Shown here piece by piece: positions 1-64,000 of a stretch of 64,000 nucleotides of DNA. Every line of letters begins with the position of its first letter. The first letter of the stretch is position 1. The position numbers were made by a program, and so were the translations under genes. The notes under the pieces are model-generated. The model had not been told where the DNA came from and ran no database searches. It saw only the letters and a list, made by a program, of their open reading frames with translations. The DNA lies in NCBI GenBank assembly GCA_013375495.1, contig JABXKC010000007.1, positions 57,473 to 121,472 of the forward strand. Reading direction: 5' to 3'. The stretch comes from Promethearchaeota archaeon (GTDB lineage Archaea; Asgardarchaeota; Lokiarchaeia; Sigynarchaeales; SOKP01).

Positions 1-1383
1 CTTATCAGGGTATAAGCTTAACCTACCATTTATAGAAAGTGGTAATTTTTGATCAGAATAAATGTAGTTAATTTTTTTCGCATATTCTAAAAGTTCTTCC
101 CTAAAATCTGGATGAGCTATATTTATCATTTGTAAAACTCTTTCACGTATACTTTTTCCAAAAAGATAAGCGATTCCCCATTCAGTAACAACATAATGAA
201 TGTCACCCCTTGTTATAACTACTCCCGAGCCGGGTTGAAGATACGGAACAATTCTCGAAACTAGAGTTCCATCCTTAAGAGTCGCAGTGCTAGGGATCAC
301 AGCTATTGGTTTTCCATCTTTAGAACGGTTTGCACCTCTAACGAAATCTACTTGACCACCAATACCGCTATAAAATGAATGTCCAAGCGAGTCTGCATTA
401 ATCTGTCCTGTTAAATCAATTGTAAGGGCAGCGTTAATAGCCACTTGCTTTTTATTTTGGCTAATTATAAAGGGATCGTTACAATAATTACTTGGATGAA
501 ATTCAACAAAGGGATTGTTGTCTACAAAATCATAAAGCCGCCGGGAACCCATAACAAAAGAACAAATTATTTTTCCCTTATGAATAGTCTTCTTTTTACA
601 TGTAATAACACCTTTTTCGACGAGATCAACAATTCCATCTGAAAATACTTCACTATGTACTCCTAAATCTTTTTTTTCGTCTAACTCAACTAACACAGCG
701 TTGGGAATTTTCCCAATCCCCATTTGTATTGTTGATTCATCTTCAATGAGTGATGCAACATACTTTCCTATTTTAGTAACCGTCTCATCTGGAGGATCGT
801 AAGTAAACTCTATAATATCATGATCTGATATAATATAAGCATCTATATCATTCATGTGAATGAATGAATCACCTAGTGTGCGCGGCATCTTAGGATTAAC
901 TTCCGCAACCACATATTCAGCTGCTTCTGCTATAGGTTTTGCTATATCAACATTAATACCATAACTACAAAATCCAAATTCATCTGGAGGACTTACTTGA
1001 ATAAGAGCGGTCTTTAGGTGCATCTGTCCCCGTTCAAAAAATCCTGGAATGTCTGAAAGCAGCATTGGAGTGTAATCTGCAAATCCTTTTTTAACAGCTT
1101 CTCGGAGATTTTCACTGATGAAAAAAACATTATGCCGAAATAAATCTTCATTACCTCCCGCAGTTTTATAATAATCGAGATCAGAAAGACTTATAAAATG
1201 TATCATCTCCACATCAGAAAGCTGAGGACCAAGTTCAATAAGTTTTGAAGTGAGGTCGAGTGGCTCAGAACACCCTGAATCAATAAAAATTCGGTCTCCA
1301 GGTTTAATATATTTCTTGATAGCATCTTCTACATTTACATGTTTTTGTTTAAATTTTTTAATATTACTCAAATCATTTGCCAT
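1..1383 (-). CDS. Acetyl-CoA hydrolase/4-hydroxybutyrate CoA-transferase family protein (C-terminus off window)
   Basis: Reads open from an ATG at 1383 to the window edge, giving 461 codons with the C-terminus missing. The family moves CoA between acyl groups and carboxylates such as acetate or 4-hydroxybutyrate. Signature segments visible are VVAEVNPKMPRTLG, GIGKIPNAV, GVHSEVFSDG and GIGGQVDFVRGA. The last visible residues follow a segment (IAHPDFREELLEYAKK) that resembles the C-terminal end of the CoA-transferase domain in members that continue into an acetyltransferase-like domain, so the full protein may be longer than the usual 430 residues. It lies just downstream of the sirtuin on the same strand, with 31 bases between them. 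The exact acyl substrate cannot be read from the sequence. Confidence 0.9.
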   Translation of the reverse strand, partial: MANDLSNIKKFKQKHVNVEDAIKKYIKPGDRIFIDSGCSEPLDLTSKLIELGPQLSDVEMIHFISLSDLDYYKTAGGNEDLFRHNVFFISENLREAVKKGFADYTPMLLSDIPGFFERGQMHLKTALIQVSPPDEFGFCSYGINVDIAKPIAEAAEYVVAEVNPKMPRTLGDSFIHMNDIDAYIISDHDIIEFTYDPPDETVTKIGKYVASLIEDESTIQMGIGKIPNAVLVELDEKKDLGVHSEVFSDGIVDLVEKGVITCKKKTIHKGKIICSFVMGSRRLYDFVDNNPFVEFHPSNYCNDPFIISQNKKQVAINAALTIDLTGQINADSLGHSFYSGIGGQVDFVRGANRSKDGKPIAVIPSTATLKDGTLVSRIVPYLQPGSGVVITRGDIHYVVTEWGIAYLFGKSIRERVLQMINIAHPDFREELLEYAKKINYIYSDQKLPLSINGRLSLYPDK

Positions 1384-1414
1384 TTCTTCAACCTATTTTT
1401 TAATTTTTAATAAT

Positions 1415-2164
1415 TTATTTGGTGATCATCATTTCTTTTACTCTCTTAACAATCTTAGGAAGTACATCTTCAATTTGTTCAAAGAACCTCAAGTCAGCTT
1501 CATCATCGTACGGAGTTTCACCGTTATTTAAAATAATTAATTTTGCACCATTTCTCCAAGCATACCCCGGCATATTTGCCGCAGGAGTCACAACTAGAGA
1601 AGAACCAACTACGAAAAAAACATCAGAACTTTGGGATCGTCTCATAGATTCTTCAAGTTCGTCCATCGGTAAAGGATCGCCAAAATTAACGATGCTTGAG
1701 ATGAGTCTTCCTCCACAATCTGGGCAATCCGGTTGATTTTTGCGAATTCTTCCGGTTCTGTATCCTTGACCCAATTTTATTTTATCCCAACCTGCCTCCT
1801 CAAATGTTAGTTTCTTTCCACAATCTAAACATTTCATGAAGTAAAGATTGCCATGTAACTCCGCTAATTTTTCAAAGGGAATTCCTGATTTTGCGTGAAG
1901 CCCATCTACATTCTGGGATATAAGGTATTCTAATTTACCCAATTTTAATAATTCTACAATTGAATAATGACCTTGATTTGGGCTAACTTGATCCCATGGA
2001 GGTGATTTGGGAGGTGGTAATCCAGCGTCACGCCTTGTCCATATACCATCAGGACCTCTAAAATCCGGAATTCCTGATTCTGTTGAGATACCCGCTCCAG
2101 TCAACACCACAAGATTCTTAGATTCATAAATCCACTTAGCCGCTAACTCTATTTTATCTACCAT
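1415..2164 (-). CDS. NAD-dependent protein deacylase, SIRT6-like Sir2 family
   Basis: A complete 249-residue Sir2 enzyme, which removes acyl groups from lysine using NAD+. Visible motifs are GAGIST (23-28) and GIPDFR (31-36) for NAD binding, QNVDGLH (84-90), the catalytic histidine in LAELHGN (H104), and four zinc cysteines (C112, C115, C147, C150). The stretches SGIPDFRGPDGIWT and LAELHGN with a preceding SQNVDGLH read more like animal SIRT6 than like the usual bacterial/archaeal class, where the first motif is commonly followed by different residues. That subclass call is from memory of the SIRT6 sequence and needs a tree. The ATG at 2164 gives the expected N-terminus. It may be co-transcribed with the CoA-transferase just downstream; a link to acyl-CoA metabolism is inference. 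Confidence 0.93.
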   Translation of the reverse strand: MVDKIELAAKWIYESKNLVVLTGAGISTESGIPDFRGPDGIWTRRDAGLPPPKSPPWDQVSPNQGHYSIVELLKLGKLEYLISQNVDGLHAKSGIPFEKLAELHGNLYFMKCLDCGKKLTFEEAGWDKIKLGQGYRTGRIRKNQPDCPDCGGRLISSIVNFGDPLPMDELEESMRRSQSSDVFFVVGSSLVVTPAANMPGYAWRNGAKLIILNNGETPYDDEADLRFFEQIEDVLPKIVKRVKEMMITK

Positions 2165-2368
2165 AATGATAATTTTTTAATTACATTAAATTACATTAAA
2201 AAGTACAATCATTTGACATTTAATCACCAATATTCTACTATTAAAACTTATGGTATAGAAAATTATTGAATAATTTAAGTGTTTATTTCCACCAACTAAA
2301 TAATGATTTACCGATTACTTAAGCGAATTCATAATTATTGTTAATCTTTGAGATCTCGGTTACAATAA

Positions 2369-2800
2369 TCACAAAAATGACTGACTGAATTCCTCGTCGG
2401 AGTCGCATTTATATAACCCACGAGCTTTTTTTGCCTCGACTCGTGCGCGATGCGACTTAACAAGATTGGCACACCCAACACAGAACCACGCACGATAAGA
2501 ATGGTTGTAATACATGTCTTGATCGGGCTTACCGCAAGTGTAGCACATGCAGATCGACTTATTCCCCATCTCGTCGATCTCGTTCTTCAATTGTTGAAGA
2601 TATCTGAAACGTCTTAGTTGTGACGGAGTCCAGTCATCAACAGATATCCTAATGTTGTCTTTATCAAAACGTAATTGTTTCATCTCATTCTTTATTTTAT
2701 CCCTTTTTGTATCTCTAGCTTGAAGTAGTAATTCCCGCAGTTCGTTACGAGTTTTCCGTAACTTAGGATCCTTTATGCTAATAATTCTTTTATCTTTCAC
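2369..2800 (-). CDS. Small zinc-binding protein of unknown function, unusually GC-rich
   Basis: A 143-residue basic protein that I do not recognise. The N-terminal 75 residues are charged and predicted helical. A treble-clef or ribbon-like site follows, with C86-x2-C89 and C107-x2-C110 around a YYNHSYRAWFC segment. The C-terminus is basic (HRARVEAKKARG) then acidic. The DNA is clearly richer in G and C than the genes on both sides, and uses codons such as CGC, CTC and GAG that are rare nearby, which could mean recent transfer or strong codon selection. It stands alone, with AT-rich spacers on both sides. A role in nucleic acid binding would fit the charge and zinc site but is only a guess. 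Confidence 0.75.
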   Translation of the reverse strand: MKDKRIISIKDPKLRKTRNELRELLLQARDTKRDKIKNEMKQLRFDKDNIRISVDDWTPSQLRRFRYLQQLKNEIDEMGNKSICMCYTCGKPDQDMYYNHSYRAWFCVGCANLVKSHRARVEAKKARGLYKCDSDEEFSQSFL

Positions 2801-3046
2801 AATAATACAACAGCGTAGTTTTTATTTAAATTTATTTACCATAGACATTAATAATAAAAAAAAAGAATATTTTATGTTTAAGCTAGGATGGAGTTCGGAC
2901 AAAAAATATATTTTGACACTAATATCTAAAATAAGCACTTACTTTATAAATAAATATTCTAATTCTTATTTAGGTATAAAATTTTCTAATAGCTTTATAT
3001 TCAAATAGGTTGAATTATTAATAGGATTAATTAAGTTGGATATAAT

Positions 3047-3439
3047 ATGACATATGCGTTAAATTTTAATAAAGAAGAAATTTCGAGTATACAAATTGAT
3101 TATGCCAAAATTAATTTTAAACCCGAGCAGTTGAATTTAATTAAAACAATATCAAAACTCATTTGCGAACAAATCTCAATACCCCATTTGGCAATGAGAA
3201 GCACGGCCTGGTTCGCTTTAAGTGAATGGCAAAAAAGAGAAAATAAATTAGTTTCAGAAATCCTGACTATGAGCATGGGAAACAAATTAAAAGCTACCAA
3301 GGACATTTTTAATATCGGAAAGGATAGATTAAAAAGCATGCTCTCTTCTCCTAAAGAGCAGAGTGAAATGTTGTTGGATATTTGTTTTGAACGAGCATTT
3401 AAATATTATTTAGAACATCTCAATAGAATTCGAAGATAA
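3047..3439 (+). CDS. Hypothetical helical protein
   Basis: A 130-residue protein beginning at an ATG, with no family I recognise. It looks all-helical and soluble: there are no membrane segments, cysteine pairs or obvious catalytic motifs. The middle (MRSTAWFALSEWQKREN) is amphipathic and the C-terminus is basic. It converges on the PHP gene with only six bases between the two stops. Codon use and composition match the neighbours, which supports a real gene. No function is proposed. Confidence 0.6.
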   Translation: MTYALNFNKEEISSIQIDYAKINFKPEQLNLIKTISKLICEQISIPHLAMRSTAWFALSEWQKRENKLVSEILTMSMGNKLKATKDIFNIGKDRLKSMLSSPKEQSEMLLDICFERAFKYYLEHLNRIRR

Positions 3440-3445
3440 GAGTTC

Positions 3446-4195
3446 TTATTTCTTTAAGTATAGAGATTTTTTGAATACTAAAGATTCTATTAGACTTTTA
3501 AAATTTTCTTCTAAATTGTAAAATTCTATCATAGCATAAGGTCCTTCTATATCTTTCAAAGTTGAAAGATGATGAGAATCACATCCAATTGACACTTTAA
3601 TACTACTTTCCTTCAATTTTCTAAAAAAGACTTCGTATTTCGAAGAGTAAAATTGTGGATAACTTGAATTGAACTCTATTATTAAATCATATTGTTTTAA
3701 GAACGCTAATAATGTATCTAAACCTCTTGTAATAAAAAATGAAGGATCGAAATGAGCAAGCCCTATTAGGGGAAAATCGTTGTAGTTTTTCTTTTTCCAA
3801 TAATTGAGAATTTTCCTAAGAAAAGCGATTCCTTCAAAACTCTCGAGATATTCGAATAAAATAAAATCAAACTTGTTGGGAGAGATATTGTTAATTATGA
3901 ACTTCTCAGAACTACTTAAATCTATCTCTATTCCCTTGAAAAGTGTCAATTTTTTATTTTCCTTAACTAGGAATTCTTTAAATTCAGTTAACTCTTCTAA
4001 ATACCTCTTAATTTTATCAAGATTATTAAGATTAGGGATATGATCGGCTTTCCATGAATCTGTAAAATGATCTGTTATGCAAATATAATCTAAGTCCGTT
4101 TTCAACGCAGTCATAACAATTAGTCCAATGGAATTTCTTCCATCTGAATAATTTGAGTGAATATGTAAATTTAATTTAGGGAATTCTATTTTCAT
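3446..4195 (-). CDS. PHP-domain metal-dependent phosphoesterase
   Basis: A 249-residue PHP (polymerase and histidinol phosphatase) domain protein. The metal-site motifs appear in order: HIHSNYSDG (H11, H13, D18), CITDHF, a glutamate in GIEID, LAHFDPS, and GCDSHH near the C-terminus. Such enzymes hydrolyse phosphoesters with two or three metal ions. The length is that of a stand-alone PHP enzyme like histidinol phosphatase or an RNase AM/YciV-type nuclease, not the polymerase-attached form. No histidine biosynthesis genes are nearby, so histidinol phosphatase activity is not supported by context. Start is the ATG at 4195. Confidence 0.85.
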   Translation of the reverse strand: MKIEFPKLNLHIHSNYSDGRNSIGLIVMTALKTDLDYICITDHFTDSWKADHIPNLNNLDKIKRYLEELTEFKEFLVKENKKLTLFKGIEIDLSSSEKFIINNISPNKFDFILFEYLESFEGIAFLRKILNYWKKKNYNDFPLIGLAHFDPSFFITRGLDTLLAFLKQYDLIIEFNSSYPQFYSSKYEVFFRKLKESSIKVSIGCDSHHLSTLKDIEGPYAMIEFYNLEENFKSLIESLVFKKSLYLKK

Positions 4196-4241
4196 AACTC
4201 TATCTCTTAAAATTTCTTACAAAAAATATATTTTAAGCTAA

Positions 4242-6113
4242 TTAAATCCCCAGTGATTTTATTTCTTTATTGCGATACCAAGATAAAATTCCAAAAATGA
4301 AGAGAATTATTCCAAAAATAAAAAGTATTGAAGTAAAAAGAGTTGTTGCTGCGAAACTTGGGATGTTCGTTATAGGTGTTCTGATGTTAACAAAAATATC
4401 CTGTATCGAGACGAAACTATTTACGAACATAAACACAATACTAAAAATAATTATTCCTGAGATAAGTTGCAGAACAGCTATTATAAGATTTATATTATGG
4501 ATTATTTTAGATCTTCTTTTTCCTAAATCAATGATCTGAGCATTCCCGATATTAATTGCAACTCTTTCTTTATCAACAAACTTAACATAATAATATGCTA
4601 ATTCTCTTAGGGGTAATAAATCAAGGACAACTGTAATAATTGTAAACACACACACAATAATTAAAACTCTATTGATTATTACCATACCAGGGTTAACAAC
4701 TGAAAAATTATTAATCGCCCAAATAAAGAGTCCTATTACGATAGAAAAAAAGAACTTAATACCGGTTAGTGTCAAATTCTTAGAAGGTTTATCAGTAATT
4801 ACTAATAATTGATAGGTAAAGCCAATTACTAATATTATTAGTCCTAAAACTAAAGCTAGAGGCGAAATTAATATTCCTAAAATTACAGCAAAAGCTAAGA
4901 AGCATATAAAAATAAAAATAGGTAAAACTGGAAAAAATGGTGCCTTGAACGGGCGATCTAACTCTTTTCTCTTTCGCCTTAATTTTACTGCAGCATAATT
5001 TACAAACGCAAGTGCAAAAAAGTAGATGAAATTAGTAATTTCAGCTGTTAATTCATTGCCCGCAAAAATCGTGAACAATAGAACTAAAACAACTGTAATT
5101 ATTAAACTTAAAGTAGGTAGATCTGATTTTGATTTAGTCTTTCGAATTTTTTCATGAACAAATCGATCTCTTGCTAAAGCAGTAATTACCGCTACTGCCG
5201 ATCCCAACGCTGCATTTATTGCTATTAACGTTGAAATAATAGCAGCAAAAACCATAAAATAAAAACCAAATGGCCCAATAACGCTTTCAAATACATCAGC
5301 TAATAATGCGGGATTACCAATTAAAACGGCTGGATTTCCTCCTATATCTAATAAAACTACAAATGTAATTGATAAATATATAATTAACGTTATAATTATA
5401 GCATATATAATCGTTTTAGGGATGTTTTTTGAAGGATTTTTTAATTCGGGGTTTAAATAGGCTATGTTTGAAGTTATTGAGGTAAACAAAATAAATAAGA
5501 ATAAAAAACCCGGAATAATCCCTTCAAATTTAATTGGAGGAAGAATAAAATTAGGATTTGTGAATGGTGAGATTAATAATCCAGAAATAATGAAGAAGCC
5601 AAACAAGCCTATTAATATGAAGGTTAACAGCAACAAGGCTTTGGTAGCGATTTTTTTTTTCCTAAAAATAAAAATGCTTGTAAAAAGAATAGGTAAGATA
5701 GATATCATTGTTACTATGATATCTGAAATTGGAAGGTTAAATTTTGTAAAAACTTCATTAAACACAGAGGCAAATATCTGGGCTGAAAATGAACATGTTG
5801 CGATATTTGCTATCCATAAAAAGAAACCTATTATAAAAGCTAAGAATCCACCAAGACCTTCTTTGCTAAAATTGTACGCACCTCCAGCGATTGGAAGACT
5901 AGTAGAAAGTTCAGCATAATTTAACCCCGTAAAGAAAATTAGTATCCCCCCTAAAAGGAGACTTAATAATAAACCCGATCCGGCATATTCAATACCTAAT
6001 CCTAACAAAATAAATATGGAACCACCTATTCCACATCCTATACCATATATTATCCCTTGAGATAATTTCAGTGTCCTTTCCTGTAGAATTTCTTTGGGTT
6101 TTATCTCATTCAA
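4242..6113 (-). CDS. APC-superfamily amino acid permease
   Basis: A 623-residue polytopic membrane protein. The N-terminal helix has the glycine-rich APC signature (YGIGCGIGGSIFILLG), and the next helices contain NYAELSTSLPIAGGAYNF and an EGLGGFLAF segment typical of amino acid-polyamine-organocation transporters. Roughly twelve helices form the transporter core (about residues 15-450). A cytosolic stretch (about residues 500-535) and two more predicted helices near 545-615 extend the C-terminus beyond the usual 450-500 residues. The extension has no recognised regulatory domain. Substrate cannot be assigned. It is 46 bases from the PHP gene downstream on the same strand. Confidence 0.9.
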   Translation of the reverse strand: MNEIKPKEILQERTLKLSQGIIYGIGCGIGGSIFILLGLGIEYAGSGLLLSLLLGGILIFFTGLNYAELSTSLPIAGGAYNFSKEGLGGFLAFIIGFFLWIANIATCSFSAQIFASVFNEVFTKFNLPISDIIVTMISILPILFTSIFIFRKKKIATKALLLLTFILIGLFGFFIISGLLISPFTNPNFILPPIKFEGIIPGFLFLFILFTSITSNIAYLNPELKNPSKNIPKTIIYAIIITLIIYLSITFVVLLDIGGNPAVLIGNPALLADVFESVIGPFGFYFMVFAAIISTLIAINAALGSAVAVITALARDRFVHEKIRKTKSKSDLPTLSLIITVVLVLLFTIFAGNELTAEITNFIYFFALAFVNYAAVKLRRKRKELDRPFKAPFFPVLPIFIFICFLAFAVILGILISPLALVLGLIILVIGFTYQLLVITDKPSKNLTLTGIKFFFSIVIGLFIWAINNFSVVNPGMVIINRVLIIVCVFTIITVVLDLLPLRELAYYYVKFVDKERVAINIGNAQIIDLGKRRSKIIHNINLIIAVLQLISGIIIFSIVFMFVNSFVSIQDIFVNIRTPITNIPSFAATTLFTSILFIFGIILFIFGILSWYRNKEIKSLGI

Positions 6114-6183
6114 GTTTATTCTTTCTGTATTATAATTTTCTTGTTAAGTTATCTTAAGATCAAAACTCTACTACTCTGCTCGC

Positions 6184-7635
6184 TTAAGATTTTTCAAGAT
6201 GAAAAACTCCACTAGCGACTGAGAAAACTCCCGCAATTATAAGGATAAGAAAAAGTAAGCCTTCCATTTCGCTAAAATTTAGAACGCCAGCGAAACCGAG
6301 TAGTACCAATATTATTATTAGTATTCCGACACCAATAATGATGCCCCCGAAAAATTTTGATAATCTATAAACTAACGAGAGGAATTCTAATCTGTGAATT
6401 CTACTCTCTTTATCACGAATTTCTTCTTCTTGAGTGTCAAGTTCTAACTTTAATTTTTGAAGGAGAGATTTAGCATCGTTGGTGCTTTGATCAATAACTT
6501 CTTTAGATTTGACAAGTTTTTCATGTTCATTGTTCATATAATCCAATTTCTCTGTAATAGAGGTTAATCGTTCTTCTCTTTCAGCATATTCAAGATTGGA
6601 GGTTTCAATATCTTTTTTGATATCTTCCAGTCTCGTTTCGTTTGCTTTTATTAAACTTTCTTGATTCGATATTTGTTCAAGAGTAGATGTAATAGCTTCG
6701 TTATGTTGTTGTATTCGTGATTCGACATCGATCAAATGTTCTTGCTTCTCTGTGAGTTGGATTTTATATTTTGCAATAAGTTCTTCGTACGTTTCTCTTT
6801 GTTTTTCCATTTCTGGAAAACCATCTTTGTAATCCTCTATATTTTGTTCAATAATTTTAATCCGAGTTTCGTTTTTCTCAATTTGCTCGGCTAATAACCC
6901 TTTTTCTTCTTCTTTGGCTTCAATTTCTTTATTAGTATGTTCTAATTCAAATTTATTTTTGCCTATTGAAACTTTGAGAGTTTCATTTTCAGCTGTTTGA
7001 CTTTTTATCTTTTTTTCTAAAGCCTCGGCAGTTTCTCTTTGTTTTTCAATTAAGTTCTCTTTTTCTTGTATTTCTTGATTTAATTTTGTAATGCTATTAC
7101 GGAGTTCCTCTTGATTAGCAACTTTCTCTTTAACACTATCAGTTAGAACAATTAAATCTACTTGTCTCGTTTCAAAAGTATTTACTAGTTGCTCATTATT
7201 TTTGAGTAATTCTTGATATTCAACCTCTAGATTTTCTTTACTCTCCTTAATTATTTCGAATCGTTCTTCTAAATTTTGCATATCTTCATTTTTATGATTA
7301 TATCTTTCCTCAAGTGCCTTAATTGTTTCTTCGATCGCAGTTAAATATTCTTCTTTATCTTCGACTTTACCTTGAATTGATTCTAACTTTTCTTGAGCTT
7401 CTCGGGTTTCTTCACTAACCTTATCACTTTTTCTTTCTTTTTTATCCGGTTCTGTATCACCATTTTTAATTGTACCAGATATATCTTCAATACTATTTTC
7501 AAAAGTTCTAAGTTTCTTATCTATCAAATCTCTTGAATTTTTAGCTTTTGATAAATATTCTTTATCTACTTTTTCAACATCTTTTTCTGATTTATCTTCT
7601 GTTTTTTCCGGTTCTTCTTTGATCTCGTCAGTCAT
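6184..7635 (-). CDS. Membrane-anchored long coiled-coil protein
   Basis: A 483-residue protein dominated by a very long coiled coil, about residues 40-420, rich in E, K, Q and L with heptad-like spacing. The C-terminus has two hydrophobic helices (about 431-453 and 460-478) separated by NFSEMEG, so it is a tail-anchored hairpin with the coil in the cytosol. There is no signal peptide and no enzymatic motif. The layout recalls tethering or scaffold proteins, but low-complexity coils match many unrelated proteins, so no family is assigned. It lies 70 bases upstream of the permease on the same strand. Confidence 0.75.
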   Translation of the reverse strand: MTDEIKEEPEKTEDKSEKDVEKVDKEYLSKAKNSRDLIDKKLRTFENSIEDISGTIKNGDTEPDKKERKSDKVSEETREAQEKLESIQGKVEDKEEYLTAIEETIKALEERYNHKNEDMQNLEERFEIIKESKENLEVEYQELLKNNEQLVNTFETRQVDLIVLTDSVKEKVANQEELRNSITKLNQEIQEKENLIEKQRETAEALEKKIKSQTAENETLKVSIGKNKFELEHTNKEIEAKEEEKGLLAEQIEKNETRIKIIEQNIEDYKDGFPEMEKQRETYEELIAKYKIQLTEKQEHLIDVESRIQQHNEAITSTLEQISNQESLIKANETRLEDIKKDIETSNLEYAEREERLTSITEKLDYMNNEHEKLVKSKEVIDQSTNDAKSLLQKLKLELDTQEEEIRDKESRIHRLEFLSLVYRLSKFFGGIIIGVGILIIILVLLGFAGVLNFSEMEGLLFLILIIAGVFSVASGVFHLEKS

Positions 7636-8048
7636 AAATTTGCATTTAGTAAAAGGAGAATTTGGAATTTATAATTTAATATTTATTTAAATACGAAAAA
7701 TATATTTTATTTTGCTCAACCATTTGTTGACACAAATAAAGATTCATTTTCTACATCAAACAAATTTCTTTATAAAATATACTGATTCCAAATATTTAAA
7801 CTTTTAACATCAATTTATTTTTGGGGTCTTTCGTTTCAAGATCAAGCAATGAATTTATATATGAGTATCTATAGAAAGATAGAAAAAAAGAATTCTTCGA
7901 AAGCTTAGATTTCGATAATATCAACCCCAATTGTTATACCTATTATGTGCTAAAATACAAATAATGAAAATAAGAAGATTTTTGATGCATTATTGGATTC
8001 TATCCATTTCATAATTAATCGTATTTAAAAAAAATGAAATTGCTTTGT
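7636..8048. other. Intergenic region without a gene
   Basis: 413 AT-rich bases between two genes on the minus strand. A TATA-like element on the minus strand near 7680-7693 (TATTTAAATAAATA) is placed to serve the coiled-coil gene that starts at 7635. I see no open frame with a plausible start, no RNA gene and no repeat in the rest. Confidence 0.5.
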
Positions 8049-9518
8049 TTAGCTTTCTTTGATTAATCTTATCTTAATATTAATAAAAAAAGTTCTAGGC
8101 CCAAAAGTTACTAAAGCATAGTAATTTTCACGATCCCCAATTTCTAATTTTCCATCAATAATCGGCAAGATTAATTGACGATTTCCATACGTACTTGCCA
8201 ATTCATGATCGTAGTGATTAAAATCAGCACGATTTTCAAGGGCTCTTACTGTGTGTAGAAATTGGGAACTGTCTTTGGAGGAAATTTCAGCAAACATATA
8301 ATGCAAATCAAGATAATTCCCGTATTCGTGTTCATTTATAATTAAACTCACGGTAGTATGATACGGTCTAATAATTATCTCCCCGTTTTTCAAGTTTGGG
8401 TTCGCCTCCAAGCTTAAATTTAGAATTTTCTCAATTACGTTCGTAAAATATAGTAATTGGGTTATAGCATAACTCCTCAATTTTACTTTATATGTAGTAA
8501 TTAATTCATTATTATTTTCAACTCGATTAATTTCTTTGATTTCTCTCAAAGAAGTAAATCTAGCAGGCTCAATAGTAGGAGGGAAATTTTTTGGATTTAA
8601 TCTAATTAGATTTCTATACCCCCAAGTTCTTAAAATGCATTTTTGTGCGAAAGTTAAATTTTTCGTAGCTTCTAAAAAACCTCGCATCATTTGTGATATT
8701 TCCAAAGTAGGCGTAGCACTTCCAATCGTTATTCTGTTCCACGAATTTTGGATAAATCCTTGCAACGAGAAAATTTGGTGAAAGGAATTAGTAGGAGTCA
8801 TTCCTCCAAAAGTTCTCGGATCAATTTCAATCCACACGTTATTATAGAGTTTTAAGAGCTGGTAGTATAAATTAAAATCTCCGGAGATATCTAAACCACT
8901 CAGAATTGTAACGATATCTGAATGTATTGATAAAAATGACTTAATTTTATCATATGTAGTGTATTCGGTGTTGTTCTCTGGGAGATTAGTATTTCCTATA
9001 TCAATTTTAAGGAAATAATCGTTTTCTTTACAAAAATTAATTATTTCGTTGAAGTGTTTGTTATCTGCTTGGGTTATATCTAATTTTAAAAAGGAGGGAT
9101 AGATTACTACTCCAACCACGGGAATCAGCTTTTGGATCGATTTTATTAATGGTATGGCGCTATTACTAAGATTAAAAGAGATAATTGCTTTAAACATGTC
9201 AGGGTTTTTTTTTACTACTGAGATGACATCCTCATTAGTTATCCCATAAGACCTATTCAAATCCATTGCCTGAATTAATCCATACTTAATATTTGAACAA
9301 TTAAGTTCTATTTTTTCATCTTCTAGACTAATTTTTCTATAATAAATATATTTCTTTCCATGGATATTCTCAAGCTTTAAAAGGTTTGCTAAAGCATTAG
9401 AAGGTTCTAGATCGTTAAATATTGGCCAAATTAAGGAGTCAATTCGTCCATAAATAAAAGAATTTGCGTAATTTGTCCCAAATATGGAACTAAAGTCTGG
9501 TTGATATAATCTTTCCAA
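8049..9518 (-). CDS. Degenerate amidohydrolase-like TIM barrel fused to a YjbQ domain
   Basis: A 489-residue two-domain protein. Residues about 20-320 look like an amidohydrolase-2 type TIM barrel, with alternating strands such as GLIQAMDLN, FKAIISFNLS, VVGVVIYPSFLKL and NVWIEIDP. The usual N-terminal HxH metal motif is absent, and the last-strand aspartate position reads IGSATP. Residues about 342-486 match the YjbQ/UPF0047 fold: IRPYHTTVSLIINEHE with H387 and E396, a later H438 at the NADAH position, and LPIIDGKLEIG. YjbQ proteins are linked to thiamine phosphate synthase activity. The fusion and the missing barrel metal ligands are what I see; a combined role is unknown. Confidence 0.72.
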   Translation of the reverse strand: MERLYQPDFSSIFGTNYANSFIYGRIDSLIWPIFNDLEPSNALANLLKLENIHGKKYIYYRKISLEDEKIELNCSNIKYGLIQAMDLNRSYGITNEDVISVVKKNPDMFKAIISFNLSNSAIPLIKSIQKLIPVVGVVIYPSFLKLDITQADNKHFNEIINFCKENDYFLKIDIGNTNLPENNTEYTTYDKIKSFLSIHSDIVTILSGLDISGDFNLYYQLLKLYNNVWIEIDPRTFGGMTPTNSFHQIFSLQGFIQNSWNRITIGSATPTLEISQMMRGFLEATKNLTFAQKCILRTWGYRNLIRLNPKNFPPTIEPARFTSLREIKEINRVENNNELITTYKVKLRSYAITQLLYFTNVIEKILNLSLEANPNLKNGEIIIRPYHTTVSLIINEHEYGNYLDLHYMFAEISSKDSSQFLHTVRALENRADFNHYDHELASTYGNRQLILPIIDGKLEIGDRENYYALVTFGPRTFFINIKIRLIKES

Positions 9519-9640
9519 TTTAATTACCCATCCCTACAAACAGAATAATCATTATTAAACACATTAAATAAATTATTTTAATGTAGGAAACCAAATAATA
9601 ATTATTAAGATAATTCGCCTAATTTTTGAATCTCGTATCT

Positions 9641-11626
9641 ATGATTGATCTAAAACTTGGAAATTACCCTATTATTATATCTCCTAACATTGGAAATCCT
9701 ATTTTATTAAATTTAAAAGATTATCAAGACCGCGCTCAATTTCCGGTAAAGAACTTGTCCTTTAGAGCTTTAGTTATTGCTTCAAAAACTCATTCCACTC
9801 AAAAAATTTTAGAGAACTTTCATCAAAATTTATTTATTCAGCCAATATTGAAAGACAGCGGTGAATTCTTAAAAAGGCGTGGAGATTTAATAGACCTACA
9901 TCTTGTCGAAATCGAAAAGATTGAAAAATTAGACTTTAGAGACCAACCCGTTTTAGAGGAAGAAAATTGCATAGTATGGGACATCAATAATTGCGTTTTT
10001 CAATTTGACGATGTTTTCGGAAAAAGAGAACATCTTTATAGGGTTAAATTGGAAATACGCGAAATTGTAACGATAGAAAAATTATTAAAAAATTCTAACA
10101 GAGATTTTTTAATGTTCGATATAGTTCATGATATCCCCAATTTGAGTGAGAATAAGGTAAATTATCATAGTATCGCAATATTCGATAAAGATTGGAAGGA
10201 TTTCAACTTCATTCACGCTACCGATTTTCATATCGCGAGGAGAAACGACTTTATATTACACCACTTAAAGGAAAATGTAAGATCTAAGTTAAATAGATTT
10301 GCTTCTAAAGTTAAAAAATTATCTAAAATTGATAAATTTGTTTTAACCCGAGATTTTGAATTTAAAGAAGAATTCCAAGAGGATAGATACGAGGAACTAA
10401 GAACCGCAAAATATAATTTTAATTATAATTTGAGAAAATTAATAGAATTTGCTAACAATAGCGCATCAGAGAGAAAACTCGATTTTATGTTTATGACGGG
10501 GGATTTAATAGACTATTTGAACATAGCGAGAGGAAACTATCAATATAAGAATAATTTTCTAGTGTTTTTCGATATTTTACTTGGTTTGAATAGAGGTTTA
10601 GAAAAGCCTCCATATTTAGAATCTGATGAGGAATTTATAAATAAACGAGAGATACTTGTTCCAATTTTTACAACAATTGGAAACCACGATTATCGCAAAG
10701 AACATTATGGAATGAGATTTGGTCAGATTCATAAGATATTTGGAATGACTAATTCAGATGTAAAAGGATATTACGACATTAAATTCTTTAACTACTTTAC
10801 TGCTCTTAGGTCTGACGATAAGTATTTGAAGGATTATTTTCGATATATCAACCCTAATCTTAATTTTAACCTAAAAATTGGTGATAATTATAATTTTATA
10901 TTCCTTGATACTGGGCAGGATTCGATAGCAGACATGCATGACTTACTAAAAGGTGGCCCGAGTACTAAAGGGATTAAAGAATATCAAGTTGATTTATTGC
11001 GTGCTTATATAAGATTGGCTCATAATGAAAAAGTTATTGTAGTTATGCACACACCCCCCATTTCCCCTAATCTTAATAGAAATAAAAGAAGAAAATATAA
11101 AAAAAAAATGAATATCAAGAATAGAAAATTAGAATGGTCAGATTTCTACGAAAAAAATTTAAGTAGATACAACGGAACAGGAAGGTTAGAAAAGGTATTA
11201 AACTTAAAATACCAAACAATAATGTATAATTGGTCTACGCTTCTGAGAATTTTTACAGGTTCAGATAAGATCATTAGAAGGAAGGTAGATATTGTTATGT
11301 GTGGTCATACCCACACTTTAAAGGAATATCGTTTAAAAGAAGCTAAAAAAACCGAGAGGATAAATTTTGGTTTTTGGTTTTTCCCTATTTACATAGAAGT
11401 CCCTTGTGAAGTTTATACTTCGCGTTATCGAGACAAATTTAAAGAAATCAAGGATTCTCTAGATTTACAAGTCTGGTTCGATGTAAACAAGCCATTTATA
11501 TTTCAAACGCAAGCCGTTGGACCACTTTCGGCGAACTTCAAATTTAAACCACCAGGTTTTAGACTTTACACCGTAAAAGATAATCAAATGATTAACGCAA
11601 AAGTATTTTCACTTCATTTGAAGTGA
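9641..11626 (+). CDS. Calcineurin-like metallophosphoesterase, large
   Basis: A phosphoesterase of about 661 residues. The dimetal motifs of the calcineurin superfamily appear in order: ATDFHIAR (D-x-H), MTGDLIDY (GD), TTIGNHDYR (GNHD), VVMHTPP (H) and MCGHTHTLKEY (GHTH). They span about residues 185-560, far more than the 200-300 residues of a minimal domain, because of insertions between motifs. The first 180 residues are a separate region without recognised motifs. No signal peptide is seen, so it should act in the cytosol. I prefer the ATG at 9641 to an in-frame TTG at 9626. It converges on the sugar kinase gene. Confidence 0.87.
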   Translation: MIDLKLGNYPIIISPNIGNPILLNLKDYQDRAQFPVKNLSFRALVIASKTHSTQKILENFHQNLFIQPILKDSGEFLKRRGDLIDLHLVEIEKIEKLDFRDQPVLEEENCIVWDINNCVFQFDDVFGKREHLYRVKLEIREIVTIEKLLKNSNRDFLMFDIVHDIPNLSENKVNYHSIAIFDKDWKDFNFIHATDFHIARRNDFILHHLKENVRSKLNRFASKVKKLSKIDKFVLTRDFEFKEEFQEDRYEELRTAKYNFNYNLRKLIEFANNSASERKLDFMFMTGDLIDYLNIARGNYQYKNNFLVFFDILLGLNRGLEKPPYLESDEEFINKREILVPIFTTIGNHDYRKEHYGMRFGQIHKIFGMTNSDVKGYYDIKFFNYFTALRSDDKYLKDYFRYINPNLNFNLKIGDNYNFIFLDTGQDSIADMHDLLKGGPSTKGIKEYQVDLLRAYIRLAHNEKVIVVMHTPPISPNLNRNKRRKYKKKMNIKNRKLEWSDFYEKNLSRYNGTGRLEKVLNLKYQTIMYNWSTLLRIFTGSDKIIRRKVDIVMCGHTHTLKEYRLKEAKKTERINFGFWFFPIYIEVPCEVYTSRYRDKFKEIKDSLDLQVWFDVNKPFIFQTQAVGPLSANFKFKPPGFRLYTVKDNQMINAKVFSLHLK

Positions 11627-11643
11627 ATGGATTTGAGAATTTA

Positions 11644-12606
11644 CTATGTCTTCTTACTCATTAATTCAATTACTTCATCATTCGATGTATTTGGCATAGG
11701 TCCGAAACACTGAACTTTTAACGCTCCAGCGGCATTTGCAAACATTCCAATTTTTTTTAAATCCCACCCTGCTAAATAGCAAACGACAAAAGCTCCATCA
11801 AATGAATCACCTGCTCCAGTTGGGTCTATTTCCTCAACTTTATATCCGGGAACTTTTATTACATCAACAATTCCAGAAGAAAATATAGTACACCCTTCTT
11901 TTCCTTGTTTTAAAACAACTAGTTTTATACCATTATCTAATAATTTTTTACATGCTTTTGTTTCTCCTTTCACACCCGCTAACATTTCTGCTTCTTCTCC
12001 GCTTGGGAATAAGATTGTAGTATTTTCTAATATTGGTTTAGAGATTTTTAATATCGTTTTTAAATCTAACATTTCTGGTCTTAAATTTGGATCAAAAGAG
12101 ATGAGAGTTTTAGGATTTATCGATTTTGCAATCTTGATTGCTCTATAGCATGATTCTCGGGAACTTTCACTTATAGAAAGAGAACTCCCCATAATGTGTA
12201 GCGCTTTAATGTTTGTAAAATAATCTCTTTCAAGATCATTTGGAGAAATTTGTCCTGCGGCACCTGCAGCGAAAATAAATTTTCGAGAGCCATCAGAATT
12301 GTATTGATTAAACGCAATTCCAGTAGTTTTGTTATCAATTACTTTTATTTTAGATACATCAACATTATCATTTTTTAATTTCTCAATTATGGCTTCACCA
12401 AACTCATCTTTTCCAACGGTGCCTATAAATCCGGTTGAAAAATTAAACGATGAAGACATCCTAGCGGCAGAATCTATAAAAATTGCTGGAGCTCCACTGG
12501 GAAATGGGCCTTTGTATACAGAACCTACAATTCCATGAGGTACATTTCTTTCAGTTCTCATAATTTCAACGAGTAACTCGCCTATACTAATAATCTCGGG
12601 ATTCAT
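11644..12606 (-). CDS. PfkB-family sugar kinase
   Basis: A 320-residue ribokinase-like kinase that phosphorylates a sugar or related alcohol with ATP. The C-terminal PfkB signature is complete (DPTGAGDSFDGAFV, with the catalytic aspartate in GAGD), and the mid-protein ISFDPNLRPEM is the usual strand. The N-terminus (IISIGELLVEIMR) and the FPSGAPAIFIDSAARM segment, where GGAP.N is usual, fit the 2-keto-3-deoxygluconate or fructokinase-like branch, but the substrate cannot be fixed. The ATG at 12606 is preferred; an in-frame GTG lies six bases upstream. Confidence 0.9.
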   Translation of the reverse strand: MNPEIISIGELLVEIMRTERNVPHGIVGSVYKGPFPSGAPAIFIDSAARMSSSFNFSTGFIGTVGKDEFGEAIIEKLKNDNVDVSKIKVIDNKTTGIAFNQYNSDGSRKFIFAAGAAGQISPNDLERDYFTNIKALHIMGSSLSISESSRESCYRAIKIAKSINPKTLISFDPNLRPEMLDLKTILKISKPILENTTILFPSGEEAEMLAGVKGETKACKKLLDNGIKLVVLKQGKEGCTIFSSGIVDVIKVPGYKVEEIDPTGAGDSFDGAFVVCYLAGWDLKKIGMFANAAGALKVQCFGPMPNTSNDEVIELMSKKT

Positions 12607-12953
12607 CTTCACACATTATAATATTTTTGATTTAATAAGATTAAAACTGGGTATCAAATAAATACAAGAGTTTATGCGATTCTAAAAAAAATATCGATGT
12701 AAAAGATTATGAGAGGGCACAAAAATAAACAATAAAGAGTATATATAAAAAGCATCATATCATGTTTAATCCAATTTTTCCACTCGTCCTTCCAATTCAA
12801 ATATAATTCACTTTGTATAAATTTCTTTTGGAAAAAGTGACACCCCATCAAGCCAAAATTTATTTTTTCATATTTAAAGGTTCAAAAAGATTATTTAATA
12901 CATATCATACTATTTTCATAATATTAATTTTAAAATCATAATAGGGGAAAAAA
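12607..12953. other. Intergenic region between divergent genes
   Basis: About 347 bases between the divergent sugar kinase and flavin oxidoreductase genes. A clear TATA-like box, ATATATAAAA, sits at 12741-12750, about 200 bases ahead of the downstream start. That is too far for a short leader, so it may drive a long leader or an unseen RNA. Another AT box (TTATTTAATA, 12891-12900) is better placed for the oxidoreductase. No coding frame is evident. Confidence 0.45.
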
Positions 12954-13988
12954 TTGGGTTTAAAAACTAGCATAACTGAAATGTTTGGGATTAAATATCC
13001 TATTTTAGCTGCTCCAATGGGTCCTTTTTACACCACAGATTTAACTGTAGCAGTTTCAGAAGCAGGAGGTCTTGGAGTATTAAGTCACACTAATTTATTT
13101 GGTAAGAGTAGTTTAGCTGAAATGAAGAAAAATATGGAATATGTTGTTGAACATACCGATAAACCTTTCGGATTTAATATAAGAACCTCAAGAATGCAAA
13201 TTGATGCACCTGGACTTTGTCGGGCAATCCCAAGATTCATTAACAACAATCCTAAAATCAAAGAACAATGTCTTTATGTAATCACTAGCGCTGGTACTCC
13301 AAAGATGATCTATAATAATGCTTTCCAAAAGCTTAGAAATGGGGGGTCAAATATAAAACATTTTCATGTAGCACCGGCCTTATGGTTGGCAGATAAATGC
13401 GTAACTGCCGGATGTGATGGAGTTGTAATTACTGGATGGGAGGGCGGAGGTCATCAATCCTATGAAAAAGTAAGCACCCTAGTTCTTCTACAGCAAATTA
13501 AAGAGAAATACCATGAACTCCCATTAATTGCTTGTGGTGGGATAGCCACAGGAGAAGGAATGGCTGCAGCCTTATCACTTGGAGCTGGAGGGATTGCGAT
13601 GGGTTCTAGATTTATAGCCTCAAAAGAGAGTGAATTTCATGAAAATTATAAAAATATCGTACCTGCTGCTGGAGCAAATGATACAATGTGGGTTACTGGT
13701 GTATTAGGACCTATTAGACTTTGGAGGAATAAATACTCACTTCACCATGGAGTTGTAACGAGTAAAGAAGAAAAAATGGCTCTTGAAGCTCAACTTACTC
13801 CGGAAAAAGCTTTAGAGGATCAAAAACATTATGAAATGACTTACAACGGAAACATTGATGATGGTGCCGTTTTATTGGGACAAAGTATTGGAGCTATTAA
13901 ATCTATCGAAAGCGTTAAAGATATCATGGATGATATGGTAAAGACTGCTGAAAAAGCTCTAATTAATGCTTCAAAGATGGTAGTGTAA
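12954..13988 (+). CDS. Nitronate monooxygenase/2-nitropropane dioxygenase-like FMN oxidoreductase
   Basis: A 344-residue TIM-barrel flavoprotein. The N-terminus (MFGIKYPILAAPMG) is the standard start of the nitronate monooxygenase family. FMN-contacting motifs follow: AVSEAGGLGVLS, GCDGVVITGWEGGGH, PLIACGGIATGEGMAAALSLGAGG split over two strands, and IAMGSRF. The family includes nitronate monooxygenases, FabK enoyl reductases and quinone reductases; physiological substrate is unknown here. Translation must start at the TTG at 12954, as no ATG precedes the conserved first strand, and a purine-rich AGGGGAA stands just upstream. A T8 tract follows the gene. Confidence 0.88.
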   Translation: MGLKTSITEMFGIKYPILAAPMGPFYTTDLTVAVSEAGGLGVLSHTNLFGKSSLAEMKKNMEYVVEHTDKPFGFNIRTSRMQIDAPGLCRAIPRFINNNPKIKEQCLYVITSAGTPKMIYNNAFQKLRNGGSNIKHFHVAPALWLADKCVTAGCDGVVITGWEGGGHQSYEKVSTLVLLQQIKEKYHELPLIACGGIATGEGMAAALSLGAGGIAMGSRFIASKESEFHENYKNIVPAAGANDTMWVTGVLGPIRLWRNKYSLHHGVVTSKEEKMALEAQLTPEKALEDQKHYEMTYNGNIDDGAVLLGQSIGAIKSIESVKDIMDDMVKTAEKALINASKMVV

Positions 13989-14020
13989 TTCGAGAAGCCG
14001 AATAATTAGATTAACCATAC

Positions 14021-14028
14021 TTTTTTTT
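14021..14028 (+). terminator. Poly-T terminator after the flavin oxidoreductase gene
   Basis: Eight consecutive T on the coding strand 33 bases beyond the stop at 13988. Archaeal RNA polymerase terminates at such oligo-T tracts without needing a hairpin. Confidence 0.55.
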
Positions 14029-14084
14029 ATATCTTAGTTCTATATTATAATCAATAATTTTAATGATAAAATTTGGTGTGAAAA

Positions 14085-14324
14085 ATTAATAATAGGAAAA
14101 AAGTTGAATTAATAGCTGAGGTTTTAGATAGATACGACGATGGTGAATGTTTTTACTGTGGTGGCACTCTTAATGGCGATATGGAAAGCGATGATTTCGA
14201 CGATGGATATTCAGATGATTGGTGCGATAATTGTGCCAAAGAAATTGACCCTCATGATGATTGGGAAGAAGCTTGCTTATTAGCAATAGATAAAGTTATT
14301 CACGATAAGCCATTCAAGGCTTAA
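14085..14324 (+). CDS. Small acidic zinc-ribbon protein, apparent ATT start
   Basis: An open frame of 79 codons follows an in-frame TGA at 14079-14081. It encodes an acidic protein with C-x2-C (ECFYCGG) and a second C-x2-C (DWCDNCAKEI), separated by a D/E-rich loop, as in a zinc ribbon. No ATG, GTG or TTG precedes the first cysteine pair. The first start-like codon is ATT at 14085, just after GGTGTG; the first ATG (14181) would delete the first cysteine pair. It ends 31 bases before the flavin reductase-like gene on the same strand. An ATT start, an unseen frameshift or a pseudogene are all possible. Confidence 0.5.
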   Translation: MNNRKKVELIAEVLDRYDDGECFYCGGTLNGDMESDDFDDGYSDDWCDNCAKEIDPHDDWEEACLLAIDKVIHDKPFKA

Positions 14325-14355
14325 AACTTAATTGCTACACAAATTCTATTAGGAA

Positions 14356-14847
14356 ATGATTGAAATGGAAGACGGAAGAAAAGAAATCGATCCATATGAA
14401 TTTTTAGAATATTTTATGTCTAAAGCAGCACATGTAGTTTCCATGGATAAAAATGGACGCATCAATGTAATGGCCCTACTTTGGAAAACAATCGGAGAGC
14501 TTTGGATGATTCCGGTAATAACTATAGCTGTAGCACCGTCACGTTATACTTTCACACTGTTAACTGAGGGAGTGCAAGAATTTACATTAAATATCCCTTC
14601 AGAAAAGATAGCCAATACAATAAGCATAACTGGATCACTTTCAGGAAGAAATGTTGATAAATTTAAGAAGGCAGATTTAGAAATAATAGAAGGAAAAAAA
14701 ACAAAAGTTCCTACGATTAAAGATTGTTTACTTACTTATGAATGTAAAATTGTTCACTCATGTTCGTCTGGAAGTATGGCATCCCATCATTTATTTATAG
14801 GACAGATTTTAACCGCCTATGCTTCAAATGAATTAACCAAAGACTAA
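14356..14847 (+). CDS. Flavin reductase-like FMN-binding protein
   Basis: A 163-residue protein of the flavin reductase/flavoredoxin split-barrel family, which binds FMN and passes electrons from NAD(P)H or to partner oxidoreductases. Visible features: an N-terminal PYEFLEYFMSKAAHVVS, a strand with KNGRINVMALLWKT, IAVAPSRYTFTLL at the FMN phosphate site, an EFTLNIPS segment and the ITGSLSGRNVDKFKKADLE turn typical of the family. Length is close to the usual 160-190. It may share a transcript with the small zinc ribbon ahead of it. The nitronate monooxygenase-like flavoenzyme upstream suggests a flavin-related cluster, as inference. Confidence 0.85.
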   Translation: MIEMEDGRKEIDPYEFLEYFMSKAAHVVSMDKNGRINVMALLWKTIGELWMIPVITIAVAPSRYTFTLLTEGVQEFTLNIPSEKIANTISITGSLSGRNVDKFKKADLEIIEGKKTKVPTIKDCLLTYECKIVHSCSSGSMASHHLFIGQILTAYASNELTKD

Positions 14848-14861
14848 ATTGTTGATAGCCT

Positions 14862-15599
14862 TTAATGATTATGTCCAATAAATGTAAAGATCAAAAGCAT
14901 AATAAGAACTCCAGCTAGAATTAATACGAATTGCTTTACTGTATGCTTTAAGCCCCACTTCTGATGTAATTCTGGAGTTAAATCCGATAACGCTATATAT
15001 AAGAAACTCGCAGCTGAAATCGCAAGAGCATATGGAACAATAAATGAAATTGACCCTAGAACAAAAAAACTAATTAGAGCTGCAGGTATTGTGGTTATAC
15101 TTGATAGAACATTATACAAAAACGCTTTCTTCTTTGAGAACCCTCCATGCAATAGGATTCCAAAATCTCCAGTCTCCTGAGGAATTTCATGAGCAATTAT
15201 GGCAATAGCTGCAGCTAATCCTACAGTAAAATTCGTAAGGAAACCAGCGGCAATAACAATTCCGTCTATAAAGTTATGGAACGCGTCCCCTATTAATACG
15301 ATAGGGCCGGCAGCTGCGTGAACATCACACTCTTCATCAGAACAATTTCGCCAAATAATGAATTTCTCTAAGAAGAAGAAGAAAAGAATGCCCCCTAACA
15401 CATACGGCATTACAATATGAGGTTCTCCTCCAACACTTTCAATTGCTTCAGGTATTAATCCTAATAGAGCTGTAGTGAGCAGAGTTCCTATAGCGAAAGA
15501 GATTAATGTTGAAACTAACGCCTTTTGAATTTTTTCTGTTAACAATACAAAACCGGTGGCTGCTAAAATAGCCCCAATACTACCTAAAATACTAAACAA
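14862..15599 (-). CDS. ZIP-family divalent metal transporter
   Basis: A 245-residue membrane protein with about eight helices. The two metal-site helices are present: HNFIDGIVIAAGF and AHEIPQETGDFGILL, whose histidines, aspartate and glutamates form the zinc/iron pathway in ZIP transporters. A cytosolic loop with CSDEECDVH may bind metal. The only ordinary start in frame is the TTG at 15599, which falls inside the first hydrophobic stretch; hydrophobic in-frame codons (FLEWII) continue upstream to 15629, so the true start may be a few codons earlier. It converges on the flavin reductase-like gene. Confidence 0.9.
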   Translation of the reverse strand: MFSILGSIGAILAATGFVLLTEKIQKALVSTLISFAIGTLLTTALLGLIPEAIESVGGEPHIVMPYVLGGILFFFFLEKFIIWRNCSDEECDVHAAAGPIVLIGDAFHNFIDGIVIAAGFLTNFTVGLAAAIAIIAHEIPQETGDFGILLHGGFSKKKAFLYNVLSSITTIPAALISFFVLGSISFIVPYALAISAASFLYIALSDLTPELHQKWGLKHTVKQFVLILAGVLIMLLIFTFIGHNH

Positions 15600-15617
15600 T
15601 ATTATCCATTCAAGAAA

Positions 15618-15629
15618 GGTGAAATCACC
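15618..15629. promoter_or_regulatory. Short inverted repeat ahead of the ZIP transporter
   Basis: GGTGA-AA-TCACC has perfect 5-base arms around two bases and sits 19 bases before the annotated start. It could be a metal-regulator operator, or its minus-strand GGTGAT may simply be a ribosome binding site for an earlier, non-standard start. Arms this short arise easily by chance. Confidence 0.25.
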
Positions 15630-15754
15630 ACAATTTTACTATTAAATTAGAAATTTGATGAATTATAAAAATATAGTATTAGCATCCTTATTACTATTTG
15701 TAACCTATTTGCATTGAATTACCAAAAGAGTGAAAATATTAATTGTAATGATGA

Positions 15755-16360
15755 TTATTCTTCTAATTCGATAGGGATGAATATTAGATCAAAAACTTGA
15801 GGCAAACCAACGATTATATTCTTTCTTGAAGCGGTACTTAATAAAATTGAAAATACGGCAGCAGTTATAAATTGGAAAAAGTTACCAGGCATTTCAACTA
15901 GAGCTATAGCAACTCCAAGTCCAAGTATGAATGCTTCGTATATGAAATACCCGAGAGGGATAAAAATTCCGCCAATAATTACAGCTAATATATCACGATA
16001 AGAAATTCTTCCGCTACGATTTCTAGGATTGGAAATTAATCCAATCAAGAAGCCTTCAATTCCTTTTATGATAACTGTAGCAGGAGCATAAATTATATAT
16101 GGCGAGAAAATATCAGCCAACATCGGACCCACACCACCAGTAATGCCACCAATGATAGGTCCAAATAAAAGTGCCGTGAACATAACGGCTGTGTCCCCTA
16201 CATTAATGTATCCTCCTGTAGCAGGAATCGGAATCTGGATCCAATATGTTACTACAAAAATTAAAGCTGTAAAAATAGCTATAATTGAGATCGATAATGC
16301 ATTATTAGGTAAAAGATAACCTAAAAAATTCCGATCTATCATTTCTCTTTTACGCTCCAT
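15755..16360 (-). CDS. ECF-type transporter S component, substrate unknown
   Basis: A 201-residue integral membrane protein with about five or six helices. The INVGDTAVMFTALLFGP segment and the following GGITGGVGPMLADIF are typical of substrate-binding S components of energy-coupling factor vitamin transporters. The family also includes HmpT- and ThiW-like members, but the substrate is not evident. No EcfA ATPases or EcfT are encoded in the window, so it would have to use a shared energising module encoded elsewhere. ATG at 16360 is the start. Confidence 0.78.
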   Translation of the reverse strand: MERKREMIDRNFLGYLLPNNALSISIIAIFTALIFVVTYWIQIPIPATGGYINVGDTAVMFTALLFGPIIGGITGGVGPMLADIFSPYIIYAPATVIIKGIEGFLIGLISNPRNRSGRISYRDILAVIIGGIFIPLGYFIYEAFILGLGVAIALVEMPGNFFQFITAAVFSILLSTASRKNIIVGLPQVFDLIFIPIELEE

Positions 16361-16479
16361 TATCTAAATCACTTACTTAAATATTCTTTATCTAATTTAA
16401 AAGTTATCTCTTCAGTATTTATGTTATTTTTTAGAATGCTTATTTTGAGAAATATATATATTAATCTTATCTTATTAGT

Positions 16480-16541
16480 TCTTCGAGACCTTCTTAATAT
16501 TAATCTACAATATCGTATTATAGTCTAAAATTACTCGAAGA
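16480..16541. repeat. 8-base inverted repeat upstream of the histidine kinase
   Basis: TCTTCGAG at 16480-16487 is exactly mirrored by CTCGAAGA at 16534-16541, with 46 bases between. The right arm lies 14 bases before the kinase start. It could fold in the leader or bind a dimeric regulator; chance is not excluded. Confidence 0.3.
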
Positions 16542-16555
16542 GGTATTTGCTTAAA

Positions 16556-18112
16556 ATGGCTTTCTCCAACGATAAAATAGACAATCTGGAAATTGATAAC
16601 TTATTTGAAAGGATCATTGCTTTATACAATGCTCTAATGAAAACATTCCCTGATTTAGTCGTTATTTTAGACTTAGCTGGAAAGATAATTAATATTTCCC
16701 GAAACGTACAAGATTTTTACACATTGAAAAGTAAGGATGATTTTATAGGGAAAAACATCATAGATCTCATAGTCCCTGAAGACCAAAAACAATTTGAAAA
16801 AGATCTTGTTAAGGCCTTGTCTCAAGGATTTTTAAAAATGGTAGAATACAATTTCTTAGGAGAAAATTATTCGAGTTTTATCGGAGAGCTGAGCCTTAGC
16901 TTAATTAAGAATAAAAAGAGTGAGCCTAATTTTTTCATTGGGATAATAAGGGACATTACAAACCAAAAAAAGATAGAGAGCGAGTTAAGAGATAATAAAC
17001 AGATGTTCCAGTTAGTAATGGACAATATTCCTCAACTCATATCTTGGAAAGATGTAAACTCAATATATATTGGGTGTAATAGTAATTTTGCTAGAGTTGC
17101 TGGCCTTGAGAATCCTTCTGAGATAACTGGTAAAACTGATTATGAACTACCATGGAAGGTTTCAGAAACAGAGTCATTTTTTGAGATTGACCAATTAGTT
17201 ATGAATACCAATAAACCAGAACAGCACATAATATTACCTCAACTACAAGCAGATGGAAAAGAAGCTTGGTTGGATGCTAACAAAATACCTCTGCTAAATT
17301 TGGATGAAAATGTAGTAGGATTGTTAAGTACTTATGAAGATATCACAGATAGACTAAAATCAGAAAAAGCTCTCAAAAAATCTGAAAAAAGATATAGAGA
17401 GGCATATAATAGGGCAGAGTTTTATAAGGATGTCTTTGCTCACGATGTTAGCAATATCTTACAAGGAATACTCTCATCGATTGAAATGTGTAAATTAGGG
17501 TTAAATGACACGCAAGGCAAAATAAACCTTGTTAAATTTTATGATATAATTGAAGATCAAGTAAATCGGGGTGTTAATCTTGTGTCAAACATAAGAAAAA
17601 TTTCTTCGATTGATGATATGGAAAATTCTCTAACCTTAATTGAGCTCTGCAAGATTATTGAAGTCTCTTTAGAAAATGTCCACAAAATGTTTCCAAAAAA
17701 ACAAATCATAACAGATTACGATGTAGAATACGATGAAATTTTTGTGATAGCTAATAATCTCTTACAGGATGTAATTGATAATATTCTACACAACGCAGTG
17801 AAGCACAACAACAACCCCATTATTAAAATCACAGTAATTATCTCAAAATTAATAAAAAACAATATTAAATATATAAAATTGGAATTTATCGATAATGGAT
17901 TGGGAATTTCAGATACTCATAAAACTACAATATTTAAAAGAGGAGCTTTAGAGACTAGTAGTTTTTACAGGCTAGGATTAGGGTTATCATTAGTCAAAAG
18001 GTTAGTTGAGAGCTACGATGGGAGCATTTGGGTTGAAGATCGTATTGAAGGAGATTATACTAAAGGTAGTAAATTCAATTTATTGATAAAAGAATATACA
18101 AATTCCTTTTAA
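16556..18112 (+). CDS. PAS-domain sensor histidine kinase
   Basis: A soluble 518-residue kinase. Two PAS domains come first (about residues 20-145 and 150-275), the second with the FIGIIRDIT/STYEDIT endings typical of PAS folds. The phospho-accepting histidine is H296 in AHDVSNILQG. The ATP-binding domain follows, with NILHNAVKHN (N box), DNGLGISD (G1) and GLGLSLVKRLVESYDG (G2). No transmembrane segment is seen, so the signal is probably cytosolic. No response regulator lies nearby, which makes it an orphan kinase. ATG at 16556 is preferred over an in-frame TTG nine bases earlier. An inverted repeat flanks the start. Confidence 0.88.
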   Translation: MAFSNDKIDNLEIDNLFERIIALYNALMKTFPDLVVILDLAGKIINISRNVQDFYTLKSKDDFIGKNIIDLIVPEDQKQFEKDLVKALSQGFLKMVEYNFLGENYSSFIGELSLSLIKNKKSEPNFFIGIIRDITNQKKIESELRDNKQMFQLVMDNIPQLISWKDVNSIYIGCNSNFARVAGLENPSEITGKTDYELPWKVSETESFFEIDQLVMNTNKPEQHIILPQLQADGKEAWLDANKIPLLNLDENVVGLLSTYEDITDRLKSEKALKKSEKRYREAYNRAEFYKDVFAHDVSNILQGILSSIEMCKLGLNDTQGKINLVKFYDIIEDQVNRGVNLVSNIRKISSIDDMENSLTLIELCKIIEVSLENVHKMFPKKQIITDYDVEYDEIFVIANNLLQDVIDNILHNAVKHNNNPIIKITVIISKLIKNNIKYIKLEFIDNGLGISDTHKTTIFKRGALETSSFYRLGLGLSLVKRLVESYDGSIWVEDRIEGDYTKGSKFNLLIKEYTNSF

Positions 18113-18154
18113 AAATCAATAAATCTTATTATTTGCTGAATATAATCTATTTAT

Positions 18155-20749
18155 ATGTTTATTTGTTTAAATAACTTAATTTATACTGAATTAACTGTCG
18201 AAGAAGTTCTATTGCTTCCAGAACCACTCTATTTTAAGTTAATAGATTCTAAATTATTAAAGATTAGTGAAAATTCTTCATTTCTAACAAATATACCTAA
18301 AGAAGAATTATACATTATAGATCAATTCCAAGAACAGTTAGAAGATTTTGGATTAAAAAAAAAAATTAATGTTGCTCATAATCAAGATTATCCTAAAATT
18401 TCTACTTTCAATACGATTTTAGGTTTATGTGAAAGTCATTTTCCCAAATTAGATCTTAAGCATCTTATGCAGAATAAATGCGCATTTGAACAAGGATACA
18501 TCATAGTTTCAGACGAATCAAGTATATTTCTAGAAGCGGATTCTTTGCAAGGGATGTTTTATGGATTTCAAACATTATTTCAATTGTTAAATTCCAATTC
18601 AAATAAGGAATTATTACCTCAAATAGCAATAATAGATTTCCCCCGTTTAGAAATTAGGGGTGTATCGGATGATATTTCAAGAGGTCAATCAGCAAAGATA
18701 GATAATCTCAAGAAATTTATTAAAATTCTAAGTCATTTCAAAATTAATCATTACTATTTAGTCTATATGCAGGACATGTTCAAGTTTGAAGACCATCCTG
18801 AAATAGGGAAAGGAAGAGGAGCTTATTCAAAGGAAGAAATAAAAGATTTATTTAATTTTGCGAAAAATTACTTCGTGGAATTAATTCCAATTTTTCAGAC
18901 TATAGGACATTGGGAAAATATATTACATAATAAAAATTATTGGCAATATGGGGAATTTCCAGGCTCGAATAGTTTAAATATTGCAAATGAAGAAATATAT
19001 CCAATTTTAGACGATATGATAAAGAAGTTAAGTGAAGTTTTTAAATCAGATTATTTCCATATAGGTGCAGATGAAAGCTGGGACGTAGGAAAAGTAGGCT
19101 CTAAAGATTATATTCAAAAACTAGGAATCGATAAAGCCTATCTGAAGCATTACAAGAAAGTCTATGAGATCGTGAAAAAACATGGTTACAAAAAAATCGT
19201 CATATATCACGATATTCTTTGTAAATATGAGGAAATTCTTAAGGGGTTACCAAAAGATATGATTGTAATGTATTGGAAGTATAATACAAAAGAAAACCAT
19301 CCACTTATAGATAGAATAAAAGAATTTAAGTTACCGTTCATCGTAAGTCCTTCTATTATAGATTACAATCGATTATTTCCGTCACTAGTGCGGGCGGAAA
19401 AAAATATGACGAACTTAATTAGAAAAGGCTTTGAAAAAGGAGCACTGGGTGAAATAACTTCTAGTTGGGGAGATTTTTATAATAAAGAAATTAGAGAAAA
19501 TAGATTGTATGGATTTATTTACTCCTCTCAACTAGGTTGGAATCCACTTAAAGAGGTTAACATCATAAATTATTGGAAAAGTCTTTTAACTCATTTTTTT
19601 GGGATTTATGATGATAGAATGTTAAAAGTAATTAGAATCCTGAAGTCCATAGAAGTTGAAAAGCGTTTACATACTAGACCAACTTTTTATTATAATCATT
19701 TTTTTTCTCATCCCTATAATAAGAATAGTAAGATATATAGAAAAAATCTAAAAACTTCTAAGTTCGAGTCAGTAATCAACGATATGGATGAAATTATTAC
19801 AATTTGTAAGGATTTAGAAACAATTGTGTTAAGAAATAAAGAGAATCTCCTAAATTTTGCGTTTATTGCTAAACACATTAAATTTTATTGTAAAAAGCGA
19901 ATAAATTCTAAGAAGCTTGCTGATTTTTCCCCTAAAATGGCAAAAAAAGAATACAAATTGCAAATAATTAAAGAAATCGAGTCTTTAATAAAGGAATTGA
20001 CTTCTCTCTTAGAAGAATACGAATTTCTATGGATGAATGTTGCAAAAAAAGAAGGTTTTGACTCAATAAAAACGAAATATCAATGGTTATTAGAATTCTA
20101 TAGGAATAAAGTAGAGGATATAAATAACAATAACGAATGGCAAGACCCTAATATCCCTAGCGAAACAATTTATCTTGATGCAAAAAAAAGGCATCAAATT
20201 AGTACTACCTATTTTAAAAAAATCATTAGCATTAACGAAGAAATCGAGACTGCTTATTTACAAGTAATCGGAGGGACATTTGCGAAAGTAATCGTTAATA
20301 GTAAACGCATCGGCCATGTAATTACTCGTCGTTCATTAAACTATGTAATTCTAGAAAATAATATTAAGATTTTTGATATTAAGAAGGATCTAAATATAGG
20401 GGATAATTTACTCATTATTGAAAATACTGATTACAGTGGCGGAGTAGGGTTGGTTAATATATATGGTGAAATAACTTTGAAATCAAATCAAAAAATCCAA
20501 ATAAAATCAGATAAAACCTGGCTAGGAGTAAGAAACCTTGAAGAACAATGGCGGAAAGTTAGAAGTTTTGGTTCTCCTCCTAAGATTACCGGAGGATTAT
20601 CTTATCCCGATTTTGAAAATAATAAACACTCATTAGAAGGGAATATGATGACCAATTTTAACGCTTTAATTGGTCGCTTTCCAAAAAAACTATATTGGTT
20701 TTTAAAATTAATCATTAAACTATTTAACCGTTATAGCATAATAGAATAA
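18155..20749 (+). CDS. GH20-like beta-N-acetylhexosaminidase, cytosolic
   Basis: An 864-residue glycosidase. The N-terminal GH20b-type domain (about 60-155) ends in [13 protein letters not shown]. The catalytic barrel begins with [19 protein letters not shown] and holds the GH20 catalytic pair in FHIGADESW (D306, E307), which uses the substrate acetamido group. A long helical region (about 480-660) and a C-terminal beta-sandwich-like part (about 680-810) follow. There is no signal peptide, so it probably acts on intracellular amino-sugar glycans. It follows the histidine kinase by 42 bases on the same strand. Several expected barrel tryptophans are hard to place, so substrate specificity may differ. 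Confidence 0.8.
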
Positions 20750-20823
20750 TTTCCTTAAATTGATTAGGATTCAAATGCAATGTTAAATTCACGAACAACC
20801 AATACTAAATATACAAAAGAAAT

Positions 20824-20831
20824 AAAAAAAA
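20824..20831 (-). terminator. Poly-T terminator after the DnaJ-type zinc protein
   Basis: A run of eight A on the plus strand gives T8 on the minus strand 27 bases after the stop of the minus-strand gene ending at 20858, followed by more pyrimidines. This fits archaeal oligo-T termination. Confidence 0.5.
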
Positions 20832-20857
20832 GAAGAAACTGAATTAATTAAGATGGT

Positions 20858-21820
20858 TTAGAAATTTGAATAAATCATAAATTTATTCGCTGAGCCTAAG
20901 CTGTAGATTTCAAACTTATTTTTTCCCTTTTTTGTTTCACAAAACATTTGAATCATCGGGAATAGATAAATTTGTGTAGTAATCTGAGCTTCTTTATCTT
21001 TTGAGTAGGTTTTATGGTCGGTTCCTGCTGCGTTTATCGTTTTTTTAATGTTTTTATTCCAATAACCTAAGGAAGGTTCTGCCTTCGCCTCCAAATCTTT
21101 AAAATCGTTAAATCTTATACCTTCAACCTCCTCGATCAATTGGTGAAGGTCTCGCTCGATCTCTTTCTCATATTTCGTTTGTGCGCTACTATGGAGCACT
21201 GGAATCCCTGTAACTACAGTTTTAAAAGGAACCGGTAGAATTTGATATTTATACATGTTTTTATGTCCTCCACAATCCTTACATTGTTCTTTACTTGTAC
21301 CTGTTCCGTAGCAAACTCCACAAGAATAAGAAAACGATTTTTCCTCTTTCTTTTGATCCTCTCCCGATAATATCGTCAATTTTTCCTCTATCTTACCTAT
21401 TCCTTTACAATTCTTACACTTGCCTTCAATATACCCTTTACCACTACAGTTTTTACAGGATATCGTTTGAAGTGTTTCATATGTAGGAACTTTCTCATTA
21501 CCTTTCCAATTGTCTTTATTTACTTTAGATTTTCCCTTAAAAGAATAAAATGTTTCTCTTGGCACCCTAGGAGGGAGTACGATTTTTTCTTCCGTTCCTT
21601 TTGGTTCAGTACCCACCGTCTTTTTTATAGCGAAATATATTGCAGCTTCCTTTTGGGTGTCTTTAACATATTCTGCAGCACTCACTGCATCTAACGAGAA
21701 AATAGCCCCCTTAGTACCAAATTGCTTTTCCATCTTTTTTTTATCTTTTCTAATAGATTTTTGTTTCCATTTCTCAAAAATCTCGTCTAAATTTGGTGTT
21801 TTAATTCTTACATCTGGCAA
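20858..21820 (-). CDS. Protein with DnaJ-type cysteine-rich zinc module, no J domain
   Basis: A 320-residue protein. Four CxxC pairs form a DnaJ-like zinc module: C122/C125 in CKNCSGKG, C135/C138 in CKNCKGIG, C167/C170 in CGVCYGTG and C180/C183 in CKDCGG. The CxxCxGxG spacing is that of DnaJ zinc centres, but there is no HPD-containing J domain, so it is not a canonical Hsp40. The N-terminal 115 residues and the C-terminal 130 (starting PVPFKTVVTGIPVLHS) are unfamiliar. It probably binds protein or RNA through the zinc module; that is inference. A leaderless start at the ATG at 21820 is plausible. Confidence 0.7.
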   Translation of the reverse strand: MPDVRIKTPNLDEIFEKWKQKSIRKDKKKMEKQFGTKGAIFSLDAVSAAEYVKDTQKEAAIYFAIKKTVGTEPKGTEEKIVLPPRVPRETFYSFKGKSKVNKDNWKGNEKVPTYETLQTISCKNCSGKGYIEGKCKNCKGIGKIEEKLTILSGEDQKKEEKSFSYSCGVCYGTGTSKEQCKDCGGHKNMYKYQILPVPFKTVVTGIPVLHSSAQTKYEKEIERDLHQLIEEVEGIRFNDFKDLEAKAEPSLGYWNKNIKKTINAAGTDHKTYSKDKEAQITTQIYLFPMIQMFCETKKGKNKFEIYSLGSANKFMIYSNF

Positions 21821-21938
21821 ATAATAATCACTCTTATTAATTTTAATAATGTTTTTTTCTAATACAACAAAATTATAAAAATATAAAATAGAATAATTTA
21901 TATAAATTATATCAAAATAAAATCTAAATTTTAATAAT

Positions 21939-22109
21939 ATGAGTGTTGAAGAACGTCAAGCAGTTGAGTATTTCAAACAGTGGATGGAAGGCGGAGGAGG
22001 AGGGGGACTTGCCCAATGGATCGAACATTTTTTAAATCAGGGCGATGAAGCTAAGTTGAGACAAATTAAAGAAGTGTACGATAAAATTAAAGCTGTTTTT
22101 GGATTTTAG
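21939..22109 (+). CDS. Small protein with a six-glycine run
   Basis: A 56-codon frame from ATG, MSVEERQAVEYFK onward, with six consecutive glycines in the middle and two amphipathic helices on either side (QWIEHFLNQGDE and KLRQIKEVYDKIKAV). Base composition and codon use look coding, and an AT-rich promoter-like stretch precedes it. It lies 49 bases before the helicase on the same strand. It may be a small adaptor or a helicase partner, but I recognise no family. Confidence 0.6.
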   Translation: MSVEERQAVEYFKQWMEGGGGGGLAQWIEHFLNQGDEAKLRQIKEVYDKIKAVFGF

Positions 22110-22158
22110 ATTCTGATTTTCTTATTTCAGCAATAAATGTAAGTTTTTTATAGGCTTA

Positions 22159-24837
22159 GTGATTTTTCTTTTGATTACCATTTCTAGGGATTATTTTATA
22201 GTTTTTGACAAAAATTGGGATAACAAAAAAGAATTATCGTTCAATGTGAATTTTTTTTATTTGAAATCTTTCAAGAAGAAAAATCAAACTTATTCTTACA
22301 TAAAACAACCCTTTTTCAGAGGTGTAGTACTCTTTGGACTAGACTTTAAAGATAAGATCCGTCCCGTTAGTTTTTCTAAACTTGAAAATGATGGAAATTT
22401 AGAGCCTATTAATCCTAGACTTCTTAAAAATTTTCTTATTGATAAAAAAAATAAATTCATCGCTTTTTCGAGTCAAACTAAACCAGAGGATTTCACACCG
22501 ATAAAAGTAATGCTCAAGAATCTTCAATATAGTGAAGATAATATCATAAATATGACTTTTTGCAAATCCTGCTTAAGTAATAAAAAATTTACAATTCTAA
22601 ATGAAAAATCCAAGATTAAATCGTTAAGACATCAATTAATTTGTTCTGATTGCGCATTAGATGTTGTAGTAAAACAAGCTCAAGTTGCAGGACTTATTTC
22701 TTCTGGTAAACTTAATCCGAAACTTAAAAATTTTTTTAATCACTTAATTTTAAAATTTCGGGACCTAAATAAAATACTAAACTCCTTTAAGGTTGATTTC
22801 AATCCCGTAAAAAATAAAGAGATGACACTCTATGACATCGAAAAAAATCCACCAATTAGTAAGAAATATCTTAATTATACGATTGATAATATAGAAATCC
22901 CCAATGCTTTTAAGGTGCTACTAAAATCACTTAAAATAATGACGCTGTTGCCGATACAAGCAATTTCAATAGAGTCAGGGTTATTAAAAGAGCAAAAAAG
23001 TCAATTGGTTATGGCTCCGACATCAGCAGGTAAAACTTTAATCGGTGAGTTGGCAGGAATTTCAAGAGTTCTGAAAGATAAACACAAGCTGCTTTATCTA
23101 GTGCCAATCAGAGCGTTGGCAAGTTTAAGAACAGAAGAATTTAAAAATAAATATGAGACCTTGAATTTACAAATAATAAAAAGAATAGGAGAATCTATAT
23201 TAGAAAAGAAAGAAACGGAAGATTTAGAAGAATTGGAAAAGGCAGATATAATTATAGCTACTTATGAGGCTATTGACTTTATTTTGAGAAGCGGTAATAA
23301 AAATAATTTGGGATCAATTGGGACAGTAATTATTGATGAAATTCAAACTTTGAGCGACCAAGAACGCGGATTTATTTTAGATGGTTTAATAGCAAGGCTA
23401 AAATCAATATTTAATAGGGTTCAATATTTATATCTAAGTGCTACAATAGGAGAACCAGAAGCTTTAGCTAAAACATTAGATTGTGTTTTGATTAATTACA
23501 ATAATAGACCTGTTCCAATCGAACGACATTTAATACTATGTCTTAACGAAGCAATTAAACTTAGAAATATAACAAAATTAGTGCGAGCTGCTTACTCAGA
23601 AAATTCCTCTTATGGATTTAAAGGTCAATCTATAATTTTTACAAACTCAAGAAAAAAGTGCGAATCATTGACGAGTTATCTGCAAAACAAAGGTTTGAGA
23701 GTAAGATCTTACCATTCTGGATTAACTAATGAAGAAAGGTTGGTAATTGAAAGAGAATTTCAGAATCAGACCATTTCAGCAGTTGTAGCAACTGCAGCAT
23801 TAGCTGCAGGTGTTGATTTACCTGCTAAACAAGTGATTTTTGAATCACTAACAATGGGTATAAACATATTGACGGTCGCTGAATTTGAGCAAATGTTAGG
23901 AAGAGCTGGAAGGTTAAAAAAACACGACATTGGATTGGCATATCTTCTTATTGAACCTGGAAAGATATATTCCCATAGAACAAAGGTTTCCGAAGAAAAC
24001 ATTGCCATTAACCTACTTAATGGAAAAATTAAAGATTATGAATTACATCCTGATGGGGATAAATCCCTAACTGAACTGCTCGCTTTTATCTCGATGTATA
24101 ATGAAGGTATTGTAAGAGATAAGGTATATCAGTTTAATGAATATTTAATTAATTCTGACTATGAACTAGAAGAATTCTTGAAAAAACTAACGAATTATCG
24201 ACTTATCCGTTTAGAAGGCAGTAATAAATATAAATCTACATATTTAGGTCAATCTATTGCCAAATCTTTTCTAGCTGTTGAAAAAAGTTTGGAAATTGTT
24301 GAAATATTAAGAAAGAAAGAAAAAAAGATTATTGATACTGTTCTTGAGTTAAAAGCGCTGAAAAATGTATATTTAACGAAGAAAGTTGTTGCAGATTTGT
24401 CAAAGCATAGAGCAGCAAAATATTCCTCCAATAACTTCTTCAGTGCTAGCGTTCTCTCGCTCATGGATGCAAACTATGTTAAAAAGAGAAAATCTTTTTC
24501 AGATGAATTTATAGAATACGTAGTAAAATGGACAGGAGAAATTTTTAATTGCGATTGTAAAGATAAACCTCACTGTGAATGTGGGAGAATTAATTTAGAG
24601 AGGATAATTTTAAATTTACGGATTGAAAATAAGTTATCAATTAGAGAGATTAGTGATTATCTTGAAGAGGAGCTAAAAATCTTAATCTATAAGGGAGATA
24701 TCACGGATTATTTAGAAAATCTAATTTATTCATTCGAAAGTATACTAAACATTTCAAAAGGAATTTCTAATTTAGATCCTGATTATGAGAAGGAACTATT
24801 AGAGATACCCAATATCATTAAAAAAATTAGAAATTAA
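22159..24837 (+). CDS. Ski2-like superfamily 2 helicase with extra zinc clusters
   Basis: An 892-residue helicase. After an unfamiliar N-terminal 125 residues there is a four-cysteine site (FCKSC and ICSDC, about 135-172). The helicase core follows: Walker A APTSAGKT (about 286-293), DEIQ (about 393-396), SATIGEPE (about 431), IFTNSRKKC, and QMLGRAGR (578-585). The order and the Q-rich motif II neighbourhood resemble archaeal Hel308/Ski2-like enzymes, which unwind DNA or RNA with ATP. A second cysteine cluster (CDCKDKPHCECGR, about 798) lies near the end. The listed GTG start at 22159 is the longest option and is uncertain. It may be co-transcribed with the small gene ahead. Confidence 0.88.
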   Translation: MIFLLITISRDYFIVFDKNWDNKKELSFNVNFFYLKSFKKKNQTYSYIKQPFFRGVVLFGLDFKDKIRPVSFSKLENDGNLEPINPRLLKNFLIDKKNKFIAFSSQTKPEDFTPIKVMLKNLQYSEDNIINMTFCKSCLSNKKFTILNEKSKIKSLRHQLICSDCALDVVVKQAQVAGLISSGKLNPKLKNFFNHLILKFRDLNKILNSFKVDFNPVKNKEMTLYDIEKNPPISKKYLNYTIDNIEIPNAFKVLLKSLKIMTLLPIQAISIESGLLKEQKSQLVMAPTSAGKTLIGELAGISRVLKDKHKLLYLVPIRALASLRTEEFKNKYETLNLQIIKRIGESILEKKETEDLEELEKADIIIATYEAIDFILRSGNKNNLGSIGTVIIDEIQTLSDQERGFILDGLIARLKSIFNRVQYLYLSATIGEPEALAKTLDCVLINYNNRPVPIERHLILCLNEAIKLRNITKLVRAAYSENSSYGFKGQSIIFTNSRKKCESLTSYLQNKGLRVRSYHSGLTNEERLVIEREFQNQTISAVVATAALAAGVDLPAKQVIFESLTMGINILTVAEFEQMLGRAGRLKKHDIGLAYLLIEPGKIYSHRTKVSEENIAINLLNGKIKDYELHPDGDKSLTELLAFISMYNEGIVRDKVYQFNEYLINSDYELEEFLKKLTNYRLIRLEGSNKYKSTYLGQSIAKSFLAVEKSLEIVEILRKKEKKIIDTVLELKALKNVYLTKKVVADLSKHRAAKYSSNNFFSASVLSLMDANYVKKRKSFSDEFIEYVVKWTGEIFNCDCKDKPHCECGRINLERIILNLRIENKLSIREISDYLEEELKILIYKGDITDYLENLIYSFESILNISKGISNLDPDYEKELLEIPNIIKKIRN

Positions 24838-24963
24838 TCTTTTTATTCAATCAAAAAAGAATTAATAATAAAAATTTAATAAATAAAATATTATTCGATA
24901 ATTAATTAGTTGTTAAAATCTCTGGTAAATATTTAAGAATTAAAAACCCATCTCTGTATTTAT

Positions 24964-25923
24964 ATGATTTACTCCGTTTTTCTTTATCAAAGTCACACAG
25001 GTTTATTGATTTACGACAAGAGTTTCCAAGAGATCAGTACTGGAAAAATGGAAATGTTTAGTTCTTTTTTTTCTGCAATTAAAACCTTTGTTTCTGAACT
25101 TGTATTAGAGGATTCGTCAGATCATTCAAAAGGATTAACAAATATCGAATTAAAAGATTATTCTGTTTTAATTACTTCGTTACCTAAGATTAAAGTTGAT
25201 ATGGTTATTATTGCAGATAAGGAAGATATTAAATCCGTAAACAAAGTTATTCCAAAATTGATTAAATTACTGAATAAGTACGAACAACTATTTCTTTCAT
25301 GGGATGGAAATAAAGATGAATTTACCATATTAGATAACCCATTTACTGAATTAATTGTATCTAATGTAAAAGTTGTGAGAAAATCTTTATTAGAACATCC
25401 CGATCAAGTGTTAAAATCAATTTGGGCACATAAAAAGCAACTATCAAAAGAAAAGATTGAAAACTTAATTCAAGAAAGAGATCTCCTAATTTATAAAATT
25501 GAAAATACTTCGAATCTACCTAGAAAAATTGCAATGTCTGAAACTGTGGTAGAATTATCAGAGAAATTAAAAGATGAAATGACCTTTCTTAAATATCAGG
25601 ATGAAATTAATAGGTTAAAAAATGAACTTAAAAATGTCAAGTTTAAGTTGAGCTACTATTTAGAAAAAACGAGGGAAGCTCTAAACGAAGCTATCGTTGG
25701 TTTAGGAAATAAACCACTTCATCTTGGAGATTATAAAAATACATATCTTAATTTGTATTCATTTAGTACAAAATTGAAATTAATAAAAGAAAGCGGTTGG
25801 GAAATTTATCGAGATTCTGCAAGCAAGCTTATTGAAAAAGATACAATAGACGATCATAACCTTTCTGAACTTATCCAGAGTTTATTAAAAATGAGTTCTA
25901 ATATAGAAGATTATTTGAATTAA
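24964..25923 (+). CDS. Longin-like domain protein with helical C-terminus
   Basis: A 319-residue protein. The first 115 residues have the beta-strand and helix pattern of a longin/roadblock fold: IYSVFLYQSHTGLLIYDK, then a helix with MFSSFFSAIKTFVSELV, then KDYSVLITSLPK and KVDMVIIADK, then a helix. The same FFSAIKTFVSE-type helix occurs in two other proteins in this window (27182-27637 and the tail of the protein starting at 60242). Residues about 145-240 form a coiled coil, followed by a helical end. Such domains commonly bind small GTPases in eukaryotes. Function is inferred only from the fold guess. Confidence 0.62.
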   Translation: MIYSVFLYQSHTGLLIYDKSFQEISTGKMEMFSSFFSAIKTFVSELVLEDSSDHSKGLTNIELKDYSVLITSLPKIKVDMVIIADKEDIKSVNKVIPKLIKLLNKYEQLFLSWDGNKDEFTILDNPFTELIVSNVKVVRKSLLEHPDQVLKSIWAHKKQLSKEKIENLIQERDLLIYKIENTSNLPRKIAMSETVVELSEKLKDEMTFLKYQDEINRLKNELKNVKFKLSYYLEKTREALNEAIVGLGNKPLHLGDYKNTYLNLYSFSTKLKLIKESGWEIYRDSASKLIEKDTIDDHNLSELIQSLLKMSSNIEDYLN

Positions 25924-25951
25924 TTTAAAAGAGCGGTAAAGTTTCTACTTC

Positions 25952-27154
25952 TTATTTTGTATGTAATTCTATTATATCATTTTCTTTTAACTCGTAATCC
26001 AAACCCACTTTTTTCCTTTCTTGTTTATCGTCTTTCCGAATGATTATTGCATGATCGAATGATTCATAAAAACTTCGATGTATTTTTAAAGCCACATCTC
26101 GTATTGTTGGTTGAGCAGAACTATAATCTAGAATTAGCGGTTTTTCAGCAACAACACCCTTATGCATGGTATATATCTTTATTTTTCTTAAAAAAGTTAA
26201 AACCATTTTTCCAAAATCCTCAGGGATCTCCTTCTTTTTTACGCTCGTTCCAATTATAAATGGGAATTGTTCTGAATAATGATCCTCAATTTCATAAAAA
26301 GTATCTTTTGTAAGAGATAAGTCTCCCTTCGTTCCTAAGATAATAGCTTTTTTATATGTGATGGAGGGATTTAGTGTATCAACAACATCTTCAAGATTAA
26401 TCTTCCCGAAAACTTTAACAATGCTATTTCGTATACCTCCTGCATGAGTTATTTCTCTAATTCTCTCCGTCAATTCTTCAATATTGTTATTTTCTTTGGC
26501 TTCACTCGTTAAATAAAATACTTGAATCTTATTAGAACCTGTCTTTTCAATTGTAATTGGAGGGGGTAGAATATTTATCCTTACATGAGATTCGTATAAT
26601 TCCTTTAGAAGCAAATCTAATTGCTCTTTATAATTACGCGATAAGTCTATGCAAAAGCATATTAGATCGCAGGCTCTTAGTTGAGATATTATCTCTTTAC
26701 CGTTTCCTATTCCACTTGCAGCTCCCTCCATAATTGAGGGCATATCAACAATTTGATAACGAACTTTATTATATTCATAAATACCAATTTCAGGAAGAGC
26801 CGTAAATTTGCCAATCTTTTCTTTTGCAGCCCCGGTTAATAAATTCAGAAGGGATGTTTTTCCAACGCCGGGAGAATGATAATCACTTATTAGAATTAGT
26901 TGGATTCCCTCTTTTTTTATTGAAAAAGGACTAACTTGCTTACCCATGGATTTTAGTCGGGTTTTCTGTGCTTCTTGTTCTCTTCTAAGTTTTGCGAGAC
27001 GCGATTTGTTTAGAGCAACTATTTTTTCTGTAGCTTTATGTTTAGGAACTAAGGACAGATACTCTTCCAGGCACTTTATCTTTTCATCAATTGTAGTGGC
27101 TTCCAAATATTTTTGATATGCTGCTTGTGCTTCTGGTCCTATATTTGAACTCAT
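25952..27154 (-). CDS. DRG/Rbg-like GTPase with TGS domain, divergent G motifs
   Basis: A 400-residue protein laid out like eukaryotic and archaeal DRG GTPases. It has an N-terminal helical segment with VPKHKATEK and RLAKLRREQ (about 36-60), a G domain, and a C-terminal TGS domain (about 336-400). The P-loop SPGVGKTS (94-101) is usable. The DxxG motif reads DMPS (137-140), losing its glycine, and the guanine-specificity motif reads TKGD instead of NKxD. DRG proteins bind ribosomes and regulate translation. These changes suggest altered nucleotide handling. It is 27 bases downstream of a longin-like gene, clearly an operon. Confidence 0.8.
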   Translation of the reverse strand: MSSNIGPEAQAAYQKYLEATTIDEKIKCLEEYLSLVPKHKATEKIVALNKSRLAKLRREQEAQKTRLKSMGKQVSPFSIKKEGIQLILISDYHSPGVGKTSLLNLLTGAAKEKIGKFTALPEIGIYEYNKVRYQIVDMPSIMEGAASGIGNGKEIISQLRACDLICFCIDLSRNYKEQLDLLLKELYESHVRINILPPPITIEKTGSNKIQVFYLTSEAKENNNIEELTERIREITHAGGIRNSIVKVFGKINLEDVVDTLNPSITYKKAIILGTKGDLSLTKDTFYEIEDHYSEQFPFIIGTSVKKKEIPEDFGKMVLTFLRKIKIYTMHKGVVAEKPLILDYSSAQPTIRDVALKIHRSFYESFDHAIIIRKDDKQERKKVGLDYELKENDIIELHTK

Positions 27155-27181
27155 TAAAAAAACCCTTTACTTAAAACTTGA

Positions 27182-27637
27182 TTAGAAAATTGAGCGAAAT
27201 CTATCCTCTGTTTTTAGTTTTAAATCACCTATAATTTTATCAATTCTACCTACAAATTCTTTGAAAAATTTTTCTTTTTTCGAAAATATATCGTTAAGTG
27301 AGAATCTATTTAGAAAATGGGAATTAACTTCACTTAATTGCTTTTTAACCACCGCTGAATCCGTTTTTTTTTCAGTTATAGCAAAGGAAATCAATGGTTG
27401 CTTATTCGATTCATCGCTTGGTAAAGAAATTAAATCACAATAGCAAACTAGTTTAAAAGAGGCTAAAGATATAACATTTATATCATCTCCAAAGACTTCT
27501 GAAGTAAAACTTTCGAGAGCAGAGAGGAATCCTGCTCTTAATTCGGGATCTAATCCTACTCCCGTATCAGAATCATAATATTTTATGTTAAGAAGGTTCC
27601 GTATACCTAAATTTATACCAAGTTCTAAGATAGCCAT
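27182..27637 (-). CDS. Longin-like domain protein, operon partner of the DRG-like GTPase
   Basis: A 151-residue single-domain protein. Strand and helix order fit a longin/roadblock fold: LLNIKYYDSDTG, then LDPELRAGFLSALESFTSEV, then FKLVCYCDLIS, then PLISFAITEK, then a C-terminal helix. The LDPELRAGFLSALESF helix closely resembles IDPELIGGFLSAVSSF in the tail of the surface protein near 63750. It is the first gene of a two-gene operon with the DRG-like GTPase. A GTPase-partner role is a reasonable inference from that pairing, not shown by any motif. Confidence 0.65.
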   Translation of the reverse strand: MAILELGINLGIRNLLNIKYYDSDTGVGLDPELRAGFLSALESFTSEVFGDDINVISLASFKLVCYCDLISLPSDESNKQPLISFAITEKKTDSAVVKKQLSEVNSHFLNRFSLNDIFSKKEKFFKEFVGRIDKIIGDLKLKTEDRFRSIF

Positions 27638-27739
27638 TTTTAAAATTGGGTCAAATTTTAATCCTAACCTTATTAGGTTGTAAATATATTAATAATTAAG
27701 TTTTTTTTTAAGAACAATTAAATTGTTATCTCACGAAAA

Positions 27740-28597
27740 TTACATCATATAGTGGTTTTTATAGGTATAGAATGTGTTTTGAAGTAAAAAGCTTACTGTC
27801 ATTGGACCAACACCCCCGGGATTAGGAGTAATCCAGGAACACTTCTCAAAAACTCCTTCATAGTCCACATCTCCGCATGTTTTTCCATTTACCTTGTTTG
27901 TCCCTACATCTATTATAACAACACCCTCTTTTATTTTTTCCTTAGTTATAAAGTTTGGTTGACCTACAGCAGTTATTAAAATGTCCGCATTCTTTATGAA
28001 ATTATTAATATTTTTCGTTGATGTGTGACAAATTGATACTGTTGCGTTTCTCTTTAAAAGCATGAAAAATAATGGTTTTCCAACCAAATTTGAACGGTTG
28101 ATAATAACGGCATGTTTTCCCTTGATTTCTATCTTATAGTACTCTAGAAGTGCTATAATCCCTTTTGGAGTACAGGGTACGAGGTCTTCGTTGTAGTCAA
28201 ATAGTTTACCTCTATTGATTGGATGAAGCCCATCTACATCTTTTAGAGGACTAATTTTCTCATTAAATTCATAAGTGAAATGTTTTAATTCATTTGGTAG
28301 AGGTAATTGTAAAATTATCCCATGAACAGATTTATCTTTATTTAATTTTTCAATTTCATTTAATAACGCTTCTTTTGTAATGTCTTGCTCTAGATTTACT
28401 AAAATTGAATCTATTCCAATTTTAGCACAAGTTCTTCTTTTAATGTTTAAATATAATTCTGACGCAGGATCGTTACCAACTAAGATACCCGCTAACTTCG
28501 GTTTTACTCCAGTTTTTTTTGAAATTAGCGAAATTTTCTTTTCTAATTCTAAATTTAATTTTTCTGCTAACTCTTTACCATTTAATATTTTTCCCAT
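27740..28597 (-). CDS. folD: Methylenetetrahydrofolate dehydrogenase/cyclohydrolase FolD
   Basis: A 285-residue bifunctional enzyme of one-carbon metabolism, which interconverts methylene-, methenyl- and formyl-tetrahydrofolate with NAD(P). The active site residues are in GNDPASELYLNIKRR (Y49, K53 in the conserved YxxxK), with QLPLP, the DGLHPINRG loop, VPCTPKGI, the Rossmann-type RSNLVGKPL and the terminal GGVGPMTV. Length is normal. It sits upstream of nothing obviously related. A TATA element at 28628-28636 serves it. Confidence 0.95.
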   Translation of the reverse strand: MGKILNGKELAEKLNLELEKKISLISKKTGVKPKLAGILVGNDPASELYLNIKRRTCAKIGIDSILVNLEQDITKEALLNEIEKLNKDKSVHGIILQLPLPNELKHFTYEFNEKISPLKDVDGLHPINRGKLFDYNEDLVPCTPKGIIALLEYYKIEIKGKHAVIINRSNLVGKPLFFMLLKRNATVSICHTSTKNINNFIKNADILITAVGQPNFITKEKIKEGVVIIDVGTNKVNGKTCGDVDYEGVFEKCSWITPNPGGVGPMTVSFLLQNTFYTYKNHYMM

Positions 28598-28627
28598 AAT
28601 AATCTTGACTTTTCAAGTGATAATCTT

Positions 28628-28636
28628 AATTTAAAT
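28628..28636 (-). promoter_or_regulatory. TATA-like promoter element of folD
   Basis: ATTTAAATT on the minus strand, centred about 34 bases before the folD start, as expected for a very short leader in an archaeon. Confidence 0.4.
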
Positions 28637-28701
28637 CGAATACATGTTAAACAAGGTATTCATTGAAATTAATAAGTATTATTATATACTTATTAAATGA
28701 T

Positions 28702-28708
28702 AAAAAAA
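28702..28708 (-). terminator. Poly-T terminator after the toroid-repeat gene
   Basis: T7 on the minus strand lies two bases after the stop of the gene ending at 28711. Confidence 0.5.
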
Positions 28709-28710
28709 GT

Positions 28711-29820
28711 TTAAATTCTTCTCCTTCGCCATAAAAAGAAAACAACTAATGCTATTACTCCTATGACGGAAAGTACTATAATCAAGGTCAAAAAACTAGG
28801 CTCGACCATGAAAATATCTTCCCTCAATAAATCTAGCGATCCTAAGATTTGTAAAATTTTGAAAGCAGAATAGGATGTGCTAATAGAAGAGATTTTTTGA
28901 TCGCTTCCTTCATTCCAATCACCAAAACCACCATCGAGAAAATTTTGGTGTTTTAATACCCAATTGGACGTTGGAATTCTATTTAATTTATTCTCATCTA
29001 TTAATTTAATTCCTTCAACACAAAGGTATGTACTACTTAGTAATGGAGTTTCAGCGTATAAACCAGGTAAATATCCCCCATACTGCTCAAGATTACTAGA
29101 GTCTCCTATATATAGCGATTTAAAATAATTTAAGGTGTTAGTTTGATTAGCTAAATCATTAATTGATCCTAATTCACTAACTAAATTAACCGCAAAATAT
29201 GTTGTAGTCAATGTAGATGATAAAGATTGGTTTCCTCCATACCCCCCGTCTGTATTATTGCACGATAATACCCAAGCTTTATGGATTGTTTCATTTTCAA
29301 CCGTTTCATGCATTATGGTAAATATGTTATATATATAGTAAGTTGAAACCATATTTGCAGCATCAGATGTGTTTGATGGACTAAAACCACCCCCTATCTG
29401 AACAGTAGCGCTTATGTACGCATAAATTTGATCGCGCAATTTTGAATCTAAAGAAGTTTCTAGCGATTCCAATCTGTTTAATGTTTCTAGAAGATAGTAT
29501 ATTTTGTAGATATCAATTTCTCCGGCGTCAAATATAGCTTGAATTTTATCTTCTAGATAAACCTTTAAATCAGGTATATCAACGCTTCTAATCTCCTCAA
29601 ATAGGACTTCAACACGATATGCATTATTTTGGTCTAAAATTTCTATAGCATTAGCTGTGTCTTGAGGTGTCAAGCCAAAACTTTCGTTTCCTTTTTGATT
29701 TTCATAAATAAATTCGACTAAATGACTCTGACGGGTTTTTGCTAATGCTATTGGCGTAATACTTAACATTAAAGTAATTAACAATAAAGCAAATGTTAAA
29801 TTCCGAACTCTGTTTTTCAA
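28711..29820 (-). CDS. Secreted, membrane-anchored prenyltransferase/terpene-cyclase-like toroid protein
   Basis: A 369-residue protein with a signal peptide (about 1-28, ending near IALAK) and a C-terminal transmembrane helix (about 342-365) followed by WRRRRI, so it faces outside the cell. The ectodomain contains repeats of the alpha-alpha toroid type seen in squalene cyclases and protein prenyltransferases, with GGGFSPS, DGGYGGNQS, YGGYLPGLYAETPLLSSTYL and DGGFGDWN. No catalytic aspartate motif (DxDD) or zinc ligands are seen, so enzymatic activity is doubtful. It may be a structural or ligand-binding surface protein. Confidence 0.72.
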   Translation of the reverse strand: MKNRVRNLTFALLLITLMLSITPIALAKTRQSHLVEFIYENQKGNESFGLTPQDTANAIEILDQNNAYRVEVLFEEIRSVDIPDLKVYLEDKIQAIFDAGEIDIYKIYYLLETLNRLESLETSLDSKLRDQIYAYISATVQIGGGFSPSNTSDAANMVSTYYIYNIFTIMHETVENETIHKAWVLSCNNTDGGYGGNQSLSSTLTTTYFAVNLVSELGSINDLANQTNTLNYFKSLYIGDSSNLEQYGGYLPGLYAETPLLSSTYLCVEGIKLIDENKLNRIPTSNWVLKHQNFLDGGFGDWNEGSDQKISSISTSYSAFKILQILGSLDLLREDIFMVEPSFLTLIIVLSVIGVIALVVFFLWRRRRI

Positions 29821-29966
29821 TTAAAAAAAAACCCCAATCTGGTTTTAACTAAATTTTAATTTTTTAAATTTAACGTGTAATTAAAAATTAACGATCTTTT
29901 GAGTTTTTAGTTAGATTATCATGTAAACTATAATAAAAACTAGAAATAAATAGATTAAAGTTAAAT

Positions 29967-31493
29967 CTAAAAAATTTCACTAATGTTCTTATATAACGCA
30001 GAACTATTGGTCTGAAATTCTTCGTGAGTTACAAATAGACTTTGAAAGCTGGGTAAACTCCCGAGTATACTAGCACCATTAAATATGGCAAATTGTAAGT
30101 TTTCTGGTACGAAGAATCTTGTTACCTCCTCTGAAGACTCATAAAAACCAGAAAATTCCCTTGCGGGTGGAGCGTCCTTTATGATCTCAGGAGGTACCTC
30201 AGGTATCTCTTCTAATGGAAAACTTTTTCCACAATAAGGACAAAAAATCGATGCTTCATCTTCAACTTTTTTTTTGCAATTAGGACAAACTATCTTCCCT
30301 TTTTCAGGTTTAGGATTTATGCCTATTTTGACACTTCCAATTGAAAGCTCTGGTAAAACAATTCTACCATTACAAGATGGACAGAACTCCTTACCATCAG
30401 TTAGATCTACTAACGTACCACAGTGCGGACAAGTATCTTCCTTCTTCTGTGATTTTTCTCTTAATTTCATTTTTTGCCTTTCTTCCCGTGTGGATTTAAC
30501 TATTTTTGGCTTAGGTATTTTTCCCAGCTGTGGGATTAATTGGGCCAATTCTGATCTCAATCTTTCCTCAAATCCAGAATACGAGAGATTTCCACCGGAT
30601 ATCATAACATGTGAAAGAAGATCACTCCAATAATATTTGTCAATTCCTTGCAAGCTATTTAAAACCGCTTGTGGAATGTTTAAGATGTTATAACCTAATA
30701 AGTTAGGCTTAAATAATACTTCTGGAGCCTCGTGGAAGATATAATTTGGTATATTAATATTAGATCCATCTGGCATTGTAAAACTAAAATTATCGTCTAA
30801 CTTTGGAGGGTGTTCAGGATCTAAAGCAAAAAAGCAGTTTTTTTCTTTGATATCTTTAATTATTTCGTCGACAGCACTTGATTCAATATTAATACCTTCT
30901 CTCATAAGTAAATTCTTTAAATGTTGATTTACATCTGTACCAGCTAAGGTTAATTTTTGTACCGATTGATCAACAATTTCGCCACTCAGAATGGGGCATA
31001 CCCATGTGGTTCCATCTCCACTCTCTATAACAGTTCCGGTTGTCAACCCTACACTAAACAGCGACAGTATAGGTGTTGGAATCATTATTAAACTTTTTAC
31101 TCTATGGGTTTCATATAAAACACGAGCAATATATTCCTTAGTTTCTCGCTGAACAAATGGAGGTTCAGTGTATAATACTGGATAATGAGATAGATTTTCA
31201 ATTCTTAATAGCGAATAAAAAATATAATTTAAAATTTCATAGAAATCGTTCCAATCCTTTATTGCACCCCGTTCGATAGGGTGTTTTATTTTTAGAACTC
31301 CTCGCATTTTTGAAGCATCAGATCCGATATATATGTTTCGGGCTCCAACATCAACCATTACAGCTTTATATTTTTCAGTACCAGTGATGGTGGGAAAAAC
31401 AAACCTAGGACTAGGCTCTCCCGCGAATCCTACCTTAGTGTAGGCTGAACCAATGTCAACGATAATCGGAGTTCCGGGTAATGGTATTGCCAT
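29967..31493 (-). CDS. Actin-related protein with two inserted zinc ribbons
   Basis: A 508-residue actin-family protein, about 130 longer than actin. Actin motifs: DIGSAYTKVGFAG (13-25), ESGDGTTWVCP (157-167, phosphate loop), SGGNLSYSGFEERL (299-312, adenosine site) and the terminal NGASILGSLPSFQSLFVTHEEF (472-493). Between the last two, residues about 325-460 are extra. This insert is basic, then carries two zinc ribbons: C355/C358/C371/C374 and C403/C406/C418/C421. The phosphate loop keeps the DG.T pattern. It should bind ATP and may not polymerise normally. A TATA box sits 38-46 bases ahead. Confidence 0.9.
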   Translation of the reverse strand: MAIPLPGTPIIVDIGSAYTKVGFAGEPSPRFVFPTITGTEKYKAVMVDVGARNIYIGSDASKMRGVLKIKHPIERGAIKDWNDFYEILNYIFYSLLRIENLSHYPVLYTEPPFVQRETKEYIARVLYETHRVKSLIMIPTPILSLFSVGLTTGTVIESGDGTTWVCPILSGEIVDQSVQKLTLAGTDVNQHLKNLLMREGINIESSAVDEIIKDIKEKNCFFALDPEHPPKLDDNFSFTMPDGSNINIPNYIFHEAPEVLFKPNLLGYNILNIPQAVLNSLQGIDKYYWSDLLSHVMISGGNLSYSGFEERLRSELAQLIPQLGKIPKPKIVKSTREERQKMKLREKSQKKEDTCPHCGTLVDLTDGKEFCPSCNGRIVLPELSIGSVKIGINPKPEKGKIVCPNCKKKVEDEASIFCPYCGKSFPLEEIPEVPPEIIKDAPPAREFSGFYESSEEVTRFFVPENLQFAIFNGASILGSLPSFQSLFVTHEEFQTNSSALYKNISEIF

Positions 31494-31530
31494 GCTTGAT
31501 CAATTAAATTTTTTAAAGGTCTATGTTCTC

Positions 31531-31539
31531 TTATATAAA
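31531..31539 (-). promoter_or_regulatory. TATA promoter element of the actin-related gene
   Basis: TTTATATAA on the minus strand preceded by a purine-rich AGAGA, centred 42 bases before the start codon at 31493. This implies a leader of about 16 bases. Confidence 0.5.
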
Positions 31540-31692
31540 TCTCTAAATTTAAGTATTAGTACAATGATATAATAAAATGATTTTCCTTAATTAAATAATT
31601 TTTCCAAAAGAGGAGAGATAAATAAGAATATTTTAATAGATCATATTTAACTTTTAGAATATCAAAAATTATTTTAATTATCAAGATAAATT

Positions 31693-32115
31693 TTAGTCGA
31701 TTTTTAACGTTTTTTCTAGCTTCTCTTCAATTCTTTCCAACTCGGTTAGGAGATTTTTATAAGTTTTCAGTAAATATTTGCCCCAATCGTTTAATTTAAC
31801 CCATCCCCCTCCACCAAGACCTCCTTTTCTAGTTTCCACAGGAGTTTTTCCTGATCTTTCTTTTATTTTATTTAAAATGTTCCACGCATATTTGTATGAG
31901 TAACCACACTCTTTTGCTGCTTTTGTTAAAGATTTGGGCTCGTTGTTATTAGCGTTATCAATACATTCTAGTAAATTAGCCCACCCAGACCCTAAAATAT
32001 TTTTACGACCCTCATCTTGAAATTCTAGCCAAAATTTGATTCCAAAACTAATTTTACTTTTTAATTTTTCGATACTAAGGTTATCCTCCAATTTTTCACT
32101 AGAAGGTTCTTCCAT
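31693..32115 (-). CDS. ModE/LysR-like winged-helix transcriptional regulator
   Basis: A 140-residue DNA-binding protein. The helix-turn-helix (SLTKAAKECGYSYKYAWNILNKI, residues split around 62-84) and the wing (PVETRKGGLGGGGWVKLNDWGK) match the ModE N-terminal domain, including the GG.GGGG turn. There is no C-terminal molybdate-binding TOBE domain, and no molybdate transporter nearby, so the inducer is unknown. It is divergent from the MBL hydrolase at 32217, which it might regulate. Confidence 0.8.
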   Translation of the reverse strand: MEEPSSEKLEDNLSIEKLKSKISFGIKFWLEFQDEGRKNILGSGWANLLECIDNANNNEPKSLTKAAKECGYSYKYAWNILNKIKERSGKTPVETRKGGLGGGGWVKLNDWGKYLLKTYKNLLTELERIEEKLEKTLKID

Positions 32116-32216
32116 ATTATTTAATTGATTTACTTAATTTTAATTGTTTTTTATAAGAGTAAAGAGAAAAACATTAAAGTTAAGTCAATTTTTTTTTTGT
32201 AAAATAACTACAATGA

Positions 32217-32975
32217 ATGAAAATGTTTTTTCCTAATACAGAGAGTTCAGAAAAATTAGGGCGAAAAGTAACTGAAGATGTTTATCATTTTGAAGAAAAC
32301 CCGATGTTGGATTGTAATCAGTTTATAATTAACGACAAAAGTGCTGGTGAGTTAGCGCTTTTTGATTCGGGAAATGGGCTTTCTTTAAAGGGCTTGTTCG
32401 AAGGTATGAATAAGATGGGTTTAGATTATAGAAAAATCACTAAAGTATTTCTAACTCACGAACATGTAGATCATGTTCTTGGCTTGTACCCGCTAATAAA
32501 ATCTCTAAAAATTAATCCTCCTGAATTATACGCTTATGGAGAAACGGCTAAAATATTAAGAGAAGGCGATGAATCAAAGATTTTTCCTGGAAATCTCGGG
32601 ATCAGTCCAAACACATTTGGTTTAGAAATTATTCCATTAGATGTCAACAATCTGAATATTGATGAGACAATTAACATAGGTTCAGAATTCACTTTTCAAA
32701 TTTATTATACTCCAGGTCACTCTCAAGGTTCAGTTTGCTATTATGAATCTAATAAAAAAATCTTAATTCCTGGAGATTTAGTTTTTACGGGAGGGAGTTT
32801 TGGAAGATATGATTTTCCAGGGGGATCTTTAGACGCATTAATTGAATCGATCAAGTTTGTCAATAATTTGGATGTCAAATATTTACTTCCGGGGCATATG
32901 GGGATAAGTGATAACGGGAACCCGCAAATTAATTATTCCTATAAAATGGTTCAGTCAATTAAGAGCTTTTTCTAA
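32217..32975 (+). CDS. MBL-fold metallo-hydrolase
   Basis: A 252-residue metallo-beta-lactamase fold hydrolase. The dimetal motifs are complete: THEHVDHVLG (HxHxDH), TPGHSQGS, PGDLVFTGG and a final LPGHMG. The set resembles glyoxalase II-like and related thioester hydrolases, but the substrate is not evident. It follows the divergent ModE-like gene, with a spacer of about 100 bases, and is followed by a run of AT-rich sequence. The start at 32217 is chosen over the overlapping out-of-frame ATG at 32213. Confidence 0.88.
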   Translation: MKMFFPNTESSEKLGRKVTEDVYHFEENPMLDCNQFIINDKSAGELALFDSGNGLSLKGLFEGMNKMGLDYRKITKVFLTHEHVDHVLGLYPLIKSLKINPPELYAYGETAKILREGDESKIFPGNLGISPNTFGLEIIPLDVNNLNIDETINIGSEFTFQIYYTPGHSQGSVCYYESNKKILIPGDLVFTGGSFGRYDFPGGSLDALIESIKFVNNLDVKYLLPGHMGISDNGNPQINYSYKMVQSIKSFF

Positions 32976-33153
32976 TTTATAATTTACTACACACATTTAT
33001 TTCATCCAGTAAAGAACCTAGAAAATCTAATTTCTTTTCTCACTTGATATATAATTGATAAGAACATTTTTTAAAGCTAAAATTCTATATTGATATTAAA
33101 CACTTCATTTAAAAAATATAAAAAAATAGAACGAACTAAAATTTGTGATTAAA

Positions 33154-33867
33154 ATGTCTGATAAACTAAGTAAACCGGTAAACGAAATATTTTTAAGATC
33201 TTACCCTAAAGTAATATTTTTCTGGCCTATGGCTCTCTTTTCGTTTGTATTATGGCTGTTGCAAATGCTTTACCCAACACCCCTTGCAATATTCGGCAAC
33301 ATCTGGCTTATCGTCTTTTTCATTAATATGTTTATCGTTGCTTTCGATTTTAGCAGTACGAAATTTTTCGTTTTAATTCTCATTGTCGTAGTCGTAATAT
33401 TACTTCTTGTTTTTCTCGTACCAGGAATGTTTGCTGCTCTACCAGGAGGAGAGTTTAATCCGGGTTTAACAGCGGAATTTTACGTGGTAATAACTATTGT
33501 TATGGCATTTGTTCTAGGACTCGTTATTTTGGGATCGAGATTTGATTACTGGAAAATTGAAAGAAATGAAATCTATCATAAGAGTGGAATTTTCTCAACC
33601 GCAGAAAGAATTCCTACAAAAAGTTTACGAATCAGGAAGGAAATTCCAGATGTGTTTGAGTTCTTTATATTGCGAGCAGGATCAATTACGCTTATGCCAG
33701 GCCATGGGGACGTAAATGTAGATACCTATTTGGATCTATGGCGTATTCCCCCTAACTACGGTGCTAAACATAAACAAGAAACAGAAGCAGATAGACTACT
33801 TATTGAGCCATGTCTCAATAGAACCAGACGAATTGGACGAATAGCTAAGAGAAAAATCAAAATTTAA
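33154..33867 (+). CDS. Membrane protein with PH-like (DUF304/bPH2-type) domain
   Basis: A 237-residue protein. Three or four helices occupy the N-terminal half (about 18-45, 48-65, 70-95 and 110-130), then a small cytosolic beta-rich part: YWKIERNEIYHKSGIFST, AERIPTKSLRIRKEI and AGSITLMPGH match the bacterial PH-like fold of the YdbT/DUF304 class. The end is basic. It may sense or anchor at membranes, but no function is known for this type. The ATG at 33154 is chosen; a GTG nine bases earlier is within what looks like a Shine-Dalgarno GTGAT. A T-rich terminator follows. Confidence 0.68.
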   Translation: MSDKLSKPVNEIFLRSYPKVIFFWPMALFSFVLWLLQMLYPTPLAIFGNIWLIVFFINMFIVAFDFSSTKFFVLILIVVVVILLLVFLVPGMFAALPGGEFNPGLTAEFYVVITIVMAFVLGLVILGSRFDYWKIERNEIYHKSGIFSTAERIPTKSLRIRKEIPDVFEFFILRAGSITLMPGHGDVNVDTYLDLWRIPPNYGAKHKQETEADRLLIEPCLNRTRRIGRIAKRKIKI

Positions 33868-33875
33868 ATATGAAT

Positions 33876-33899
33876 CTCTTTTTTTCTTTTTTTTTTTTT
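33876..33899 (+). terminator. Long T-rich terminator
   Basis: A 24-base tract that is nearly all T, beginning nine bases after the stop of the PH-like gene. It is the longest T tract on a coding strand in the window and an archaeal-type terminator. Confidence 0.65.
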
Positions 33900-33945
33900 A
33901 TTTATCATTAGATTTAAGAAGTAAACTATATTTTAAGTAATACTG

Positions 33946-34671
33946 ATGACACATCCTCTAATTTTGTTATTCGATTTTGACGGCGTAGTAATTACTCAAA
34001 AAGCACTTGAATTTACTGCTTTAAGGTACTTAAAAAAAAGATTCTATAATTGGAAAAACACCGAATCATTGAGATTAATAGATATTGCTAGGCTTTTTGA
34101 AGAATCTGATTCGAGTAACAAACTGAAAGCGCTATTTAACATTTACCGTGTGTATAAACATTATATCCCAAGTCGATGGAAACGGATTTTATTTTTTATA
34201 AAATTTAGAAGAACTTTTCCCAAATATGAAAAACATGAGACTCTAAAACCCAACTTAGAAAAAGTTTTAGAAGAGTTAAAAAAACGGGAAGTGATTTTTG
34301 GAATTGTGTCAAATACAAGTGGAGAACGATTAGGGTTCTTTAGAAGTAGATTAAATTTAGATGATTTTTTTTCTGTTTACATTTCCCGTGATGATACCCC
34401 GATGAGAAAACCTCATGGGCATCCTGTTTTAATTGCTTTAAGGCAAATCAAACGGATTCTAAAGGTTCCTATAGATAAAAATAAAGTTTATCTAATTGGA
34501 GACCTTCCAACAGATATTGAGTGTGCAACTAACGCAGGAGTGAAGAGTATTGCTTTACTTTCTGGTCACGGTACTAAAACTGATTTGGAATTGGCTAACC
34601 CAAGCATAATTCTTCAAGAAATTAATGATATTTTAGAAATTGACCCTTTCAAAAAATTATTATTAGACTAA
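33946..34671 (+). CDS. HAD-superfamily hydrolase
   Basis: A 241-residue phosphatase-like protein. HAD motifs: LFDFDGVVI (DxD nucleophile motif), VSNTSGERL (motif II), a lysine in MRKPHGHP (motif III) and LIGDLPTDIECA (motif IV). A helical cap lies between motifs I and II, so it is of C1 cap type, as in phosphoglycolate phosphatase. Substrate unknown. It is 19 bases ahead of the large UFL1-like gene on the same strand, so the two may be co-transcribed. Confidence 0.87.
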   Translation: MTHPLILLFDFDGVVITQKALEFTALRYLKKRFYNWKNTESLRLIDIARLFEESDSSNKLKALFNIYRVYKHYIPSRWKRILFFIKFRRTFPKYEKHETLKPNLEKVLEELKKREVIFGIVSNTSGERLGFFRSRLNLDDFFSVYISRDDTPMRKPHGHPVLIALRQIKRILKVPIDKNKVYLIGDLPTDIECATNAGVKSIALLSGHGTKTDLELANPSIILQEINDILEIDPFKKLLLD

Positions 34672-34690
34672 ACATTAAAATTCGTTAACA

Positions 34691-37426
34691 ATGTTTAATT
34701 TGGAAGAGTTTGAACAAGATCAAGTAATTTACCCCCTAGTTGAGAAACTCGATAAGTTACTTGATAAAAATAAGAATGAAAAAGTAGAAAAAGTAATTAA
34801 GCAACTAGAGGAACTATTAGTAGAACAAAAGTATGCGATATTAGTATCTTATATTTTAAGTATTTTAGCAGAAAATGATTTTAACCTAATAACTGAGAGC
34901 GTCATTAAGATATTAGGAGATTACATAAATACAAATGATCCAAAACTAAAAGTTAATACTCTTATAATAATTGGATTTGCTATGCTCTCAAAACAAGAGT
35001 ATCTCGAGGAATTTTGTCCAAGGTTTATTAAATATTTAGGTGATGTAAACAAAGATGTACGAGATAATATCTATTATTTTTTACAAGAGGTTGGAAAGAA
35101 ATACCCCAAATTAATATGTACATATAAAGAAGAACTCCTCAATGCTTTGTTGACTGAAGATGCTGAAGAAAATCTAATTTCAATAATGAGTTTTCTAGAA
35201 AAATGCAGTGAATTTAATTTTGAAAATTTATATAGGTTAAGAGAAGTCTTGAAATCACTCATAAACCAACATTTTACTAAGGAATCCTCCAAAATTTATT
35301 CAAAAATATTAACCTTAGTTAAAATTATTTTCCCCTCCGTGAAAGATTTAAGCCTTGAAGAATTTGGATTAAAAGAGTTGTTAGACACGATTCAGAACAT
35401 TTTTTTGATGAAAAAATGTAATTTTACTGAAATTGCTAAGGAGACAGGAATAGATTTAAAAGGTTTTGTAAAAAATATGGGTAGACAAAACCAAAAAGAC
35501 CATAAGATATATTTTTACATTAGCAATGAGGAACAAAAAAATATCTATTTTTATGAACTTGAGAAAGAAAAATTGATGGATGTATTCGGGAAGGAAGAAA
35601 AATTACAGAAGAAAAATATCCTCAAGATTTTTTCCCCTATTATTCATACTGAACAGGAATTGAGATTATTTGTAGATATATTAATTAAGTTGGGACACAT
35701 TAAAGGGTATTATTCAAAATTGGGTTATTTTTACTCTTATAATTATGTAAAATCTGATTTGATGGACGCATTTCAAAATAATGGGATGGTAAATCTTAAG
35801 AAATTTGGTTATCTGCCTCCCGGTTTTATTAATAAAATCATAAGCGATATATCGAATCTAACTAAACAAGTTTTTTTGGTAGGAAAAAATAATGCTGCTT
35901 ACTACTCGTTAAAAAACATCCAGCAACAAATTAACACTGAATCAGCAAAAAATAATACAATTGATTTAAAATCGTATAGAGAACGCTTAACGGAGAAAGA
36001 TTTTATTAAGTTGATAAAAAATCTACCGAAAGGTTATTTAACTTATTTTAGAGCAGGAACACAATTATTAACTAATGTAGGATTGTTAAAAGTCAAAAAA
36101 GAAATTGAGAATTCTCGATTAATTGGTTATTATTCTATTCCAATACTCTCGAAGAGGTTAAATGTAAAGAGAGAATTATTAGTACAAATTTTAGAGAGTT
36201 TTATTGATATAAGAAGCGGAATATTTGACAAGAATAAAGAGATTTTTTATTATTCAAAATTTCTCAATCAGAAAATCGAAGAAATAAACTCAATATCAAA
36301 TCAAAATGAGAAAAATGAACAGATAAACTTTATGGCAAAAAATTTAAACATCGATAGGAGCCATATACTTACAAAATTAGACGAAAACTTAAAATTAATA
36401 GGAGAAGAAATAAAAGGAAAAGAACTAATCCAAATTGATGACTACATTGAAAAAACAGGTATGTCTTATAGTTTATTTATTGAATTTATCAATAATTTAG
36501 GTTTAAATTATTTTAAAAAAGGAGAACTCCTCATTTTTAACGAGAATAAAATCGAGGAATCCAAAAAAGACATCAAATCAATGCTCATGGAGAAATCTAA
36601 ATCTGAAAATATCATACAACTAGGAGAAATAGATGTGACCTCAAGTATCGTCGAAAATTTATTAAAAGAGTTGCAAAACGATGAAAAATTAAGGGGTATT
36701 TTCCATAATAAAGAAGGAAATTTAGTTTTTTACACTGAAAAAGGAATCGAAACTTTAATGCTCGAAAATAATTTTATGTTTTCTTTCCATGATTTTTTTT
36801 ATGGGAAGAATCTAGAAGATAAAGAAATTGAGATACTTTATTCTATTTTCGAAGAGCTACTGAAAAAGAAAAAGCTGAATGGTATATTTGACGAAGAAAC
36901 ATTAACTTTTGCTAGCTCAGATGTAGTTTTCGCTCAGGATTATAATACTGTTTTATTAAAATATGAAAAAATGATAACCGAATATATTAAAACTTTTAAT
37001 ATTGAATTCGAAAAAATTAAAAAAATCTTAACAAAACACAAAGAAACGATTTTTCCTCAAGAAATTAAGATGATTCAGGGAATCATCGATGTTATTAATG
37101 AAAAATATGTTCATTGGAGAAACGGATTAGAAGCGTTTGTGAGAAAAGCTAATACTTCTCTTTTAAAAAAACAGGGATATACTATAAGTAAATTCAAATC
37201 TATCTCATTAACTACAGGAAAAAAAGAAGATATAAAATTTTTTGAGGAAGATCCAGAAGTTATAGATTTAATATCAAATTTTAATAAATGGGTCAAATTA
37301 TTTAATGAATTAGAGCTTAAATATGGAAACATAATATTTTATCAAAAAAGGTTAATAAATGATGCAGAAAATATAGAAAATCGGAAAAAATTAGATGATC
37401 TGTTGAAGAACTTAAATCTAGTATGA
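34691..37426 (+). CDS. Large HEAT-like and tandem winged-helix protein, UFL1-like
   Basis: A 911-residue soluble protein. The first 230 residues are HEAT-like helices. From about 235 there are repeated winged-helix-like units (for example NFTEIAKETGIDLKGFVKN and FSPIIHTEQELRLFVDILIKLG). Residues about 325-395, in order ILIKLGHIKGYYS, YSYNYVKSDLMDAFQNNG and TKQVFLVGK, parallel the human UFL1 order LVNSGRLRG, IYSRTQSTWVDSFFRQNG and TTQLLFLK. Near 750 TFASSDVVFAQDYN parallels UFL1 VVFSDTVVVSEKF. UFL1 is the scaffold E3 for UFM1. The comparison is from memory; no UFM1, UFC1 or UBA5-like gene is in the window. Confidence 0.55.
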   Translation: MFNLEEFEQDQVIYPLVEKLDKLLDKNKNEKVEKVIKQLEELLVEQKYAILVSYILSILAENDFNLITESVIKILGDYINTNDPKLKVNTLIIIGFAMLSKQEYLEEFCPRFIKYLGDVNKDVRDNIYYFLQEVGKKYPKLICTYKEELLNALLTEDAEENLISIMSFLEKCSEFNFENLYRLREVLKSLINQHFTKESSKIYSKILTLVKIIFPSVKDLSLEEFGLKELLDTIQNIFLMKKCNFTEIAKETGIDLKGFVKNMGRQNQKDHKIYFYISNEEQKNIYFYELEKEKLMDVFGKEEKLQKKNILKIFSPIIHTEQELRLFVDILIKLGHIKGYYSKLGYFYSYNYVKSDLMDAFQNNGMVNLKKFGYLPPGFINKIISDISNLTKQVFLVGKNNAAYYSLKNIQQQINTESAKNNTIDLKSYRERLTEKDFIKLIKNLPKGYLTYFRAGTQLLTNVGLLKVKKEIENSRLIGYYSIPILSKRLNVKRELLVQILESFIDIRSGIFDKNKEIFYYSKFLNQKIEEINSISNQNEKNEQINFMAKNLNIDRSHILTKLDENLKLIGEEIKGKELIQIDDYIEKTGMSYSLFIEFINNLGLNYFKKGELLIFNENKIEESKKDIKSMLMEKSKSENIIQLGEIDVTSSIVENLLKELQNDEKLRGIFHNKEGNLVFYTEKGIETLMLENNFMFSFHDFFYGKNLEDKEIEILYSIFEELLKKKKLNGIFDEETLTFASSDVVFAQDYNTVLLKYEKMITEYIKTFNIEFEKIKKILTKHKETIFPQEIKMIQGIIDVINEKYVHWRNGLEAFVRKANTSLLKKQGYTISKFKSISLTTGKKEDIKFFEEDPEVIDLISNFNKWVKLFNELELKYGNIIFYQKRLINDAENIENRKKLDDLLKNLNLV

Positions 37427-37444
37427 CCTTTTTACAAAATAAGG

Positions 37445-37747
37445 CTACATTGTCCTTTTATCTTCGATTTGAGATATTATTTCCTCAATATCGATTTTTT
37501 GATTTGATTTAATTTTATACGATTTAGGAGAATAGGTACCATTCATCTCCAGAATACCTTCTTTTTCGAGATAATTAAGAGATCTCCAAATAAAATTTAT
37601 TTTAGAGCGATTGGAGGCTTTAATATTATTGCATCTTCTTATACTTTTAGTAGTAACTAAGGTGATGTTATTATCTATTAATTTATTTATCGCTTCTATA
37701 GTATCCCGTAAATTTTTTGAAAAAAAGTCCATAGAGACCTCGCTCAT
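37445..37747 (-). CDS. Small winged-helix protein
   Basis: A 100-residue protein with a likely winged helix: KSIRRCNNIKASNRSKINF as the recognition region, then WRSLNYLEKEGILEMNGTYS, where a helix leads into the wing. It converges on the UFL1-like gene, with 18 bases between stops. It could be a transcription regulator. Nothing shows its target. Confidence 0.55.
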   Translation of the reverse strand: MSEVSMDFFSKNLRDTIEAINKLIDNNITLVTTKSIRRCNNIKASNRSKINFIWRSLNYLEKEGILEMNGTYSPKSYKIKSNQKIDIEEIISQIEDKRTM

Positions 37748-37895
37748 TAAAAAAAGTAATTTACTAATTAGTGTATTAATTTATTCAGAAGGATTTAAAA
37801 ACTTTTTTTCTGCTGAATTATAAACGCTCAAAAGAATTAGTATTAAATAAAAATTTTCTCTATCGATATACAAATCCAAAATTAATTTAGATTTC

Positions 37896-39494
37896 TTAAT
37901 GTCGAAAAACTCTTTTACCGCAAAAAACTAATGCGCAATTTAATTCATCTGCCCGCTTAATAATTGCATCATCATGAATGGAACCCCCAGGATTGATGAT
38001 AGCCTTAGCACCTACATCTATTGCAGCTTCTAAGCCATCAGGAAACGGAAAGAAAGAGTCAGTACCCATAACAGAATCTTTTAATTCAGCTTCGTGACCA
38101 AATTCTTGTGCTTTTTGTGCGGCTAATTTAACTACATGGACCCGACTCTGTTGTCCGGCCCCGATGCCTATGGTGTAAAGTCCGCTTTTAGATATTTGAG
38201 CAAAACAAGCTGAATTAGACTTAGTCCATTTTGAAACTTTATAAGCAAAGATTAGAGCTTCTTTTTCTTCTTTTGTTACTTTCTTTTTGCTTACAACATT
38301 CCATTCTTTAATTACAGTTTTATGATCGTATTCTTGAACTAAAATTCCTCCCAATACACCTCTAATTTCATGATTTCTGTAGATTAGATCTCGTTTGTTC
38401 AATAAATCACCAAATTCTATTATTCTCATATTTTTTTTTTGTTTAAGTATTTCAAGCGCTTCATTTTCGAAAGAGGGTGCTAATAGGACTTCAACAAAAA
38501 TCTTTTCTTTATTTACAATGAAATCCGCTACATTTGCGGTTAATTCCTTGTTTACACCCCAAATTCCTCCGAATGCAGATAAGGGATCTGTCTTGAACGC
38601 CATTTTAATAGATTCTAATTGTGTGGTTCTATCGATAGCAATCCCATTAGGACTTGTGTGCTTTAGAATAGCCGTTACAAAACGATTCTGATCAAAATCA
38701 AGAAGTATTTGAATGCACGCATCAATATCTAAATAATTGTTAAATGAAATCTCTTTACCTCCAAGTTGTTTTAAATTATGAAGCCCTTCATTACAAGATA
38801 GATTTTTATAATAAGCTGCGGCTTGATCCCAATTCTCTCCATACCGGCAATCTTGAACCTTTTCATACGCGTTAAATAAATTTGTTTTCATGATTTGATC
38901 TGGGTTATAATAGCTCTGTAAGTAATTTGCAATGGCAGCGTTATAATCAGCCATGATTGCAAAGACTTCTTGAGCTAATTTCGCTCTCGTTTTGTCGCTG
39001 ATTCCTCCTAATTGTTCTAATTCTTCGATGATTTCGTTGTAATGATTAGAATTAGGCACAACAACGACATCAGGAAAATTTTTTGCTGCAGCTCTTATCA
39101 TTGTAGGACCACCTATATCAATCATTTCCAAAGCGTCAGTTAAAGTAATATCAGGTTTTACAATTGCCTCTTTGAATTGATACAGATTACACACTACCAT
39201 ATCTATAGGGGGGATATTGTATTTTAGAGCATCATCAATATCCTTGTTAAGCTCACGGCGATAAAGTATTCCTCCTTCAATTTTCGGATGCAAAGTTTTA
39301 ACTCTTCCATCAAACATCTCTGGAGAACCAGTATAGTCAGAGATTTTTTCAAAATTAATACCATTTTCCTTTAATAAACTTCCAGTTCCTCCTGTAGATA
39401 AAATTTCAACTCCAAATTTAGTCAGCGATCTAACAAACTCGATAATGCTCTTTTTATCAAAAACACTGACGATAGCTCTTTCAATTTTTTTCAT
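37896..39494 (-). CDS. purH: Bifunctional AICAR formyltransferase/IMP cyclohydrolase PurH
   Basis: A 532-residue enzyme for the last two steps to IMP. The N-terminal MGS-like IMP cyclohydrolase domain (about 1-200) has STGGTGSLL, FDGRVKTLHP and IDIGGPTMIRAAAKN. The C-terminal AICARFT domain has LKHTSPNGIAI at the conserved K-H site, DPLSAFGG and the ending VGAKAIINPGGS. Length is normal. It lies on the same strand as guaB, 152 bases away, so the pair controls the IMP branch. Many archaea use PurP and PurO instead, so having PurH is notable but not unique. Confidence 0.95.
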   Translation of the reverse strand: MKKIERAIVSVFDKKSIIEFVRSLTKFGVEILSTGGTGSLLKENGINFEKISDYTGSPEMFDGRVKTLHPKIEGGILYRRELNKDIDDALKYNIPPIDMVVCNLYQFKEAIVKPDITLTDALEMIDIGGPTMIRAAAKNFPDVVVVPNSNHYNEIIEELEQLGGISDKTRAKLAQEVFAIMADYNAAIANYLQSYYNPDQIMKTNLFNAYEKVQDCRYGENWDQAAAYYKNLSCNEGLHNLKQLGGKEISFNNYLDIDACIQILLDFDQNRFVTAILKHTSPNGIAIDRTTQLESIKMAFKTDPLSAFGGIWGVNKELTANVADFIVNKEKIFVEVLLAPSFENEALEILKQKKNMRIIEFGDLLNKRDLIYRNHEIRGVLGGILVQEYDHKTVIKEWNVVSKKKVTKEEKEALIFAYKVSKWTKSNSACFAQISKSGLYTIGIGAGQQSRVHVVKLAAQKAQEFGHEAELKDSVMGTDSFFPFPDGLEAAIDVGAKAIINPGGSIHDDAIIKRADELNCALVFCGKRVFRH

Positions 39495-39646
39495 CGTTAT
39501 TCATTCTTTTATATTATGATATTAAAATTAAAATTTGTATTTCTAAGTAAAGATTATAGCTGTTTTAAGTTAATTAATAGGGATTTAATAAAATATCATT
39601 CAATTGATTTCATTACATTGTATGGAAAAGAGTGTAGCGGCAACTA

Positions 39647-41122
39647 TTAATACCTGCTGAGTAGGTCATGAGGTCGACTCTCACGCTGCCCTACATAAGA
39701 AACTACACCAACCTTTGCTTTTTTCATCTCATCTATACTTTTAGCTCCAGCATATATCATACCATTTAAAAGTCCTTCTTTTAAAGACATTACTACGCCT
39801 TCTATGTCTCCAACAAAGGGAACATAATCGCTTACACCCTCCGGTAGCATTTTTGAGCCTTCTGTGTATCGATCTGAAACATATCCAGATGTCCTCGCTT
39901 CTTTGGAACCCATACCCCTATAGATCTTTACTTTTCTGCCCTGTATAGTGTCGACATATCCAGGACTTTCTGTTGATCCCGCAAAAAAATGTCCTGACAT
40001 TATTAAATCAGCACCAGCAGTAAACGCTTTGGGTAAATCTCCCGGGTTTTTGAATCCTCCATCTGCAATTAAACTAATATCAGAATTGTAATCTACTATT
40101 GCGTCAGCAACTTGAGCAGTTGCAAAAAGAGTTGGAGCACCTACACCTGTTTGAATGGATGTAGTGCAAATTGACCCCGATCCCATTCCAACCTTTAATC
40201 CAATGAATTTATCCTCATTAAAATCGCCTTTAGTGATTAAGTGCTCAGCGGCTTCATAGGTTCCAATATTTCCTAATACAAAATCGGAATCTAAAAAATC
40301 CATGAGTTTTTTAGTTCCTTTAATATCTGATGTTTTATAGAAATCTGCTACATCTATAAAGAATATATCTACATAATTCTCTATTTCTTTTAATAACTTT
40401 TGAGCGTGGGTCGATTCAGGAAATTTGGGAGATAATGCTAGAGCACATATTAAATGTCCTTCGCTATCCATAGATGCTAAGGGAAATTCTGGGGCTAAAT
40501 CCTTTTTTGTAATTAGCCCCTTTAAGCTTCCATCTTTATCTATAACAGGAAGTTTTTCTTTACGAGAATCAAAAAGAATATCTAACGCTTTTTCTCTAGA
40601 TGCTCCAGGTTCAATGGATATGACATCTTTCGTCATGAAATTTTTTACTTCACTATTATTTATTTCAGCTTCAGAGAAGGGTATATCTCTTTTAGTAAAT
40701 ATCCCACAGACTTTATTTTCTTCATTAACAACAACAATACCGCTAATATTGTAATTTTCCATCATGTACTTCGCTTTTGAAACTGGTTCATTAGGTTGTA
40801 TTGTAGCTACATCATCAATAACAAAAGATCTTGCTCTCTTTACAATCCTCACCATCTCTAACTGTCGTTCATAGGAACAATTTCGATGTAAAACGCCTAA
40901 TCCGCCTAATAAAGCCATTTTTATAGCCATTAGTTCTTCGGTTACTGTATCCATCGCTGCAGACATTATAGGTAAATTGAATTTATATGATCCTAGATGA
41001 GAAGACATATCAACTTCAAAAGGCTCAAAATTGGTATATCCTGGCTGAATTAGGACATCATCGAAGGTAGCAATTATCTCCTTATGATGAACTTTACTCC
41101 GGTAATAATCTGAATCTGTCAT
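39647..41122 (-). CDS. guaB: IMP dehydrogenase (IMPDH/GMP reductase family) with CBS pair
   Basis: A 491-residue enzyme. The barrel start (TFDDVLIQPGYTNF) and PIMSAAMDTVTEELMA are standard. Two CBS domains occupy about 100-212. The catalytic cysteine is C319 in GSGSICTTSIQTGVG, and the flap SDRYTEGSKMLPEGV retains the Arg-Tyr pair of IMPDH. The loop usually read as DSSQGNS or DTAHGHS is DVADFYKTS here, nearer GMP reductase (DVANGYS), so activity should be tested. Product XMP leads to GMP. A TATA-like element lies about 25-30 bases before the ATG, suggesting a leaderless transcript. It sits upstream of purH. Confidence 0.88.
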   Translation of the reverse strand: MTDSDYYRSKVHHKEIIATFDDVLIQPGYTNFEPFEVDMSSHLGSYKFNLPIMSAAMDTVTEELMAIKMALLGGLGVLHRNCSYERQLEMVRIVKRARSFVIDDVATIQPNEPVSKAKYMMENYNISGIVVVNEENKVCGIFTKRDIPFSEAEINNSEVKNFMTKDVISIEPGASREKALDILFDSRKEKLPVIDKDGSLKGLITKKDLAPEFPLASMDSEGHLICALALSPKFPESTHAQKLLKEIENYVDIFFIDVADFYKTSDIKGTKKLMDFLDSDFVLGNIGTYEAAEHLITKGDFNEDKFIGLKVGMGSGSICTTSIQTGVGAPTLFATAQVADAIVDYNSDISLIADGGFKNPGDLPKAFTAGADLIMSGHFFAGSTESPGYVDTIQGRKVKIYRGMGSKEARTSGYVSDRYTEGSKMLPEGVSDYVPFVGDIEGVVMSLKEGLLNGMIYAGAKSIDEMKKAKVGVVSYVGQRESRPHDLLSRY

Positions 41123-41308
41123 TTTTTTGCACGGTTAAAATTGTATTTTAAAAGTATATATGATAAATATTATTCTTAACATTGAAATTTAAGTATTAGT
41201 AATAAAGATAATTTTGATTTTAAAATTTTAGGTATTTAGTCTATGGAAAATATATATTTTTTCTTAGTATTTTATTAATCCATTGAAGAGAAAAGAGAAG
41301 GAACTGGA

Positions 41309-42217
41309 TTACATTTGGGTTAAATTTTTCCGTGGTAAATTTTTTATTTTAGGGTCACTGATGTAGGAATCGAGTGTCTTAATGAAAGCATCTCTATCGA
41401 TTTTAATGTTTGCGGATTCTAACGAACAATAATTGGAAACATGATCGTTGAACACTTGGGATGTGACATTTTCTCCTAAATTAGCAATAATATCTCGTTC
41501 TTCAATCAGATTTTCTACGGGAGATAATAATTCAAAATCTCCGTTCTTCCAGTCCTTCCAAAGCGGGGTGTTAGACATTATATTTAAAGTTCTAAATCGA
41601 AAAATTGTAGGGTTTATTTCAGTGAGTACTTTAGCTGTTCCTTTAACATGTTCCTCCGACAGTTTTTTCCCTCCTAAACCTAACATAATATACAAGCTTA
41701 ATTTTATACCTGAATTTAACAACTTTTTTCCGGCTTTAATCATTGATTCTGCGTTTGTTCCTTTTTTCATAATTCGTAAAATTTTGCTACTTCCACTTTC
41801 TAATCCCATGTAAACTATATTTAATCCTGCTTCTGCTAGTTGTTTTAATTCTTCATCTGTTTTCCTGAGAATGTCTAAAGCTTTTGCGTAACAACTCACT
41901 CGCGGTACGTTTTTCATTCTTAGTCTTACATATTCAATTATTTTTACGAGGTAATCTGTAGGTGCCGAAGTAGGATTTCCACCGGCTAAAAAGACGGGAT
42001 ATCCGTGATAATTTTTTTCCGAATAGAGATCAATGTCCTTCAATACGTCTTCTAGTGGGCGTATTGCATATTCTTGAGTAGTTCCATAGATTCCTTTGTA
42101 TGTTCCGCAAAAGCGACAACGATTCCAATTGCAGCCTCCTGTAACAGCGATGAGTACACTATATGCCTCAACAGGTGGTCTGATGATTATTTGACTTGGA
42201 GGAGCTTTAAAAACCAT
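41309..42217 (-). CDS. Radical SAM protein (Cx4Cx2C variant)
   Basis: A 302-residue radical SAM enzyme. The cluster motif is C29-x4-C34-x2-C37 (GGCNWNRCRFCG), not the usual Cx3Cx2C. This variant is known in a COG1032-like group whose sequences read GC..N.C.FC. After it come FLAGGNPTSAP, VYMGLESGSSKIL and a GLGG turn of the radical SAM barrel. No B12-binding domain or extra cluster cysteines are evident. The gene at 51159 is a paralogue with normal spacing. Substrate is unknown. Confidence 0.85.
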   Translation of the reverse strand: MVFKAPPSQIIIRPPVEAYSVLIAVTGGCNWNRCRFCGTYKGIYGTTQEYAIRPLEDVLKDIDLYSEKNYHGYPVFLAGGNPTSAPTDYLVKIIEYVRLRMKNVPRVSCYAKALDILRKTDEELKQLAEAGLNIVYMGLESGSSKILRIMKKGTNAESMIKAGKKLLNSGIKLSLYIMLGLGGKKLSEEHVKGTAKVLTEINPTIFRFRTLNIMSNTPLWKDWKNGDFELLSPVENLIEERDIIANLGENVTSQVFNDHVSNYCSLESANIKIDRDAFIKTLDSYISDPKIKNLPRKNLTQM

Positions 42218-42413
42218 ATTTCTTCGAAAAAAATAATTTCTTAATTATTAACTTATTATGAACAATACTATTAAGTTATTTTAAGCATTTTTAGAATAAA
42301 GATTTAGGTATTATATTTTAACAACAAAATGATAAATTTTTTTTTGTAGCATTAATTAAAAAAGTTATTAGCATAAAACAGAAACTAACTTATTAGAAAA
42401 ATAGGTATTTTAC

Positions 42414-43019
42414 TTGATCGACCCATACACTCAGGGAAAACAAATTTTATTTTCTTTTAAAACCGTAATAGTAGGTCCTCCTAGTGCAGGTAAAACTTGT
42501 CTTTTTAACCGTTTTTGTTTTAATTCCTTTAATTTCGATACATCACTCACGATTGGAGTCAATTTTCACTCCATCGATCTAAAAATCCGTTCTAAAGATG
42601 AAATTAAAAATCCAAAGGAAACTTATAATGTGCAATCAATTTTTGATTTCGGAGGTCAAGAAAGGTTTAAAGCTTTAATTCCAAAATTTTTAGGAGGAGC
42701 TAATGGTGTTCTATTAGTATTTGATTTAACAAGTAAAAATTCATTCGAACAGTTAGATTTCTGGTATAACCAAGTATTAGAACATGCTAATGGCTTAAAT
42801 CTTCCAAAATTATTAGTTGGAAGTAAAAGCGATTTAATTTCAACGACCATAATAGAGGACCTTGTTCCAAAAGAAAAAATACATAATTTTATCCAAGAAA
42901 AGAACATAGATGGGTTTTTTAAGACATCAGCTCTACAGAACCAGAATGTACTGACTGTATTTAAAGAGCTAAATAACTTGATGCTAAAACATCAAAACAC
43001 TCAATATGTTGTATGCTAA
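42414..43019 (+). CDS. Rab/Ras-like small GTPase
   Basis: A 201-residue GTPase. G1 is GPPSAGKT (21-28), the switch I threonine T46 is in TIGVNF, G3 is DFGGQERF (78-85) with the catalytic glutamine, G4 is SKSD (137-140) instead of NKxD, and G5 is TSA (171-173). The order and size match Rab/Ras proteins, which are membrane-trafficking switches in eukaryotes. The last residue is a cysteine (QYVVC). No CaaX is present. Translation must begin at the TTG at 42414. It is divergent from the radical SAM gene. GTPase-activating or exchange partners could be the longin and roadblock proteins in the window, by inference. Confidence 0.9.
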   Translation: MIDPYTQGKQILFSFKTVIVGPPSAGKTCLFNRFCFNSFNFDTSLTIGVNFHSIDLKIRSKDEIKNPKETYNVQSIFDFGGQERFKALIPKFLGGANGVLLVFDLTSKNSFEQLDFWYNQVLEHANGLNLPKLLVGSKSDLISTTIIEDLVPKEKIHNFIQEKNIDGFFKTSALQNQNVLTVFKELNNLMLKHQNTQYVVC

Positions 43020-43036
43020 CATTTTTCATTGTAAAA

Positions 43037-44110
43037 CTAAAAATCTCTCATATACATGAAGTCAGAGAATTCATTGAAGAATGCTTTTTGATTCTTATTA
43101 AGATCTGGATATATTTCCTTAAGTGATGCTTTTGCCTGGGATACTAAATTCTTAGAAAAGTGTTCTGCTATTATTATAGCGTTAGTATCAGTGAAAATTG
43201 TTTCGACAGACTTTACATCGTTTTTACTTATATCTTCTAAATGGTATATCTCATTTAGGATTTTTGATTGTTCTTCATCTGTATTTTGAACAGCAAATAT
43301 ATATATTATTTTTTTCTTCTTGGCTTTTATATCACTTTTTATATCAATAATATCATCTCGGATCGCAAATGCTTGACCCATAAGGTTCATTGCTTTACTT
43401 AAAGGTTCAATTTGATAATGAAAATTTCCTTTAGCTAAGATAGCTCCAATTTTTGCAGATTTTTCAAGTAAACTCGCCCGTTGCATCTCTGCAATAGTTA
43501 AATATTGCTCTAAAGACATAGTAATATTATGATAATTCATATATTCTTCAATAATCTGTCCCTTCATTAAATTATCCATTGCTGCTGTATATTCATTTAA
43601 AGCTTGCAATTTTAAATTATCAGAAAATCTCGAAGTTTTAAGCACATTCAATCCCAAAAGATAACCTTGTGTTCCACCTAATATACTCATGTCTCTACCA
43701 TACATCTTAATTACTTCTTCCTTATTCGGTAGTTCAATGTTATTATAAACCTGATTTAATTCATTTTTAAGCTGAACATGAAAAGTGGGTTTATTTCTTC
43801 TTTCAAGATCTTCATCAATAAGATCGTCATGAATTAAGTGACCACTATGTAGCAACTCAACTGCTAAAGATACTTTCCTGATACGATCTAATTGATTACC
43901 TACATTAATAGGATTTACAATACCTGAGAATGCGGCAATTAATAATATTGGATGGAGTCTTTTAGCTCTTTTATTTAGAATAAACTCTTGAAGGTGAGCA
44001 AGAAAATCTTTCAAAAGAATCTCTTTTTCATTACTGTTTAAATAAGAGAAATATTCTGCTATTTCATTATCAATAGCATCCTTCTCAGATTTAAGAAATT
44101 CTTCGATCAT
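43037..44110 (-). CDS. Polyprenyl diphosphate synthase (GGPP synthase type)
   Basis: A 357-residue trans-prenyltransferase. The first aspartate-rich motif is in HLIHDDLIDEDLERR (DDxxD) and the second is IRDDIIDIKSD. The substrate-binding RLHP segment (AKRLHPILLIAAF) and GHLIHDD order are right. These enzymes elongate allylic diphosphates to C15-C20 or longer chains, the backbone of archaeal ether lipids. The product length cannot be read safely. It converges on the GTPase gene. A TATA box at 44128-44137 would give a leaderless transcript. Confidence 0.93.
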   Translation of the reverse strand: MIEEFLKSEKDAIDNEIAEYFSYLNSNEKEILLKDFLAHLQEFILNKRAKRLHPILLIAAFSGIVNPINVGNQLDRIRKVSLAVELLHSGHLIHDDLIDEDLERRNKPTFHVQLKNELNQVYNNIELPNKEEVIKMYGRDMSILGGTQGYLLGLNVLKTSRFSDNLKLQALNEYTAAMDNLMKGQIIEEYMNYHNITMSLEQYLTIAEMQRASLLEKSAKIGAILAKGNFHYQIEPLSKAMNLMGQAFAIRDDIIDIKSDIKAKKKKIIYIFAVQNTDEEQSKILNEIYHLEDISKNDVKSVETIFTDTNAIIIAEHFSKNLVSQAKASLKEIYPDLNKNQKAFFNEFSDFMYMRDF

Positions 44111-44127
44111 TTTTAATCAATCTGTTT

Positions 44128-44137
44128 GTATAAATAA
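44128..44137 (-). promoter_or_regulatory. TATA promoter element of the prenyl synthase gene
   Basis: TTATTTATAC on the minus strand, centred about 22 bases before the start codon. Transcription from here would begin near the start codon, as in leaderless archaeal mRNAs. Confidence 0.45.
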
Positions 44138-44239
44138 TTCCTATTAATAATAATTAAATAATACTTTATTTATTTGTGTAAACAAGATTTTTATTATTGT
44201 TCTTCCAATATTTCTTAATTTTGTAAAGTAAAACTAAAA

Positions 44240-44246
44240 AGGTGAT
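44240..44246 (+). promoter_or_regulatory. Ribosome binding site that favours an ATT start
   Basis: AGGTGAT pairs with the archaeal 16S 3' end (ATCACCTCC). It sits six bases before ATT at 44253, and no ATG, GTG or TTG follows before 44268. This placement decides the start of the phosphodiesterase gene. Confidence 0.5.
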
Positions 44247-44252
44247 TTTAAA

Positions 44253-44765
44253 ATTCTAATAGCAGTCTTGTCAGATACACACGACCATCGTGATAATATA
44301 TTAAAAGCAGTTTCTATAATAAACGATAAAAAAGTTGATGCACTAATCCATTGCGGTGATTTTGTTGCACCTTTCGTGAAAATATGGTTCAACAAACTAA
44401 ATGAGTCAATAAAAAAGCAATTTTTTGGTGTTTTTGGAAATAATGACGGCGAAATTCTTTATTTAACACAAAACTTAGGTCAAATTTGTGAATTTGCAAA
44501 AAGTGGTCATGAACTAATAATTGAATTAGGAGGGAAGAGAATTTTCGCGTCACACATGCCTAAAGAAGAAACTATAGAAGCATTAGCAGATTCTGGAAAG
44601 TTTGATATTATTTTATCAGGTCATACGCATAATATGGTAAATAAAAAGCATAATAATGTATTAATTGTGAACCCAGGTGAACTCTGCGGATATTTAACAA
44701 ATAAATCCACATTTGCGATTATTGATACTGATACTATGAAAGCTGAAATTATTGAAATTCAATAA
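44253..44765 (+). CDS. YfcE/MJ0936-type phosphodiesterase, apparent ATT start
   Basis: A calcineurin-like phosphodiesterase of about 170 residues. Motifs: SDTHDH (D and H), HCGDF, GNNDG, SHMP and SGHTHN. The first strand of this family normally begins right at the start (MKILIISDTH). Here the matching codons are ILIAVLSDTH beginning at ATT 44253, while the first ordinary codon, TTG at 44268, would begin at L, cutting off the strand. An in-frame TAA at 44235 blocks any earlier start, and AGGTGAT lies just ahead of the ATT. Enzymes of this size hydrolyse cyclic or simple phosphodiesters; the substrate is unknown. Confidence 0.85.
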   Translation: MLIAVLSDTHDHRDNILKAVSIINDKKVDALIHCGDFVAPFVKIWFNKLNESIKKQFFGVFGNNDGEILYLTQNLGQICEFAKSGHELIIELGGKRIFASHMPKEETIEALADSGKFDIILSGHTHNMVNKKHNNVLIVNPGELCGYLTNKSTFAIIDTDTMKAEIIEIQ

Positions 44766-44791
44766 AGTTTCAATTTATTTGTTTTCTTAAT

Positions 44792-44798
44792 TTTTTTA
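44792..44798 (+). terminator. Poly-T terminator after the phosphodiesterase gene
   Basis: T7 on the coding strand, 26 bases after the stop at 44765 and ahead of the next start at 44826. Confidence 0.45.
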
Positions 44799-44825
44799 TA
44801 GTAGTAAGCTTTAATCTATATTATT

Positions 44826-46043
44826 ATGAGTTTACCATTAGAAGGGATAGTAGTCATTGATCTCGCAAGGATGCTACCAGGTCCATATGCGTCAATGATA
44901 TTGGCAGATCTTGGCGCAGAGGTCATAAGAGTTGAGGATCCAAAGTATCCGTATGGAAGTCCTCCACCTTTTTTTCAGAAAGGCAGGTATCGTGAGAGTG
45001 CATTTAATTCAATTATAATGAGGAATAAAAAATCCATCGCACTTGATTTGAAAAAAGAACAAGCTTTAGAAATATTTTATAAATTAGTAAAAAAAGCAGA
45101 TATTATATTAGAAACTTTTAGGCCAAAAGTAACAAATAAATTGAAAATTGATTACGATACTCTATTTAAAATTAATAAATCAATAATCTATTGTTCTTTA
45201 ACAGGATATGGACAGTATGGCCCTTATCAACAGACAGCAGGTCATGATTTAAATTACATTGGAATTTGTGGGATACTAGATTTAAATAAAGAAAGAAAAC
45301 TTGAAGAGAAAAAGAACCAAGAGAGAAAACCTGTTCTTCCCGGTGTACAAGCAGCAGATATAGGAGGTGGTTTAGTTTCAACAATTGGAATTCTTGGGGC
45401 ATTAATTGAAAGAGAGAAAAATCCTAATAAAGAAGGTCAATATATAGATGTTTCGATGACTGATAGCGTTTTTTCTTTCATGCCAATGGCAGCTGCATTT
45501 GAATTTTCTAAGGAAAAATATGATGGAATTACTAAGTCAAGGAATCCTCTGCACGGAGAGGTCCCTTTTTATTCGATTTATAGAACTAAAGATAATAAGT
45601 ACCTTTCTGTAGGGGCAATTGAAATAAAATTTTGGCGAGGAGTTTGCGAGGGTCTTGGCCGCAAGGATTTAATAACAAAAGGAAACGCACTAGGATTAGA
45701 AAAAGAGGAAGTATTTCAAGAAGTACAAAATGAATTTTTAAAGAAAACTCAAGGCGAATGGATGGAAATTTTTAGTAAAATCGATGCGTGCGTAATGCCT
45801 GTAAAAAATTTTAGCGAAGCTTGTGATGATCCACAGATTAAATCCCGAAATATGGTTGTGGAAACAAATCATCCAAAATTTGGCAAAATTCAAAACATAA
45901 GTTCCCCTATTAAATATTCCAGAACGCCTTTAACAATACGGAGTTTAGCACCAATTTCAGGTCAAAACACAAAAGAAATTCTTAAAGAACTTGACTATAC
46001 AGAAGAAGATATAAGAAATTTTAAAAGATCTGGAGTATTATAA
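44826..46043 (+). CDS. CaiB/BaiF family (type III) CoA-transferase
   Basis: A 405-residue enzyme that moves CoA between carboxylic acids, or racemises alpha-methylacyl-CoA. The N-terminus reads LEGIVVIDLARMLPGPYASMIL with DLGAEVIRVEDP, both standard. The catalytic aspartate is D141 in AGHDLNYIG. SLTGYGQYGPY and a C-terminal EKSRN-like RNMVVETNHPKFG segment complete the family set. It ends five bases before the convergent dehydrogenase gene. Together with the partial CoA-transferase at 1-1383 and the ATP-grasp subunit at 59369, the window is rich in acyl-CoA enzymes. Confidence 0.92.
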   Translation: MSLPLEGIVVIDLARMLPGPYASMILADLGAEVIRVEDPKYPYGSPPPFFQKGRYRESAFNSIIMRNKKSIALDLKKEQALEIFYKLVKKADIILETFRPKVTNKLKIDYDTLFKINKSIIYCSLTGYGQYGPYQQTAGHDLNYIGICGILDLNKERKLEEKKNQERKPVLPGVQAADIGGGLVSTIGILGALIEREKNPNKEGQYIDVSMTDSVFSFMPMAAAFEFSKEKYDGITKSRNPLHGEVPFYSIYRTKDNKYLSVGAIEIKFWRGVCEGLGRKDLITKGNALGLEKEEVFQEVQNEFLKKTQGEWMEIFSKIDACVMPVKNFSEACDDPQIKSRNMVVETNHPKFGKIQNISSPIKYSRTPLTIRSLAPISGQNTKEILKELDYTEEDIRNFKRSGVL

Positions 46044-46048
46044 GTTTT

Positions 46049-47314
46049 TTAAGCATTAAATTCAAAAACTACTTTTATAGCATGAGATTCTCCTTTATTA
46101 CTTAATAAATCAAATGCCTCTCGATACTGAGCAAGGGGAAATTTATGTGTAATTAGCATTTGAGGATCTATTAATCCTTCGGAGATAAAATTTAAATAAA
46201 ACTGAAATGCGTGCATAGATTTATCGTGGAAATTTTCTATGCTAAATGCATTTGAACCAATAACCTCGAGTTCTTTAAAATAATGAAGAGAATTTTCGAA
46301 CCTTTTTGGAGGGCTTACACCCAAAAACACTAATTTACCTTGAGTGCAAAGAATTCTTTCTCCTATTTCAAAAGTTTCTGCTGAAGCGATAGTATCAATT
46401 ATACCGTCCACGCCATCTAACATCCATTTTAAACCCCTATCAGGGGTATATAATTCAAAGTTGTAGTATGCAGCTATTTCTTCAATTAACAAATCACCTG
46501 AGCTTAAAAAAACATGGTCAGCCCCTAATTTAAGAGCTAAATCTTTCTGAAATTGATATCGTCCGATCCCAATTATATGTTTTACTTTAAAAATATTCTT
46601 CAAACAAAGAATTGTTAGCAAACCTATAATACCTAATCCATATACAAGGATTTGAGAGGTAGGGTGAGGATTTAGCAATAATAGAGAATGGAAAGAAACA
46701 GAAAATGGATCTGCTAAAACTGCTTGTTCAAATGATATGTTTTCAGGTATTAAAAAACATTGAGATTCGTGAACGGTTAAATATGGACTAAAACCTCCAT
46801 ATCCTTGTGTAATTCCTAAATGCATTCCTACCGGAATATTTCCCTTTTGGAAATTTTGACAATGTTTAAAATCACCTAAAGAACATCTTGAGCATATAGG
46901 AGAGATTCCTCGGGGCTCGCATGAAAACCATGGACTAATTACAACACGATCTCCCTTTTTAAACTTTTTAGCTTTAAGCCCAACACTTTCTATAATACCG
47001 ACAGGTTCATGCCCCATAATTTGAGGAAATGAAATAAAAGAACGGATAGGATTATCAAGTGACCCCATAAGTTTTAATTCAGTCATGTCGCTACCACAGA
47101 TTCCACAAAAAACTGTTTTAACTATAACCCAGTCTTCGGCGATTAGTGTAGGATAAGAAATATTTTTTAGAGATACAGGTCCTCCTGATTTCCAAAACCC
47201 TTTAGGATTTATTTTTCCTCTAATAAATGCTTTCAATAGCTTAATTCTTTTTAATTCAAATATCAGTGCAGGGATGTTACTCTTTTCTTTTTTTGAATTC
47301 ATATGAATTTCCAC
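46049..47314 (-). CDS. Zinc-dependent alcohol dehydrogenase-like protein, copy A
   Basis: A 421-residue medium-chain dehydrogenase. The catalytic zinc site is in FCGICGSD and GHEPVG, and the structural zinc has four cysteines in CEPRGISPICSRCSLGDFKHC. The nucleotide-binding turn is VYGLGIIGLL. The first 60 residues extend the usual N-terminus. It is the second of a tandem pair with the gene ending at 47320, five bases apart, with closely matching layout, so they look like an old duplication. Substrate is unknown; threonine or polyol dehydrogenases have the same set of motifs. Confidence 0.9.
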   Translation of the reverse strand: MEIHMNSKKEKSNIPALIFELKRIKLLKAFIRGKINPKGFWKSGGPVSLKNISYPTLIAEDWVIVKTVFCGICGSDMTELKLMGSLDNPIRSFISFPQIMGHEPVGIIESVGLKAKKFKKGDRVVISPWFSCEPRGISPICSRCSLGDFKHCQNFQKGNIPVGMHLGITQGYGGFSPYLTVHESQCFLIPENISFEQAVLADPFSVSFHSLLLLNPHPTSQILVYGLGIIGLLTILCLKNIFKVKHIIGIGRYQFQKDLALKLGADHVFLSSGDLLIEEIAAYYNFELYTPDRGLKWMLDGVDGIIDTIASAETFEIGERILCTQGKLVFLGVSPPKRFENSLHYFKELEVIGSNAFSIENFHDKSMHAFQFYLNFISEGLIDPQMLITHKFPLAQYREAFDLLSNKGESHAIKVVFEFNA

Positions 47315-47319
47315 TCCAT

Positions 47320-48582
47320 TTATTGATCAAAATAAAATTTTACCTTAATTGATTTAAATTTCTCTTGATTTCTTGCAACCACAAACGCTTTTTTATAATC
47401 TCTTAAGAGAAATTTATGTGAAATTATTGGTGTTGGATCAATTGTTCCCTCTTCTAACAATCGAAAATAATGATAATATGCATGCTCTCGAATGCCTTCA
47501 AAATCTTCTATTGAAAAGGCATTACTACCAATAATATTTATCTCTTTAAAATACCATGGTGTCCATTCAAATCTTTTAGGAACATGGACTCCTGTTAACA
47601 CAGTTACTCCGGAACTCTCCTTATTATTCTCAAGATCTACTAATCTTGATTTTAAGATACGTAAACCTGTCTCTAATGTTTCTGCAGATGCAACAGTATC
47701 AAATAAAAAATCAATTCCTTCTAATAGCCAAGGTTTTTTTCTCTTTAAATAATATATATCACAATTCAAATAATCTCCAACACTTTCGATGACTCTGCTC
47801 GGTGGAGATGATTTAATCACAAGATCTGCGCCAAATTTCTTTGCCATTTCTATTTGATGTGGAAATCTAGCAATAGCAATTACGGTTATATCTTCATAAA
47901 TTCTCTTTAAGAAGTGAATTGTTAGTAGCCCAAGATTTCCACAACCATAAACCCCACAAATCGATCCTTCTCTAACATTAACTTTTAATATTGAATGTAG
48001 TACCACTGAAAAAGGATCTGATAATATAGCTTGATCAAATGAGACTGAATCAGGTATTTTTATTGCCATTGTTTTGTGCGCAGGGAAAAATTCTGCAAAT
48101 CCCCCTGTAGCATCACTACTATTACCTGTATGAATTCCACGGTTGAGAATGCCTTTTGTGAAATTTCTGCAAAGATATTTATTTCCTTCTTCACAGGCTT
48201 TACAAATAGGTTTAACTTCTCGTGGTTCGCAACTTACCCATGGATTTAAAGCAACTCTATCACCTAGTTTTAAATTCGATGATTTTCCTACTTTATCGAC
48301 AACTCCAACAGCTTCATGTCCTAAAGTTTGAGGCCATGAAATTAAGGCAGTTATGGGATTATCAAAGTTTCCATCAAGAAAGATTTGTTTCTGATCAGAA
48401 CCACATATCCCACAATATTTCGTCTTAATGACCAGCCATTCATTAGATATAAGCCTTGGGGAGGAAACTTCTTTCAAATGTAATGGTCCAAGTTTAGAAA
48501 GATATCCTTTTAGATATAATGCACCCAATATTTTAGATAATGCTAACCTGTAAAGTTTATAATTAAATACTAGCGCTTTCAT
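47320..48582 (-). CDS. Zinc-dependent alcohol dehydrogenase-like protein, copy B
   Basis: A 420-residue paralogue of the gene downstream. Motifs: YCGICGSDQ, GHEAVGVVD, four structural cysteines in CEPREVKPICKACEEGNKYLC, and VYGCGNLGLL for NAD(P). The two copies share the N-terminal extension and the C-terminal EWTPWYFKEINIIGSNAFS/HYFKELEVIGSNAFS stretch. It is first in the operon. Two such enzymes in one operon might form a heteromer or act on related substrates; this is inference. Confidence 0.9.
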   Translation of the reverse strand: MKALVFNYKLYRLALSKILGALYLKGYLSKLGPLHLKEVSSPRLISNEWLVIKTKYCGICGSDQKQIFLDGNFDNPITALISWPQTLGHEAVGVVDKVGKSSNLKLGDRVALNPWVSCEPREVKPICKACEEGNKYLCRNFTKGILNRGIHTGNSSDATGGFAEFFPAHKTMAIKIPDSVSFDQAILSDPFSVVLHSILKVNVREGSICGVYGCGNLGLLTIHFLKRIYEDITVIAIARFPHQIEMAKKFGADLVIKSSPPSRVIESVGDYLNCDIYYLKRKKPWLLEGIDFLFDTVASAETLETGLRILKSRLVDLENNKESSGVTVLTGVHVPKRFEWTPWYFKEINIIGSNAFSIEDFEGIREHAYYHYFRLLEEGTIDPTPIISHKFLLRDYKKAFVVARNQEKFKSIKVKFYFDQ

Positions 48583-48725
48583 AATCCTTATTCATTAAGA
48601 ATATCAAAAACTATTAGAATTCTAAGTATTAAAGATGTTTAAACTTTAATAAATATAATTCTCTCAAAAATTATTATTTACTTAAAACTAAATCATATAA
48701 TTGAGATAATTTTATTTAAGAATGC

Positions 48726-48736
48726 TTTTATAATAT
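48726..48736 (+). promoter_or_regulatory. TATA promoter element of the MPN gene
   Basis: TTTTATAATAT about 46-56 bases before the ATG at 48782, which would give a leader near 25 bases. It is one of several AT-rich candidates. Confidence 0.35.
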
Positions 48737-48781
48737 TTTAAAGAACTTATAATTCAAATTAGTCTTAACAGTTATAAAACA

Positions 48782-50275
48782 ATGACCGAAGAATCTGAAA
48801 AAAGGGAAGATGAAACGAAAAAGGATATAGGTAAACCAGTAATTCTCAAAGCTGAAGCTTATAAAACAATAATATTATATGCTAGTAGATACGCAAATCA
48901 GGCCATATCTTCCGAAGATTGGAAAGAAATATATGGCCTTTTAATCGGATATTACAACGATGATTTCTTATATGTCGAAAGAGCAATCCCAATGACATAT
49001 GGTCACGATACTGATGTAGAATTTAGTGAAACAGATTATGGCGATGTAGAAAAAATACACGAAGATCTAGATAAAGAAGGTAAAGGATATTTCATTGTTG
49101 GTTGGTTTCATTCTCATCCAGGATTGACCTTATTTTTTTCTTATATTGATCTTATTAATCAACTTGGATTTCAGGGAAAATTTAGTGATGCTATAGGATT
49201 GGTTTTTGATCATACTCTTCTCGGGAAGAAAAAGGAAGAAAAGATTGATAACAATCTTCTAACTAAATATGATACGGGATTTGAGATATATCGATTAACT
49301 GACGTAACAATAGATTCTAATTCCGTTGAATTTGAGACAAATTATCATAAAGTAGATTATATTGTGGAAGGATTAAACAAATTCTTTTTTGCAAATGTTC
49401 TCGCTGAGTTATCTTCTTTAGCATCAGCAGGAAAACCACTTCAAGAAGCCTTTAAGGAGCAATATAAACTAGATTCAGATTATAAAGATATTGATGAAGT
49501 ATTAGATGACTCAAATAATTCATTATCACAAGAAGATCTTGTTGATATCCCTTTATCAGAAGATATTAAATTCAACGTTGATGATATTTTTTATGAGACT
49601 ATCATTGATAGCGACAAAATAAAGGAAGCAGCTGAAAAAATTATTTACGAAGGAAATCAGGCTTTTAAAAATAAAGATACATTTATGGGTATAGAAAAAT
49701 ATCGGCAAGGCATCGAAAAATATAAAGAAATCAATGATATGAATCGAGTAATGGATTTATTAAGAAAAGTATCGAGATCATGCATTACCAACAATCATTT
49801 GGTTATTGCCAGAGAATTTGCAGATGAATTATTTAAACTAGCAGAATTTAACAATCAAATTTTTTATAAAGGTATAGCAAATTATATAATTGGTTACATT
49901 ATCATAAGAGAAGGAGATATAGATGCATTAGAATATGGTTTGAAAAAGATTGAAGAAGCTGCTATCGATTTTATTAATGTTCAAGATTTTGCCGGTGCTG
50001 GAATGGCTTTTAATAAAATTGGATTGAGTTATGAAAAAAAAATAAAAAATATTGGAACCGCATGTCTCTTTTATCGGGAAGCTTTAGAAAATTATAATAA
50101 TGGTTTAACTTATAGTCATCCGCTAAGAATTACCCCATGGAGTAAGCCAGAAGTTCTGATTGAAAAAATAAGAGATTTGAGAGAGATTATTGATGTTTTA
50201 TTACCTGATATAGAGAGTTCTGATATAAAAAAGAAGATCGTGGATGATATGAAATCCATTCGTTATAATTTTTAA
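48782..50275 (+). CDS. Rpn11/CSN5-like MPN+ (JAMM) protease fused to TPR-like repeats
   Basis: A 497-residue protein. Residues 20-240 are a JAB1/MPN domain with an intact JAMM zinc site: E49 in EIYGLLIG, then H110-S-H112-P, then S120 and D123. The VGWFHSHPGLTLFFSYIDL stretch is strikingly like the Rpn11 and CSN5 sequence (VGWYHSHPGFG.WLSGVD). Such enzymes remove ubiquitin-like modifiers. An acidic linker (about 245-290) joins TPR-like helices (about 280-440). The MPN plus TPR layout is not the eukaryotic one. A C2HC-finger gene follows on the same strand. Confidence 0.85.
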   Translation: MTEESEKREDETKKDIGKPVILKAEAYKTIILYASRYANQAISSEDWKEIYGLLIGYYNDDFLYVERAIPMTYGHDTDVEFSETDYGDVEKIHEDLDKEGKGYFIVGWFHSHPGLTLFFSYIDLINQLGFQGKFSDAIGLVFDHTLLGKKKEEKIDNNLLTKYDTGFEIYRLTDVTIDSNSVEFETNYHKVDYIVEGLNKFFFANVLAELSSLASAGKPLQEAFKEQYKLDSDYKDIDEVLDDSNNSLSQEDLVDIPLSEDIKFNVDDIFYETIIDSDKIKEAAEKIIYEGNQAFKNKDTFMGIEKYRQGIEKYKEINDMNRVMDLLRKVSRSCITNNHLVIAREFADELFKLAEFNNQIFYKGIANYIIGYIIIREGDIDALEYGLKKIEEAAIDFINVQDFAGAGMAFNKIGLSYEKKIKNIGTACLFYREALENYNNGLTYSHPLRITPWSKPEVLIEKIRDLREIIDVLLPDIESSDIKKKIVDDMKSIRYNF

Positions 50276-50378
50276 TTTTAAAATAAAATTAAATATTTAA
50301 TTCTTATTTTAGAAGAGAACAATCAAAAAAATTAAATTTTAAGCTATATTTATTTTATTACATACTTCTTTTGGTTGG

Positions 50379-51059
50379 TTGACTATTCCACGTAAAAAAC
50401 AAAAAATAAAATTTTCTCGCAACTTTGCTTGTAAACACCTTACTCCTATGGGAGATATCGCAAATAGTTTACAACCATTATGCTTTTGCCAAGAAAGAGA
50501 TTTAATTCTTGGTAAAAAAGCCTATGTCTGTCAAGTTTGCACACTCTATGTGCAAACCAGTCAGAAAGTTTCAGAAGTTTATGAAGAGAGTAGAAAAAGT
50601 GCTGAGAAAAAAATAAAAGAGAAAAAAATAGAATTAGAAGCATTTGAACTAGCTGAACTTCAAGGAGACAACGATCTCGACTTAACAATTGACGAATTTG
50701 AAGAAGAAGAGGAGGAAGAAATTCCACTAAAGTTTGAAAAGCGAAAATTAGTAAAAGATGAGGTGGAAGATTCTGAGGAATTTACGGAAGTTGAATGTCC
50801 ATTTTGTGGAGAATTATTTGATGATCTTAGATCTCACTTGCCAAATTGTGAATTTGCGCCTGAGGATGCAAGCATAGAAGATGTAATGCCTAGACGAAGT
50901 AAAAAGAAAAAACCAAAAGCAGCAACGGCTTCAGGAAAGGATACTAAAGATAAACAGGTTTGTCCTTATTGTGGAAAAGAATTTATTCGCTTAGGACGCC
51001 ATCTTTCATCCTGTCCTAAAAAACCTGAAGATGGAGACGAAAAGGAAGAGAGCGAATAA
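50379..51059 (+). CDS. C2HC zinc-finger protein with N-terminal cysteine site
   Basis: A 226-residue protein. An N-terminal cysteine-rich unit (C18, C35, C37, C51, C54) precedes a charged helix and a run of glutamates. Two C2HC fingers end the protein: C140/C143/H153/C157 and C195/C198/H208/C212, in CPFCGELF..LRSHLPNC and CPYCGKEFIRLGRHLSSC. The linker is basic (RRSKKKKPK). Start is the TTG at 50379. It follows the MPN gene by 103 bases on the same strand. It may bind nucleic acid or ubiquitin-like proteins; function unknown. Confidence 0.72.
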   Translation: MTIPRKKQKIKFSRNFACKHLTPMGDIANSLQPLCFCQERDLILGKKAYVCQVCTLYVQTSQKVSEVYEESRKSAEKKIKEKKIELEAFELAELQGDNDLDLTIDEFEEEEEEEIPLKFEKRKLVKDEVEDSEEFTEVECPFCGELFDDLRSHLPNCEFAPEDASIEDVMPRRSKKKKPKAATASGKDTKDKQVCPYCGKEFIRLGRHLSSCPKKPEDGDEKEESE

Positions 51060-51158
51060 GAAGACGATATCAATGAAGAAGATAAGTAATATTCATCTAA
51101 TTTAATTCATAGTTCATTTTATATATTTTATATCCCAGGTTTGTTCTCAATACTTATT

Positions 51159-52085
51159 ATGACGAATAAAGAAAGAATTTATTATTGTAAACCGGTGTTT
51201 CGCCCACCTTCAGAGCATAATTCTCTATTAATTCAATTAACTGAAGGATGTACCTTTAAATGCGATTTTTGTATGTCAAATCTTAGAAAACATTTTAAAA
51301 TTAGATCAAATGAAGAAGTTAAAAAAGATTTAGATATAGCTACAAATAAACAATTTAGTTCCTCTGTGCGTAAGCTGTTTTTTTTAGACGGAAATGCAAT
51401 GGTAACCCCAACGGAAAAGCTTTTAGAACTTACAAGGTATGCTATTAAAAAACTTCCAAAATTGGAAAGAGTAGGGGTTTATGCTCATGCTAAGGATATT
51501 TTGAAGAAATCAGACAATGATTTGAAAGAACTATCAGATGCTGGATTAAAAATAGCTTATGTAGGATTCGAAAGTGGATGTGACACTCTGCTTAAAAATG
51601 TTCATAAACATGCTACAAAGGAGGATTATATTAACGCTTCTAAAAAATTATTTAAAGCCAACATTACTCTATCTGCTACCTTCATTAATGGACTTGGTGG
51701 AGCAGGAAGTGAGGATGTTTCTAAAGCTCATGCTCTTGAATCCGCAGATTTAGTGAATCAGATTTGTCCAAATGATGATAGAATATGGTATATAGCATTT
51801 TTATCACTCATGATACCCCCAGGAACCGTTATGTATGAGAAAAAAATAAGGGGTGATTTCATAGAAATGAATTCTAATGAGATTTTAAACGAATTGAAGA
51901 TATTCATTAAAGCGGTTAATTTTAAAAATAAAAATGCTAATTGCGTTTTTAGGTCCAACCACGCTTCTAATTACTTACCAATTAGGGGAACTTTAGAAAA
52001 AGATAAAGTCAAAATATTGGAAGTTATTGATTTTGGATTAAATCATAAGGAAGCATTGAGACCTGAATACTACCGCGCATTATAA
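51159..52085 (+). CDS. Radical SAM protein (canonical Cx3Cx2C)
   Basis: A 308-residue paralogue of the gene at 41309-42217. The cluster motif is EGCTFKCDFC (Cx3Cx2C). Further matches are GVYAHAKDILKKSD with YAHA, IAYVGFESGCDTLL and NGLGGAGSEDV. The ATG at 51159 is preferred; an in-frame TTG starts at 51141. It ends two bases before the convergent PCI-like gene. Substrate unknown. Confidence 0.86.
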   Translation: MTNKERIYYCKPVFRPPSEHNSLLIQLTEGCTFKCDFCMSNLRKHFKIRSNEEVKKDLDIATNKQFSSSVRKLFFLDGNAMVTPTEKLLELTRYAIKKLPKLERVGVYAHAKDILKKSDNDLKELSDAGLKIAYVGFESGCDTLLKNVHKHATKEDYINASKKLFKANITLSATFINGLGGAGSEDVSKAHALESADLVNQICPNDDRIWYIAFLSLMIPPGTVMYEKKIRGDFIEMNSNEILNELKIFIKAVNFKNKNANCVFRSNHASNYLPIRGTLEKDKVKILEVIDFGLNHKEALRPEYYRAL

Positions 52086-52087
52086 AA

Positions 52088-52834
52088 TTAATAATACTTG
52101 TTAAAAGTCAGTTCGTTATTATATTTTGTATATTTTTTGATAGGGCTTTTCTGTTTGTCAATAATCAAATCAATAATATCCTCAAGTCTATCTGGAGCTA
52201 TAGATAGCTTTTCAGAGATCTCTTGCAATGATAGTTTATCGTAATTTTCGGACATTGTATTAAATTGAATAAGAAGTAGGTTCTGGTAAATATTTGAAAG
52301 CAAACCTTTCAAATTTGGGTAATTTTTAACTTTAAACTCCTTAACGAACTCTAGAATTTTTACAGAAGAATCGTTATAGTTGAGAACTTTATAAGAGCTA
52401 AGAATAGTATATATTTTCTTAATTAATGTAAAGTAGGTAATAATATTGTCTTGTAACTCGTGAAGATTATACTTGTTTAGATTATCATCTACCTCATTTT
52501 TCAGCATTGCTAATAACTTTAAAAAGGCTTCCAGATTTTTCTCAGTAAGCGTCTCCTTCAATAGGTTATTATATCGCCTTAAGTAGATATTACGACGATT
52601 ATCAAACTCAATTTGGACTTTTTGGCGTATTCCATTAAATTCTTCTAATTCTGTTTTTAAATCAAAGGAGGATTGGAATTCGTCAATCAAAGTTAGAGCA
52701 GAATCTATTTTTGATAAAGCGGATTTGAAATCCTCAATATCTATTTTTTTTAAAACTAATGATTGATATATGCTTAATTCTTTAAGTAACTCTTTCTTCT
52801 GCTTATAAACTACAAAATTATTATTAAAGGTCAT
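52088..52834 (-). CDS. PCI-like helical and winged-helix protein
   Basis: A 248-residue soluble protein made of helices (about 1-190) followed by a winged helix (about 195-245: YDKLSLQEISEKLSIAPDR, then LEDIIDLIIDKQKSPIKKYTKYN). A helical solenoid ending in this kind of winged helix is how PCI domains of the proteasome lid, COP9 signalosome and eIF3 are built. The LSLQEISEKL..APDRLE pattern is close to PCI consensus. It lies near the MPN+ gene, as PCI and MPN proteins work together in eukaryotes. PCI membership is inference and needs structure prediction. Confidence 0.55.
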   Translation of the reverse strand: MTFNNNFVVYKQKKELLKELSIYQSLVLKKIDIEDFKSALSKIDSALTLIDEFQSSFDLKTELEEFNGIRQKVQIEFDNRRNIYLRRYNNLLKETLTEKNLEAFLKLLAMLKNEVDDNLNKYNLHELQDNIITYFTLIKKIYTILSSYKVLNYNDSSVKILEFVKEFKVKNYPNLKGLLSNIYQNLLLIQFNTMSENYDKLSLQEISEKLSIAPDRLEDIIDLIIDKQKSPIKKYTKYNNELTFNKYY

Positions 52835-52934
52835 ATTCGATTAGTAAAAAAAGCTTTACCTGTTCCTATAATAAAATTTATGATCAATCACTAATTTAAA
52901 TTTTAAGATGAAAAATAATGGTTGTTTTAATTTC

Positions 52935-52952
52935 AAAAAGAAAAATAAAAAA
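52935..52952 (-). terminator. T-rich terminator of the three-gene membrane operon
   Basis: An A-rich tract on the plus strand, T-rich on the minus strand, starting 22 bases after the stop at 52974. Confidence 0.45.
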
Positions 52953-52973
52953 TTTTAAAATTTTGTGTGCTTC

Positions 52974-53738
52974 TTAGTCATCTTCAGGATTTTTTTCTAC
53001 TTCTTTTACTTCTTCCTCTAAATCCTTGGCTTTTTCTTCAAGTTCTTCAATTTCTTCCTCTAATTCTTCAGCTTTTTCTTCAATTTCCTCAGCGTCTTCT
53101 TCTACTTCTTCTACTTCTTCTTCAAGCTCTTCAACAGCTTCCTGTAATTCTTCTTTTTTTTTTTCTTCTACTTCTTCTTCTAAATCCTCAGCTTTTTCTT
53201 CAAGTTTTTCAATTTCTTCCTCTAAATCTTCAGCTTTTTCTTCAAGTTCTTCAGCGTCTTCTTCTAATTCTTCTACTTCTTCTTCAAGTTCCTCAATTTC
53301 TTCCTCTAAATCTTCAGCTTTTTCTTCGATTTCTTTTGCCTTTTTCTTTGCTTTCTTTATCTTTTTTTCAATTTTAGCTTCTATTTCTTCCGCTTTTTCT
53401 TCCACTTTTTCTTCTAGTTCTTTAGCTTTATCCTCTACCTTCTGATCGAGTTCTTTGGCTTTTTTCTCTATTTTCTCATCAATTTCTTTAGCTTTTACAA
53501 GAAAACTGGGTTTTTTATTCCCTGGCCATGCTATATTTACAAAAAGGCCAAGCACGACGATTACAATAGCTATAATAATATAAACTGTTAAATTGTTTTG
53601 AGGAAAGAATTCTAAAACATACTCCATCCAATATACCATGAATGATCCCATCGGACTGACAATTGGTTTTAAAAAGTTCAAAATAGCCGCAACGATGTCA
53701 GCAATAACTTGAATGAAATCTACACCTTGAAGAATCAC
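52974..53738 (-). CDS. Membrane protein with long glutamate-rich coiled-coil tail
   Basis: A 254-residue protein. The first 30 residues and a helix at about 51-70 (LTVYIIIAIVIVVLGLFV) anchor it in the membrane. The rest (about 80-250) is an E/K/L repeat coil with about 7-residue spacing (EELEEEVEELEEDAEEL and so on). The charged tail should lie in the cytosol. Its start overlaps the stop of the gene upstream by four bases. The DNA is a TTC-rich low-complexity stretch, so identity to other genes is unreliable. It is the last gene of a three-gene operon. Confidence 0.72.
   Translation of the reverse strand: MILQGVDFIQVIADIVAAILNFLKPIVSPMGSFMVYWMEYVLEFFPQNNLTVYIIIAIVIVVLGLFVNIAWPGNKKPSFLVKAKEIDEKIEKKAKELDQKVEDKAKELEEKVEEKAEEIEAKIEKKIKKAKKKAKEIEEKAEDLEEEIEELEEEVEELEEDAEELEEKAEDLEEEIEKLEEKAEDLEEEVEEKKKEELQEAVEELEEEVEEVEEDAEEIEEKAEELEEEIEELEEKAKDLEEEVKEVEKNPEDD
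53000..53420. repeat. Low-complexity coding tract
   Basis: Imperfect repeats rich in TTCTTC on the plus strand that encode glutamate and lysine heptads on the minus strand. Length changes by replication slippage are likely. Confidence 0.6.
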
Positions 53739-54250
53739 GATGAGTCATTACCTCCTACATCTGTTTTATATCTTTTCTCTCTAATTGTCTTCCGATTGAG
53801 AACGAAATCGAAGAAATCATATCCTTTTAGAATTATAGTAAGAAAGTAAACTCCCATATAGAGCATGACCATATTTTGAACATTGATAGCAACGAAACCA
53901 ACATTTACAATTTCAAATACTATTTCAAAACGTATTTCAGTAGCTCCACTAAATTTATACGACCATATATAAAGACAATTTAAAATTATTTGAACTAAAG
54001 CGAAAGTTCCTTTTCTTATTGATTGTTTGGGTGATGAGTAATTAAAAAATGCTGTTGCACTGATAAGGAGTCCGAAAGCAGTAATCCAAAAAATAATATT
54101 CTCGTAATCATGTTGAGTTAATACAATATTGACTTCTAAAATTGAGATATTCCTTACCCATGTAAAAGTAAGAAACGGAATAACCATCGTGGTTACGATA
54201 TAAACACACATATAAATAATTCCTTTAATAATGTTGAAAAATCGTCCCAT
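53735..54250 (-). CDS. Small polytopic membrane protein
   Basis: A 171-residue protein with about four hydrophobic helices (near 8-28, 52-70, 82-100 and 118-140) and a basic, charged end. No family recognised. It overlaps the coiled-coil gene by four bases and follows the anchored secreted gene by 11 bases, so the three are one transcript and may form one complex. Confidence 0.68.
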   Translation of the reverse strand: MGRFFNIIKGIIYMCVYIVTTMVIPFLTFTWVRNISILEVNIVLTQHDYENIIFWITAFGLLISATAFFNYSSPKQSIRKGTFALVQIILNCLYIWSYKFSGATEIRFEIVFEIVNVGFVAINVQNMVMLYMGVYFLTIILKGYDFFDFVLNRKTIREKRYKTDVGGNDSS

Positions 54251-54261
54251 TTAAATCCCCC

Positions 54262-54798
54262 TCATGGTGGATATGACCCCAATGATACATTGATTATAGC
54301 AACTGTAAAGGTATAGAGATTTAATGAATAAGAAGCTCTGAATATAAGCCTTGCGTAGAATTCTAATGCAGGCGATCTAAACCAATCCACTTCAGAAAGA
54401 GGTAATGTTCCTGAACCGCTGAAATTCGCTTTGAGAGTCTGCTCTGGTAATACCGATCCAAATTCTTGAGGCTCATCAAAAACCCGAACGGTTGTCGTGT
54501 CATTATTAAGCGTTGAAGTATTTCCAAAGGTCATATCAAGTTGAAATCTTAGAAATATGTCTGATAATTCATATACTCCTCCATTTGTAATATTAAATGG
54601 AATAATAATTTCTATACTTGAATTACCAATATCAGGAATAAGGATTATAGGTCCATCAGGAACGTTAATGTCGTCACCCGCAGGATTTAGAATGGTTACA
54701 GCAGACCAACCTCCCAATATAGAAACAGCTGATAATGATAGAGTAAAAACTAACAAGAAAGCTCTAACAACCCATCTAAACACACGAGACGGTCTCAT
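54262..54798 (-). CDS. Membrane-anchored extracellular beta-sandwich-like protein
   Basis: A 178-residue protein with an N-terminal uncleaved signal or anchor (about 8-35) and an extracellular part rich in beta strands and NxS/T sites (SIEIIIPFNITNGGVYELSD and FRASYSLNLYTFTVAIINVS). The NITNGGVYELSDIFLRFQL pattern resembles LEA14-type beta-sandwich domains, which is a weak match. First gene of the operon. The ATG at 54798 is chosen over in-frame GTG and TTG codons six to nine bases ahead. Confidence 0.62.
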   Translation of the reverse strand: MRPSRVFRWVVRAFLLVFTLSLSAVSILGGWSAVTILNPAGDDINVPDGPIILIPDIGNSSIEIIIPFNITNGGVYELSDIFLRFQLDMTFGNTSTLNNDTTTVRVFDEPQEFGSVLPEQTLKANFSGSGTLPLSEVDWFRSPALEFYARLIFRASYSLNLYTFTVAIINVSLGSYPP

Positions 54799-55111
54799 AA
54801 TCACCAATCTTTACAAATACTTTTTTATTAGATTTAGTAAGTTAACAATAATTAGATAGGCATTAATATAAATTTATGGTCAAGTTTTACAAAAAAAGGA
54901 AGTCTTTAAAAACGACACGAGCATTAATTTTTATTGTTAATGGAAAATATAATCCACTAATGCTGTTGAGAAATATTTTTTAAACAATCTTCAGTAGTAT
55001 CATTTTTTTATGAGCTTATATTTATTTATATATAATTTATAAAACTATTATTTATCTAAAATACTTAGTTAATTATTTTAATACAAAATTGAATAAAAAA
55101 AAAGAAGAAAA
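54799..55111. other. Divergent intergenic region
   Basis: About 313 AT-rich bases between the membrane operon and the Ca2+ ATPase gene. On the plus strand an AT-rich TATA-like cluster lies near 55020-55048. On the minus strand a TATA-like TTTATATTAA lies near 54867-54877. No gene is seen. Confidence 0.45.
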
Positions 55112-57967
55112 ATGACAGAAATAAAACAGATTAGCGCACACTCGGAGAAGATTGATAAAGTTGTGGAGGCATTTGGGTCTTCAATTGAAAAAGGATTATC
55201 TGAAGTTGAAGTACAATCTAGACTTGAAAAATATGGGAAGAACGAATTAATTAAAGAAAAAGGAAAGACTGCTCTCCAAATTTTCATTGGGCAATTTAAA
55301 AGTTTCCTAGTATATTTACTCCTTTTTGCTATAGCAATTTCATTTATTATTGGAATTTGGGAGGGTACTCAGCCTGGTGCTGAAGCTTGGTCTTCGGAAT
55401 ATACAGATGCGATTGTTATTTTAGCGATTTTGGTTGTAAACGCAATTTTGGGATTTTATCAGGAATATCAAGCTGAAAAGTCTATGGAAAGCTTAAAGAA
55501 GTTAGCACCTCATTTTGCTAAGGTTCGTAGAGATGGCAAGGTGAATGAAATTGCGGTAGAGGATGTAGTTCCAGGAGATATTGCTCTTGTTGGAGAAGGG
55601 GATAAGTTTCCAGCAGATTTAAGATTCATTAAAGAATTCTCTCTCTATGTCGACGAGGCTATTCTAACAGGAGAATCAAAACCTGTTAAAAAACAACTTG
55701 ACATTGTAGAGGAAAAGATGATTTTAGCGGATAGAACTAATCTTGGATATATGAATACTATAATTACTAGAGGAAATGCAGAGGGCGTTGTAATTGGAAC
55801 GGGAATGAATACTGAGATAGGAAAAATCGCTGAAAGCTTGCAAAAAGAAAAGGTTGAACCTAGTCCTTTTCAAGTAGAGGTAAACCGCTTTGGAAAATTA
55901 TTAGGGATGATAATTATATTTATTTGTGCTGGTGTATTCGTTACAGAAATAATTATAATACTAGCAACTGAGGGTTTAGCATTCACACCTCAAGAAATCG
56001 ACGAAATCATTGAAGCACTAAAAATTTCTATAAGTTTGGCGGTGTCGGCGGTTCCAGAGGGTCTTGTTGTTGTTATCACCGTGGTTCTAAGCATAGGTAT
56101 GAAAAAAATGGCTGCTAGGAACGCGTTAGTTAGGAATTTGACGGCTGTAGAAACTCTAGGTCGAGTTAATGTAATTTGTTCAGATAAAACAGGTACGCTT
56201 ACGAAAAACGAAATGACAGTAGTAAAAATTTATCTAAATGGAACTGTTTTGGATGTAGAGGGTGTTGGATATAATTTAACAGGCGCCATTAAAGAAAATG
56301 GAAATCCCATTGCCATGAATACCGATCTTAAACGTTTCTTGGAAGTTTGTCTATTTTGTAACAACTCTAATGTAAATATTCTCGATCAAAAAACTGGAGA
56401 AGTTAGTGTTGTTGGAGACCCAACTGAAATTTCTATGAAAGTACTCGCCTTAAAGACAGGTTTAGACGTATCTTTTGAAAAATTGGATGAAATTCCTTTT
56501 GATTCCGACAGGAAAATGATGAGCGTTGTAGGTAGAATTAACGGTAAAACACTTGCCTTAATTAAAGGAGCTCCAGATGTATTGATGAAGAATGCTTCAT
56601 ATATCTTGGAAAATGGGGAAAAAAAACCTATTGGTACCTCTAGGGATATATTATCTAATAAAAATGAGGAGTTTGCCAAAAATGCTTTGAGAGTTCTGGG
56701 AGTAGCTTATAAGGAATTAGAGCCAGGGTACGATCTTAACGAAGTTGAGAAGGATTTTACTTATGTAGGTTTAGTAGGAATTATTGATCCTGCTCGTGAT
56801 GAAGTTAAATTGGCAATTCACGAGGCAAGAAGTGCTGGAATCCGTACTATCATGATTACAGGAGATCACAAGATTACTGCCATAGCGATAGCTCACCAGA
56901 TTGGTTTAACAGAATCAACTGAAGCTATAACGGGTGTAGATTTAGAAGCTATGGATGATGATGAATTATTAGAAAGAGTAAAAACTACGGATGTTTTTGC
57001 GAGAGTTACTTCTGAGCATAAACTTAGAATTTTGAAGAAGCTAAAAGAGCTCGATTTAATAGTTGCAATGACTGGAGATGGAGTAAACGACGCTCCAGCT
57101 GTAAAAGGAGCTCATGTAGGTGTAGCAATGGGTTTGAAAGGTACGGAAGTTACTCAAGAGGCTTCGGATATGATCCTTATCGACGATAATTACGCAACGA
57201 TTGTAAATGCAATCGAGGAAGGGAGAGGTATTTTTGAGACGACCAAAGGATTCTTTCGTTATATGTTGAGTACAAATTTTGATGAAATCTTTCTAATTTT
57301 AATAGCTTATATCCTAATGAAATTATTCGCAACGACTTTTATTGGAATCCCTGTTGAGCCACTTCAAATTCTCTGGTTAAATATAGCAACAGACGGTATT
57401 CCAGCGATGGTATTGGGATTCACACCCACGGATCCTGATGTTATGAAGGCACCTCCTAGAAAGGGATTTACTTTACTAAAAGAAATTAAGGGTCCTGCAT
57501 TGTTTTTAGGACTTTATACCTCAATCACAGATATTTCGCTTTACATTATTCTTTGGACAGTTCTCATTCCTGCGTGGAGTGTTGCTGATCCACTCTTAGT
57601 GGGCTACACTGTTAGTGGGTCTGCGGCTCAAATATATGCTATTAGTCTAGCACAGACGATTTTATTCACGAATTTAGTGATATGTGAGTTACTATTTGTC
57701 TATACATGTACGAGCAATATAAAACCGTTCTACAAATTTCCTAATAAGCATTTATTCTGGGCTACAGGACTTTCACTTGGCTTACAATTATTATTACTTT
57801 ACACACCGATAAGCATAGCATTTCATGTTGTACCTTTGACACAATGGTATCACTGGGCAACTCTTTTTATAGCCGCATTTAGCGTTTCTATTGTTGACGA
57901 ACTGAGGAAATATAGAATAAGATTAAAGTTAAGAAAAGATACTAATTACCTAATTAACTCTACTTAA
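55112..57967 (+). CDS. P-type Ca2+-transporting ATPase (PMR1/SERCA type)
   Basis: A 951-residue P2A-type ATPase that exports or stores Ca2+ (possibly Mn2+). Motifs: ILTGES (actuator domain), PEGL at 315-318 in M4, phosphorylated D358 in SDKTGTLT, KGAPDVL in the nucleotide domain and TGDGVNDAPA at 654-663. The later helices have the ATDGIPAM segment with the M6 ion ligands. Length and motif set match eukaryotic PMR1/SERCA and bacterial relatives such as LMCA1. No regulatory partner is adjacent. A TATA-like cluster precedes it and T8 tracts follow. Confidence 0.93.
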   Translation: MTEIKQISAHSEKIDKVVEAFGSSIEKGLSEVEVQSRLEKYGKNELIKEKGKTALQIFIGQFKSFLVYLLLFAIAISFIIGIWEGTQPGAEAWSSEYTDAIVILAILVVNAILGFYQEYQAEKSMESLKKLAPHFAKVRRDGKVNEIAVEDVVPGDIALVGEGDKFPADLRFIKEFSLYVDEAILTGESKPVKKQLDIVEEKMILADRTNLGYMNTIITRGNAEGVVIGTGMNTEIGKIAESLQKEKVEPSPFQVEVNRFGKLLGMIIIFICAGVFVTEIIIILATEGLAFTPQEIDEIIEALKISISLAVSAVPEGLVVVITVVLSIGMKKMAARNALVRNLTAVETLGRVNVICSDKTGTLTKNEMTVVKIYLNGTVLDVEGVGYNLTGAIKENGNPIAMNTDLKRFLEVCLFCNNSNVNILDQKTGEVSVVGDPTEISMKVLALKTGLDVSFEKLDEIPFDSDRKMMSVVGRINGKTLALIKGAPDVLMKNASYILENGEKKPIGTSRDILSNKNEEFAKNALRVLGVAYKELEPGYDLNEVEKDFTYVGLVGIIDPARDEVKLAIHEARSAGIRTIMITGDHKITAIAIAHQIGLTESTEAITGVDLEAMDDDELLERVKTTDVFARVTSEHKLRILKKLKELDLIVAMTGDGVNDAPAVKGAHVGVAMGLKGTEVTQEASDMILIDDNYATIVNAIEEGRGIFETTKGFFRYMLSTNFDEIFLILIAYILMKLFATTFIGIPVEPLQILWLNIATDGIPAMVLGFTPTDPDVMKAPPRKGFTLLKEIKGPALFLGLYTSITDISLYIILWTVLIPAWSVADPLLVGYTVSGSAAQIYAISLAQTILFTNLVICELLFVYTCTSNIKPFYKFPNKHLFWATGLSLGLQLLLLYTPISIAFHVVPLTQWYHWATLFIAAFSVSIVDELRKYRIRLKLRKDTNYLINST

Positions 57968-57990
57968 TAATTTTTATTTTCAAATTATTC

Positions 57991-57998
57991 TTTTTTTT
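57991..57998 (+). terminator. Poly-T terminator of the Ca2+ ATPase gene
   Basis: T8 on the coding strand 24 bases beyond the stop, with a second T8 at 58023-58030. Confidence 0.5.
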
Positions 57999-58102
57999 AT
58001 GATTTATTATCAAATTTTTAGCTTTTTTTTAGAAAACTTGAAGCTTTAAATTCAGAAATCACATGTGGAATACATTTTATAGGTTTAACTTTAATACTCT
58101 TA

Positions 58103-59191
58103 TTATTTATTCTCTTCAATATGTTTAAAAAATAAGCCAATTCCCATTATCTTAAAAGTATCCTGAACATTTATGTTTCGTAATGCTGAGGTTTCAATGA
58201 AAAAGCTCTTCAATTCTTTTGCTTGATTCAATCCTTCTTCTTTAGTTACGGCTCTATCTACCTCTAAATCAATCTTATTCCCTACAAGAACGAAGGGTAT
58301 GTTGCCTAATTCCTTTTGTGCGTCTTTGAACCAGAAATTTATCGCTTCGTCAAAAGTCTCTCTTCGAGTAACGTCATAAACGATAAACGCGCAGTTTGCT
58401 CCTTTGTAATAATCACGTCTAACTCGTTTAAAATAGCTTTGACCTGCGAGATCAAAAATTAAAAATTTGATAATATCTTCTTTAAAACCTTGAACATGAT
58501 ATTGCTGTGTGGAAATCGAGATACCCAGAGTAGGGCGATAATCAATAATGTCTTCTTTTTTCAAAAATTGACTTACTAACGTAGTTTTACCTACTGCGGC
58601 TGAACCTAGCACAATTAATTTAAAAAGTTTTTCTATTTGTTTGTCTTTATCAAACTTATGAGTAGGGGTTACACCATTTATTATAGAGTTTGATTCTTTA
58701 ATTGAAAACTTATCTAATCCTAGAGAAAAATTATCATATATTCTTAAATTTGGTATTTCAAGAGAATTGAATTTAAAATCAAAACTATTTTCAAGTAACT
58801 GTGCGATTTTCTCAACAACAAGGTAAGCTATTGGAAAAAGAGAGTTTAAGTTTGTTTCATAATCGCAAACTAGTAATAGAATTGCTTCAGATCCCGCTTC
58901 TAAGTATATTATTCGATTGTCCTCAGTTTCGAATGAACCACTACCATACCGACCTGTCTTATATTCTAAGCTAATTTTATCAAGAAGATTTTCTACTATC
59001 GCAGTAAACGCTCCATAGATATCTTCTGATTCTTCATCTTTTTGAGTTGTTTCGGCAGATTTACCATATTTTGAAAATAATAAACCTTCATTTGAATAAA
59101 TAAAAGCTAGTATAACATCATCTCGTGATTCTACGAAATTTTTTAATAGAATCCGAAGATTTTCCTCTTTTGTTGCCGCTTTAGTTTCCAT
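58103..59191 (-). CDS. Roadblock/longin-like domain fused to a Rab-like GTPase
   Basis: A 362-residue fusion. Residues about 10-138 fit a roadblock or longin fold (VILAFIYSNEGLLFSKYGK, IYGAFTAIVENLLDKIS, RIIYLEAGSEAILLLVCDY, then a long helix). Residues about 188-360 are a full Rab-type GTPase: G1 GSAAVGKT (196-203), T221 in TLGISIS, DLAGQ (247-251), NKID (305-308) and TSA (334-336). Roadblock proteins bind Ras-like GTPases in eukaryotes and bacteria, so this puts a GTPase and a likely partner in one chain. No membrane anchor or C-terminal cysteine is seen. Confidence 0.88.
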   Translation of the reverse strand: METKAATKEENLRILLKNFVESRDDVILAFIYSNEGLLFSKYGKSAETTQKDEESEDIYGAFTAIVENLLDKISLEYKTGRYGSGSFETEDNRIIYLEAGSEAILLLVCDYETNLNSLFPIAYLVVEKIAQLLENSFDFKFNSLEIPNLRIYDNFSLGLDKFSIKESNSIINGVTPTHKFDKDKQIEKLFKLIVLGSAAVGKTTLVSQFLKKEDIIDYRPTLGISISTQQYHVQGFKEDIIKFLIFDLAGQSYFKRVRRDYYKGANCAFIVYDVTRRETFDEAINFWFKDAQKELGNIPFVLVGNKIDLEVDRAVTKEEGLNQAKELKSFFIETSALRNINVQDTFKIMGIGLFFKHIEENK

Positions 59192-59368
59192 TATATAGAT
59201 AAATTATAGATTATTGATTGATTTCTTGTTGTGGGTTTTTTTTAAGAAATTCGAGTTTCTTTTCTTTAAAAATACTACTCGTTATATTTAAATTTTTTTT
59301 ATAACTTAACTATCTATTATAATTCTTAAACCTTAATTTTTAAAAAGATAATTTTTGAGTTAATCGTA

Positions 59369-60067
59369 ATGAACATTCCCGAATTGTTGAAAAATAAGCT
59401 TGAATCAAACCAGACTGTACTTACTGAATTTGAGTCAAAGAATTTACTAAAGGAAATTGGAATCCCCATTCCAGACCAAGAATTAGCGACTACTATAGAA
59501 GAAACCATTGCAGTTGCTAAAAAAATAGGCTTTCCCGTAGTATTAAAACTAATGGCCGAAGATATAATACACAAATCTGATACTGGAGCTGTAAAACTAA
59601 ATATCAAAAATGAAGATGAAACTGCTCAAGCATATGATGAATTGATGAAAATACCATCCCAAAGTGAAAAATCAATTAGCATACAGAAAATGGCTGATGA
59701 ACCTATAACCGAGTTAATAATAGGAATGACTACTGACGCTCAATTTGGCCCTGCACTAATGTTTGGGATTGGTGGGATCTTAGTTGAACTCTTAGAAGAT
59801 GTAAGTTTCAGAATTGCCCCAATTACAGAATATGATGCCCGAGAGCAGATACACGAGATAAAAGGATTTCCTATCTTAGATGGATATCGAGGAAAACCAA
59901 AAGCAGATATAGATGCTATTGTAGATACATTATTAAAGATTTCAGACCTCGTGACAGAATACGAAGAAATCAATGAAATGGACCTAAATCCCGTTTTCAT
60001 CTACGAAAAAGGACTGATTTGCGTAGACGCGAGAATAATTCTGAAAAAACCGGAAAAACAAGAATAA
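59369..60067 (+). CDS. ADP-forming acetyl/acyl-CoA synthetase ATP-grasp (beta) subunit
   Basis: A 232-residue ATP-grasp domain of the ADP-forming acyl-CoA synthetase beta type. Motifs: GFPVVLKLMAEDIIHKSDTG, with the lysine and histidine region, a GPALMFGIGGILVELLEDVSFR loop split across two strands, and EEINEMDLNPVF for ATP and metal. Archaea use it to make ATP from acetyl-CoA or branched acyl-CoA. The alpha subunit is not in the window, so it must be elsewhere or replaced. Confidence 0.9.
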   Translation: MNIPELLKNKLESNQTVLTEFESKNLLKEIGIPIPDQELATTIEETIAVAKKIGFPVVLKLMAEDIIHKSDTGAVKLNIKNEDETAQAYDELMKIPSQSEKSISIQKMADEPITELIIGMTTDAQFGPALMFGIGGILVELLEDVSFRIAPITEYDAREQIHEIKGFPILDGYRGKPKADIDAIVDTLLKISDLVTEYEEINEMDLNPVFIYEKGLICVDARIILKKPEKQE

Positions 60068-60241
60068 TTTTTAACCATTTTTTATATAATTATTTTGAAA
60101 AACTTAAATAAACTCATTTCTACGTTATGAATAAATTCCTAAATTCAAATAGATTTATTGAGAAAAAAAGTAATTTTAAATTCAAAAACACGATGTTATA
60201 GTTAATATATATAAAAATAAACAAATTATTTTTTGATAATT

Positions 60242-63200
60242 ATGCTTAGATCTAAGTGGAACAGAAAAATAAAAGCAATATTCCTTCTTGTTTTAGCTTT
60301 TGGGATGACTTTTACAAGTATTAGTTCATTATTCTTTACTTCAAGCCCGTTTCAAGTTGGATTTGAAAATAATGATAATGAAAAACTAGAAAATTTAACA
60401 GATGTTGAAAATCAAATTCCAAAAATATCAGAATATAAAGAATTTGATGGATCAGGAGATCAATTCAATATGATTTTACACCAATCATTAATTAATTCTT
60501 CTACTGTAGAATTTGATAATATCGATGTAGTAAATAGCTTTTCAGAACCATTTCCTCAGTATAATGGATTTAATACTTCATACATTAACATTTCGATTGA
60601 TAACGTTTATGCTCCTAATTATACCTATATTGTGGAAGATGATCCATTTGAAGCCAGTACTGATCTTGCTCCTACATATGCTACTTCTTTCATAGTAAAT
60701 TCAAGTTGCTATATCATCAATGCTTCTTTTAATTTATTTATAGCATTTGGTACCCCTACTGCTAATGTTTATTTATTCAACTCTACATGGGTTGGTTCTC
60801 AAAGTCAACCTAATTCTGCCTCAGCACAAATAATCGGATCTATACCCTCTCCACTAACTGGATGGAATAATTTAGTTTTGTCAAAAACCTTATTAAATAT
60901 TTCTCTAACTGATAATAACACATGGTTTATTGGCTTACGTGAAGGTACTGGTGTAAACAGTTTAGAATGGCGATATGTACAGGATATAACTAATGGAGAT
61001 AATTCTTATGCATATCGCGTAGGAGTATCCTTAGTTCAAAACGATTATGAATGTAAAGTAGGACTTTCTCCCTTGAATCAAAATTCTCTTCCATCAGATA
61101 TAGGATTAAGAATAAACGGTACCTTAGTATCTGATACTACTCAAGGGTCTGGAACCTGGTCTTCAACAACAGCATATAATAGTCAAACAAATGCGTTAGA
61201 GTTTTCCTTAACATCAGACTGGTGGGATGTTTCATGTAATGTAACTAATGTTGAAATAAATTATACAAAAACGGATTTAAAAGCGACCTCAAGTTTTAAC
61301 ATTCCTAGAAGCGGTCAGGATGTGCAATGGAATGTTACTGTAGCCGGAGGACTGAATTATTTTGATTCGCGAATTGCCAATTTTAATACGATAAATTTTA
61401 CTATTCCCGATATGTGGAAAGATACCACCATTAAAGTGTTCAACGGTACCACTGAAAAAACAAGTTTAATAAAGAGAGTATTAGGAAATGGATATCGGGA
61501 AGTACAAGTGCTCAATGCAGGAAATGGAACAAATTGGTATTTAAATGCAAATTCTACAAACCTTATATCGTCAATTAGCACATATGTTAGTGGTATCTAT
61601 ATGACTCAAGTCAATTTTACTAATGAAATTAGATTTAATGCTACTTTTGGTGAAACAATATCCAATGGTAACTTAAATTTGAGTGTGTTTAGTCCAACAA
61701 CTCCAAGATACCTAAATTATTCGTATCTCCTTGATATATCAACATTAACCCCTAATATAGAATTTGACGTCTCAGATTGGGATATCTCTAAAAATGCTAC
61801 CGATTATGGAGTTTTTAAGGTTCAGATATCTTGGAATAACAATACAGCCGCGGGTTTCCTTGAGATCTTTTTCACTGTTATTGCAGATACAGATTTAATA
61901 TTAAATTCTCCTCTCTCTGGACAAAGTCATTATGATAATGAACTTTTTAATGTTACCGTCTTTTATAACGACACAGGTCCAAATTTAGGAGATAATGGAA
62001 TAACAGGAGCAGTTATCACAGAAAGTAGCACTTTATTAGGATCACCAACTCCAACTGGAGTCGATGGGTATTATTCACTTGAGCTTGACACCGATGACTT
62101 TAATTATGGATGGAATTATATTGAAATAACTGCAAATAAATCTTTTTATAACAATCAATCACTTATCTTTTCTTTCCATCACAGAATAAATACAACTATA
62201 GAACCATCCAATACTAAACTTTTTGGAGATGTGATAAGAGGTGATATAGTTTCTTATACATTTAATTATTCTGATGTTCTAGGTAATCCTATTCTGGGCG
62301 CAACAATCCAAGAAGTTGTTTTACCCGGAGGATTTATCTCAAATCCATATGAAGTTGGAGGATCTCCGGGAAATTACACTATTGAGTTGGACACTTCAAA
62401 TGTTCTAGCATCTGTTATACCGTATACTTGTGTATTTAACATTACAGTAACCGGTAATCAAACTCAGAATCTCAATTTAATTTTGACGGTTATTCAAGCA
62501 CAAACAAATGTTAAAATTAATTCTTTTATTCCTATTCTTAATTTAAAAGATGGGTTTGACCAACAAATAGAATTCTTCTTTAATGATACCGATAACAATC
62601 AAGGTGTTCCAGGAGTACCAATAAGTAACATAACAGTAACAGACAACCAAACTTATAATCCCAGAATGATAGGACCATTGACTCCCTTTGGAGCTGTAGG
62701 TAATTATAGGCTAAATATTAGTATTTCGGGATTAAATTCCGGCTGGATTCAATTCGAACTAAATGTATCAAGAAGTCCTGATTATAATTGGAGTGTAGAT
62801 TATTTTGAATTTTATTTAAGAGGAAATTTGACACAGACAGTTATAGAGTCTGTTATCGACCTTAATGGAGAAGGCCTCCTCGTACCCACGGGTCTCAATT
62901 ATTCGATATATATTGGTCGTAATATAAATTTAAATATTACTATAATGGATATTGATAACGGTAATAAAACAGTAATGGGCAATGCAAATTCTTATATGGT
63001 TAATTATTATCAAATTACTAACCCATTGAATCAAGGGATTCTCTCAAATGCATTAACCTTTGATGTTTATACTAACTACTATAAAGGATCAATAGGAACA
63101 TCGACTCTTACTACGGTGGGAACTTATGCTATAAATATAACTATTTTAAAAACAGACTATGAAGCTTCAATCGTAAGTTTCAACTTAACTATCAAAGCTA

Positions 63201-64000
63201 AGAGAACAACTAATATTACAATTATAGAAAAGCCTTTAAAAGTAAAAGCGGGAGATTCCTTTAATTTAATTCTCAAAGCAGAGTATTTCAATGGCACTGA
63301 TTGGAAACCCTTTAGCGGGGTTAGCGTTATACTAACTCGAAATTTTGATGGAGTAAACGATTCTTCAACAGCTACTTTAATCACCGATATTAATGGAACA
63401 GTAAATTTTGAAATTACCATTGGAAGTAGGGACAAAATTATGATTCTTTATGTAGAAATAGTGTCTACCTTCAATTACACAGGATTTATTAGAACGATTT
63501 CGGATATAACTGTTATTGTTCCACCTACGCTTCTAGAAGAACTGTTTCCATATTTGATAATTGGTGGTATTATAATAGGTGCAGTTGGAGGATCAGTTGG
63601 GATTTATCGGGGAGTAGTCGTTCCCAAAAAGAGAGAAAAACAACGAGTTTTAACACAAGTAAAAACGATTTTTGACGACGCTATTAATTTAGAGCACATC
63701 TTAGTTTTATACAAGGGAACCGGAACATGCATTTTCTTTAAATCATATGGTTCAGAACAGATCGATCCTGAGTTAATAGGTGGATTTTTATCAGCAGTAT
63801 CCTCTTTTGGGAAGGAAATGGCTACTCAAGCAGCATTGAATGAAATTTCCTATGGTGATAAAATGTTACTCCTAGCAGACGGATATCTAATAAGAGTAGC
63901 GTTAGTTTTAGGGAAAAATGCCTCGTTGATTCTGCGCCGTCATTTAAAAGAATTTATTACGACTTTTGTAAAAACTTATAAGGATGTTCTACCAAACTGG
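60242..64000 (+). CDS. Giant single-pass surface protein with Ig-like repeats and a cytosolic longin-like tail (C-terminus off window)
   Basis: The frame is open from ATG 60242 to the window end (1253 codons). It has an N-terminal hydrophobic signal (about 10-30), then about 1070 extracellular residues rich in beta strands and NxS/T sites, in repeats of roughly 90-100 residues that look like Ig/cadherin-like or transglutaminase-type beta-sandwiches. A transmembrane helix lies at about 1101-1122 (YLIIGGIIIGAVGGSVGI), followed by PKKREK. The tail (about 1140 onward) is a longin/roadblock-like domain: HILVLYKGTGTCIFFK, IDPELIGGFLSAVSSFGKEM and DKMLLLADGYLIRVALVLG. Its end is cut off. Confidence 0.8.
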   Translation, partial: MLRSKWNRKIKAIFLLVLAFGMTFTSISSLFFTSSPFQVGFENNDNEKLENLTDVENQIPKISEYKEFDGSGDQFNMILHQSLINSSTVEFDNIDVVNSFSEPFPQYNGFNTSYINISIDNVYAPNYTYIVEDDPFEASTDLAPTYATSFIVNSSCYIINASFNLFIAFGTPTANVYLFNSTWVGSQSQPNSASAQIIGSIPSPLTGWNNLVLSKTLLNISLTDNNTWFIGLREGTGVNSLEWRYVQDITNGDNSYAYRVGVSLVQNDYECKVGLSPLNQNSLPSDIGLRINGTLVSDTTQGSGTWSSTTAYNSQTNALEFSLTSDWWDVSCNVTNVEINYTKTDLKATSSFNIPRSGQDVQWNVTVAGGLNYFDSRIANFNTINFTIPDMWKDTTIKVFNGTTEKTSLIKRVLGNGYREVQVLNAGNGTNWYLNANSTNLISSISTYVSGIYMTQVNFTNEIRFNATFGETISNGNLNLSVFSPTTPRYLNYSYLLDISTLTPNIEFDVSDWDISKNATDYGVFKVQISWNNNTAAGFLEIFFTVIADTDLILNSPLSGQSHYDNELFNVTVFYNDTGPNLGDNGITGAVITESSTLLGSPTPTGVDGYYSLELDTDDFNYGWNYIEITANKSFYNNQSLIFSFHHRINTTIEPSNTKLFGDVIRGDIVSYTFNYSDVLGNPILGATIQEVVLPGGFISNPYEVGGSPGNYTIELDTSNVLASVIPYTCVFNITVTGNQTQNLNLILTVIQAQTNVKINSFIPILNLKDGFDQQIEFFFNDTDNNQGVPGVPISNITVTDNQTYNPRMIGPLTPFGAVGNYRLNISISGLNSGWIQFELNVSRSPDYNWSVDYFEFYLRGNLTQTVIESVIDLNGEGLLVPTGLNYSIYIGRNINLNITIMDIDNGNKTVMGNANSYMVNYYQITNPLNQGILSNALTFDVYTNYYKGSIGTSTLTTVGTYAINITILKTDYEASIVSFNLTIKAKRTTNITIIEKPLKVKAGDSFNLILKAEYFNGTDWKPFSGVSVILTRNFDGVNDSSTATLITDINGTVNFEITIGSRDKIMILYVEIVSTFNYTGFIRTISDITVIVPPTLLEELFPYLIIGGIIIGAVGGSVGIYRGVVVPKKREKQRVLTQVKTIFDDAINLEHILVLYKGTGTCIFFKSYGSEQIDPELIGGFLSAVSSFGKEMATQAALNEISYGDKMLLLADGYLIRVALVLGKNASLILRRHLKEFITTFVKTYKDVLPNW

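What the first reader, a model, noticed from the sequence alone, without database searches (positions are those of the whole stretch)
34691..37426. Candidate UFL1-like protein in an archaeon
Tandem winged helices and two local stretches (around residues 325-395 and near 750) follow the order and pattern of human UFL1, the UFM1 E3 scaffold. It also has a HEAT-like N-terminus. If true, it would place a UFMylation-like scaffold in an Asgard archaeon.
Basis: inference. Interest (0 to 1): 0.75.

Follow-up and report, generated by a model that had tools for sequence, protein, structure and literature searches.

The report
Asgard relative of UFL1-type scaffold proteins
This gene, found mainly in Lokiarchaeal genomes, makes a large scaffold-like protein whose predicted shape is closest to the human UFM1-ligase pair UFL1/UFBP1, but it lacks the UFL1 sequence signature, usually shares its genome with a closer UFL1 relative, and is usually found without a detectable UFM1-type conjugating enzyme.

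Summary
The ORF is real: 911 codons, one conserved family (65 of 227 genomes of its phylum), HEAT repeats (1-213), about eight winged-helix (WH) units (227-742) and C-terminal helices (743-907). By sequence it is not UFL1: no PF09743 hit, no UFL1 chain in PDB profile searches, no DDRGK motif. By predicted fold, UFL1 is the best PDB match of residues 215-911 (Foldseek 6e-11, UFBP1-UFL1 fusion 6e-7; next family, Pol III, 1.5e-4). Profile comparison links it to another Asgard protein ('A2') that passes PF09743 (hhalign 96%; controls under 2%), though WH units cannot be matched one to one. A2 occurs in 54 of the 65 genomes and is the closer UFL1/DDRGK1 relative; such homologues in Asgard archaea were reported in 2023. 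Best reading: a divergent relative in that WH-array class, a UFM1-independent scaffold, usually next to a HAD-phosphatase gene. In passing: 18 of 227 genomes hold a UFC1-like E2; in the two read in full it lies beside a ThiF-type E1 (the one tested is nearest UBA5) and a small Ubl. A 2023 survey saw UFC1 only in eukaryotes. Nine of the 18 carry the window family.

The parts
34691..37426 (+). 911-aa scaffold-like protein, HEAT + WH array + helices (the finding)
34691..35329 (+). N-terminal HEAT/ARM-type repeats, residues 1-213
35369..35563 (+). winged helix a, residues 227-291, mostly outside the UFBP1-UFL1 match
   Evidence: models; limits drawn from DSSP
35564..35737 (+). winged helix, residues 292-349, at the place of UFBP1 WH1' in the VIA alignment
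   Evidence: VIA to 8b9x: model 70-310 (window 284-524) to chain 0-255; register inferred, others possible
35738..35908 (+). winged helix, residues 350-406, at the place of the composite pWH'/pWH unit; one chain here
   Evidence: register inferred, others possible
35909..36916 (+). winged helices at residues 407-461, 462-521, 522-615, 618-682, 683-742, at the places of UFL1 WH1-WH5
   Evidence: VIA to 8ohd_A: model 163-652 (window 377-866) to UFL1 29-526; Foldseek; register inferred, others possible
36917..37411 (+). long helices, residues 743-907, at the place of the UFL1 C-terminal helical region
   Evidence: models; Foldseek alignment of 704 columns to 8qfc_B
33946..34671 (+). HAD-family phosphatase, 19 bases upstream, probable operon partner
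   Evidence: Pfam HAD_2 4.4e-24; directly upstream on the same strand in 41 of 51 full-length loci with an upstream ORF held, incl. 7 of 7 most distant
33145..33867 (+). 240-aa protein with hydrophobic stretches (by eye), no family match; second gene upstream
   Evidence: second upstream in 29 of 46 loci; no Pfam or NCBIfam hit
37445..37747 (-). 100-aa protein of unknown family, convergent neighbour
   Evidence: downstream neighbour in 44 of 56 loci; not so in the 7 most distant

Best explanation
A structural scaffold of the same winged-helix-array class as UFBP1/UFL1, in a divergent Asgard lineage with an added N-terminal HEAT solenoid. Shown: the family, its architecture by prediction, the fold rank, and the profile link to the Asgard UFL1/DDRGK1 homologue A2. 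Inferred: the WH array acts as a rod that docks on a large assembly, as UFL1 docks on the large ribosomal subunit; the HEAT part holds a partner; the neighbouring HAD phosphatase acts in the same process. It does not depend on a UFM1-type modifier, since most genomes that have it show no UFC1-like E2. Ribosome docking is the most likely single target, at about one in four.
Confidence: 0.5

Rival explanations
1. A working UFL1-like E3 scaffold for a UFM1-type modifier in Asgard archaea.
For: UFL1 is the top fold match. A UBA5-like E1, a UFC1-like E2 and a small Ubl lie together in at least two Asgard genomes, and 9 of 18 genomes with the E2 have the family.
Against: 56 of 65 genomes with the family show no UFC1-like E2, and 9 of 18 with the E2 lack the family; association weak (Fisher p 0.054, not corrected for kinship; the E2 hit of G157, counted among the 9, is a short piece with a stop). 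G001, the nearest relative, has no hit. No DDRGK motif in 43 rows; in human its Arg265 contacts UFC1 (PMC10937380 passage). A2 is closer to UFL1.
Confidence: 0.08
2. Convergence: tandem PCI-type winged helices plus helices of no special kinship to UFL1, a generic protein- or nucleic-acid-binding array.
For: Low TM-scores and pTM; COP9 and helical-bundle rows tie in VIA; hhalign registers are not unique; mammal UFL1 profile not matched.
Against: The three best UFL1 chains stand four to six orders of magnitude above Pol III in Foldseek, the fusion two; the profile link to A2 is far above two other WH families of the same phylum and above shuffles.
Confidence: 0.27
3. A HEAT-based adaptor, coat or condensin-type subunit in which the HEAT part sets the kinship and the WH units are additions.
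For: Pfam Cnd1 over cut-off; AP-3 beta 8.7e-5 and a HEAT protein (2db0) 2.4e-4 in the PDB profile search; HEAT/ARM rows fill the VIA list of the full-length model.
Against: HEAT/ARM matches are generic across unrelated proteins and cover about residues 1-237; no adaptin or condensin domain is matched after them; most of the chain is WH and helices.
Confidence: 0.1
4. A transcription-side protein like the Pol III C82/RPC62 subunit (tandem WH plus coiled coil).
For: Four Foldseek rows of Pol III chain O at 1.5e-4 to 9e-4, human RPC62 at 1.5e-3.
Against: Probabilities of those four rows only 0.25-0.41, far below UFL1; C82 has four WH (recalled), here about eight; no polymerase subunit among the 26 other window proteins scanned with Pfam.
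Confidence: 0.05

Closest known systems
UFL1 (E3 UFM1-protein ligase 1, PF09743) with UFBP1/DDRGK1 (PF09756)
   Same: Row of winged helices followed by C-terminal helices; best PDB fold match; the VIA register is in line with pWH, WH1-5 and CTR of UFL1 and WH1'/pWH' of UFBP1 (human architecture from passages of PMC10937380 and PMC9627666).
   Different: No Pfam match, no DDRGK motif, one chain instead of two, added HEAT solenoid and one more WH, no UFC1-like E2 found in 56 of 65 hosts.
Asgard protein A2 (about 790 aa; e.g. L045:439-2808:-), probably what the 2023 survey counted as Asgard UFL1/DDRGK1 (inference; its supplement was not read)
   Same: Tandem WH array, profile-related, shared by 54 genomes.
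   Different: A2 has a Cys-rich N-terminus, WH units over about residues 142-434, then weak beta-domain matches and a VPS28-like end (over cut-off in 2 of 7); it passes PF09743, the window family does not.
PCI-type winged helices (COP9 signalosome chain D, subunit 4 by recall; proteasome lid)
   Same: One WH unit at window residues 617-684 fits with rmsd about 2.
   Different: No PCI family match in the window protein at E<=1.
Condensin/adaptin-type HEAT proteins
   Same: N-terminal HEAT repeats.
   Different: No other domain of these proteins was matched.

Membership tests
UFL1 (E3 UFM1-protein ligase 1) | Match to Pfam PF09743 over its cut-off | tested here: not met
   Window protein: not among matches at E<=1. 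46 members: 43 families matched, 25 shown, none UFL1; 43 fragments: 62 families, 25 shown, none UFL1. A2 proteins: 7 of 7 over cut-off.
UFL1 (E3 UFM1-protein ligase 1) | Row of WH units followed by a C-terminal helical region | tested here: met
   By predicted structure only and Foldseek over most of the UFL1 chain. The exact count and register of units is inferred; alternatives exist.
UFL1 (E3 UFM1-protein ligase 1) | Direct sequence homology to eukaryotic UFL1 | tested here: inconclusive
   No UFL1 chain in PDB profile searches to E 10; hhalign with 19 mammalian UFL1s at most 2.3%, A2 at most 11.7% in the same test, the most distant sub-profile 11.2%.
UFBP1/DDRGK1 | DDRGK motif | tested here: not met
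   0 of 43 family rows and 0 of 11 A2 rows hold DDRGK.
UFMylation system | UFM1 modifier in the same genome | tested here: inconclusive
   Own genome not held. PF03671: 0 of 23 related genomes over cut-off. A Ubl only weakly like UFM1 occurs in some genomes.
UFMylation system | UFC1-type E2 in the same genome | tested here: inconclusive
   Own genome not held. 9 of 65 genomes with the family have an E2 match, one of them a short piece with a stop; none in G001.
UFMylation system | Stimulates Ubl transfer from E2 to a lysine | not testable with these tools
   Needs reconstitution.
Condensin/adaptin HEAT family | HEAT repeats over the family cut-off | tested here: met
   PF12717 27.6 bits, cut-off 26.4; generic repeat match, residues 63-174 only.

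The most novel reading that the evidence does not exclude
The UFBP1/UFL1 pair of eukaryotes arose by splitting one archaeal chain inside a winged helix. In Asgard A2 the UFBP1-like and UFL1-like stretches run on in a single protein: its profile matches the engineered human UFBP1-UFL1 fusion across the joint (9.8e-10), far better than UFBP1 (1.7e-3) or UFL1 (0.07) alone, though a longer target alone helps the score. The window family would keep the same unsplit array by fold, as a second branch of the scaffold made before it was tied to UFM1.
Probability: 0.25. Interest if true: 0.8.

Novelty: new variant of a known kind. Interest (0 to 1): 0.52.

Why it matters
UFL1's WH array is an unusual E3 scaffold without a catalytic centre of its own. 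An archaeal branch that keeps such an array but mostly lives without a UFM1-type system would suggest that the scaffold came first and the modifier was added later, as the 2023 survey suggested for UFL1/DDRGK1. The side finding (UBA5-like E1, UFC1-like E2 and a small Ubl side by side) would, if it holds, push the origin of UFM1-type conjugation back into Asgard archaea and make the question testable in vitro.

Tried and rejected
Direct sequence routes to UFL1: Pfam, NCBIfam, PDB by single sequence and by profile, hhalign with mammalian UFL1: none gave a UFL1 match for the window family. VIA on the full-length model lists only HEAT/ARM rows, so it does not bear on the WH part; in the 50 VIA rows of the 215-911 model 8qfc and 9gy4, Foldseek's ranks 1 and 3, are not shown. 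The idea that the window protein is the Asgard UFL1 reported in print was dropped when A2 was found. A functional tie to the UFM1-like cassette was dropped on co-occurrence. For that count five weak matches were left out of the family (70 to 65; they cover only HEAT residues 20-155 or so) and nine rows were left out of A2 (75 to 66: G096, G097, G098, G103, G112, G127, G181, G187, G206, whose matches cover only about residues 381-787). A second profile search of the protein collection listed 120 of 170 hits, all ids of the same family. Promoter and terminator scan near chance. Rfam, PHROGs and PADLOC were not searched; no tree was built; the catalytic Cys of the UFC1-like E2 was not checked.

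Full report
What is there. The ORF at 34691-37426 (+) codes for 911 residues without a stop. It has 287 homologues at E<=1e-3 in the protein collection; the best 120 were listed, 571 to 925 residues long, and the names their sources give include Lokiarchaeota, Promethearchaeota, Hodarchaeota, Hermodarchaeota, one Thorarchaeota and one bacterial label. The 42 loci found in named genomes are all titled Lokiarchaeota or Lokiarchaeia. Across 227 genomes of the phylum of G001 (the genome of the nearest relative, 83% identical), 70 had a match; 5 of these are weak HEAT-only matches, leaving 65. The most distant full-length relatives (L087-L093) are 22-23% identical to it, and for residues 215-911 six of them still align end to end with the near ones (100%, 688 columns).

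Architecture. Pfam sees only the HEAT region (Cnd1, 3.6e-6, residues 63-174; 42 of 46 members at E<=1). AlphaFold2 on 46 sequences gives pLDDT 85, pTM 0.49: HEAT helices to residue 213, a row of winged-helix units at 227-742, then long helices to 907. A second model of residues 215-911 with 43 sequences, including the distant ones, gives pLDDT 87.5, pTM 0.53. The units are well predicted, their mutual placing is not. The limits of the WH units were drawn by me from the DSSP strings.

Sequence comparison. The window protein has no PF09743 match, and profiles of the family find no UFL1 or DDRGK1 chain in the PDB up to E 10. Yet in 13 of 14 genomes tried that carry the family, PF09743 rings over its cut-off at another protein, mostly about 790 residues, here A2. 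A2 proteins match PCI, PF09743 and DDRGK over cut-off (7 of 7 scanned), and the A2 profile finds the UFBP1-UFL1 fusion in the PDB at 9.8e-10, which serves as the positive control. hhalign of the window family (A3) with A2: 96.3%, score 83.7, 229 columns; with the Lokiarchaeal alignment A1 alone 84.3%. A3 against Asgard EAP30 (15 sequences) and ScpB (17 sequences), two other WH families of the phylum: 0.9% each; best of 30 column shuffles of A2 1.3%; reversed A2 0.2%. EAP30 and ScpB profiles are shorter than A2, so the comparison favours A2 somewhat. Three disjoint sub-profiles (6, 4 and 33 sequences) give 95.2, 90.5 and 93.9%. Other registers score 67.7 and 49.9 against 83.7, and the distant and middle sub-profiles prefer other registers, so the kinship of the WH class is better supported than the unit-by-unit match. 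With 19 mammalian UFL1 sequences the family gives at most 2.3% and A2 at most 11.7%: that profile is too shallow to decide.

Neighbourhood. The HAD phosphatase gene 33946-34671 lies 19 bases upstream and sits directly upstream on the same strand in 41 of 51 full-length loci with an upstream ORF held, including 7 of 7 of the most distant (L087-L093). Exceptions: in L034, L037, L038, L039 and L099 the gene upstream is the 33145-like one; in L094-L096 a weak HAD match lies on the other side and strand; L097 and L098 have neither directly upstream. The 100-aa gene 37445-37747 is the downstream neighbour in 44 of 56 loci, but in none of the 7 most distant. This points to a joint role with the HAD enzyme; what that is, is unknown.

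UFM1 system. The window's genome is not held. In 23 related genomes UFM1 (PF03671) is over cut-off in 0, UFC1 (PF08694) in 2. At these two places (L113, L114) lies a gene cassette: a ThiF-type E1 (Pfam in both; in the one compared with the PDB, L114, UBA5 is best at 4.9e-49 and MoeB next at 2.4e-26; NCBIfam gives MoeB/ThiF models below their cut-offs), a Prok-JAB protein (over cut-off in L113 only), a small Ubl, and an E2. The E2 of L114 finds 25 UFC1 rows in the PDB (3.3e-4 to 2e-3) and no other E2; by Pfam UFC1 is over cut-off, with UEV and UQ_con far below. E2 relatives occur in 18 of 227 genomes (21 places; one, in G157, is a short piece with a stop). In 14 of the 21 loci I could pick a Ubl by eye: 8 are separate ORFs, of which 7 stop directly after Val-Gly and one a residue later; in 6 the Ubl runs on into the E2, with Val-Gly at the matching place, where I cut. 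The Ubl profile itself matches UFM1 only weakly (a redesigned ubiquitin first at 0.021; UFM1 E 1.0; Pfam Ufm1 in 2 of 14, best 0.044), so calling it UFM1 is not yet justified. [quoted passage not shown] PMC9192718 (methods passage) names 'Asgard archaeal UFM1' among winged-helix outgroup sequences; since UFM1 has no winged helix I take this to mean UFL1-type proteins (inference). PMC11698992 (passage) reports that the fold of a crenarchaeal ribosomal protein, aS33, also occurs in the predicted human UFL1. I found no paper on such a cassette in the held library (searches; bioRxiv not held); of the papers listed I read passages of PMC10183829, PMC11698992, PMC9192718, PMC11354881, PMC12985071 and PMC12355090 only.

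Link between the two. Of 65 genomes with the window family 9 have the E2; of 18 with the E2, 9 have the family (Fisher p 0.054); A2 and E2 share 11 genomes (p 0.005); the window family and A2 share 54 (p 3e-29). None of these tests corrects for kinship. Neither WH protein is therefore dedicated to the cassette. No row of either alignment carries the DDRGK motif (0 of 43, 0 of 11); in human the Arg of this motif contacts UFC1 (passage).

Verdict. A real, conserved protein family, mainly of Lokiarchaea, with a UFBP1/UFL1-like predicted fold; not a UFL1 by sequence; most likely a UFM1-independent scaffold and a divergent relative of the Asgard protein that is the nearer UFL1 homologue. Mechanism beyond scaffolding is inference.

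Noticed in passing
L114:5237-9266 (G010) and L113:5323-9399 (G109); E2 loci L115-L135: Gene cassette with a ThiF-type E1 (UBA5-like in L114), a Prok-JAB protein, a small Ubl with a Val-Gly end and a UFC1-like E2; E2 relatives in 18 of 227 genomes of the phylum. In 6 of 14 cases the Ubl is fused to the E2. A 2023 survey found UFC1 and UFM1 only in eukaryotes (passage).
   Followed up: partly
L045:439-2808:- and relatives (alignment A2): Single-chain Asgard protein whose winged helices match DDRGK1 and UFL1 models, and whose profile runs across the joint of the engineered human fusion 8b9x: a possible unsplit ancestor of the UFBP1/UFL1 pair. Its C-terminal part also matches the NCBIfam model Sel_Asgard below cut-off.
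   Followed up: partly
window 29967-31493 (-): Actin-family protein (PF00022, 9e-72) with zinc-ribbon matches at about residues 353-429; found near the gene in many of the Lokiarchaeal loci.
   Followed up: no
window 48782-50275 (+): JAB1/MPN-domain protein (PF01398, 1e-11) of 497 aa.
   Followed up: no
window 58103-59191 (-): Ras-like small GTPase (5.5e-41) with about 190 residues before the GTPase domain.
   Followed up: no
window 25952-27154 (-): GTPase with a TGS domain, DRG-like.
   Followed up: no
window 33145-33867 (+): Conserved 240-aa protein with hydrophobic stretches (by eye) and no family match, second gene upstream of the finding in 29 of 46 loci.
   Followed up: no
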